A stretch of DNA of 38,812 nt from Bacteroidia bacterium Ga0077558 (GTDB taxonomy: Bacteria; Bacteroidota; Bacteroidia; Chitinophagales; Chitinophagaceae): NCBI GenBank assembly GCA_001464625.1, contig LNFJ01000084.1, positions 1 through 38,812 of the forward strand, given 5' to 3'. How positions within the stretch are numbered: position 1 is the first letter of the stretch; each line of letters begins with the position of its first letter. A model generated the notes under the pieces. That model did no database searches and was not told where the DNA came from. It was given only the letters and a program-made list of their open reading frames with translations. Made by a program: the position numbers and the translations under genes. Of the stretch, positions 1 to 38,812 are shown one piece after another.

Positions 1-195
1 GGCATCAATAAAATTGCGCAGAAAGTAGGTGAAGAAGCTGTGGAGCTTGTTATTGAAAGTAAGGATGATGATAAAGAAAAATTTTTAGGCGAAGCTGCCG
101 ACTTGCTATTCCATTATCTCATTTTATTAAATGCAAAGGAGTATTCATTAAATGACGTAGAGCAGATATTAGCTGCCAGACACAAAAACAAATAA
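1..195 (+). CDS. hisE: Phosphoribosyl-ATP pyrophosphatase (HisE), 3' end only
   Basis: This is the last 64 codons of a gene that enters from the left edge; frame 1 is open to TAA at 193-195. The segment has the HisE/MazG-like helical signature: KVGEEAVELVIES, then GEAADLLFHYLILL, with the acidic residues (EE, E, E..D) that bind Mg2+ and the nucleotide. HisE hydrolyses phosphoribosyl-ATP to phosphoribosyl-AMP in histidine synthesis. In Bacteroidota it is usually the C-terminal half of bifunctional HisIE, which cannot be checked here because the N-terminus lies outside. It converges on the kinase gene that ends only 4 bp away, and no terminator is visible between them. Confidence 0.9.
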   Translation, partial: GINKIAQKVGEEAVELVIESKDDDKEKFLGEAADLLFHYLILLNAKEYSLNDVEQILAARHKNK

Positions 196-199
196 GTTT

Positions 200-2401
200 T
201 TACAACGATGGTATTGCGACAAATAGTGTACAGCCTTTTCCAGGTTCTGTTTGCACATCTGTTTCACCATTGTAGAAATTTACCCTTTCGTAAATATTTG
301 ACAGCCCAATGCCACGATGTGTTTGTTTCGGACAGAATCCAATTCCATCGTCTTTAATAATAAGGTGAGTATCTCCATCCCTATTCTGCAACACAATATC
401 TACCCTCTTCGCTTTGCTATGTTTAAGAATATTCTTTAGTTGTTCTTGCACAATTCGCAAAAGGGTAACTTTCTTTCCCTGAGAAAGCATTTCGTTTTCA
501 TAATCGAAAACAAACTTTATTTTTATATCTGTAGCAAGATGAATATCATCTATTAAAGTTTGAATACTTTCTACAAGACTTTTTCCGGTAAGTTGTGGCA
601 ATACCAGCTCCTTCGATAATTTTCGAATTTCTTCTATTGCCAGTAGAATATAATCAACCGTCTTTTTCTTTGTTGCCTTTTCTTCTTTACCAATAGGCTT
701 CATCATTTCCACAAAGAGTTTCGCTGTAGATAATATCTGGTTAACATTGTCGTGAAGTTCATGACCAATTCTTGTACGTTCTTTTTCTTGTGCTCTTATG
801 ATAGTTTCAGAAATCTCTTTTTGGCGTTCTAATTTTTCCGTCATCAACTCACCTTCCAATTGTTTAAGATTGGTAACATCATGCAATGAGCCAATCATTT
901 TAACAGGCAACCCGTTTTCATAAACGATATAACCTTTATCCCGCATATGCTTGTAGGTTCCATCAGCGCATTTGAAAAGATATTCCTCTTCCCATGATTG
1001 TTCCTTGTTGTCCGTACTTTCTTTCACTTTATCACTAACTCTGTTCCTGTCATCCGGGTGTATACGACGCAGCCACCACGAAAGTCCTTTCGGTGCATCC
1101 ATGTTGTAACCGATCATATCCATTAATGCATCGTTACGAAATATTTGTCCGGTTTGCATATCCCATTCCCAAATAGCATCTGATGTAGCTCTTGTCAATA
1201 ACAACAGCCGGTCATTTGACTGTCGTAGTCTTTTTTCTATTTCATATTTATCGGTAAGATTAATGGCATAACCACCTAATAGTCGCTTACCTGATGCGCT
1301 ATCAATTTCAAAAAGGCTGATATGGAATACAAGGTTGGTGCCATCCGCCAATTCAGCTCTTTCTATATGTTCCGCAGGTTTACCCGTTCGTAATACTTCA
1401 ACATGCTTGGCATACATATTTGCTGCAATGGAACCCGGCACTAATTCTGTTATCTTCTTATTCAATGCATCAGATTCCTCCAATCGAAAATATTGCAGGA
1501 AGGTCTGGCTCGCAAAAACCAAATGCTTATCTTCATCAACCACCCACGCCAGGTTAGGCGTTTGCTTCATAAATACTTTGAATAATGCATCTCTTTCTTT
1601 TAACTGACTTGAAAGTAATCTCTCCTTCGTTATGTCAACAATATTAGTAACTACAGAAAAAACGGTGAGAGTAACTTCATCAAATAATGGCTGGGAGCTA
1701 AAGTGCAACCACCTTGTTTCTCCATTACGAAGGCGAACAATCAACACTTCAGCTTGTGTTTGTCCTGTTTTTAATGCTCGCATAAAAGGAGTATCAGCAA
1801 ACAAAACTGGATTATTGCTCTCGTTTGAAATTTGCCATGCTAAATTCCAGAGACTTTCAATATCCGTAAGCTGGTATAGCCGCTCGAGTGTGGTGCTAAA
1901 TATTTCTGCAGCCCGCTGATTAACTGCTATCAGTTCTCCATTTGTATCCTGGAAAAGAATACCTGCACTCAATCCTTCAACTATTAGTTGATAATTTTTT
2001 TCTCCTAATTTATTATATTGGCTTAGCCTTTTATCATCAAGAATTTTATGGCCAACACATAAAAACATATTACAACCTTCCTCATCAATGGTTGAACTAA
2101 TCTGCCATTTTGTGGGATGGTAATAACCATTCTTTAAGTAAAGTTCCATTGAACTGGTAGTACAATTATCCGCCGCTTCTTTAATTGCAGATTTAAAATC
2201 CTTAACATTAACGGGGTGGAGGAAATCAAAAAAGTTTACGCCTTTCGTTTTCAGGTTCTCCAGGTGAAGAGTTCTCACCATGTTTGTATTGGCGCTTATT
2301 ATTTTGCCATCCTCATTAATAAGAGATAGAAGAAGTTCCCGACCTTGCTCACTTTCACTAATTATCTTCTTTAACGCAGACCACTTCGCTTTCATTTTCA
2401 C
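200..2401 (-). CDS. PAS-domain sensor histidine kinase (HisKA_3 type)
   Basis: A 733-residue sensor kinase with no obvious membrane segment, so probably cytoplasmic. It has several PAS modules in a row: an N-terminal one, one near 140-260, one near 270-385 and a PAS_3-type module near 400-515 (WEWDMQTG, HPDDRNRV, MIGSLHDVT). These are followed by a HisKA_3 dimerisation helix (RIGHELHDNVNQ, phospho-accepting His about residue 550) and a C-terminal HATPase_c domain with an N box (EQLKNILKHS) and G boxes (DDGIGF, GIGLSNI). HisKA_3 kinases normally phosphorylate NarL/FixJ regulators. The first codon is GTG (2399-2401); an ATG two codons on (2393-2395) is an equally good start. The receiver-only gene lies 28 bp upstream and is probably cotranscribed. 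The signal sensed is unknown. Confidence 0.9.
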   Translation of the reverse strand: MKMKAKWSALKKIISESEQGRELLLSLINEDGKIISANTNMVRTLHLENLKTKGVNFFDFLHPVNVKDFKSAIKEAADNCTTSSMELYLKNGYYHPTKWQISSTIDEEGCNMFLCVGHKILDDKRLSQYNKLGEKNYQLIVEGLSAGILFQDTNGELIAVNQRAAEIFSTTLERLYQLTDIESLWNLAWQISNESNNPVLFADTPFMRALKTGQTQAEVLIVRLRNGETRWLHFSSQPLFDEVTLTVFSVVTNIVDITKERLLSSQLKERDALFKVFMKQTPNLAWVVDEDKHLVFASQTFLQYFRLEESDALNKKITELVPGSIAANMYAKHVEVLRTGKPAEHIERAELADGTNLVFHISLFEIDSASGKRLLGGYAINLTDKYEIEKRLRQSNDRLLLLTRATSDAIWEWDMQTGQIFRNDALMDMIGYNMDAPKGLSWWLRRIHPDDRNRVSDKVKESTDNKEQSWEEEYLFKCADGTYKHMRDKGYIVYENGLPVKMIGSLHDVTNLKQLEGELMTEKLERQKEISETIIRAQEKERTRIGHELHDNVNQILSTAKLFVEMMKPIGKEEKATKKKTVDYILLAIEEIRKLSKELVLPQLTGKSLVESIQTLIDDIHLATDIKIKFVFDYENEMLSQGKKVTLLRIVQEQLKNILKHSKAKRVDIVLQNRDGDTHLIIKDDGIGFCPKQTHRGIGLSNIYERVNFYNGETDVQTEPGKGCTLFVAIPSL

Positions 2402-2429
2402 TAAATTATTTTTATTGATCCTTTTGAAT

Positions 2430-2807
2430 TTACTTTATAATTGCATTTTCACGAATAAGTGCAGGAACTTTCCCAAAATCATTAGATTTATCAATAAAGT
2501 GTTTAGCACCTAACTCAAAACATTGCTGACGATAATATTCATCAAAATGGTTGGTAATCATTATAACCTCACATTTGTATTTATTTTCCCTGATATGTTT
2601 TAAAATATCAATTCCGTTTTTGCCGGGCAGATTAATATCAAGGAGAACAACATCTGGCTTCTCTAAACCAAGCTGAATTTTTGCTTCTTCAAAATCAGTA
2701 GCTACAATAGTGTGACTTACATTAGTCTCTTCTTCCAATAAGCTGATCATACGATCAACAAAATTCAGATTATCATCAACAATTAATATTACCTGCCCTT
2801 TATTCAT
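2430..2807 (-). CDS. Stand-alone response-regulator receiver domain
   Basis: A 125-residue protein consisting only of a CheY-like receiver. The acidic pocket DD is at residues 11-12, the phospho-acceptor Asp57 lies in LLDINLPG, the conserved Thr is near residue 85 (MITN) and the conserved Lys is at 107 (DKS). There is no DNA-binding or enzymatic output domain. Such proteins relay phosphate or regulate by protein contact. It lies directly upstream of the 733-residue HisKA_3 kinase on the same strand (28-bp gap), so the two probably work together. A hairpin separates it from the preceding LuxR regulator gene. Its downstream partner cannot be read from the sequence. Confidence 0.9.
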   Translation of the reverse strand: MNKGQVILIVDDNLNFVDRMISLLEEETNVSHTIVATDFEEAKIQLGLEKPDVVLLDINLPGKNGIDILKHIRENKYKCEVIMITNHFDEYYRQQCFELGAKHFIDKSNDFGKVPALIRENAIIK

Positions 2808-2905
2808 GAGGTTATCATACTGCTACAAAGAAAGCACCAATAGAACGTAATAACTGTACGGGAATATGTATTATTAATGTAGTTATGCTACTACATTTTG
2901 CAAAG

Positions 2906-2931
2906 AACAGCTTGACTTAAATCAAGCTGTT
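2906..2931 (-). terminator. Hairpin across the stop codon of the LuxR regulator gene
   Basis: Perfect inverted repeat with 10-bp arms (2906-2915 and 2922-2931) and a 6-nt loop. It covers the TAA stop of the regulator gene at 2917-2919. On the minus strand it is followed by only a weak T-rich tail, so it is a possible terminator or mRNA 3'-end structure rather than a certain one. Confidence 0.45.
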
Positions 2932-3546
2932 TTCAATAGCATACCGGGTTAATTCTGCATTGTTGCGCATATTCATCTTTTCCATAATACGGGAGCGGTA
3001 AGTACTAACAGTTGTTGCGCTTAGTGAAAGTTGGGTTGCTATATCTGAAATTGACTTTCCTGAAGCTATTAATTTGAAAACATCAAACTCCCTATCCGAT
3101 AACGATTCATGCAACGGCAAATCAGTAGTAACACCGAAGGAGTTGGCTAATTTATCAGCTATTCCGGGAGTAATAAATTTCTTTCCGTTTATAATTGTTT
3201 CAATAGCCCGAACAAGATCATCATGAATTGTTTCTTTTCCCAGGTAACCGGAAGCTCCGGCTTTCAATACTCGTATAGCATACTGTTCTTCTGGATACAT
3301 ACTCATAATAAGTACGGGTAATTTGGGAAGCAATTGCTTGAGTTGTTGTAATGCATCCAGGCCACTTCTTCCCGGCATGTTCATGTCACATATCACAACA
3401 TCCCAGGTTTCTTTTATAGCCTGAGCAATTAGTGATTCTGCATCGCCAGCTTCTCCTATAGTAATAAAAGGATACTGCTCCGTTAGGATCTGTTTAAGAC
3501 CTCTTCGGACTATAGCATGATCATCAGCAATTAGTATCCTTATCAT
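2917..3546 (-). CDS. NarL/FixJ (LuxR-type) response regulator
   Basis: A 209-residue two-domain regulator. The N-terminal receiver has DD at residues 8-9, phospho-acceptor Asp54 in VICDMNMPG, and a conserved Lys in the GYLGKE segment. The C-terminal LuxR/GerE helix-turn-helix spans about 148-209 (LSDREFDVFKLIASGKS, then the recognition region TTVSTYRSRIMEKM). On phosphorylation such proteins bind DNA as dimers. Its start overlaps the stop of the giant PAS kinase gene by an ATGA (3543-3546), a sign of translational coupling, so that kinase is the most likely partner. Target genes are unknown. Confidence 0.93.
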   Translation of the reverse strand: MIRILIADDHAIVRRGLKQILTEQYPFITIGEAGDAESLIAQAIKETWDVVICDMNMPGRSGLDALQQLKQLLPKLPVLIMSMYPEEQYAIRVLKAGASGYLGKETIHDDLVRAIETIINGKKFITPGIADKLANSFGVTTDLPLHESLSDREFDVFKLIASGKSISDIATQLSLSATTVSTYRSRIMEKMNMRNNAELTRYAIENSLI

Positions 3547-6500
3547 AAAGATTCTTTTGCGGGGTTAAATGGAATTTTTACACTAATTGTTGTTCCTTTT
3601 CCTAACTGACTGATAGTTTCAAAAACACCTCCCATCATAAGTGCTCTTTCATTCATACCCAGTATTCCCAATTTTTTGGTAGCGGTAGTTGCAAATTTAT
3701 CAAATCCTTTCCCATTGTCAGTTATATCTAACGATATTCCATCAACATCTTGCCTTAAATAAACTTTCACCTCTTTTGCATCAGAATGCCGGGCAACATT
3801 AGTTAACGATTCCTGAAAAATTCTGAACAAGCCTGTTTTAATATCTTCTGCCAATTCCATATTCGAAACATCATTTGAAAATATGGTTTTAATATCTGAT
3901 CGCTTTTCAAACTCTTCCAGTTGCCATTCCATTGCTGCTACTAACCCTAAATCATCAAGTAAACTTGGGCGAAGATCGGATGCTATTCTTCTTACTGTTT
4001 TTACAGTTCCATCCAACATCTCTAACAGGTCTTTTATTTTCTGTTTTACTGGTGCTGATGCTTCGGCTCCAATTTTTTTATTTAACCACGATACGTCCAT
4101 TTTAAGTACAGTGAGATGCTGACCAAGCTCATCATGGATTTCACGGGCAATATGAGTTCTTTCTTCTTCTCTTATGTTATTTAAGTATCCTGCTAGTTGC
4201 CTTAACTGGTCTGACGTTCTTTTTATTTCTGCTTCGTTTTTTAGTTTCGCTGTAACATCCATAGCTACTAATAACCTGCCTGGAATATTGTTATATAGAA
4301 TGTCATGGGAATTTATTTCGACATCGATAAAAGTTCCATCTTTCTTTTTATGCTTCCAAATCCCTGACCTGCGAATACCAGGTTGATATTTCTTTGATTC
4401 AGCAATAAATCTACCAGTATCCTGCTCCGGTTTTATGCTGAGCAAGTCTAATTCCATGAACTCTTCTTTGGAGTATCCGTAATGAATTATTGCAGCTTCA
4501 TTTACATCAAGAACCTGGTAATTCTCAGTACCATAAACCCACATTGGTAATGGGCTATTTCTAAAAAGTAGTCTATACTTTTCCTCACTTTCTTCAAGTT
4601 CTTTTTGAGCTTCCTTAAGAGCTGACACATCAATCCCGGTTCCAATTAGCGACTGCTTATTATCAATTTCCAAGCGGGAAGCTTTAAAATAATAAGGCCT
4701 TCTGTTTCCATCTTTAAAAACAAAATCCGCTTCAGCATCACCTGCTCCATCCTTAAATACCTTTTCTATCCGCTCCTCTATATGTGCAAGCCCTTCACCT
4801 TCAAAAAAATTAATTGGGTGCATCTTGGCAATTTCGCTTGCCGAATAACCTGAAACCAATTCAAACTGCTTGTTCCACCTCAGGAATCGGCGATTTTCAT
4901 CATACCAATAAAAAATACCCGGTAAACTATCAATCAACTTATCGGACAAATCCCTTTCTATCTGTAATTTTTTCTGTGCATCTATTCTGTCGGTTAGGTC
5001 TCTTATAACAGATAAAAAGCGACCATCTGGTAATTGTTGTGATCGTACTTCTGTTTGCACTACTGTTCCATCTTTCCGCTTCATCATTCTTTGCTTTATG
5101 GTAGACGATCCATCTTTAAGTATATCATACCTTACCGGACTACCAGACAGCTCTTCTGCTGTAAGAATTTGTGATAGCGACATGCTCACTAATTCTTCTT
5201 TAGAATATCCAAGCAACTCAACAGCGCCGCTATTCACATCTAAGACTTTACCTTCTGTATCATATAAAGCAATCGCATCAATTGCCTGTTCCACTAATGT
5301 GCGGTATTTTTCTTCATTTATCTTTATAGTTTCTGCTGCTTTTTTTCTCTCTGTAATATCTCGTATGAAAGCACAGAAAAATTTGCCAGCACCTTGCTTG
5401 ACGGGAGTAATACTTATTTCTACCGGAAACTCCTGTCCACTTTTGTTTAGCGCAGTTATTTCTAATAATTTATTCAGGATAGGCCCTTCACCAGTATTAA
5501 GATAATGTTTCATCCCTTTTCTATGCTGCTCTCTGTGCTGCACCGGGATTATTGATTCTTCAAGTGTCTTGCCGATAATTTCCTCTTCCTTCCAGCCAAA
5601 AATCTTTTCTGCCTGTGGTGTCCAGAAAATAATAGCTCCATTTAAGTCAATGCTCACTATAGCATCAAGTGCAGAGTTCATTATTAACCTGCGTGTTTCT
5701 TCCGCACTCCTGATCAGTTCTTCGGATTTTTTTCGTTCTGTTATATCTATTATACTTCCCCGGATCAGCATTTTATCTTTCGATGGCAGTAATGAAAGCC
5801 AAACTTCACAGGGAATTAATTTTCCTTCAGCATCCCGGTGTATCCATTCAAATGAAGTTTTTTTACCACTTACAGCCTGATTGATTTTATCAATTGCCAT
5901 ATGAACTGATAATATTCCTCCAGGTTGATAATCCGGACTTACTTCTGCGGGACCAACCTTCATTAAATCTTCTTTGGACATTTTAAAAAGACGGGTAGCA
6001 CTTTCACTAACACTACTAAATTTTTGTGTATCCATGTCAAGTACAACCAATGCTTCAGGTGCATTTTCTACCAGCGTACGGTATAAATTTTCACTTTCCA
6101 GTATTTTTTCTTCAGCAGCTTTTCTGGCAGAAATATCTTTTGTAGAGATATACACACCTATCACCTCACCGCTTTCATCTTTTACCGGCAGATAGTTAAC
6201 TAATACCCATGGAGGAAAATTTTCCAGATGTATGCTAAGTTCATATTCCACCTTTTCACCTAAAAAAGCTCTTTTTAAACTTGTGCGGATAGGCTCATCT
6301 TTTTCATCCGGTATGAGTTCCAAAATATTCACACCCACTGTAACTGGCCTTCCCCATGCTTTTTCAAGATTGTATTGTGCCACTTTATTGATTAAAGTAA
6401 CCCTGCAATCCCTGTCCAACACATAAAAACTTTCTGCAGCACCCGATAGAACATACTGCATATTTTTTTCAGAATTGCGTAATGCCTCTATTGCCAGTTT

Positions 6501-9431
6501 TCTTTCTGTTATATCATCAATTGTTCCTATATACCCTGCTATCATTTCATTGTTATTATACAAAGGCACTGCATTACCACTAACCCAGCGTATACCTCCA
6601 TCTTTATGCACCAGGCGATACTCTGACATGGATACAACACCTTCGCCTGATTTTTTATACCAGTTACTTTGCAATTCGCTTATATCATCAGGATGTACTG
6701 CATTAAACCAACCATCCCCCATCGCCTCTTCAAACGTCATTCCTGTAAAGCTTAGCCATGTTTCATTTACATAAGTGGTTTTACCTGTAATATCCGTTTG
6801 AAAAATTCCTACTGGTGCATTTTCTGTAAGTGTACGGAATCGAAGCTCATTATTGATTAGTTTTTCTTCTGCTCTTTTCCTTTCAGTTATATCACGGCCA
6901 AATGCAATTATTTTACCCCCCTCTAAAGAACGGGCCGTTACTTCAACATCGATCAACGAACTATCTTTTTTCCTTAACTGCCGGTTAATTCTTATTGGTT
7001 GCCCGGCTAAAAGTTCAGCATACTTATCAGGATTTTCAACAATATTGCCTGTTAAAAAATCCTGTAAGCGTAAAGATGCGAACTCATCGTAAGTATACCC
7101 CATCATTTCAGCGGCACTATTATTAAAGTTGTATACTGTTCCATCCACGGAATAGATAATTATAGCATCAGTTGCCTGCTCAATAAGTGAGCGGTACCGT
7201 TCTTCACTTTCACGCAACTCTTTTTCAGCAAGATATATTTCTGTTACATCAACCATTGACCCAATCATCCTGGATGCTTTACCATCGTTATCCCGAATAA
7301 TATGCCCTCTATCAAGAAAATGCAAGTAAGTGCCATCTGCTTTTGCATAACTGTATTCCTCTTTCCATACAAGTTCCTCACTGGCAAACGTCTTTTTTAA
7401 TCTTTCCTTCACCCTTAAAACATCGTCAGGATGTATGTTTTGGTACCAATTATCTATAAGAACTAATTCTTTCTTTTTACTAAAGCCCATCTTTTCATAA
7501 TAACTATCATTCCACCATAAGCTATCATTGGTAAGATCCCAGTCCCATACAAAATCACTTGTTGCTTTTGCAATTATCTGAAAACGGGCATTTGCCTTTA
7601 CAATCTCTTCTTCTGTTTTCTTCTTTTCAGTAATATCTCGTATAAATACAAGCAGGCGGCCATCATTTAAAAGTCTGGCGTTTACTTCTACCTGTACAGG
7701 ATCTCCATATTTATTCCTGATTAGCCGTTCGGTAATTACGTTCTTTCCTTGCTTTAATTCATCAAAATGAAAAGGATGTTGTTTCAAATCTTCCTTATCA
7801 ACTATATCAAAAATGCTGAGCTCCGATAGTTCTTCTTTAGTGTACTGGGAAATGTTACAAGCTGCGGGGTTTGTAACAATAAATTTCCCATTTGTATCGG
7901 CTACAAAAATTCCATCCGTAGCCTGGTCAATAAGACTTCTATATTTTTCTTCGCTTTGACTTAACTCTTCTCTGGCAAGAAAAAGATCGGTTACGTCTGC
8001 CATCGATCCTATCATACGAATAGCATTGCCGTTTTCATCCCGCATTACATATGACCTGTCATATATATGCAGGTAAGTGCCGTCTTCTTTTTTAAACCTG
8101 TATTCATCACTCCATGTAGCAAGTGTAGTACGTGTAAGAATGTACTCAATATGATCCTGAACCCTTTTTTTATCATCGGGGTGAAGATGGTCATCCCAAA
8201 AAGAAATACTTGTAATATTTGTAGTGTCGGTAAATCCGAATTTATTATAGAAATTATTGTTCCACCAAACGCCTCCTCCTTCCCGTAAGTCTGCATCCCA
8301 AACAACATCGTTTGTAGCACTGGCAATAATATTAAACCTTTCAAGTGCCTCTTTTAACTCAGCCGTTTTTTCCTGAACCTGTGTGTTAAGTTTTTGGTTA
8401 AACTCGGTAAGTAATTGTTCGGATAATTTCTTTTCAGTAATATTTCTATGAACAATACTATAACCAGCTTCATTTTTATTTTTTGTTTTTAGCGAAGTAT
8501 AAGAAACTTGTATATAAATCGATTGTCCGTTCTTCTTCACATATTCTATCTCTTCTGATAAATACCCTGACCTTTTAAGAAAATCCAAGATCCGTTGTTT
8601 ATCATCTTGCGAAGAGTTGGCCTGTAAAAGTGTATGGTAATTTTTACCGATTGCTTCATCTTTTGAATAACCATAAACTTCAGTAGCACCGTTATTCCAG
8701 CTTTGAATTTTAAAATGCTCATCAACAGATATGATTGCTTCTCCAGACTGTTCTACAATATCAGCCAGATAGGAAATTCTTTTTTCATTTTTCTCTCTTT
8801 GCTTCAGATCATTAAAAATGCGAAAGAAAAAAAGGCTTAAAAAAATAAGAAACAACGCTGCCAATATTCCAAAAAGCTTTGCGGTTTCTACAGCAATGGT
8901 TTGCCGGTGCGTATTTGAAGTATTCAATATTTGCCGGTCTGTTGTTTCAATTTGTTGAATTACCTTACGAATTTTAGCCATCACCTCCCTTCCTTTTCCG
9001 GATTGTAGTGTTTGAGCAGCAGCAGAACTACCCAATTCATCAACGATTTGAATAGAGTTATTGGCGAACAATACTTTTTCTCTTATCAATTGTAATAAAT
9101 ATATAAGTCCTTCTTTACGTTCTGGATAAACAGAAAAAAGCTCCCGTATTGCATTGGTATCTTTATCTAGTTTTTGAAGTCCGAGTTTATACGGCTCAAG
9201 AAATTCTTTATTAGCTGAAATGATATATCCCCGCTGGCCGGTTTCTATATCCTGCATATCATCCATAATAGCTTCCATTGCCCGTAATGACTGCAACGTT
9301 TTATTGACTGCCTGGGTATCTGCAGCCACCTTTTTCATATTACGGTAGCTATACCACGCAAAAAAAGAGATGACGAAAAGAGAGATTATAAGACCGAAAA
9401 AAATGTTACGTCGTGTATAGAAATAACGCAT
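3543..9431 (-). CDS. Giant multi-PAS sensor histidine kinase with CHASE3 domain
   Basis: About 1962 residues, unusually long for a histidine kinase. The order is: a basic N-terminus and a membrane helix (about 8-25); a CHASE3-like extracytoplasmic domain (DIETGQRGYIIS motif); a second membrane helix (about 188-208); then about twelve PAS modules, counted from recurring DITERK-type linkers, several of them PAS_3 (HPDD, MIGSM.DVT); then a HisKA_3 helix (REIHDELGQHL, His about 1766) and HATPase_c (NVARHSDAKEV, DNGKGFD, GILGMNERA). No receiver or DNA-binding domain is attached. The open frame extends to a TTG at 9473, but the ATG at 9429-9431 (MRYFYTRRN) gives a normal membrane-anchor start and is preferred. 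NarL-type regulator genes flank it on both sides in the same direction. Confidence 0.93.
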   Translation of the reverse strand: MRYFYTRRNIFFGLIISLFVISFFAWYSYRNMKKVAADTQAVNKTLQSLRAMEAIMDDMQDIETGQRGYIISANKEFLEPYKLGLQKLDKDTNAIRELFSVYPERKEGLIYLLQLIREKVLFANNSIQIVDELGSSAAAQTLQSGKGREVMAKIRKVIQQIETTDRQILNTSNTHRQTIAVETAKLFGILAALFLIFLSLFFFRIFNDLKQREKNEKRISYLADIVEQSGEAIISVDEHFKIQSWNNGATEVYGYSKDEAIGKNYHTLLQANSSQDDKQRILDFLKRSGYLSEEIEYVKKNGQSIYIQVSYTSLKTKNKNEAGYSIVHRNITEKKLSEQLLTEFNQKLNTQVQEKTAELKEALERFNIIASATNDVVWDADLREGGGVWWNNNFYNKFGFTDTTNITSISFWDDHLHPDDKKRVQDHIEYILTRTTLATWSDEYRFKKEDGTYLHIYDRSYVMRDENGNAIRMIGSMADVTDLFLAREELSQSEEKYRSLIDQATDGIFVADTNGKFIVTNPAACNISQYTKEELSELSIFDIVDKEDLKQHPFHFDELKQGKNVITERLIRNKYGDPVQVEVNARLLNDGRLLVFIRDITEKKKTEEEIVKANARFQIIAKATSDFVWDWDLTNDSLWWNDSYYEKMGFSKKKELVLIDNWYQNIHPDDVLRVKERLKKTFASEELVWKEEYSYAKADGTYLHFLDRGHIIRDNDGKASRMIGSMVDVTEIYLAEKELRESEERYRSLIEQATDAIIIYSVDGTVYNFNNSAAEMMGYTYDEFASLRLQDFLTGNIVENPDKYAELLAGQPIRINRQLRKKDSSLIDVEVTARSLEGGKIIAFGRDITERKRAEEKLINNELRFRTLTENAPVGIFQTDITGKTTYVNETWLSFTGMTFEEAMGDGWFNAVHPDDISELQSNWYKKSGEGVVSMSEYRLVHKDGGIRWVSGNAVPLYNNNEMIAGYIGTIDDITERKLAIEALRNSEKNMQYVLSGAAESFYVLDRDCRVTLINKVAQYNLEKAWGRPVTVGVNILELIPDEKDEPIRTSLKRAFLGEKVEYELSIHLENFPPWVLVNYLPVKDESGEVIGVYISTKDISARKAAEEKILESENLYRTLVENAPEALVVLDMDTQKFSSVSESATRLFKMSKEDLMKVGPAEVSPDYQPGGILSVHMAIDKINQAVSGKKTSFEWIHRDAEGKLIPCEVWLSLLPSKDKMLIRGSIIDITERKKSEELIRSAEETRRLIMNSALDAIVSIDLNGAIIFWTPQAEKIFGWKEEEIIGKTLEESIIPVQHREQHRKGMKHYLNTGEGPILNKLLEITALNKSGQEFPVEISITPVKQGAGKFFCAFIRDITERKKAAETIKINEEKYRTLVEQAIDAIALYDTEGKVLDVNSGAVELLGYSKEELVSMSLSQILTAEELSGSPVRYDILKDGSSTIKQRMMKRKDGTVVQTEVRSQQLPDGRFLSVIRDLTDRIDAQKKLQIERDLSDKLIDSLPGIFYWYDENRRFLRWNKQFELVSGYSASEIAKMHPINFFEGEGLAHIEERIEKVFKDGAGDAEADFVFKDGNRRPYYFKASRLEIDNKQSLIGTGIDVSALKEAQKELEESEEKYRLLFRNSPLPMWVYGTENYQVLDVNEAAIIHYGYSKEEFMELDLLSIKPEQDTGRFIAESKKYQPGIRRSGIWKHKKKDGTFIDVEINSHDILYNNIPGRLLVAMDVTAKLKNEAEIKRTSDQLRQLAGYLNNIREEERTHIAREIHDELGQHLTVLKMDVSWLNKKIGAEASAPVKQKIKDLLEMLDGTVKTVRRIASDLRPSLLDDLGLVAAMEWQLEEFEKRSDIKTIFSNDVSNMELAEDIKTGLFRIFQESLTNVARHSDAKEVKVYLRQDVDGISLDITDNGKGFDKFATTATKKLGILGMNERALMMGGVFETISQLGKGTTISVKIPFNPAKESL

Positions 9432-9490
9432 AGTGTAAGGCTTGCTTTGGCAACGAGCTGGTGCATCAATCAATTAACACATAAAAAATA

Positions 9491-10126
9491 CTATAACCCA
9501 TGAGAATTAATAAAATTGACCAATGCTGCCGTGTTTTTTAAATTCAACTTTTTAAGTATGTTATACCGATGCACCTCTACAGTTTTTAAAGATATGTCCA
9601 ATCGAACAGCAATTTCTTTTGAAGACAGTCCTTCCCGTATAAGCTTAACAATATCGAGTTCCCGCTTTGAAAGTAAGTTTAAATCTGTCTTTACTCCGTC
9701 ATCTTCCAGTTCCTGTTGAGCTAGAATATTTTTCACTTCATCACATATATATTTCTTACCATCGTTCACTTCGATAATGGCAGCCAGCAACTCGTCTTTA
9801 GATGAATTTTTAGTTACATATCCTACTGCACCCATTTGCAACATTTTGCGGGCATAAGCTGGCATTGTATGCATAGAAATGCCAATTATTTTTGAAGTAG
9901 GTGAAACTTTACGAACTTGCTTTGTTGTTTCAAAGCCATTTACAGGCGACATATTAATATCCATCAATACAATTCTGGGCTTAAGTGTTTTGGCAATTTC
10001 AACAGCTTCTGCAGCATCGCTGGTCTCACCTATCACCTCAAATCTTTTATCGCTATTGAGAATAAAGGACCATGATTCTCGTATAAGTTTATGGTCATCA
10101 ACTAATAGAATTGAAATCTTCTCCAT
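9491..10126 (-). CDS. NarL/FixJ (LuxR-type) response regulator
   Basis: A 211-residue regulator and the first gene of the leftward signalling operon. The receiver has DD at residues 10-11 and phospho-acceptor Asp56 (VLMDINMSP); the conserved Lys is in GYVTKNS. The C-terminal LuxR helix-turn-helix is at about 148-211 (LSKRELDIVKLIREGLSSKEIA, KTVEVHRYNILKKL). The giant kinase gene follows within 17-59 bp, depending on its start, so this is a second candidate partner for it. It differs clearly in sequence from the regulator on the other side of the kinase, so the two are not a recent duplication. Confidence 0.93.
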   Translation of the reverse strand: MEKISILLVDDHKLIRESWSFILNSDKRFEVIGETSDAAEAVEIAKTLKPRIVLMDINMSPVNGFETTKQVRKVSPTSKIIGISMHTMPAYARKMLQMGAVGYVTKNSSKDELLAAIIEVNDGKKYICDEVKNILAQQELEDDGVKTDLNLLSKRELDIVKLIREGLSSKEIAVRLDISLKTVEVHRYNILKKLNLKNTAALVNFINSHGL

Positions 10127-10296
10127 GTGGCAGTTATTAGGTTTAATGGTTGGCTAATATAAGATAGGCAAAAAAAGGATAACTTTTGGAAAAGAAATAC
10201 ACTAAAAACAGACGAAACCAACTAAAATCGGGTTTTAAGTATATACACTTAGTATAAAAACAACATTTACTGCACCTTCATAAACCATATATAACT

Positions 10297-10330
10297 AATG
10301 TGCCGGATAACCATAGTTATCCGGCACATT
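10297..10330 (-). terminator. Strong hairpin downstream of the SusCD-lipoprotein operon
   Basis: Perfect inverted repeat with 15-bp arms (10297-10311 and 10316-10330, core GTGCCGGATAAC) and a 4-nt loop. It starts 18 bp after the lipoprotein stop on the minus strand. The T-tail is weak, but stem strength and position suit a transcription terminator or 3'-end protector for the operon. Confidence 0.7.
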
Positions 10331-10348
10331 GAACTAAAAGTTATAGCC

Positions 10349-11227
10349 CTACTGCTTCTTCAACTTAATAAGATATTTTCCATAGCTCCCGATAGTAACA
10401 GTATGATCAAGATACACACCAAAAGACTGTTCGCATGGTGAAACTACATTATCGTTACTCGGAGATGTATTAACAGACATTACTCCAAATGGATTCCATG
10501 GATAATCACCATATTGTTGTTTTACTACTGATGTTACATTAGTTAAGGGATCAATAGTAACTATTATTGGCTGATTGTTGGTTGGTGCCAGGTACCTGAA
10601 TGATAAGTGTGTAGCATCAATCTGTGTTACAGTAATTACATCACCCGGAAAATAATCTTGCCATTCATCTACTAACACTTCATAATTACCCGTAGTATAC
10701 AATGCTGAATTGTATTGACAAATTGCTGAGAACCTAACACTGGGGCTAAAGCCAGGATGATCTGGCTGAAATGCAGCTGCATATCCCAAACCTATGGCCG
10801 GAAAAGCTTCATACTTTTTTCCAGATTGAGCATACACATCTGCACCCACATCATAATTATCACCTAATACTATAGATGTACCGAACAAGGTAGCAATCTG
10901 TGCAGCAGTAATTGTTAACGCAGTTGGAAAACTGGTTACAGCTCCCTGAAATACTCTCACATTGGTATTGTTATTATTCTTACGAATTACAATATCAAAT
11001 TTAGATGGAGGAATATCGTTTGGAAAGTATAAACTCACATTTACTTTTCCATTAAATGATCCAAGGTTAGTCATATCAATAGCAGCACTCCCCGTTGCAT
11101 CTTTTACAATTTTTGGAGCAGGTACTCTTTCCGGAGCTACCTCCTTCGGAATAAACCCGTCATTTCGTTCACAGCTTGAAAAGACCATTGCTGCAATAAG
11201 AAAATAAAATATAATATGCTTTTTCAT
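10349..11227 (-). CDS. Putative surface lipoprotein of the SusCD operon
   Basis: A 292-residue protein with a lipoprotein signal peptide (MKKHIIFYFLIAAMVFSSC, lipidated Cys19), so probably anchored in the outer membrane. It is the last gene of the susC-susD operon, 25 bp after susD. That position and size are typical of SusE/SusF-like accessory proteins that bind the imported ligand at the cell surface. The mature part looks beta-rich, with alternating polar and hydrophobic stretches and Asn/Thr-rich turns, and may hold an Ig-like domain near 60-150. No catalytic motif is recognised. The family assignment is inferred from context only. Confidence 0.8.
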   Translation of the reverse strand: MKKHIIFYFLIAAMVFSSCERNDGFIPKEVAPERVPAPKIVKDATGSAAIDMTNLGSFNGKVNVSLYFPNDIPPSKFDIVIRKNNNNTNVRVFQGAVTSFPTALTITAAQIATLFGTSIVLGDNYDVGADVYAQSGKKYEAFPAIGLGYAAAFQPDHPGFSPSVRFSAICQYNSALYTTGNYEVLVDEWQDYFPGDVITVTQIDATHLSFRYLAPTNNQPIIVTIDPLTNVTSVVKQQYGDYPWNPFGVMSVNTSPSNDNVVSPCEQSFGVYLDHTVTIGSYGKYLIKLKKQ

Positions 11228-11252
11228 TGTAATGATTTTTAGCTTTAAAAAA

Positions 11253-12938
11253 TTATGGCATCCAGAAAACTTTGTAAGTAGAAGGTGATTTTTGTGATGG
11301 TGCCTTACCGTTTAACTCTAACTCGGTTTGACTCCATGGCAATGAAAGTGGAAAATTATTACCCAACTGTACCGGTACAGCCAACTGGGGAATTACAGCA
11401 GGATTTCCATTAAGTGGCGGCTGTACTAATCCTCCGGGTGCCATTGTCGTATTTCTTGGATCGAACAAAACGGGATATCCGGTTCTGCGATAATCGGTGT
11501 ATTGATCAACCGACGAACCAACACTGGCAAGCCATTTCTGAGTCATAATATACTCCAGCTTTTTGTCGGTGGTTCCTGCATCATATAATGCAAGTATGGC
11601 ATTGATATAATTGGTTTGTGCACCTAATGCAGGTACCGCCTGTATTGGTTTTACATAAGTAGTTATTACATAATCTACCTGCGCCATGGAGGCAGACATT
11701 GCCGCACTAAATACTGCTCTTGCATTTCCGGGTATTACACCTGCATTTATTAATTCTGCTTCGAGATATAATCTATCGGCGTAGGTAATTAATTTATAGG
11801 GAGCCGAACCTGTGCCACTGGCATTATTTGCTACTCCACCTAATCCGTCATCATACCTTCCACCCACAGGATAAATTCCAAACAAACTGATAGCATTTTG
11901 CTGAGAACCATTTCTATTAGGGCCTACAGATCCAAAATAGATACTTACAAAGGCTCCATCCCTGTACTCACTTGAGTTAGGAGTTGTTCCGTTTGATTTG
12001 ATTTGATTATAGATATAGTAAGGAATTCTGGGATCTGTAATGCCACTAAATATGGGATTATATCCTTTCAGGATTTCATAGAACCATGGACTTACATGCT
12101 GTGTACGCTGAGTAGCTGTATAGTCTCCAAATCCCGGATTACGATCTGAAAGCAATGCAGATCCAAATGGCATTACAAAACTTTCGTTTACTGCATTAAT
12201 CAGTGTTGAAGGGTTAGATAACAAAGCAGTAACCTGTGCTGTTACATTTTGTACTTTTCTCATTTGCGTATACAATTTCAGTTTTAATGTATTCGCAGCT
12301 TTCAACCACTTTATATTAGCATTACCTACCGGATTATATCCACCATAGATCACATCATCTGCACCAGGTTTTGAAGGGTTTACAGCAGGATTGTTTAAGT
12401 CTGCAATACCAGCATCAATCAAACTGATCAACTGTGGGTAGATTGTTGCATCATCATCAAAAACAGGTTGCTTTATTCCTTCCTTAAATCGGTTGAATTC
12501 AGAAAAAGGTACATCACCCCATACATCTACCATCTGACTAAACGCATAGGCTTTTAATATTTTGGCAACTCCAACATACACGAAGCGATTCTCCACAGAA
12601 CCCTGACTTATCACTGCATCCAGGTCTGTAATAGCTGCATGTAGTATTGCCCACGAATTAACAACTATACCATCGTTGCCATTCATTCCATATTGATCAG
12701 ACTCTTCTCTGGTACTTTGCTGATGCATATACACCGACAGACCATCTGACAAGCCGGTACCATAATTAGTTGCCAATGCCGTACCGATCTGTAATTCTGC
12801 AGAAGTAAGCAAAGTAGAAACCGGCACTTTAGTAGGATCATTAAGATTTTTGTTTACATCAAGAAATTTTTTACACCCAACTACCGACAGCATCATCGCT
12901 GCTGTGAGTAAGTAAATGATTTTTTTATGTTGTATCAT
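11253..12938 (-). CDS. SusD/RagB-like nutrient-binding outer-membrane lipoprotein
   Basis: A 561-residue lipoprotein with a signal peptide and lipobox (LSVVGC, Cys22), then the KKFLDVNKNLNDPTKVP opening typical of the SusD-like_2 branch. The helical TPR-like scaffold is suggested by segments such as AKILKAYAFSQMVDVWGDVPFSEF and WLKAANTLKLKLYTQM. SusD proteins cap the SusC barrel outside the cell and catch the ligand. This branch often serves substrates other than starch, including peptides and varied glycans. It lies 22 bp after susC on the same strand and forms its pair. No enzymes sit nearby to reveal the substrate. Confidence 0.95.
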   Translation of the reverse strand: MIQHKKIIYLLTAAMMLSVVGCKKFLDVNKNLNDPTKVPVSTLLTSAELQIGTALATNYGTGLSDGLSVYMHQQSTREESDQYGMNGNDGIVVNSWAILHAAITDLDAVISQGSVENRFVYVGVAKILKAYAFSQMVDVWGDVPFSEFNRFKEGIKQPVFDDDATIYPQLISLIDAGIADLNNPAVNPSKPGADDVIYGGYNPVGNANIKWLKAANTLKLKLYTQMRKVQNVTAQVTALLSNPSTLINAVNESFVMPFGSALLSDRNPGFGDYTATQRTQHVSPWFYEILKGYNPIFSGITDPRIPYYIYNQIKSNGTTPNSSEYRDGAFVSIYFGSVGPNRNGSQQNAISLFGIYPVGGRYDDGLGGVANNASGTGSAPYKLITYADRLYLEAELINAGVIPGNARAVFSAAMSASMAQVDYVITTYVKPIQAVPALGAQTNYINAILALYDAGTTDKKLEYIMTQKWLASVGSSVDQYTDYRRTGYPVLFDPRNTTMAPGGLVQPPLNGNPAVIPQLAVPVQLGNNFPLSLPWSQTELELNGKAPSQKSPSTYKVFWMP

Positions 12939-12960
12939 GACTTAAAGAGTTTGTGATTAA

Positions 12961-15900
12961 TTAAAACGTTACATTAAGATTAAAGCCAAATCTTTTTGCA
13001 GTAGGTGCTGCATCCAGTTCAATACCTTGTATTACTGTAGCGCCATATGCACCAACCTCCGGATCAAAATTTACATACTTAGGAGTGTTGGGTGCAAGGA
13101 ACCAAAGGTTGCGGCCGCTAAGTGATAATGATATGTCAGCAACTTTTAGCTTGCTTACGAAATTCTTTGGCAGGCTATAGCCCAATGTTATTTCTCTAAG
13201 CCTGTAAACAGTTCCATCAAACACATTAAACTCATCGGAAGAATTAATACCAAAACCGCCTACACCCGTTACACCGGTAAAGAATAAATCATTAGTGCTG
13301 ATTCTCGTTTGATTTGGTACAGTTTTACCCCCCGACAATATTGGCTGATGTGTATTGGGGTTTCCATAAACGCCGGGAATTGTCCACAACGTTTCTCTGT
13401 CTTCTGTATCTTTTGTAACACCTCTGCCTAATAAACTATAAATAGAATTTGAATAGAAGTCGCCGCCTTTGGTCATATCAAATACTGCTGCAAGAGTAAG
13501 TCCTTTATAGGTTATAGAATTAGTGATACCTAATTTGAAGTCAGGATTAGGATCTCCAATCTCACCCTGATCAAGAGCTTCAATGATCCAGCCAGTAGTT
13601 GGATCAATCAACAATTGTCCATCTGCTGTACGATCCGCAACTTGTCCTCTTAAATAACCGAATGGCTTACCGGGCTCCAACCAGGCAGATACTCCGCCTG
13701 CAAATCCACCACCTAAAGTTGTTCTTTCCAAACCATCTACTAATTTTTCTACCATGTTCTTATTCTTAGTAAATGCACCTCTTATTTCCCATGTAAGATT
13801 CTTAGAAACAATTGGTCTTACTGTTAAACCTATTTCAACACCTTTATTACTAATCTCACCAATATTTGTATTGAAAGAAACATAACCAGTAGACGTAGGT
13901 ACACTAACCGGATAAATAAGGTCAGTGGTAGTTTTATCGTAAGCGGTAAAATCAAGATTTATTCTGCGCTTAAAGAAAGAAATATCCAGCCCCACTTCTA
14001 ATTCCTGCGTAAACTCAGGGGTTAGATCCGGATCAACTGTTAGTCCACTATTGGGCAATCCACTTAAACTTGCATAAGGAAGGCCTAAGAAATTAACATT
14101 GCTTAATGTAAATACATCTTCGCCATTATGAGGTGGGGCATCATTACCTACTTTCGCCCAACCTGCTCTTATTTTACCATAGTCAAACCAATTTGATCTA
14201 AGTTTAAGTGCATCACTAAACACTAAGGAGCCAGAAACTCCCGGATAGAAATAACTTGCATTTTTATATGGCAAAGTAGATGTACGATCATTACGACCGG
14301 ATACATTTATAAATGCAAAGTTTTTATACCCTAAAGTAGCATCACCAAAAAAACCAACGATTCTTCTTTTGCTCCTTGTATCGGCAGCAAAAGTTTTCTC
14401 AACTGTATTAGAAAGATTAAAAATTCCGGGTACAATAAAATCACTACCTATATCTGCTTGCCTTTTAGAATTTCGCTGATTAATATCATTTCCTAATTTA
14501 AAATCCAGTGAAAAATCTTTCCCTACTTTAGGAGTAAACACTACCACTAATGTTGATTGTAACTCTTGTGCACGTAGATTATCTTTTATAAGTTGTCCTA
14601 ATCCTGAAGCTGCTCTTGAAAATTCATCCGTTACCTCATCCCTGTTTACATGGGTAGAGTTAAGTCCTATATTATAATTAACGTTTATCCAATTGTTTAC
14701 TTTATAACCTAACCGGAGACCTAATACCATTCTCTCTTCGATAGTAGTTATTACATTATGATAAGCTGCCCATCTTGGATGATCATAGTTTCCTGCAATA
14801 AACGCCAAGGGCACACCACCTAAATCCTGAGAAGGAAGACCAAATAAATCCCAGTTTCTTGCCATATGCATAGTACGGGCAAACTGTGATGAAGCACCGG
14901 GAGTTTGGTTATTACCAAAGAAACCTCCTTTTTGTTTTGACCTTGCATAACTAAGGTTACCACCAACTGTAAATGCCTTATGTTTTGTTTGACCACCTAC
15001 GCTTACATTATTTCTAATATAACTTGAGTTTTCAACATACCCTAAGTGGTTAACATTTGAAGCCGTTAAACCCAGCGATGTATTTGCATCACCCCCATTT
15101 ACATTGATTGAGTTTTCATACAACATACCCGTTCTAAAAGCATCTTTCACATTATTAGGAAATGCTTTGTAGGCTGCATTGTTATTGGGGAATAATTCAG
15201 GATAGGCCGCCAGGTAAGTTGCCCATGCTGCAATTGAATCTACACCGGAAGCACTGGAACGAAGAATGTTACCATCCTGATCATATACATTGCCTAACCC
15301 AAATCTTGCACCCCATGATCCGTTCGAACCAGTACGTGGATCAAAATTGGCACCAGAACCATAGGTATTTTGATATTCCGGTAAATTAGAAATCCTTTCC
15401 GCAGAAATACCTGATTTAAAACTAACATTAAAAGGCTTAGCTCCTTTTCTTGCACTACCCGATTTTGTTGTTATAACTACCACACCTCTTGAAGCTCTTG
15501 AACCATATAATGAGGCAGCAGCAGCCCCTTTTAGGATACTAAAACTTTCAATATCATTAGGATCAAGATTTGCAAGACCACTACCATAAGCTGTTCCTCC
15601 TGATGTTTGGCTTGTTGTTGTTAATTGATCGTTACTATAAGGAATACCATCTACTACTATTAGTGGCTGTGTTTCTAACCCAAAAGAAGAGTTACCTCTT
15701 ATTTGTACACGGGTAGCAGCACCGGGTGTTCCCTGCGATTGTCGTATATCAACACCGGGTACTTTTCCTTGTAACCCTTTTAATAAATCTGGTTCCGATT
15801 TTTGTAACACAGAATTAGGGTCGACTTTTGTAACAGCATATCCTAATGCTTTTTCTGTACGGCGAATGCCTAATGCTGTTACTACAACTTCTGAACCAGT

Positions 15901-16194
15901 TGTAACAATTCTTTTTACAGGAATAGAAATTGTAGTACTCTCTCCCACGGTTACTTCAGTTGTTTCCAAACCAGCACCAGATACAATAATCACATCTCCA
16001 TTTTTTGCCTGGATACGGAACTGGCCATTATTATCTGCCGCCACACCTCCGCTGGTACCTTTTATTCTCACAGATGCACCCGGCACAGTTGCGCCGGCTT
16101 CGTCGGTCACGGTTCCGGTGATAGTCCGGGTTTGACCAAAGGCCAATGTTACAAATAACATCAGCACTGTAAACAGTGATGCGATTTTTCTCAT
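12961..16194 (-). CDS. SusC/RagA-family TonB-linked outer-membrane transporter
   Basis: A 1077-residue protein with a cleavable signal peptide (MRKIASLFTVLMLFVTLAFGQ). It is followed by a carboxypeptidase-regulatory-like domain at about 24-100 (ITGTVTDEAGATVPGASVRIKG), a TonB plug at about 115-240 (IQIRG-like VQIRGNSSFG, PLIVVDGIPYSN, ILKGAAAASLYGSRASRGVVVITTK) and a long C-terminal beta-barrel ending in FNLNVTF, with a terminal Phe as barrel proteins have. It imports a SusD-captured ligand across the outer membrane using TonB energy. No N-terminal secretin-like (STN) domain is seen, so anti-sigma signalling is not indicated. It is the first gene of a three-gene operon preceded by a long, structured intergenic region. 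Confidence 0.96.
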   Translation of the reverse strand: MRKIASLFTVLMLFVTLAFGQTRTITGTVTDEAGATVPGASVRIKGTSGGVAADNNGQFRIQAKNGDVIIVSGAGLETTEVTVGESTTISIPVKRIVTTGSEVVVTALGIRRTEKALGYAVTKVDPNSVLQKSEPDLLKGLQGKVPGVDIRQSQGTPGAATRVQIRGNSSFGLETQPLIVVDGIPYSNDQLTTTSQTSGGTAYGSGLANLDPNDIESFSILKGAAAASLYGSRASRGVVVITTKSGSARKGAKPFNVSFKSGISAERISNLPEYQNTYGSGANFDPRTGSNGSWGARFGLGNVYDQDGNILRSSASGVDSIAAWATYLAAYPELFPNNNAAYKAFPNNVKDAFRTGMLYENSINVNGGDANTSLGLTASNVNHLGYVENSSYIRNNVSVGGQTKHKAFTVGGNLSYARSKQKGGFFGNNQTPGASSQFARTMHMARNWDLFGLPSQDLGGVPLAFIAGNYDHPRWAAYHNVITTIEERMVLGLRLGYKVNNWINVNYNIGLNSTHVNRDEVTDEFSRAASGLGQLIKDNLRAQELQSTLVVVFTPKVGKDFSLDFKLGNDINQRNSKRQADIGSDFIVPGIFNLSNTVEKTFAADTRSKRRIVGFFGDATLGYKNFAFINVSGRNDRTSTLPYKNASYFYPGVSGSLVFSDALKLRSNWFDYGKIRAGWAKVGNDAPPHNGEDVFTLSNVNFLGLPYASLSGLPNSGLTVDPDLTPEFTQELEVGLDISFFKRRINLDFTAYDKTTTDLIYPVSVPTSTGYVSFNTNIGEISNKGVEIGLTVRPIVSKNLTWEIRGAFTKNKNMVEKLVDGLERTTLGGGFAGGVSAWLEPGKPFGYLRGQVADRTADGQLLIDPTTGWIIEALDQGEIGDPNPDFKLGITNSITYKGLTLAAVFDMTKGGDFYSNSIYSLLGRGVTKDTEDRETLWTIPGVYGNPNTHQPILSGGKTVPNQTRISTNDLFFTGVTGVGGFGINSSDEFNVFDGTVYRLREITLGYSLPKNFVSKLKVADISLSLSGRNLWFLAPNTPKYVNFDPEVGAYGATVIQGIELDAAPTAKRFGFNLNVTF

Positions 16195-16343
16195 AAAAGA
16201 GTTTTAAGATTTAAGAAATAGTTAATAACAGAAGACCAGCATTCACATAATTATGCTTCGACAATCGGTGTGTATAATCATGAAGCGGAAAAATAAATAC
16301 CTGAAAGACTAAAAAAAAGGTTCAAATATTTTTATAGTAGCTA

Positions 16344-16398
16344 CAAAAAAAAGAGCAGGTAGTAGAAACCACCTGCGTTGTGTAATTAACGTTACACA
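16344..16398 (-). promoter_or_regulatory. Tandem hairpins plus T-run upstream of susC (attenuator or sRNA 3' end)
   Basis: Reading leftward toward susC, a 7-bp stem (arms 16379-16385 and 16392-16398) is followed by a second stem (arms GCAGGT/ACCTGC at 16355-16360 and 16371-16376). Next comes a run of eight or more T on the minus strand, with an adjoining C (16343-16352). That is the layout of an intrinsic terminator, yet it lies about 150 bp before the susC start codon rather than after a gene. It could end a small RNA or act as a leader attenuator. Confidence 0.5.
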
Positions 16399-16772
16399 TG
16401 AGAAAAGTTATACGGAATAGTTCTGAAGTAGGAATTAAAAACTAAAGTAACAGAATAAAGACATTATATAGCCAATAGCTCTCCCTATAAATTCACCAAA
16501 GCGAAATTTTCATTCATGAAAAAATATTTTACTTGAGTTGAGCGTAACAATAGAAATAAAACGATGAAGACGACTAATTGTTACTTAGCAATACTTCAAC
16601 AACACAAGTACAAGGAATTCGATTTGCCACGCCCAAACACTGATTATCCCTGATAAAAACAGCTAGCAATCAAAAATGCCCGTTTATCATTAAATGAAGT
16701 AAATCGTATAACAAAATGTTGCACTCTTCAAAACGAAATAATACCGGAGGAAGCCGAAAACTATCATACAAA

Positions 16773-16792
16773 AAATTAACGATCGTTAATTT
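16773..16792. promoter_or_regulatory. Perfect 20-bp palindrome, candidate operator
   Basis: AAATTAACGATCGTTAATTT is its own reverse complement. It sits between the divergent susC and lytS-like genes, away from both coding regions. Perfect palindromes of this size are typical binding sites of dimeric regulators. No matching second copy was noticed in the window. Confidence 0.5.
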
Positions 16793-17051
16793 CTACTACT
16801 AAACCAAACAGCACCTTTTGCTGACAAACAAAGAGTTCATTGATTCAAAAATAAAAAGCGCCAACCCATTCAGGCTACTTTCAATCCAACTATTGCTGTT
16901 TTATTACGTTCAACATCGGCTTGATACCGTTTATCACTAACTAAGTAAAAATGGAAGCAAAAAAAGCAGCATTAAAATATTTCAATATCTCTATAAAATT
17001 GAGACTGTTAATATAGCAGATGCAATAAATCAAAAAGAAGAATCGATTTAT

Positions 17052-18128
17052 ATGTATTATATCATGAACCAAAGCCTCTCTGACCAACGAACAACCAATA
17101 AAACTACCCATTTTAAAAATGAATGGGTGTTCCGGCTTATTGCTACTCCTTTCTTTGCCATTTTTGTTCCCAATATTACACCGCTTGTTTACCCGCAAAA
17201 TGAAACTACCACCGCCCTTATTATTAATTACTTATACTTTGCTCTCCTTGTTCATTTATTATGGTCTGGCAATCGCTGGATTGTTTTCAACTTGCGAAAG
17301 AATAATCAATGGATTAAACGACCAATAATAAAGTCCGTTTATATTGTATCTATCCATTTAATTTTTTCCTTTTTCCTGTCCCTTATACTTCATTATATAT
17401 GGAATGTACTTATAGCTTACCACCCTGTTCCATTTGAAAATATTTTAATGGCCTCGTTCATTGCTGCCATACTATCTATTTTAATCGCCACACTTTATGA
17501 GATTGTATTATTAACAAGAGAAAGAAGAATGGATCAGCTAACGACAGAAAAACTAAGCTATGCAAAAGTACAGGCAGAATTAAATACACTTAAAAGCCAG
17601 ATTGACCCTCATTTTATTTTTAATTCCTTAAATACCTTATCCGTCTTGATAAGTGACAATAAAGACAAAGCTTTACTATTTAATGAAAGTTTAGCTAAAG
17701 TGTACCAGTATATTCTTGCTCACAGAAGCAATAACCTTGTAACCGTTAAAGAAGAACTCCATTTTATAAAAGACTACTTCTTCCTGCTTAAAATTCGTTT
17801 TGAAGATTCCCTTCACATCAGTATGAATATTGAACAAACCACTCTAAACCGGTATTATCTACCCACCATAGCTATACAAACAGCTATTGAAAATGCTATT
17901 AAGCACAACCAATTTTCAAATAACCTGCCATTATGGATTTCAATTGATATAACCAATGATTACGCAATTGTTGCAAATAATAAACGGCCCTTAAAATACA
18001 AGGTTCCATCTTCTGGATTAGGACTTATTAATCTCGACAACCGTTATCGGTTAGTTTTAAACAAGTCAATCCATATTGATGAAACAAACGACGATTTCAC
18101 ACTATACTTACCCATCATAAAAAAATAA
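17052..18128 (+). CDS. LytS/YehU-type sensor histidine kinase
   Basis: A 358-residue membrane kinase of the His_kinase (PF06580) family. Four hydrophobic segments span about residues 28-155 (FRLIATPFFAIFVPNI, ALIINYLYFALLVHLL, SVYIVSIHLIFSFFLSLIL, ILMASFIAAILSILIATLY). A short coiled coil leads into the kinase core LKSQIDPHFIFNSLN with phospho-His about 187. The ATP-binding domain shows an N box (ENAIKHN) and the GLGLINLDNRY lid. The ATG at 17052 is used; a second ATG at 17064 (MNQSLSDQ) is also possible. The LytTR regulator gene follows after 6 bp, forming a standard two-component pair. The signal is unknown. Confidence 0.94.
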   Translation: MYYIMNQSLSDQRTTNKTTHFKNEWVFRLIATPFFAIFVPNITPLVYPQNETTTALIINYLYFALLVHLLWSGNRWIVFNLRKNNQWIKRPIIKSVYIVSIHLIFSFFLSLILHYIWNVLIAYHPVPFENILMASFIAAILSILIATLYEIVLLTRERRMDQLTTEKLSYAKVQAELNTLKSQIDPHFIFNSLNTLSVLISDNKDKALLFNESLAKVYQYILAHRSNNLVTVKEELHFIKDYFFLLKIRFEDSLHISMNIEQTTLNRYYLPTIAIQTAIENAIKHNQFSNNLPLWISIDITNDYAIVANNKRPLKYKVPSSGLGLINLDNRYRLVLNKSIHIDETNDDFTLYLPIIKK

Positions 18129-18134
18129 CTTGCC

Positions 18135-18893
18135 ATGATTAAAGCCATTATTATAGAAGACGAAAAACCTGCCGCAGCCAATCTTGCAAGAAAAATTGCA
18201 CAGGTGGATAATAGTATAATGGTGGAAGCAACTCTTTCAACCATTGAAGAAAGTATTCAATGGTTGTCAAGCCATTCATTACCAGAACTTATTTTCCTTG
18301 ACATTCATCTATCAGACGGGCTTTCATTTAATATTTTCAAAGAAATAAAAATTACCAGTCCGGTAATATTCACCACTACTTACGACAGTTATTTAATGGA
18401 AGCATTTGAGTTAAACAGTATAGATTATTTATTAAAACCTATCGAAACATCCAGGCTAAATGATGCATTGGAAAAATTTAGAAGTACCAAAAATTATTAT
18501 TCTGAAAATATTTACAAATTAATTCAGAAAGTAGATAACAGCACCCATTCAAAATACAGGCTGATAGCCCGTAAAGGTTTAGAACATGTTCCATTAAAGC
18601 TAGATGACATTGCTTTATTCTACACTGAAAATCGTCTTACATTTTTAATTGACAGGGATGGGAAAAAATATATTGCCGATAATAATTTATCAGCTTTAGA
18701 GCAAGAGCTAGACAAATCAAAATTCTACCGGGCAAACAGGCAATACATCATCAACATAGATTTCATTAAAGGATATAAAACGGCAGAGAAAGTAAAAATT
18801 TCTGTGGAGATGGCAGTAGACACTATTAAATCTCCCGTAATGATAAGCCAGGATAGTGCTGCAGATTTCCGGGAATGGATAACGCAGGTGTAG
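18135..18893 (+). CDS. LytTR-family response regulator
   Basis: A 252-residue regulator with an N-terminal receiver (acidic pair in IIIEDEKPA, phospho-acceptor Asp56 in IFLDIHLSDG, conserved Lys in DYLLKPI). A linker leads to a C-terminal LytTR DNA-binding domain at about 150-250 (RLIARKGLEHVPLKLDDIALFYTENR, FYRANRQYIINIDFIKGY). It is the partner of the kinase gene 6 bp upstream. LytTR regulators bind short direct repeats near promoters of neighbouring or surface-related genes. A bidirectional hairpin terminator starts 10 bp after its stop. Confidence 0.95.
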   Translation: MIKAIIIEDEKPAAANLARKIAQVDNSIMVEATLSTIEESIQWLSSHSLPELIFLDIHLSDGLSFNIFKEIKITSPVIFTTTYDSYLMEAFELNSIDYLLKPIETSRLNDALEKFRSTKNYYSENIYKLIQKVDNSTHSKYRLIARKGLEHVPLKLDDIALFYTENRLTFLIDRDGKKYIADNNLSALEQELDKSKFYRANRQYIINIDFIKGYKTAEKVKISVEMAVDTIKSPVMISQDSAADFREWITQV

Positions 18894-18903
18894 GGATAAA
18901 TAT

Positions 18904-18941
18904 AAAGGGCAATTCAATTGTTGCATATTGAATTGCCCTTT
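18904..18941. terminator. Bidirectional terminator between the LytTR gene and ssrA
   Basis: Perfect inverted repeat with 14-bp arms (18904-18917 and 18928-18941, core AGGGCAATTCAA) and a 10-nt loop, with T-rich sequence on each side. It lies between the convergent regulator gene and the tmRNA gene and can serve both. Confidence 0.85.
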
Positions 18942-18946
18942 TATTG

Positions 18947-19314
18947 TGGAGGCGACCGGAGTCGAACCGGTGTCCAAACATATTCGCCGAAAGCCTTCTA
19001 CATGTTTATTCAATTTTAGTTTGTCGGGAATTAACTGGAAAAAGACAACCGATTAATTCCTTAGCTGAATAGGCTTAAGCAACTGGCACAGCCTGCAGTT
19101 GCAGCATCTTGTTTTGTTTTTAAGTCGGCGGCGGGGCGTGGTAACAAGCCAACCTGCCCGGCGGCCCTAATGACTACTTAATCACTGATTAGGCAGCCAT
19201 GGCATACTGAGTATTGCCATTTGAGTTTTTCGTATTCAGATTAAACTGCTAATTACGCAACGCAGTACATGCTTATACTCTCAAAGATCTATGCTGTCAA
19301 AACCAAACGCCCCC
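18947..19314 (-). ncRNA. ssrA: Transfer-messenger RNA (tmRNA)
   Basis: Read on the minus strand, the 5' end GGGGGCG (19308-19314) pairs with CGCCTCC at 18948-18954, with one G-U pair, to form the acceptor stem. The T arm with GGTTCGACTCC follows the tRNA-like pattern, and the discriminator A is at 18947. CCA is not encoded, as is common in Bacteroidota. The tag reading frame ends at TAA (19189-19191). The likely tag is GNTQYAMAA (19192-19218), resuming at a GGC codon; the YA-M-AA ending matches the proteolysis tag type of this phylum. Length is about 368 nt. With SmpB it rescues stalled ribosomes and marks the peptides for degradation. Confidence 0.95.
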
Positions 19315-19580
19315 ATTACTTTTATTGAAGCGATTTCAATCAGGATTTTATTTACCAGGCCAATTACTACTATCATCGTCCCTTGCGTCGCACTCTTGTA
19401 CTGTAGGAATTCTACTCCCCATTTTTCGAAGTGCAAAACTGTCTTCCTAATTGGTTTTATTTCAAATCAGCCTGTAAAAATACTACAAATTAAAATTATA
19501 GCCACTACTGAATCAAAACATTTATTTTTTGGCTGTAAAAACCTGACACTTTTAACAAATCAAAGTAGCTTTATCAAATT

Positions 19581-21377
19581 ATGGAGAATAATCGGGAAGC
19601 TTTTTACCACCAACGCATAAAAGAATTAAAAGACGAAAAGGCAAAACAACTGAGCCGCAAAAATCAATTGGCATGGCTACGGTTCTTTTCTATAGTGGCA
19701 GCATTTACAGCAGCATGGTTTCTATGGCCATTTGGCCTACTTCCCGGTCTTGCTTCTTTCATCGTATTTATCGGGCTGTTTATTTACTTTTTAAAACAAG
19801 ACATTAATAATAATGAAGCAATAGAAAATACAAATAGATTAATTACTATTAACGAAGCAGAGTTGCAAGTGCTTTATCATCATTTTCTGCATTTGCCCGA
19901 TGGAAGCAATCACCAAATAGCAACTCATACCTACACAAACGACCTCGATATCTTTGGACGGGCATCTCTTTATCAATACATCAACAGAACTACTTCGCAG
20001 CAGGGCAATAAATTAATTGCAGAATGGCTGATGCACCCGGCTTCGGTACAAGTTATACAGGAAAGGCAGGAAGCGGCAAAAGAGTTAGCAACCAAAAACA
20101 ATTGGCGGCAACAATTAGAAGCTTATGGGGTTTCCGAACCAATTACCCTCGCCACTGAACAAAAAATTACCAAATGGCTTACAGAAGAAAATAAATTTAT
20201 TCATAAAACCGGTTGGAAAATTGTACGAATTCTTTTACCTGCAATAAGTCTTACTATACTTGGTCTTTTTCTTACCGGCGTAATTGAAGCCAACCGCTTT
20301 TTACCTGCTGCAATTCTTTTAATGATCATTGCATTCAGCATTTCAAAACTAGTACTACCTGCACATTACAAACTCAGTAAGGTCGCACCGGAACTGGAAA
20401 CACTATACAATAGCATCGCCTGGATAGAACGACATGATATTAAGAATCCATATCTCCTTCGCTTACAAAAAATCTTTAATCAGCCCGAAGAAAAAGCTTC
20501 TCATAAAATAAAAGGTCTTACACAAATATTAGAAAGATTGGACCTACGCCTTAATTTTATTGTATTTATTCCATTAAACACTTTTCTTTTCTGGGATTTG
20601 CAACAAGTATTCGCTTTAGAAAAATGGAAAGAGAATAATAAACAGAACATTGACCATTGGTTTGCCGGTCTCGCTGAAATGGAAGCTATCTCCACGATTG
20701 GTAATCTCACCTTCAATCATCCTGCATGGACATTTCCAGCTATCAGCAATGAAGAAGCAGTATTTGAAAGTGTTGAATTAGGGCATCCGCTCATTCCAAT
20801 AGATAAAAGGGTAAACAATTCGTTTTCTACAAAGTGTGTTAACCAATTAAATCTTGTTACTGGTTCTAACATGGCAGGAAAAAGCACTTTCCTCCGGAGC
20901 ATTGGTGTAAATATGGTGCTGGCCATGATGGGTGCACCTATCTGTGCCAACAGTCTTACTCTCTCCCACATGAAAGTAATGAGCAGTATGCGCATAAGCG
21001 ACAATCTTGAAGAAAGCACATCTACTTTTTATGCAGAACTTAAAAAACTAAAAGAAATCATAGAAGCCGTAAACCGAAATGAAAAAGTATTCTTGTTATT
21101 AGATGAAATATTGCGTGGCACTAATTCAGCCGACAGGCATATCGGTTCTAAATCACTTATCAAACAATTAATCCATCACAATGCTGCAGGTGTACTTGCC
21201 ACTCATGATTTGGAATTAGCGAAATTGGCAATTGACTATCCCGCCAATATTCAAAATTATCATTTTGATGTTCAGGTTGCCAACGATGAATTGTATTTCG
21301 ACTACAAATTAAAAAGAGGTATCTGCCAAAGCATGAACGCCTCAATATTGATGAAGAAAATCGGGATTGAATTATAA
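19581..21377 (+). CDS. MutS-like ATPase with membrane segments
   Basis: A 598-residue protein with the C-terminal MutS ATPase domain: Walker A TGSNMAGKSTFLRSIG (about 426-441), the STF motif ESTSTFYAEL, Walker B VFLLLDEILRGTNSADR and the THD signature. A MutS lever/core region precedes it. The mismatch-recognition domains I and II are absent. Instead there are two pairs of membrane helices (about 32-70 and 213-262), so it is probably membrane-bound and not a classical mismatch-repair MutS. Similar proteins occur across Bacteroidota, usually annotated only as MutS-like. A TAGCTTTA element at 19566-19573 may be its -7 box, which would give a very short or absent leader. Confidence 0.9.
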   Translation: MENNREAFYHQRIKELKDEKAKQLSRKNQLAWLRFFSIVAAFTAAWFLWPFGLLPGLASFIVFIGLFIYFLKQDINNNEAIENTNRLITINEAELQVLYHHFLHLPDGSNHQIATHTYTNDLDIFGRASLYQYINRTTSQQGNKLIAEWLMHPASVQVIQERQEAAKELATKNNWRQQLEAYGVSEPITLATEQKITKWLTEENKFIHKTGWKIVRILLPAISLTILGLFLTGVIEANRFLPAAILLMIIAFSISKLVLPAHYKLSKVAPELETLYNSIAWIERHDIKNPYLLRLQKIFNQPEEKASHKIKGLTQILERLDLRLNFIVFIPLNTFLFWDLQQVFALEKWKENNKQNIDHWFAGLAEMEAISTIGNLTFNHPAWTFPAISNEEAVFESVELGHPLIPIDKRVNNSFSTKCVNQLNLVTGSNMAGKSTFLRSIGVNMVLAMMGAPICANSLTLSHMKVMSSMRISDNLEESTSTFYAELKKLKEIIEAVNRNEKVFLLLDEILRGTNSADRHIGSKSLIKQLIHHNAAGVLATHDLELAKLAIDYPANIQNYHFDVQVANDELYFDYKLKRGICQSMNASILMKKIGIEL

Positions 21378-21391
21378 AATACTGTTGAATC

Positions 21392-21754
21392 TTAGTCTTT
21401 CTTATAAAAAGACACTCCATTAATAAGTATAAAAAACGATGCGCATATCTTTTCTTTCAGAGATATTTTTTCCAAATTCTCATTTAATATTTGGATTCTC
21501 ATAATCCGCATGCCAACAGTTCCATTAAAAATAATAAATGATAAAAATCTGTAAATAACAAGAAATACTAAAATATAAACTACATCTGCAATTGACCTTT
21601 GCAATTTTGTTAATACATCAACCGGAAGCGAAAAAGCTACGATTAAGAATAAAGCCAACACAATAGCTGCATCAATAATGCCTGAAACATTTTTAGTAAC
21701 AAGACCAGCTTCTTCTACTTCTAACTCGCTGCTAACATGAACATCTCTATTCAT
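21392..21754 (-). CDS. RDD-family membrane protein
   Basis: A 120-residue protein with two or three hydrophobic segments (AAIVLALFLIVAFSL, ADVVYILVFLVIYRFLSFIIF) and an RDD-like core: ..IIDAAIVL early, then NGTVGMRIMRIQIL, the loop motif typical of the family. RDD proteins are small integral membrane proteins, some linked to transport; function here is unknown. It is shorter than many members and ends soon after the third segment. It converges on the MutS-like gene 14 bp away and lies 61 bp downstream of rseP on the same strand. Confidence 0.8.
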   Translation of the reverse strand: MNRDVHVSSELEVEEAGLVTKNVSGIIDAAIVLALFLIVAFSLPVDVLTKLQRSIADVVYILVFLVIYRFLSFIIFNGTVGMRIMRIQILNENLEKISLKEKICASFFILINGVSFYKKD

Positions 21755-21815
21755 AGTAGAAAGTTTAAAAATTTCTACTCCTAATTTAGGACAAAAAAAT
21801 TATTTCTCCCAGAAC

Positions 21816-23195
21816 TTATTTTCCCCAGCCAAACCAATCATTACCATTCGCATACAACATCAAAGCAATTAGTATCACAAACCCTGCAACTTGTGCATAC
21901 TCCATAAACTTATCGCTTGGTTTTCTTCCGGTGATCATTTCCCAGAGGGTAAACATTACATGGCCGCCATCCAACCCTGGAATTGGCAATATGTTCATGA
22001 ATGCAAGTATTACAGAAAGCATTGCTGTTAATCTCCAGAAAGATTCCCAATCCCAAACTGGTGAAAATATAGAGCCCATTGATTTAAAACCACCAACTGC
22101 TTTATATCCTTCCGTCTTTGGATTAACGATTGCTTTAAATTGAGTTACATAATCATTCAATTCAGTGAAAGTCATTTTAACACCTGCTGGAAAAGCTGGG
22201 AAGAAATTATACTTAGTCACTTCATATTTCAACCAGCCAAGACTATCTAATTGCTGCATCGAACCATATGGGTTAAATCCTATTTGTCCTTCTTCATTTA
22301 TTTTAGAAACAAAACTTGTATCTCTTCCATCCCTGTTCACTGTGATTAAAACATCCTTGTTCTTTTTTGTTTCAAGAATACTAGTCAACTCATCAAAATA
22401 ACCAAATCGCACCGAGTCAATACCAACTATCAGATCATTCTTGCGAAGCCCGGCCTTATATGCTCTCGAAGTGTCATTTACATTCAATACCATCGCAGGA
22501 TAACGAGGCTCAATAAATCCGCTTCTTTTTTTGTTCTTGTTATCTATTAGCTGCCCGATAAATCTCTCAGACAATGTAAGTTCCATCGGCTTGCCATCTC
22601 TTTCAATCTGGACAACAGAACCGGTAATCAATTTCTTTTTAAAACGGGTAAGATCATAAACTTCTTTTCCATCTACACCAATAATCTTATCTCCATTTCT
22701 AAAACCATTTTGAATTAAGGTGCTATCACCAATATGCACCCCATACTTCATCGAACTGGATGGAACTTTCTTATCGCCCCATATCATTAATATAAAAGCA
22801 TAAATAACAAAGGCTGTAAGAATGTTCATGATCACACCACCCAACATTACAATCAAACGCTGCCAAGCCGGCTTACTTCTAAACTCCCATGGCTGTGGAG
22901 GTTGTTTCATTTGCTCTTTGTCCATACTCTCATCGATCATTCCAGATATTTTTACATATCCACCCAATGGCAACCAACCAATACCATACACGGTATCGCC
23001 TACTTTCTTTTTTACCAATGCAAACCAGGGGTCAAAGAATAGAAAGAATTTCTCTACCCGGCACTTAAACCATCTTGCAGTAATATAATGTCCAAATTCA
23101 TGCAGGATAACGAGTATGGATAAAGACAGGATCAACTGTCCTGCTTTAATCCCTACCACAGACCAGTTAATGGCTAAAAATTCAAATACACTCAT
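21816..23195 (-). CDS. rseP: Site-2 membrane metalloprotease RseP
   Basis: A 459-residue intramembrane zinc protease. The HEFGH active-site motif is at residues 32-36 in the first membrane helix. Two PDZ-like domains lie in the middle (about 135-215 and 220-300; GDKIIGVDGKEV, NDLIVGIDSVRFG). The second metal-binding motif NILPIPGLDGGH is near residue 405, followed by a last membrane helix (VAGFVILIALMLYAN). It cleaves membrane-spanning anti-sigma factors and leftover signal peptides. It follows dxr by 58 bp on the same strand, a common arrangement in Bacteroidota. Length agrees with the family. Confidence 0.96.
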   Translation of the reverse strand: MSVFEFLAINWSVVGIKAGQLILSLSILVILHEFGHYITARWFKCRVEKFFLFFDPWFALVKKKVGDTVYGIGWLPLGGYVKISGMIDESMDKEQMKQPPQPWEFRSKPAWQRLIVMLGGVIMNILTAFVIYAFILMIWGDKKVPSSSMKYGVHIGDSTLIQNGFRNGDKIIGVDGKEVYDLTRFKKKLITGSVVQIERDGKPMELTLSERFIGQLIDNKNKKRSGFIEPRYPAMVLNVNDTSRAYKAGLRKNDLIVGIDSVRFGYFDELTSILETKKNKDVLITVNRDGRDTSFVSKINEEGQIGFNPYGSMQQLDSLGWLKYEVTKYNFFPAFPAGVKMTFTELNDYVTQFKAIVNPKTEGYKAVGGFKSMGSIFSPVWDWESFWRLTAMLSVILAFMNILPIPGLDGGHVMFTLWEMITGRKPSDKFMEYAQVAGFVILIALMLYANGNDWFGWGK

Positions 23196-23253
23196 AGTTA
23201 TATAATAAAATAAAAAATCCCAAACCTATAAAGCAGATTTAGAATTCCGGTTT

Positions 23254-24423
23254 TTACAGTTTGATTAAATCGGCAGCGAAGTTACGAGCCTCCCCATCGC
23301 TTTCAAAATATTCCTCCAGCGTAGGATTGGCGATAAAAGGGATTGATTGCATGGCTTTTTCGATAACATCTGTCATATCCAGGAAGTTGATTCTATTGCG
23401 TAGAAAGGCATACACAGCAATTTCATTCGCTGCATTCATTACACAAGGCAGGTTACCACCCTTATTCAATGCATCAATCGCTAAACCTAAATTTCTGAAT
23501 GTTTTAACATCAGGCTCCTCAAAACTCAGAGTATTTATCTTTTTAAAATCATAGCGGGGAAAGTCATTTTTAATTCTTTTTGGAAATGCCAGTGCATATT
23601 GAATGGGCAGTTTCATATCCGGCAAGCCCATTTGTGCTTTTATACTTCCATCTTCAAACTGCACCATACTGTGAATAATACTTTGCGGATGAATTACCAC
23701 CTGCACTTGCTCAGGCTTCAAATTAAATAGCCATTTAGCTTCGATCATCTCGAGCCCTTTATTCATTAAAGTGGCAGAGTCGATAGTGATCTTTGCACCC
23801 ATTGTCCAGTTAGGATGTTGCAATGCATGTTCTCTTTTTACATTCACCAAATAATTTGGCTTGCGGCCAATAAACGGACCACCGGATGCTGTAAGAATTA
23901 CTTTTTCAATTTTGTTCCTTGTTTCACCAACCAAACACTGAAAAATAGCAGAATGCTCAGAATCGATTGGAATAATAGGAACCCTATACTCAACTGCTTT
24001 GCGCATTACAATATCACCAGCTACTACTAATGTTTCCTTATTTGCAAGACCAATTATCTTTCCATTCTCAATTGCTTTTAATGTTGGTTTTAGTCCCGCA
24101 TAGCCAACAATAGCAGCCAGCATAAAATCGTAGCAATCCATTGAGGCTACTTCTTCTAATGCTTTTTCCCCGGCAAATACTTTTACATCCGTTGAAGCCA
24201 ATGCTTCTTTTACTTTAGCATATTTCTTCTCATCGCCAATCACCACTACGTTAGGATTGAACTTAAGAGCTTGTTCAATTAGCAATTCATCATTATGATG
24301 TGCTGTTAAAACTTCGGCAGAAAATAAATCAGGGTTAGCTTCAATAACATCTAAGGCCTGGGTGCCGATGGAACCCGTAGAACCGAATATAGCAATGCGT
24401 TTTATCGTCAATTCTGAACTCAT
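23254..24423 (-). CDS. dxr: 1-deoxy-D-xylulose-5-phosphate reductoisomerase
   Basis: A 389-residue enzyme of the MEP isoprenoid pathway that converts DXP to MEP with NADPH. The N-terminal dinucleotide-binding motif GSTGSIGTQALDVI is at about 14-27. The catalytic and metal-binding region shows DSEHSAIFQC, ASGGPF, and MNKGLEMIEAKWLF with the conserved Glu and His residues. Length is typical. It lies between the GH3-family gene (15 bp upstream) and rseP and is likely in one operon with them. Confidence 0.97.
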   Translation of the reverse strand: MSSELTIKRIAIFGSTGSIGTQALDVIEANPDLFSAEVLTAHHNDELLIEQALKFNPNVVVIGDEKKYAKVKEALASTDVKVFAGEKALEEVASMDCYDFMLAAIVGYAGLKPTLKAIENGKIIGLANKETLVVAGDIVMRKAVEYRVPIIPIDSEHSAIFQCLVGETRNKIEKVILTASGGPFIGRKPNYLVNVKREHALQHPNWTMGAKITIDSATLMNKGLEMIEAKWLFNLKPEQVQVVIHPQSIIHSMVQFEDGSIKAQMGLPDMKLPIQYALAFPKRIKNDFPRYDFKKINTLSFEEPDVKTFRNLGLAIDALNKGGNLPCVMNAANEIAVYAFLRNRINFLDMTDVIEKAMQSIPFIANPTLEEYFESDGEARNFAADLIKL

Positions 24424-24438
24424 GTTTGTTTCGAATTA

Positions 24439-25935
24439 TTATTCTCCCTTCCATTTTACCAACTCATCTGCAATTTTTCTATCGTTGCTAAGGCGGGGCA
24501 CTTTATTCTGTCCGCCTAATTTACCAATTGATTTCATGTAATCAATAAAACCATTTTTGCGAACGGCGGTTATTTTTAAAGGTGTAAGAATATTACCGCC
24601 TACCAGATCATCATAATATACGTTCTTCTCTCGTAGTCTATGGTCAATTTTCGCTGCAAAGGCTTCCATATTTTCCGGCTTGTTTTCAAATTCAACAAAC
24701 CATTCATGATAAGATTTGCCTTTGTCACTGCTTACAAAAGGTGCTACTGTAAATTCTGTTACCTGTATATTGTCTTCTGCAGCTGCTTTTAGTAAACTGT
24801 ATTCAACCTCTTCGCCTATTACATGTTCGCCAAAAGCAGAAATAAAATGCTTGGTGCGGCCTGTTACTACCAACCGGTATGGATCTGTAGAAAGAAACTT
24901 CACCGTGTCTCCTAAATTGTATCCCCATAACCCGGCATTACTATTAATGATAAGAGCATAGTTCTCTCCTACCTTTACATCTTTCAATGATAATCTGGTT
25001 GGATTTTCATTAAAAATTTCTCCTGCCGGTACAAATTCAAAAAAGATTCCGCTATTACTATTCAACAGCAATCCTTCTGCATCCTGCGAATCCTGGAAAG
25101 CAAAAAAACCTTCACTGGCAGGAAACAATTCTATTGTGTCAATTTTTCGGCCAATGCTTTCCAGCAGTTTAGCTTTATAGGGTTCAAAGTTTACACCGCC
25201 CTGTACCATCACACTAAAGTTTGGAAATAATTCGCCGACTTTTTTTCCGCTTCTTTTTATCAGCTCATCAAAGTACATCTGCATCCACGGTGGTATGCCG
25301 CTGATGAGTGACATATTTTGATTGATCGTTTCATCAACTATCTTATTTAGTTTGGTTTCCCAATCTTCAATGCAATTGGTTTCATATGAAGGCATTTGGT
25401 TAGTACGGAGATATTTTGGCACATGGTGATTAACGATGCCACTTAATCTGCCCGTTGGAATGCCTCCCACTCTTTCCAACTCCGGCGAGCCGGAAAGAAA
25501 AATCAATTTACCGTCTGCAAATTTTGTATTGCCTGTTTCAGCCATATAGCAAAGCAGTGCATTACGGGCAGTATTGATATGATTGGGAATGGAATCTTTT
25601 GTAATCGGGATATATTTGGTGCCACTGGTTGTGCCTGAAGTTTTGGCAAAATAGATGGGCTTGCCTTTCCACAACACATTATGTTTGCCCTCCTTGATCT
25701 TATCTACCCAGGGACGCATCTGCTCATAATCCCGTATAGGGATGGCCTGCCGAAACTCTTCGTAAGAACCCACTTTGTCCAGGCCCGATTCCTTACCTAT
25801 TTCTGTGACCCGGCCCACTTTTATAAGTCCTTTGAGGATATTTTCCTGGTCGGCCACAGCAGTGGTCATACCTTTGCGGATACCTTTATATATATAAGAA
25901 GCGAAAGGCCGGGCTAAGAATGACTTGATTTTCAT
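24439..25935 (-). CDS. GH3-family (ANL-type) acyl-acid amido synthetase-like protein
   Basis: A 498-residue member of the GH3 auxin-responsive promoter family. The adenylate-forming motifs are visible: a phosphate loop TSGTTSGTKYIPIT (about 99-112), FPASEGFFAF in place of the A5 motif, and VTGRTKHFISAFGEHV. Plant relatives join amino acids to auxin or jasmonate. In Bacteroidota the substrate is unknown, so no specific reaction is claimed. It is probably the first gene of the leftward operon with dxr and rseP. Its start is 243 bp from divergent rplU. Confidence 0.92.
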   Translation of the reverse strand: MKIKSFLARPFASYIYKGIRKGMTTAVADQENILKGLIKVGRVTEIGKESGLDKVGSYEEFRQAIPIRDYEQMRPWVDKIKEGKHNVLWKGKPIYFAKTSGTTSGTKYIPITKDSIPNHINTARNALLCYMAETGNTKFADGKLIFLSGSPELERVGGIPTGRLSGIVNHHVPKYLRTNQMPSYETNCIEDWETKLNKIVDETINQNMSLISGIPPWMQMYFDELIKRSGKKVGELFPNFSVMVQGGVNFEPYKAKLLESIGRKIDTIELFPASEGFFAFQDSQDAEGLLLNSNSGIFFEFVPAGEIFNENPTRLSLKDVKVGENYALIINSNAGLWGYNLGDTVKFLSTDPYRLVVTGRTKHFISAFGEHVIGEEVEYSLLKAAAEDNIQVTEFTVAPFVSSDKGKSYHEWFVEFENKPENMEAFAAKIDHRLREKNVYYDDLVGGNILTPLKITAVRKNGFIDYMKSIGKLGGQNKVPRLSNDRKIADELVKWKGE

Positions 25936-26128
25936 CCGAAATGGTTCATTTTTTATGTTGAGGACGGATGCTCATTTCCTGTCAAAATTTTCATTTTCTG
26001 TTAGTTATGTGAAAATTTGGGCAGCGTAATTTATATGCTAAGTAACAGAAAACCCCAAAGGGGTACAAATATAACTGATGCCCCGTCAAAAAGGGGGTAT
26101 TTAATGTTCATAAATCTTTGATTACCCG

Positions 26129-26159
26129 TTTGCGGGTACGATTTTTCCCCTTACCTTTG
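26129..26159 (+). promoter_or_regulatory. Bacteroidota-type promoter of rplU-rpmA
   Basis: TTTG at 26129-26132, 19 nt of spacer, then TACCTTTG at 26152-26159. This is an exact match to the -33/-7 consensus TTTG-N19-TAnnTTTG of the primary Bacteroidota sigma factor. Transcription would begin a few bases on, leaving a leader of about 15 nt before the rplU start codon. Short hairpins (for example ACCCC-AAA-GGGGT near 26053) lie further upstream. Confidence 0.85.
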
Positions 26160-26178
26160 CCGTCCTAATTTTAATAGT

Positions 26179-26469
26179 ATGATAGCTGTAATAAAAGTAG
26201 CCGGACAACAGTTCAAAGTAGAAAAAGATCAGACTTTGTACGTACCTCGTTTAGAAGGTAAAGCCGGTGATAAGGTAGAAGGCATTGAAGTATTATTGGC
26301 ATCTGCCGATGGTAAATTATCTGTAGGAACAACTGTTGCTGCTGAGATCATTGACCAGGTAAAAGGTGATACGGTAATTGCTTACAAGCAAAAAAGAAGA
26401 AAAGGTTTTCACAAAAAGAAAGGACACCGTACAGCCTATACAAAAATTAAAGTAACAAGTATTGCTTGA
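26179..26469 (+). CDS. rplU: 50S ribosomal protein bL21
   Basis: A 96-residue ribosomal protein with the family opening MIAVIKVAGQQFKVEKDQ and the C-terminal RNA-binding segment KQKRRKGFHKKKGHRTAYTKIKV. It binds 23S rRNA in the large subunit. It is the first gene of the rplU-rpmA pair, transcribed from the strong promoter just upstream; rpmA follows after 54 bp. Confidence 0.98.
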   Translation: MIAVIKVAGQQFKVEKDQTLYVPRLEGKAGDKVEGIEVLLASADGKLSVGTTVAAEIIDQVKGDTVIAYKQKRRKGFHKKKGHRTAYTKIKVTSIA

Positions 26470-26523
26470 TCAGTTTTCTTTTGAACTGATAAACTAATTA
26501 ACTCATCAATTTAATTTAATACA

Positions 26524-26784
26524 ATGGCACATAAGAAAGGTGAAGGTAGCGTAAAGAACGGCCGTGATTCACACAGCAAACGTCTTGGTGTAAAAATCTT
26601 CGGCGGTCAACCTGCAATCAATGGCAACATTATCGTTCGTCAACGTGGTACCACTTATCATCCCGGAAAAAATGTTGGAGTAGGAAGAGACTTCACATTA
26701 TTTGCATTAACTGATGGTCTTGTTGAATTCCGTAAAGGAAGAAATGATAAGACATTTGTTTCAATTGCACCAGTAGAAGCATAA
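26524..26784 (+). CDS. rpmA: 50S ribosomal protein bL27
   Basis: An 86-residue protein starting [20 protein letters not shown], the bL27 N-terminal arm that reaches the peptidyl-transferase centre; then LGVKIFGGQ and [18 protein letters not shown]. The start has no long N-terminal extension of the kind cleaved in Firmicutes. It follows rplU in the usual order. The spacer holds a small hairpin (TCAGTT/AACTGA) of unknown role. Confidence 0.98.
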
Positions 26785-26824
26785 GCCGGTTTGCTAGCCC
26801 GTTTAGAATTTTGTGGAAAAAAAA

Positions 26825-26855
26825 TTTGGGTAGTATAAAATAATTGTTATTTTTA
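26825..26855 (+). promoter_or_regulatory. Promoter of the H1-like peptide gene
   Basis: TTTG at 26825-26828, 19 nt, then TATTTTTA at 26848-26855 (one mismatch to TAnnTTTG). The start codon is at 26898, so the leader would be about 35-40 nt. It lies 40 bp after rpmA, which indicates that the small gene has its own promoter. Confidence 0.65.
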
Positions 26856-26897
26856 CTATCGTTAACCCATTTATACTAACATTAAATTCTAAACAAA

Positions 26898-26996
26898 ATG
26901 GCTACTAAGAAAAAAGCTGCAAAAAAAGCGGTAAAGAAAGCGGCTCCTAAAAAGAAAGCTGCTCCTAAGAAGAAAGCTGCTAAGAAAAAGAAATAA
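26898..26996 (+). CDS. Lys/Ala-rich histone H1-like small basic peptide
   Basis: A 32-codon frame from ATG to TAA coding for a peptide made almost only of Lys, Ala and Pro, with the repeat AAPKKK. Half of the residues are Lys. The composition is that of histone H1 C-terminal tails and of small DNA-binding proteins annotated as histone H1-like in Bacteroidota; it probably binds DNA or RNA and may help compact the nucleoid. An 18-bp imperfect tandem repeat (26943-26960 and 26961-26978) shows how it may have grown. It has its own promoter and a strong terminator (27023-27051), which supports it as a real, well-expressed gene despite its size. Confidence 0.8.
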   Translation: MATKKKAAKKAVKKAAPKKKAAPKKKAAKKKK

Positions 26997-27022
26997 GTTG
27001 AAAAACTTTTTCAACTAAAGCT

Positions 27023-27051
27023 AAAGTCCTGATCACTCAGGACTTTTTTTT
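27023..27051 (+). terminator. Intrinsic terminator after the H1-like gene
   Basis: Stem with 10-bp arms (27023-27032 and 27037-27046, core AGTCCTGA), a TCAC loop and a run of eight T (27044-27051). A smaller 9-bp inverted repeat (26997-27015) precedes it directly after the stop codon. Confidence 0.92.
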
Positions 27052-27181
27052 ATGCCCTGCTTTCATAGGGAAAACAACATTTTCATGGCCCTATTTTTTA
27101 CTATTTATTTATTCATAAAATTCTATTGCAAAGAAATTTTTCTGTTCCAGTCTATGAGCAAGTAATTCTTAAATTAGCATC

Positions 27182-28882
27182 ATGGACAACTCCACCATTG
27201 CCGATAATTTTTCGCTGCTATCCAAATTAATGGACATACATGGCGAAAATTCTTTCAAATCGAAAACTTACGCTGCAGCCGCATTTAACATCGAAAAGCT
27301 GCCAAATCAGCTAAAAGACACTCCCCGGGAAAAAATATTTTTAATAAAAGGAATCGGAGAAAGTACCGGAAAAAAGGTAGTTGAATTATTAGAAACCGGA
27401 AAATTAGAAGTGTTGAGTGAGTTAATAAATATTACTCCACCCGGCGTAATTGAAATGCTGAACATAAAAGGAATTGGGCCAAAAAAAATAAATACCATCT
27501 GGAAAGAGATGGAAATAGAATCGTTGGGCGAATTATTGTATGCTTGTAACGAAAATCGCTTAACACTTTTTAAAGGCTTCGGAGAAAAAACACAAACTAA
27601 CGTACAAGAAGCGATTGAATTCTATTTTCTTAACCAGGGAAACTTTTTATATGCCCAGCTAGAAGAAATATATCCTCAGGTTGAAAATTATTTACGCAAA
27701 TTATTTACGCCTGATAAAGTAAGAGCAACAGGTGCATACCGCCGACAGGAATTAACGATTGAAGAACTAGAATTCGTTGTTGCAGAAACAAATGATGCCA
27801 TTAAACCTAAATTTCAAACGGCACAACCACCTGAATTACTGGAAGAAAACCTGCCTGCCGGACAGGCAGGTGATGGCGACTTATTATATAAATTGAAGAA
27901 CGGTCTAAAGCTACGATTACACACCGGAATAGAGAATATTACCAAAAGGCAATTCCAAACCACCGGCAGTCCTGCATTTATTGAAGCTTTTGAGAAAGCT
28001 TTTCCCTCCATATCATATTCAGTAGGTGAAAATGACGAAACTGTCTTTGACGAAGCCAACATTCCCTATATCCTCCCCTGCCTCCGGGAAACGACTGGCA
28101 TCATTGAAAAAGCAAAAAATAACAATCTACCAGAATTGATACAAACTGGGGACATCCGTTCTATCATTCACAGCCATAGCAAGTGGAGTGACGGAGCCAA
28201 TACCCTGGAAGAAATGGCGGAGGAGTGTATAAAACGGGGATTGGAGTATTTAGTTATATCCGATCACTCTCAAACTGCATTCTATGCAAATGGGTTGAAA
28301 GTGGATCGGATAATAGCACAACAGCAACAAATTGATCAACTGAACAAGCAATTGGCTCCATTTAAAATTTTCAAAAGTATCGAAAGCGATATTTTGAACG
28401 ATGGCAGCCTGGATTATCCGGAAGAGATTCTAAAAACATTCGACCTTGTTATTGCATCAATTCATAGCAACCTGAAGATGAATGAAGAAAAAGCAATGAA
28501 ACGATTGCTGACTGCTATTGAAAATCCATACACAACAATTCTAGGTCACCTAACGGGTCGTTTATTATTAAGTCGAAATGGTTACCCGGTTGATCATAAA
28601 AGAATAATTGAAGCCTGTGCCGCCAACCATGTAGTAATCGAATTAAATGCTCACCCACGCCGGTTGGATATTGATTGGAAATGGATTGAATATGCTATTG
28701 AAAAAGGTGTTTTACTTTCTATTGACCCTGATGCACATGCCTTAGATGGATATGACGATGTTAAGTATGGAGTGCTGGCTGCGCAGAAAGGTGGAATGAC
28801 AAAGAAGAATAATTTGAGTAGCTATTCGCTGAAAGAGTTTGAAGAATTTTTAACCGACACCAGGAAGAAAAAAGGAATCTAA
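27182..28882 (+). CDS. PolX-like protein with PHP nuclease domain and degenerate polymerase site
   Basis: A 566-residue protein with the PolX layout. The N-terminal 8-kDa-like and helix-hairpin-helix region is at about 1-150 (LIKGIGESTGKKV, LNIKGIGPKKINTIW). A polymerase-beta-like palm follows at about 150-300. The C-terminal PHP phosphoesterase is at about 325-560 (HSHSKWSDG, SDHSQTAFYANGL, SIESDIL, ASIHSN, GHLTGR, DPDAH). The PHP metal ligands look complete, so a 3'-5' exonuclease or AP-site role is plausible. In the palm, the expected GDxD motif reads EELEF and the third Asp position reads KLRL, so polymerase activity is probably lost. A 21-bp palindromic insert at 27850-27870 adds seven residues (LPAGQAG). 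The GNAT gene follows after 6 bp. Confidence 0.9.
   Translation: MDNSTIADNFSLLSKLMDIHGENSFKSKTYAAAAFNIEKLPNQLKDTPREKIFLIKGIGESTGKKVVELLETGKLEVLSELINITPPGVIEMLNIKGIGPKKINTIWKEMEIESLGELLYACNENRLTLFKGFGEKTQTNVQEAIEFYFLNQGNFLYAQLEEIYPQVENYLRKLFTPDKVRATGAYRRQELTIEELEFVVAETNDAIKPKFQTAQPPELLEENLPAGQAGDGDLLYKLKNGLKLRLHTGIENITKRQFQTTGSPAFIEAFEKAFPSISYSVGENDETVFDEANIPYILPCLRETTGIIEKAKNNNLPELIQTGDIRSIIHSHSKWSDGANTLEEMAEECIKRGLEYLVISDHSQTAFYANGLKVDRIIAQQQQIDQLNKQLAPFKIFKSIESDILNDGSLDYPEEILKTFDLVIASIHSNLKMNEEKAMKRLLTAIENPYTTILGHLTGRLLLSRNGYPVDHKRIIEACAANHVVIELNAHPRRLDIDWKWIEYAIEKGVLLSIDPDAHALDGYDDVKYGVLAAQKGGMTKKNNLSSYSLKEFEEFLTDTRKKKGI
27850..27870. repeat. Palindromic mini-element inside the polX-like gene
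   Basis: Arms CCTGCCTG and CAGGCAGG flank a 5-nt centre (CCGGA). The 21 bp keep the reading frame and encode LPAGQAG. A near-identical 20-bp palindrome interrupts the tRNA-Leu fragment at 36439-36458. The element is much richer in G+C than its surroundings. Confidence 0.8.
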
Positions 28883-28888
28883 TAGTTT

Positions 28889-29434
28889 ATGAACAACCTC
28901 AATCTATCAGTAAGAGAAATACAAGAACCGGATATTGAATTAATCATTCAATATTGGCTCAAAGCTGATGACCATTATTTACTTGGTATGGGGGTGGCCA
29001 CTGGTAAAATGCCCGGTAAAGAAGACATGAGGAAAGTATTTTCTGAACAATTGAAGCAACCATATGAAGACAAGAAATCATACTGCATTATTTGGCTGGT
29101 AGATGAGAAGCCAATTGGGCATTCAAATATCAATAAAATAAAATTTGGCGAAGAGGCATTTATGCACCTTCATATTTGGCCCACAGATATAAGGCAAAAA
29201 GGTGCAGGGACAGAATTGGTAAAACTAACCTTACCATTCTTTTTTAAAAATATGAAGCTTAAAAAAATATACTGTGAACCTTATGCATTGAACCCTGCTC
29301 CTAATAAAACATTGGAAAAAGTTGGGTTTGAATTTATAAAAGAATACAGAACAATTCCCGGAGTTATTAATTTTGAGCAGCAGGTAAACCTTTGGGAATT
29401 AACATTTGAAAGATTTAGCAAGGAAATTCCTTGA
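28889..29434 (+). CDS. GNAT-family acetyltransferase
   Basis: A 181-residue N-acetyltransferase. The acetyl-CoA-binding region is visible around residues 100-125 (HLHIWPTDIRQKGAGTELVKLTLPFFF, a variant of the R/Q-x-x-G-x-G/A loop). It is followed by the beta-strand and helix YCEPYALNPAPNKTLEKVGFEFIKEY, a pattern also seen in ribosomal-protein and aminoglycoside acetyltransferase relatives. The acceptor is unknown and no resistance role is claimed. It lies 6 bp after the polX-like gene and is probably cotranscribed; it converges on the NtrY-like kinase gene. Confidence 0.9.
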   Translation: MNNLNLSVREIQEPDIELIIQYWLKADDHYLLGMGVATGKMPGKEDMRKVFSEQLKQPYEDKKSYCIIWLVDEKPIGHSNINKIKFGEEAFMHLHIWPTDIRQKGAGTELVKLTLPFFFKNMKLKKIYCEPYALNPAPNKTLEKVGFEFIKEYRTIPGVINFEQQVNLWELTFERFSKEIP

Positions 29435-29452
29435 AGAAATTTTCAATACACT

Positions 29453-32400
29453 TTATAGAACAGGCAACTCTACATGAAAAATTGTTCCTTTACCTTGTGC
29501 CGTTTCAAACCATATATTTCCTTTTGCCTGCTCCACTATTCCTTTACACATAGCTAATCCCAAACCAGTGCCGGAAGACTTGGTCGTAAAATTGGGAACA
29601 AAGATTCTTTCCTGCATTTCAGCAGGAATACCCTCGCCATTGTCTTTAATACTAATGTGAACGGTATTCCCATCACGACGTTCAGCAATTTCAATACTAC
29701 ACACTTCATCTTCCTTAGTAGCTTCTACAGCATTTGCAAATAGGTTGGTAAACAACCGGTTCATTTGTGTCTTATCAGCCTGCACCATCAGTCTATCATT
29801 AACTGGCCACCAGGTTATCCGCACATTTTCGTTGCGACTGAATAGATCTTTTAATGAACTAATTACATCGTGCAAATCAAACTCTTCAACTTTTGCTGTA
29901 CCAATGTTGGCAAATTGGGAGAAGTCTGCGGCAATTTTAGAGAGATGGTCAATTTGCTCAACCAACGTATTGGCAACACTGCTTGACAGCTCCTTAACAT
30001 TGGGCTGATTATTATTAATGGCATTTTGCAAATACTGCATGCTCAGTTTCATCGGCGTCAGTGGGTTTTTAATTTCATGCGCCACTTGTCTAGCCATTTC
30101 CCGCCAGGCCCCTTCCCTTTCGCTTTTGGCTAATGCTGTTGCACTATCACCCAATTTCGCCACCATCTTATTATACTCCTTTACCAGTTCGCCAATTTCA
30201 TCATCCCTGTTCCACTCAATTTCATCATTATGTTTACCAAGGTTTACTTCCTTCATCTTGTCGCTGATAAGTGAGAATGACCGGGTGATCCGATTAGTAA
30301 TGAACAAAGCAATTAAGCCGGCAATCAAAAAAATAAAAGCATTAAGATTGATAATAGTGACGAGAAAATTAGATATCTCTTGACGCAACTCTGGTTTTGA
30401 TGTGAAGTAGGGAATATTAATATATGCGTACACTTTGCCTTCCTCATCTCGTACGGGTGAATACATACTCAGGAATTCAAAATTACCAATCGTTTCATCC
30501 TGGGAATACTGCACCAGCCTCATCCTGTCTAACCGGTAAAAGGCTGCCGGATCCATTTTCTTACTCAATACTCCATGACTGTAAACATTGGCTTCTGATG
30601 AAACCTGCAGATCTCCCTGGAGGCTATACACATTTACATCCACCCCATGTATATCTGATATTTCATCCACCAATAATTGTAAATCATAATTAGAAACAGA
30701 ATCATAGATTTTTACTACATCATCAAAGGTGCTGTGGTCTGATAACTTTTTCTCCATTTCATTCACCATGATCTTCATGGTACGGCTCAACTTGTCATTA
30801 TTACTTCGTTCATACCTCCCAATGAAAAAAGAAATGGTGGCTACACCTATTACAAGAAATGAAAAAACACTGATGAAGATAATGGTAGTGTGTACCTGCG
30901 AACGGATATTCAATTGCATCAATTTTCGAAATCCTTTCCAATTATAACCTGTTTTAAATAATAATGAAAGCAATTGCACAAAAGCAACCAGGAAAAGAAA
31001 AGAACAAAAAATATACGAGAACAACGTAATCGTTTCAATAGTAGTTTCTCTTTTGCGGGCTATTACCACTACTTTATCATTGCTGGCCCGGTACCAAAGC
31101 TCAGTATAATCACCATTTTCTTTTGTTTTAAATTCTTCTGCAGGTATTTCATTTCCGTTAAGCCAGGTAGCAAACGGATAATTACCCGGTGGAGAGACCA
31201 GCCTGTTCCTGATATAAACAGCATTAGAATAGATGGGTGAGTTCTCTAAATCAGTTTTTCTATTCTGTCGGAATAGCTCAGGAAATAATGCATCCCGACT
31301 AAAATTTTTCAGGTTTGAAACAATAAAAAATGAGCCGAGCTTGCTATTGGCTGTATCTACTACATCCCTGCGGATGATATAATTAAACTTATCAAAGGAT
31401 GTTTCATAATAATACAGTCCTTCCATTTCAGTTGGCTTTGACTGTACCGTAAAGATCACATTCAATGCCTCAAAAGAAGTAGGATCTTCATTGAAAAGCG
31501 GCCTGTCGCTTTCATCGTACACATATAACCGGGTATCATACTTATTCAGATACCCGCTATAGTTTCCAGTAATTATACTATCCCTTAATTGAACACTTCG
31601 TTCTTCATCTTTGAATCGATAAAAATTTTCGCTTAGAAAATCATTGTCCAAATACTTAATAGCAATACTCATTAACCGTTCGCTGGAAGGATCGGTTTGT
31701 ATAGCTAATTTATCTGCAAGCCGCTTTCTTTTCTCCCATTCCACTTTTCCATTTTCAGACAGCATAATGGCGGCTATAGAAACAGAAAAAACAAATATCC
31801 AGGAAAGCGTTCCTGCAATATTGATACGAACATGATTAATGACCAGCGAACGCCGATTGACAAACCAGGTATAAACTAATAACCACAATAATACCGGCAA
31901 ATAGAATAACACTTCCGAATTACCAGATCGGATCGTTAAATAGATCAACCCAGCAAACCCAATAGCAAAATAAATAAGAAAGCTTCTGCCCTTGAATAAG
32001 GGAAATATAAACCGGAAAAGTAATTGCGATAAATAGTAATATGAAAGCGATAAACAAGCTAATGCAGCAAAGCCTGCAACTGTATAAAAATTAAGGCTAA
32101 AAAAATCAGTCACATCAAACGAAATGGTCGAATCTGAAACAAGGCTACGGATAACTGTTGCCAATACAAAAGTAGAAAATAATAACAAACACAACGAGAA
32201 TATACCTGCTACCCATTTGTAACGTACTGAAAAACTTTCAGCTGGATTTTCAAATTCCCTCAACTTTGACCATGCAAACAGTACGACCCAGCACAAGAAA
32301 AGTGAATTGATCAATAGATCACCCAGCGAACGTTGTATAGGATTTGAACCATAAATGCTCGGGTCAAAAAGTTCAAATTGCCGTAAGTTCAATAACGATG

Positions 32401-33208
32401 GATAATAATAAGTTATAAGACGAACACCAAGTAGTAGCAATACCAACGTACCAATTCCTGTCCATGGACCATGCTTCCTTGCTATCGAATCAGCCAGAAG
32501 GTGCAGGAAAAGAAATAGAAAAATTAATGCCCCAAAACGTAGAAATATTGTTTGCTTATCATTATATGGAACAGCAGCAGCCGTTTTCTTTTCGAGATAG
32601 AATAAAGTAGTACCTGATGCAGATTTTACAGGAAACTCCGTTACTTTTTTACTTATCAGCACTCTTTTATCAGCCGTGCTGCTGTAAGCAAATTTTTTTG
32701 GTAAGTAGTCAGTTTCAATAAAAAATTCAGACCGAACGGGTATTAAAGCACAAGAAATCACCTTGCTATTTGAATTTATATCTGGCAAAGTTTTTCTGAT
32801 ACAATAATACCAGCCATTTGATAAATGAAGAAAGTAGTCACCGTCTGCAGAAGCAAGCAAATCTGGTGTTGGTACATTCAATTGGTCGCTCCAAAACTTC
32901 ATTTCTGTTTGCCCAAACTCATTCTGGCTGTAAAGGAAAAAACCATATTGCATTGCAGCAAGGCCTTCAAAATCCTGCAGCGATTCATTACTTTTAAATA
33001 ACTTATTTACCAATACAGTATCACTGGTCAGCTTTGCAAAATCTTGTTCTTGTTGATGCAAATATTTTTCAGCCAACCGCACCTCTTGTGCTACAGATGA
33101 GCGGTTGCTATACAGTTTGTTGAAGAAAAATGAAAATGCAAACAGCACCGCTGAGAAAAACAGCAAGCTATACTTATTAAAAAAAATATTTTTTTTGAGT
33201 GGCTTCAC
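29453..33208 (-). CDS. NtrY-like multi-pass sensor histidine kinase
   Basis: A 1251-residue membrane kinase. One N-terminal helix and a large extracytoplasmic domain (about 33-215) lead to a block of about eight helices (about 218-480). A second outer domain, two further helices (about 720-790), a third sensor domain and a last helix (about 935-960) follow. The cytoplasmic part has a HAMP domain (NRITRSFSLISDKMKEVNLG), HisKA AHEIKNPLTPMKLS with His about 1044, and HATPase_c (NLFANAVEAT, DNGEGIP, GTGLGLAMCKGIVEQ). The AHEIKNPLTP form is typical of NtrY. The start is GTG, with AGGATC just before it and overlapping the mazG stop region. It is the third gene of an operon with DUF3667 and mazG. 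No regulator gene is adjacent. Confidence 0.93.
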   Translation of the reverse strand: MKPLKKNIFFNKYSLLFFSAVLFAFSFFFNKLYSNRSSVAQEVRLAEKYLHQQEQDFAKLTSDTVLVNKLFKSNESLQDFEGLAAMQYGFFLYSQNEFGQTEMKFWSDQLNVPTPDLLASADGDYFLHLSNGWYYCIRKTLPDINSNSKVISCALIPVRSEFFIETDYLPKKFAYSSTADKRVLISKKVTEFPVKSASGTTLFYLEKKTAAAVPYNDKQTIFLRFGALIFLFLFLHLLADSIARKHGPWTGIGTLVLLLLGVRLITYYYPSLLNLRQFELFDPSIYGSNPIQRSLGDLLINSLFLCWVVLFAWSKLREFENPAESFSVRYKWVAGIFSLCLLLFSTFVLATVIRSLVSDSTISFDVTDFFSLNFYTVAGFAALACLSLSYYYLSQLLFRFIFPLFKGRSFLIYFAIGFAGLIYLTIRSGNSEVLFYLPVLLWLLVYTWFVNRRSLVINHVRINIAGTLSWIFVFSVSIAAIMLSENGKVEWEKRKRLADKLAIQTDPSSERLMSIAIKYLDNDFLSENFYRFKDEERSVQLRDSIITGNYSGYLNKYDTRLYVYDESDRPLFNEDPTSFEALNVIFTVQSKPTEMEGLYYYETSFDKFNYIIRRDVVDTANSKLGSFFIVSNLKNFSRDALFPELFRQNRKTDLENSPIYSNAVYIRNRLVSPPGNYPFATWLNGNEIPAEEFKTKENGDYTELWYRASNDKVVVIARKRETTIETITLFSYIFCSFLFLVAFVQLLSLLFKTGYNWKGFRKLMQLNIRSQVHTTIIFISVFSFLVIGVATISFFIGRYERSNNDKLSRTMKIMVNEMEKKLSDHSTFDDVVKIYDSVSNYDLQLLVDEISDIHGVDVNVYSLQGDLQVSSEANVYSHGVLSKKMDPAAFYRLDRMRLVQYSQDETIGNFEFLSMYSPVRDEEGKVYAYINIPYFTSKPELRQEISNFLVTIINLNAFIFLIAGLIALFITNRITRSFSLISDKMKEVNLGKHNDEIEWNRDDEIGELVKEYNKMVAKLGDSATALAKSEREGAWREMARQVAHEIKNPLTPMKLSMQYLQNAINNNQPNVKELSSSVANTLVEQIDHLSKIAADFSQFANIGTAKVEEFDLHDVISSLKDLFSRNENVRITWWPVNDRLMVQADKTQMNRLFTNLFANAVEATKEDEVCSIEIAERRDGNTVHISIKDNGEGIPAEMQERIFVPNFTTKSSGTGLGLAMCKGIVEQAKGNIWFETAQGKGTIFHVELPVL

Positions 33209-33213
33209 TGATC

Positions 33214-33987
33214 CTATTGCCGTTGTTGTTTGATGGTGTTCCAGATGGCATCCATTTCCTGCAAGCTCATATCCTGTAAAGCTTTTCCGTTTTGTAAGGC
33301 TAATTGTTCCATCTGTGTAAACCGGTGGATGAATTTTTTATTGGTTCGTTCCAGGGCATTTTCGGCATCCACTTGCAAAAACCGTGCATAATTAATTAAA
33401 GAAAAGACAACATCGCCAAACTCTTCCTCTGTTTTTACCTGGCTACCTTCTACGATAGCTGCTTTTAGCTCTAAAATCTCCTCTTCTACTTTTTCCCAAA
33501 CCTGCTCTTTATTATCCCATTCAAAGCCTACCTGTTTCGCTTTTTCCTGCAATCGCATTGCTTTTACAGTGGCAGGGAGTGATTTGGGCACACCTTCAAT
33601 CACCGATTTTTTCCCCTCCTTCAATTTCAGTTTCTCCCAATTGCGTTTTACATCATCTGCACCATTTACCATTACATCGCTATAGATATGCGGATGGCGA
33701 TTGATCAGCTTCTCACAAATTCCATTTATCACTTCGTCGAGCTCAAATTGCTTTTGCTCACTTCCAATTTTTGCATAAAAAACAATATGTAATAACATAT
33801 CGCCCAATTCTTCTTTTATGCATTTCCAGTCTTCCTCTGTAATAGCATCGGCCAGTTCATAGGTTTCTTCAATCGTCATTTGCCGGAGCGTCTGAATTGT
33901 TTGCTTTTTATCCCACGGACATTTTTCCCGCAGATCATTCATTATTTCAACTAATCGCAAAAAAGCATCGCCGGGTTTTGAATCCAT
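33214..33987 (-). CDS. mazG: Nucleoside triphosphate pyrophosphohydrolase MazG
   Basis: A 257-residue protein with two MazG domains. The first shows LREKCPWDKKQTIQTLRQMTIEETYELADAI and EELGDMLLHIVFYAKI, whose acidic residues bind Mg2+; the second shows KVEEEILELKAAI and EEFGDVVFSLINYARF. It hydrolyses (d)NTPs to NMP and pyrophosphate, removing unusual nucleotides or adjusting nucleotide and alarmone levels. Length is typical of E. coli-type MazG. It lies 10 bp after the DUF3667 gene and 5 bp before the NtrY-like kinase gene, in one operon. Confidence 0.96.
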   Translation of the reverse strand: MDSKPGDAFLRLVEIMNDLREKCPWDKKQTIQTLRQMTIEETYELADAITEEDWKCIKEELGDMLLHIVFYAKIGSEQKQFELDEVINGICEKLINRHPHIYSDVMVNGADDVKRNWEKLKLKEGKKSVIEGVPKSLPATVKAMRLQEKAKQVGFEWDNKEQVWEKVEEEILELKAAIVEGSQVKTEEEFGDVVFSLINYARFLQVDAENALERTNKKFIHRFTQMEQLALQNGKALQDMSLQEMDAIWNTIKQQRQ

Positions 33988-33997
33988 ATTTTATAAA

Positions 33998-35083
33998 TTA
34001 AAAAGTGAAAGCTGAAAAGAAAACAAAGAAAAGAAACAACACCGTCATCATCACTAATGATAAAATAAAAACCAGCAAGAATTTGAAAAATGTTTTAGCT
34101 CTGCCTTGCTTGTAAAAATTACGCATTGCTTTATAGAGATAAAAAAACAATGTCAGAAAAAGCAATAATACCAGCCACTGCAGCACACCCGTTTGAACAG
34201 CATTTTCTAATTCTGCAATAGCAAATACTACTAACAGCAATAAAAAACTAAATACATATAAATGAATGGTGAAGACTCCATGATCCGCAAAATAAAACTG
34301 TTTACGTCTCCGTATATAAACAAACCGTAAAATAAGTGCAAACAGCGGTAAAGAAACAAACAACATATAAGGTAACTTATGCAGGATATTATTACCTAAT
34401 TTCTTCCAGGCTTCTTCAGGGTTATGCCGATATTTATTATTAACCTCAATTTGCTTTTTGGTAAGCCTCCGCATAAACCAACCATCTCTTTCCGATGCAG
34501 GCAATAATGCTTCAAGAGAATCATACTCTTGCATTGTTTTATAATTAACAGAGCCAAACTGTATAACCCCTCCCTCCTCTTCAATTGCTTTATACATGTC
34601 TTTCTGTGTAAATGGATTGCCCGTGTCTTTTGCAACTCTCAGTGCCTCCTTTAACATAACATTTCCTGTATCCTTCGTAAGTTTCTCTTGCAACTTATTA
34701 ATGTAAACTATCCTCTCTTTAGCTGATATTGATTGATTTGGAGGAGTGACTTTTAAGTTTCCTTTAGGAGTAAAAAAACTAAAAAAAAGCAAGAAAAAAA
34801 TAGCCGAGGTAAAAACATACATCTTAATAGGATGCAGATACCTGGCCCTGCGGCCCGCCATATATTCTTTTGATAAAAAGCCAGGTTTTAAAATCAGATG
34901 ATGGATAGTGTGAAAAAAATTACTATCAAAATGGGTAATATCATAAAAGAAATGGGTGACCATGTGCCAGAATGTTTCTTTGGGCACTACGTTTTCCTGG
35001 CCACAATTATGGCAAAAATTTCCTTGCACCATAGTGCCGCAGTTCAGGCAATCTTTCTCTTTTCGGTGGGGAATGTGAGACAC
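33998..35083 (-). CDS. DUF3667 zinc-ribbon membrane protein
   Basis: A 361-residue protein. An N-terminal zinc ribbon has Cys at 12, 15, 24 and 27 (CxxC pairs), followed by the DUF3667 signature (HFDSNFFHTIHHLILKPGFLSKEYMAGRRARYLHPIKMYVF). Membrane helices lie at about 88-105, 240-257, 272-290, 300-318 and 335-360. Function of the family is unknown. The start is GTG at 35081-35083. A possible -7 box (TATTTTTTG on the minus strand, 35109-35117) would give a leader of about 20 nt. It is the first gene of the operon with mazG and the large kinase. Confidence 0.9.
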   Translation of the reverse strand: MSHIPHRKEKDCLNCGTMVQGNFCHNCGQENVVPKETFWHMVTHFFYDITHFDSNFFHTIHHLILKPGFLSKEYMAGRRARYLHPIKMYVFTSAIFFLLFFSFFTPKGNLKVTPPNQSISAKERIVYINKLQEKLTKDTGNVMLKEALRVAKDTGNPFTQKDMYKAIEEEGGVIQFGSVNYKTMQEYDSLEALLPASERDGWFMRRLTKKQIEVNNKYRHNPEEAWKKLGNNILHKLPYMLFVSLPLFALILRFVYIRRRKQFYFADHGVFTIHLYVFSFLLLLVVFAIAELENAVQTGVLQWLVLLLFLTLFFYLYKAMRNFYKQGRAKTFFKFLLVFILSLVMMTVLFLFFVFFSAFTF

Positions 35084-35154
35084 AATAAAATTTTCTTAAA
35101 AATAAGTACAAAAAATACAAGCTGTCAATCTTTTTCGTTACTGAACAATTAAAC

Positions 35155-35162
35155 TACTTTTG
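35155..35162 (+). promoter_or_regulatory. -7 element of the secreted YD-like protein gene
   Basis: TACTTTTG matches TAnnTTTG exactly; a T-rich stretch lies at the -33 position (35131-35135). It places transcription start near 35168, downstream of the TTG at 35165, and so supports the ATG at 35186 as the real start codon. Confidence 0.6.
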
Positions 35163-35185
35163 ACTTGAAAAACAATATATCCAGC

Positions 35186-36034
35186 ATGAAAAGCATCCTT
35201 CTCTTATTTACTATTCTCACTTATTCTACCCTGCAGGCGCAATATTATTACAACGACATCATCGGTACCCAGGAAACAAACCGGCAGATGAAAACGTACC
35301 AGGCCAATAAAGTAAGGACCGTTTCTGCAACAGGCTTTGATAAGCAAGGAGCAAAATCAAATGATTTTTCTGAATTTCATGAAGTAAAAGAAAATGGTAC
35401 AGCTTTAAAATCATCCTCTTTTGCAGGTCTTAATAAAACAGTAGTATATAGCCGCTTCGACAACCAGGCAAGAGTTATCAGTACTATAGATTCTTCTTCT
35501 GCTGTACAAAGCACTACCAATTATGAATATGATGGTGCTGGGCGTATTTCTACAATAAAAAATACAGTGACAGACCCGGCAAACGATTTTAATCAAACCG
35601 AAACACATCAATGGTTTTATAATAGTGCAGGTAAACCAGAAAAAATGTGGCGAATAATAAGCACCGGAGGTACTAACCCTGATAGTCTTGAAATAAGATT
35701 TGTAACAGATGAGAATGGTAATCCTGGCGAAGAAAGAACTTTTCGCAAAGGAAAAGAAACCGGTTATTTATATTACTATTATGATGATAAAAATAGATTA
35801 ACGGATATTGTACGTTTCAATTCGAAATTAAAAAAGTTGTTACCCGATGTAATGTTTGAATATGATGACAACGACCGGGTGATTCAAAAAATTACTCCAA
35901 CTTCAAGTATAAGTCTTGGTTATCTTATCTGGCGATATGTTTTTGATGCCAAAGGATTAAAAAGTAAAGAAGCCCTTTTTAATGATGATAAGCAAATGAC
36001 GGGTAAGATTGAATACAGTTATGCTTTTAATTAA
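35186..36034 (+). CDS. Secreted protein with YD-like repeats, function unknown
   Basis: A 282-residue protein with a signal peptide (MKSILLLFTILTYSTLQAQ). The mature part has several YD-type repeats as in Rhs and wall-associated proteins: NYEYDGAGRISTIKN, WFYNSAGKPEKMW, YYYDDKNRLTDIVRF, FEYDDNDRVIQKI, YVFDAKGLKSKEA. These probably form a small beta-structure outside the cytoplasm. There is no toxin or polymorphic C-terminus, and it is far too short to be an Rhs toxin. The frame extends to a TTG at 35165, but the -7 box position and the signal peptide favour this ATG. It ends before a strong terminator shared with tRNA-Leu. Confidence 0.85.
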   Translation: MKSILLLFTILTYSTLQAQYYYNDIIGTQETNRQMKTYQANKVRTVSATGFDKQGAKSNDFSEFHEVKENGTALKSSSFAGLNKTVVYSRFDNQARVISTIDSSSAVQSTTNYEYDGAGRISTIKNTVTDPANDFNQTETHQWFYNSAGKPEKMWRIISTGGTNPDSLEIRFVTDENGNPGEERTFRKGKETGYLYYYYDDKNRLTDIVRFNSKLKKLLPDVMFEYDDNDRVIQKITPTSSISLGYLIWRYVFDAKGLKSKEALFNDDKQMTGKIEYSYAFN

Positions 36035-36041
36035 TCGTAAT

Positions 36042-36073
36042 AAAAAAAGGTTAGAAAATTCTAACCTTTTTTT
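36042..36073. terminator. Bidirectional terminator between the secreted protein gene and tRNA-Leu
   Basis: Perfect 13-bp arms (36042-36054 and 36061-36073, core AAGGTTAG) with loop AAAATT. It has an A-run on the left and a T-run on the right, so it works on either strand. Confidence 0.92.
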
Positions 36074-36074
36074 G

Positions 36075-36158
36075 TGCCCAAGACTGGATTCGAACCAGCA
36101 CGCCGTTTCCAGCGCCACCACCTCAAGGTGGTGCGTCTACCAATTTCGCCACCTGGGC
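36075..36158 (-). tRNA. tRNA-Leu (anticodon GAG)
   Basis: An 84-nt class II tRNA on the minus strand. The acceptor stem GCCCAGG pairs with CTTGGGC (one G-U). The anticodon stem CCACC/GGTGG encloses loop TTGAGGT, giving anticodon GAG, which reads CUC and CUU. It has a long variable arm (GCTGGAAACGGC) and a T arm with GGTTCGAATCC. CCA is not encoded. A frameshifted GIY-YIG gene ends 7 bp before its 5' end, and its first 29 nt are duplicated 315 bp upstream. Confidence 0.97.
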
Positions 36159-36165
36159 ATTGCTA

Positions 36166-36401
36166 TCAGGATAAGGATCTGAGAAACTCTTTCCCTACAC
36201 CTGATTTCAAATATTTTTCTTTTACTCTGGCAGTAGTTCTATTAGGAAACTCCTCCATATAAATCAAAGTAAAAGGTTTGTACGTTTTGTCGATTTATTT
36301 TCGCCATTATTGTGCTCTGCAAATCTTCTTTGCACATCGTTGGTCATCCCTACATAAATGTAGTTTCTTAACGAGCTTCTTATTGCGTAAACAAATATCA
36401 T
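36166..36401 (-). pseudogene. Small GIY-YIG nuclease gene, broken by a 1-bp deletion
   Basis: On the minus strand, from ATG at 36399-36401, the frame reads MIFVYAIRSSLRNYIYVGMT and on to QRRFAEHNNGENKSTKR, the GIY-YIG fold with its VYA..YIYVG core and catalytic Arg, then shifts and stops early. In the next frame it continues KPFTLIYMEEFPNRTTARVKEKYLKSGVGKEFL to TGA at 36166-36168. Adding one base at the CGTACAAACC site restores a normal 78-residue protein (236 + 1 = 79 codons with stop). The family contains small structure-specific nucleases common in Bacteroidota. The gene is wedged between two copies of a tRNA-Leu segment, 7 bp from the intact tRNA. Confidence 0.88.
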
Positions 36402-36423
36402 ATTTCAAATTAAAGAACTTTTC

Positions 36424-36473
36424 GGTGCGTCTACCAATCCTGCCTGCCGGCAGGCAGGTTCGCCACCTGGGCA
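36424..36473 (-). repeat. Partial tRNA-Leu copy (30 bp) split by a palindrome
   Basis: Its two halves (36424-36438 and 36459-36473) join to a 30-bp sequence identical to 36130-36159. That is the first 29 nt of tRNA-Leu(GAG) plus one base upstream: the acceptor 5' strand, the D arm and the start of the anticodon stem. The rest of the tRNA is missing, so it is not functional. Both copies have the same orientation and bracket the GIY-YIG pseudogene. Confidence 0.9.
36439..36458. repeat. Perfect 20-bp G+C-rich palindrome
   Basis: CCTGCCTGCCGGCAGGCAGG, its own reverse complement, is inserted in what was the D-loop of the tRNA-Leu fragment. Removing it restores the tRNA sequence exactly, so it arrived as a precise insertion. 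A 21-bp relative with the same arms is in the polX-like gene. Confidence 0.9.
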
Positions 36474-36518
36474 ACCCATTCCTGAATTTCTCTGGAAGGA
36501 CTGCAAATGTAAAGGGTT

Positions 36519-37670
36519 TTACTTTTTCAGCACAATTCTAAACGTAGTTCCTTTACCGGCTTCTGATTTTTTTACAAAAATTTGTCCTTTATGATATTGT
36601 TGAATAATGCGGCGGGACAAACTAAGTCCCAGCCCCCACCCTCTTTTCTTCGTTGTAAATCCTGGCTTAAATACATTGGCAATATTTTGCTTGCTGATTC
36701 CTTTTCCGGTATCAGTTACATCTATTGTTAGATTCGCTTTTTCATCGTTAATATCCACCACTATCCTGCCCTTTCCTTCCATCGCATCCAACGCATTCTT
36801 TAATAAATTTTCAATTACCCAATCAAATAAAGGTGGTGATACCATTGCCAGTACTTCATCCTGTCCGAATGAATTCACAGTAAATACAATTTTACCCGCA
36901 GCCCTTTTCCGCATGTAATCAACCATACTATTTATCTGCTTCACTAAATTTATCTCTTCTAATTGTGGAGTGCTTCCAATTTTTCCAAAGCGGTCAGATA
37001 CCAATCGCAACCTGTCAACATCCTTTTCCAACTCTGCTACAATCTTTTCATTCCCCTTCGTTTCTTTCAACATTTCCACCCATCCTTCTAATGATGACAC
37101 GGGTGTCCCTAGTTGATGAGCCGTTTCTTTCGCCATACCTGCCCATACCTGGTTTTGTACGGAACGGTAATTACTGCGCAATGAAAGAAATACAATAACT
37201 ATAAAAAGAGCCACAATACATAACTGTACGATCGGATAGTATCTTACCTCAGCCAGCAATTTAGAATCTCCATAATAATATCGGTTGCGAATGGTAGGGT
37301 CTTTCGGATCCACCCACTCTATTTTTGGATTCTGCGATTTAAACTGTTTTAATTTTTTTTCAACATAGGCAGGATTATCAGCCGCTTTTGTTGAATCCAG
37401 ATTTACTGATTGAATGATGCTATCCGCCTCATTTGTTTCAATGATAGGAATTGTTTTATTCTCTGTAAGTATCATTGATGCGAGCCTTGTATCAGCATCA
37501 CCTGGTGAGTTGATCAGAAACTTTATCGCTTCGATCCACTGTTCCACTTTTTGCTTTTCTTCTTTGGCGATCTTACGGGCAAGGTATTGCGAGTAAAAAA
37601 CAGTGCCGGATACAATAAAGATTGCAACAATTGCCAATACTGTTCGTAAATTAAGTAGTTGCCGAAACAT
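36519..37670 (-). CDS. Membrane sensor histidine kinase
   Basis: A 383-residue kinase with two membrane helices (about 8-27 and 148-165) enclosing an extracytoplasmic sensor domain of about 120 residues. The dimerisation helix has KETAHQLGTPVSSLEGW (His185), a variant found in Bacteroidota kinases. The HATPase_c domain shows NLLKNALDAM, DTGKGIS and GWGLGLSLSRRIIQQYHKG. No HAMP domain is evident and no regulator gene is adjacent, so it is an orphan. It is divergent from the glycosyltransferase gene. Its stop is followed, after 45 bp, by the tRNA-Leu fragment. Confidence 0.93.
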   Translation of the reverse strand: MFRQLLNLRTVLAIVAIFIVSGTVFYSQYLARKIAKEEKQKVEQWIEAIKFLINSPGDADTRLASMILTENKTIPIIETNEADSIIQSVNLDSTKAADNPAYVEKKLKQFKSQNPKIEWVDPKDPTIRNRYYYGDSKLLAEVRYYPIVQLCIVALFIVIVFLSLRSNYRSVQNQVWAGMAKETAHQLGTPVSSLEGWVEMLKETKGNEKIVAELEKDVDRLRLVSDRFGKIGSTPQLEEINLVKQINSMVDYMRKRAAGKIVFTVNSFGQDEVLAMVSPPLFDWVIENLLKNALDAMEGKGRIVVDINDEKANLTIDVTDTGKGISKQNIANVFKPGFTTKKRGWGLGLSLSRRIIQQYHKGQIFVKKSEAGKGTTFRIVLKK

Positions 37671-37704
37671 ATTTCGAATTTACCACGGATAAACCGGCTT
37701 CCCG

Positions 37705-37712
37705 TATTTTTG
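37705..37712 (+). promoter_or_regulatory. -7 element of the glycosyltransferase gene
   Basis: TATTTTTG, an exact TAnnTTTG match, lies 19 bp before the TTG start at 37732. No clear TTTG is seen at the -33 position. AAGG at 37725-37728 may be the ribosome binding site. Together they support the TTG start. Confidence 0.55.
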
Positions 37713-37731
37713 AATAAATATTTTAAGGCCA

Positions 37732-38763
37732 TTGAACACTTCACCCAAGGTTGCTATTGTAATTCTTAACTGGAACGGGAAACATTACCTCGAAAAATTT
37801 CTTCCATCCGTACTAGCTACTTCTTACGCTAATATGGAAGTAATTGTAGCAGACAATGGCTCTACAGACGATTCCATCAATTTTCTTACCACTACTTATC
37901 CAACAATTCGGATAATCCGGCTCCACGAAAACTACGGTTTTGCCAAAGGATATAATGAAGCACTGAAACAGGTTAGTTCCGATTATTATATGTTGCTTAA
38001 TTCCGATGTCGAAGTGGAACCAAACTGGCTGCAACCAATGACAACATTGTTAGAAAGCGACTCAACTATCGCAGCCTGCCAACCCAAACTACTCACTTAT
38101 CACAATAGAAAATTATTTGAATATGCAGGAGGTGCCGGTGGCTGGTTAGATAAATATGGATATCCATTTGCAAAAGGAAGGATTTTTGATGTGTTTGAAG
38201 AAGACAAGGGACAGTATGATAAGTCGGAACCCATCTTCTGGGCAAGTGGTGCTGCATTATTTATAAGGGCATCTGTTTATCATGATATGAAAGGTTTTGA
38301 TGAATATTTTTTTGCACACCAGGAAGAAATTGATCTGTGCTGGCGCATCCAATTAGCCGGACATAAAATTTATTCCTGCCCTGCATCTGTTGTATATCAT
38401 GTTGGTGGTGGCACTTTACCAAAGGGCAATTCATTAAAAACATTTCTCAATTTCCGGAACAACCGGATCATGTTATCCAAAAATCTTCCCTTCTCTAAAA
38501 AAATAATTGTAGTGCCGGTAAGATATCTTTTAGATGGCGTTTCTGCATGGAAAGGATTACTGAGTGGCGATGGTGGGTATTTTATTGCCATCATTAAAGC
38601 CCACCTGGCATTTTTAAAATGGTGGCTATTTCACAAAAAGCAGAGTGTTTTTCCGGCAAGCAAAAAAGCTAACCTTTCCGGATTGCTTCAAAAAAATATA
38701 GCCTGGCTTCATTTTGCCAAAAAGAAGAAGTATTTCTCAGAAATTGTCGATAACACAAAGTGA
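37732..38763 (+). CDS. Family 2 glycosyltransferase
   Basis: A 343-residue GT-A enzyme. The nucleotide-sugar-binding opening is VAIVILNWNGKHYLEKFLPSV, followed by VIVADNGSTDDS, the metal-binding region LLNSDVEVEPNW (a DxD variant) near residues 95-105, and the acceptor-side motif FDEYFFAHQEEIDLCWRIQLAGH. This pattern is typical of rhamnosyl-type GT2 enzymes (WbbL-like) of surface polysaccharide synthesis; the sugar is not known. The start is TTG: the conserved N-terminal strand begins six residues later and the next ATG lies inside the fold. The C-terminal part is basic with a hydrophobic stretch, suggesting membrane contact. Confidence 0.93.
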   Translation: MNTSPKVAIVILNWNGKHYLEKFLPSVLATSYANMEVIVADNGSTDDSINFLTTTYPTIRIIRLHENYGFAKGYNEALKQVSSDYYMLLNSDVEVEPNWLQPMTTLLESDSTIAACQPKLLTYHNRKLFEYAGGAGGWLDKYGYPFAKGRIFDVFEEDKGQYDKSEPIFWASGAALFIRASVYHDMKGFDEYFFAHQEEIDLCWRIQLAGHKIYSCPASVVYHVGGGTLPKGNSLKTFLNFRNNRIMLSKNLPFSKKIIVVPVRYLLDGVSAWKGLLSGDGGYFIAIIKAHLAFLKWWLFHKKQSVFPASKKANLSGLLQKNIAWLHFAKKKKYFSEIVDNTK

Positions 38764-38782
38764 TTTTATATTGCCGAACCCT

Positions 38783-38790
38783 TATTTTTG
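38783..38790 (+). promoter_or_regulatory. -7 element of a gene leaving the right edge
   Basis: TATTTTTG matches TAnnTTTG and lies 17 bp before an ATG at 38808-38810, two bases from the window end. A new rightward gene probably begins there, but only ATGAA is visible, so nothing can be said about its product. Confidence 0.45.
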
Positions 38791-38812
38791 CACCACAAAG
38801 TTGCAACATGAA

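Follow-up and report, generated by a model that had tools for sequence, protein, structure and literature searches.

The systems closest to the element described here are the phage nuclease SegB and the mORFs of fungal mitochondria. SegB, from phages T4 and T6, is a free-standing GIY-YIG homing endonuclease whose gene adjoins tRNA genes without an intron, and the passages cited report that it cleaves within tRNA genes, furthers its own inheritance and brings about tandem amplification of tRNA and nuclease genes (PMC13096335, PMC2988022). A mORF, as outlined in the passage cited, is an endonuclease gene lodged in a host gene, with a copied end that completes the gene, the native end having been pushed beyond the insert (PMC3630166). 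On the evidence of these passages, GIY-YIG homing endonucleases at phage tRNA genes (PMC13096335, PMC2988022) and nuclease genes with regenerated ends in fungal mitochondria (PMC3630166) are already known. At mobA/gene 60 of T4, a 50-nt non-coding insert is thought, in the passages cited, to protect a split gene from an invading homing endonuclease (PMC5009743, PMC2988022).

We analysed a stretch of 38,812 nt, hereafter the window, from Bacteroidia bacterium Ga0077558 (contig LNFJ01000084.1). It probably holds a decayed copy of a small mobile gene resident in tRNA genes. The features concerned are:

36042–36073, minus strand: inverted repeat behind tRNA-Leu(GAG), two 15-nt arms, 100% complementary and 2 nt apart; a probable terminator
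36074–36158, minus strand: intact tRNA-Leu, anticodon GAG, called by ARAGORN
36166–36401, minus strand: GIY-YIG nuclease gene with a broken frame, matching PF01541; 236 nt long, with start and stop codons checked
36424–36473, minus strand: displaced tRNA-Leu 5' piece (tRNA nt −1 to 29) with the palindrome inside, defined by exact 15-nt blocks and alignment
36439–36458, no strand: perfect 20-bp palindrome CCTGCCTGCCGGCAGGCAGG in the D-loop of the displaced piece (GGCGAA^ATTGG)
36504–36511, minus strand: TACATTTG leader at the kinase-gene stop, facing the displaced piece; position checked
36519–37670, minus strand: sensor-kinase-like gene (a putative name), outside the element, whose homologues adjoin tRNA-Leu in the genus and which serves as syntenic anchor for the empty-site comparison

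Read along the minus strand, the order is kinase-like gene, TACATTTG, tRNA piece with palindrome, GIY-YIG stretch, tRNA-Leu(GAG) and inverted repeat. The TACATTTG leader, which we take to be promoter-like, or a close variant of it, stands at the same place in the relatives' kinase/tRNA-Leu(GAG) loci shown. The first 29 nt of tRNA-Leu(GAG), preceded by base −1, are found again upstream, in unchanged orientation, as two exact blocks of 15 nt (36459–36473 and 36424–36438), 314 and 294 bp from their counterparts in the tRNA. Apart from the palindrome, the displaced piece equals tRNA nt −1 to 29 at every letter, and its alignment to the window's tRNA scores 23.1, against at most 10.5 in 30 shuffles. 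An earlier note on this DNA had reported a 30-bp repeat of the tRNA 5' segment; the duplication and its orientation stand, and the upstream copy turns out to be split into two blocks by the 20-bp palindrome. The note's description of a plain upstream repeat was wrong, as the 50-bp span that it gave included the palindrome, on which its text was silent. Among displaced pieces this palindrome is the most regular trait.

The GIY-YIG gene does lie in the same orientation between the repeats, its last stop codon (36168–36166) being 7 bp from tRNA-Leu(GAG), as had been noted; it is also frame-broken, which had not been noted. The PF01541 match scores 44.1 bits against a cut-off of 22.6 and contains one internal stop. 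Residues 1–41 of the family profile (36401–36279) and residues 37–77 (36294–36172) fall in different frames, and the open frames of the two halves are 46 and 42 aa. The break could be real decay or a sequencing error. No integrase gene was found between the repeats, where there is only the GIY-YIG stretch of about 265 bp, and we therefore rejected an integrase-type tRNA-targeted island. A tRNA-borne group I intron with its endonuclease was rejected because the intact tRNA is contiguous: the nuclease gene is outside any intron or intein, and the adjoining tRNA is complete and uninterrupted.

In the genus the kinase gene adjoins tRNA-Leu(GAG). The tRNA starts at most 64 bp past the kinase stop in 19 of 26 loci, a count that leaves out L035 (genome G001), where the tRNA behind the kinase gene is inverted with respect to the other genus loci examined; in the window this distance is 363 bp. 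Because the relatives' tRNAs start near the kinase stop, the displaced piece marks the native tRNA start, and the nuclease stretch and a second tRNA start have been added. The insertion between repeats envisaged in the earlier note thus exists as added material; it lies between the piece, which keeps the native position, and the present tRNA start. The comparison with gene-less relatives that the note proposed yielded empty tRNA-Leu(GAG) sites. The note had also regarded gene-less genomes that keep the upstream tRNA fragment as evidence against insertion, and such cases were found in part: G004, G028, G032 and G027 carry the tRNA piece and palindrome with the gene absent (read by eye). Because G010 keeps a stump at the same locus, a GIY-YIG-like 3' end alone (read from its translation), we infer that these four are remnants of lost units. 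Downstream of tRNA-Leu(GAG), the locus seen in L036, L037 and L038 has repeated tRNA 3' ends with no nuclease gene between them, L036 with a palindrome-like insert.

The same tRNA can bear the gene on either side. The GIY-YIG gene lies on opposite sides of tRNA-Leu(GAG) in G000 and G033; in G033 it stands beyond the tRNA, and behind it comes a 3' tRNA piece whose T-loop holds a palindrome. The G033 flank past this piece matches the G021 flank past the tRNA with a score of 56.5 (shuffle maximum 23.0), and its comparisons with three other relatives did not rise above their own shuffles. A second locus, tRNA-Leu(CAA), likewise has empty sites by eye: the G021 flank before the displaced piece resembles the flank directly before the tRNA in L296, L298, L305, L317 and L318, among which only L305 has in the examined stretch a gene matching A1, our six-protein alignment of the nuclease.

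The pattern, of which the window offers a decayed example, is widespread and recurs in several phyla. Within the genus we collected 76 loci from 42 genomes, among the matches listed, with open frames below 200 aa; one match at a contig end (G031:C429:27-146) was left out, and a UvrC-fragment-like locus (L147) is still counted. A tRNA is present at 45 of these 76 listed loci, and none was called at the other 31, many of them from another clade. In 41 of the 45 the tRNA lies within 120 bp of the nuclease domain; these close cases cover 15 isotypes, and the tRNA comes first in 31 and the gene in 10. A scan with A1 of one genome per species, from which 80 of 217 matches were kept, gave matches named as Bacteroidota, candidate phyla of Patescibacteria, Ignavibacteria, Balneolaceae and Omnitrophota; 73 of the 80 kept loci have a tRNA within 500 bp, a tRNA-Leu every time. 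After removal of six duplicates, 68 of 74 loci have a tRNA. Among 148 Bacteroidota genomes A1 was matched in 49, and 30 loci were retrieved, of which four were dropped as duplicates and 24 of the remaining 26 have a tRNA; 20 further stretches stand outside these counts. Close relatives occur in Bacteroidota and Patescibacteria.

Of 176 de-duplicated small GIY-YIG loci taken together (genus, Bacteroidota and other phyla), 137 include a tRNA gene within the stretch retrieved. In all 137 the closest tRNA shares the strand of the nuclease, whether it comes before or after, and in 120 it is at most 120 bp from the nuclease domain. Large GIY-YIG genes, the sole control for adjacency, have a tRNA at none of nine loci. 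Assembly artefact was rejected as a general cause, since palindrome-bearing pieces occur in isolates of Ekhidna lutea, Flavobacterium orientale, Dawidia soli and Mucilaginibacter psychrotolerans. A near phage source was also rejected: 11 phage records match one of the proteins, all below 60% identity. The phage record inspected has no tRNA annotated within the 3.2 kb shown.

A partial copy of the local tRNA lies on the far side of the nuclease, above shuffles, in 120 of the 135 loci with a usable flank; the other 15 testable loci have none above shuffles. The piece is the 5' part of the tRNA where the gene precedes the tRNA and the 3' part where it follows. In tRNA-Leu loci the piece matches its own tRNA at least as well as that of any other locus, in 36 of 36 gene-first loci (identity 0.991 to its own tRNA versus 0.787 to other loci) and 30 of 30 tRNA-first loci (0.992 versus 0.692). 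This local likeness would reflect either origin on site or recombination that keeps the copies alike. The earlier suggestion of a small nuclease-linked element at tRNA genes is well supported by the concentration of small GIY-YIG genes there, the usual far-side copies and the existence of empty sites, and the search of relatives that it recommended, for such genes beside tRNAs and for bracketing partial copies, found both repeatedly. Its notion that tRNA 5' ends are the general target has to be given up, as 31 of the 41 close genus cases have the tRNA first and the displaced piece, where found, is the 3' part.

Intact relatives of the nuclease are about 78–100 aa long, with little beyond the nuclease domain (a 78-position model), and PF01541 scores among genus relatives reach 70.8 bits. 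The invariant columns of A1 include Y5, Y16, G18, R26, H30 and E62, whose catalytic roles we presume by analogy. When four representatives were scanned against family collections, only the tRNA-Leu type gave matches, namely two PHROG homing endonuclease families and, below threshold, an NCBIfam group I intron endonuclease; no family named SegB was among the matches of the four. Similarity over the full length of SegB, with a DNA-binding region, was not found in these proteins, which are about as long as the nuclease model. The nearest solved structures by sequence are UPF0213 proteins of similar size, deposited as hypothetical (PDB 1ywl, E 3.5e-7; 1zg2, E 1.4e-5), and an intron-associated endonuclease matched weakly (E 0.037). 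The median dN/dS of 0.13, from 40 usable of 60 pairs that are not independent and in part come from clades without a tRNA, indicates purifying selection on the nuclease.

The nuclease tree comprises 169 of the 176 rows, L147 and rows shorter than 50 residues, the window's included, having been left out. On it tRNA isotype changes 28 times, compared with at least 45 in 200 shuffles, and the side of the tRNA 22 times, compared with at least 34 in shuffles; neighbouring Asp genes, and likewise Pro genes, lie on either side of their tRNA. Some GIY-YIG frames (L119, L084, L102, L085) extend into the tRNA or the displaced piece, with some end residues encoded by tRNA sequence.

A second clade of small GIY-YIG genes, a single block in the drawn tree, has no tRNA near and lies among REP-like hairpin repeats (L018, L019, L020, L096, L097, L099, L101, L104, L117, L127, L132, L133, L141). 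An exact word of at least 16 nt is common to both flanks in 7 of the 18 loci tested, compared with 0 of 8 controls.

Most displaced pieces carry a hairpin. A stem of at least six pairs inside the piece, absent from the tRNA, was found in 95 of 120 pieces (12.4% in shuffles) and one of at least eight pairs in 45 of 120 (0.8%); 25 of the 120 have no hairpin of six pairs. We use the inside-only figure of 95; counting to 25 bp past the piece gives 101, terminators included. Insertions of 16–30 nt number 102 in 79 loci, and 68 of them, in 61 loci, are palindromic by a threshold that we chose; 53 of the 68 are exactly 20 nt long and 28 are exactly CCTGCCTGCCGGCAGGCAGG. In the alignments no tRNA base is lost at any of the 102, and only 8 of the 68 palindromic insertions fall inside tRNA stems, which make up 46% of positions. 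The hairpin of the tRNA-Leu clade is mostly a palindrome of about 20 bp, cleanly inserted in a tRNA loop. In other clades the hairpin seemingly replaces an arm, as with TCCGCC..GGCGGA in tRNA-Met pieces and TCCCG..CGGGA in Ala, Lys, Arg and Asn pieces. Across the nuclease tree hairpin class changes twice, as few times as three classes allow, compared with at least 13 times in shuffles; this test covers 81 rows, pieces of other or no class being left out, and the classes were set after inspection of the pieces. Inheritance along with the unit could account for a clade-wide class. Because the sites of insertion within the tRNA differ, repeated insertion of hairpins is likely.

Within the window, CCTGCCTGCCGGCAGGCAGG is the sole match at up to two mismatches and was expected 0 times in 100 shuffles; the window's genome has eight exact copies. 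At L001:1350-1560 there is, by eye, a palindrome copy between a tRNA-Leu-like 5' stretch and a putative truncated Y1 transposase gene. In the window's genome, within a dense tRNA array (L003:720-842), a degenerate tRNA that ARAGORN does not call has, by eye, a near-palindrome CCTGCCTGCCGGCATAGGCAGG in its T arm. Elsewhere the palindrome is nested in other repeats away from tRNA, in G071 (L324-L330) mostly at GCGAGG^AATC of a GTCATTCCGAGC repeat and in G162 at L334 and L337-L339. Because it nests in this way, the palindrome may itself be a mobile unit.

Our preferred reading, which we consider fairly likely, is that a minimal free-standing homing-type nuclease gene inserts at tRNA genes with tRNA-derived arms and leaves behind an intact tRNA and a hairpin-tagged remnant. 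The nuclease would cut tRNA genes lacking the unit, and repair would insert a copy of the gene by using the intact tRNA and the displaced piece as homology arms; the host would survive because one complete tRNA remains. Units would then multiply in tandem, and in the window the nuclease frame would since have been lost. In L276 two units of piece, palindrome and gene precede one tRNA-Leu(CAG), in L273 three units, identical at 323 of 323 positions, precede one tRNA-Ser(UGA), and in L272 there are eight nuclease genes, with tRNA-like pieces between those shown and no tRNA called.

Several points sit uneasily with homing-type insertion. The intact tRNA of G021 is identical at 85 of 85 positions to that of G033, G058 and G061, where no A1-type gene was found within the 3 kb examined; because it has neither insert nor substitution, donor immunity is left unexplained, and a protective substitution in the intact tRNA was rejected in this one case compared. 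Isotype specificity is likewise unexplained, because hardly anything of the protein lies outside the nuclease domain. Isotype changes, at 28, are still frequent, which counts against this reading. So do the loci without a piece above shuffles, the pieces without a six-pair hairpin and the genus loci at which no tRNA was called. Displaced pieces are mostly interrupted by a hairpin, and the intact tRNA is unchanged in the single case compared. If insertion is of the homing type, the hairpin might protect the displaced arm, either by destroying the nuclease site or by interrupting a direct repeat that would delete the gene; we put this forward tentatively, at rather less than even likelihood.

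An alternative that we find unlikely is a two-part mobile system of minimal GIY-YIG nuclease and cognate palindrome, in which the nuclease of each clade would make or place its own palindrome class in the loops of displaced pieces and the two would spread together as a novel type of mobile DNA, dispersed palindromes being by-products. The exact 20-mer is present in 13 of 148 Bacteroidota genomes, and the A1 nuclease in 10 of these 13 compared with 39 of the 135 without it (p = 0.0009; common descent is not corrected for, and some of the palindromes lie inside the units themselves). In G162, G166 and G196 the 20-mer is present with no match to A1.

It is doubtful that the arrangement arose by local tandem duplication of a tRNA end, through slippage or unequal crossing-over, followed by chance capture of a GIY-YIG gene and later decay. 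Such duplication would explain why the pieces copy the local tRNA, and L036, L037 and L038 provide a locus (by eye) where tRNA 3' ends are repeated without the nuclease gene. Chance capture, however, would not be expected to give one strand in 137 of 137 loci, isotype and hairpin class that follow the tree, or purifying selection.

The palindrome itself could have a separate origin. REP elements are short palindromes dispersed in bacterial genomes, with which RAYTs are associated, and the palindrome might be a REP-like element moved by a Y1 (REP-associated) transposase, for which the displaced piece is simply free DNA to land in. Its presence away from tRNA pieces, sometimes within other repeats, and the putative Y1 gene adjoining the copy at L001 fit this idea. 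We nevertheless consider it improbable, and rejected Y1 transposase as driver, because there is no association across genomes: of the 13 genomes that have the palindrome, 10 contain Y1_Tnp, as do 81 of the 135 others (p = 0.37), and G071, with 12 copies, has no Y1_Tnp at E 1e-8. That hairpin class follows the nuclease tree also argues against it. Dispersed palindromes are common to REP/RAYT systems and to the element described here, which differs in showing no association with Y1 transposase genes.

A benefit to the host, by raised tRNA dosage or by restoration of tRNAs cut by anticodon nucleases, as for SegB in phage T6, is very improbable; tandem arrays beside tRNAs recall the T6 tRNA-segB repeats described in the passage cited (PMC13096335), but in L273, L276 and L277 the nuclease units are repeated beside a single intact tRNA, and dosage is not raised because only that one is present. 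Least credible is that the unit inserts in homing fashion and the hairpin prevents the displaced piece from misfolding with the intact tRNA in a shared transcript, an idea prompted by their closeness on one strand and rejected because predicted native tRNA pairing hardly changes in 90 loci (0.343 as is, 0.340 with the hairpin removed and 0.328 with it shuffled in 48 gene-first loci; 0.294, 0.279 and 0.271 in 42 tRNA-first loci) and because insertions avoid stems, the most disruptive places.

If homing-type insertion is correct, many small GIY-YIG proteins of Bacteroidota and other phyla would be parasites of tRNA genes, with palindrome-bearing tRNA pieces as their footprints; for annotators, a partial tRNA or a frame-broken GIY-YIG gene next to a tRNA may then be what is left of such an element. 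Two questions become testable, namely how a protein of about 80 residues stays with a single tRNA isotype and what puts the same 20-bp palindrome in tRNA loops across phyla. Our searches of the open-licence literature brought up no account of such an element on bacterial chromosomes, of insertion on either side of the tRNA or of hairpin tagging, and a search there for the palindrome sequence or for REP with GIY-YIG found nothing relevant.

Compared with SegB, as far as the passages cited go, the element shares an intron-free GIY-YIG nuclease gene beside tRNA genes and differs in its bacterial chromosomal rather than phage location (PMC13096335). The displaced hairpin-bearing piece is not mentioned for SegB in those passages (PMC13096335, PMC2988022); SegB loci show no isotype preference, whereas each clade here mostly stays with one, and amplification in T6 repeats the tRNA too, whereas arrays here keep it single (PMC13096335). 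T4 gene 60 likewise has a short non-coding insert (PMC5009743, PMC2988022), but mobA encodes an HNH nuclease and is a single case with the insert in a functional gene, whereas here it lies in the displaced piece and the intact tRNA is without one (PMC5009743). As in mORFs, so far as the passage describes them, a host-gene end is duplicated around the nuclease gene, with the end regenerated and the native one displaced beyond the insert (PMC3630166). mORFs occupy protein genes and their completing end is often foreign (PMC3630166); the element here occupies tRNA genes in both orders, with hairpins in the displaced end, and no foreign completing end was found, piece and tRNA matching locally and the G021 tRNA equalling that of its relatives. 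It looks like a mobile gene of a seldom-described sort, one that takes up residence in tRNA genes yet spares them, and would, if so, be the chromosomal bacterial counterpart of phage SegB and fungal mORFs.
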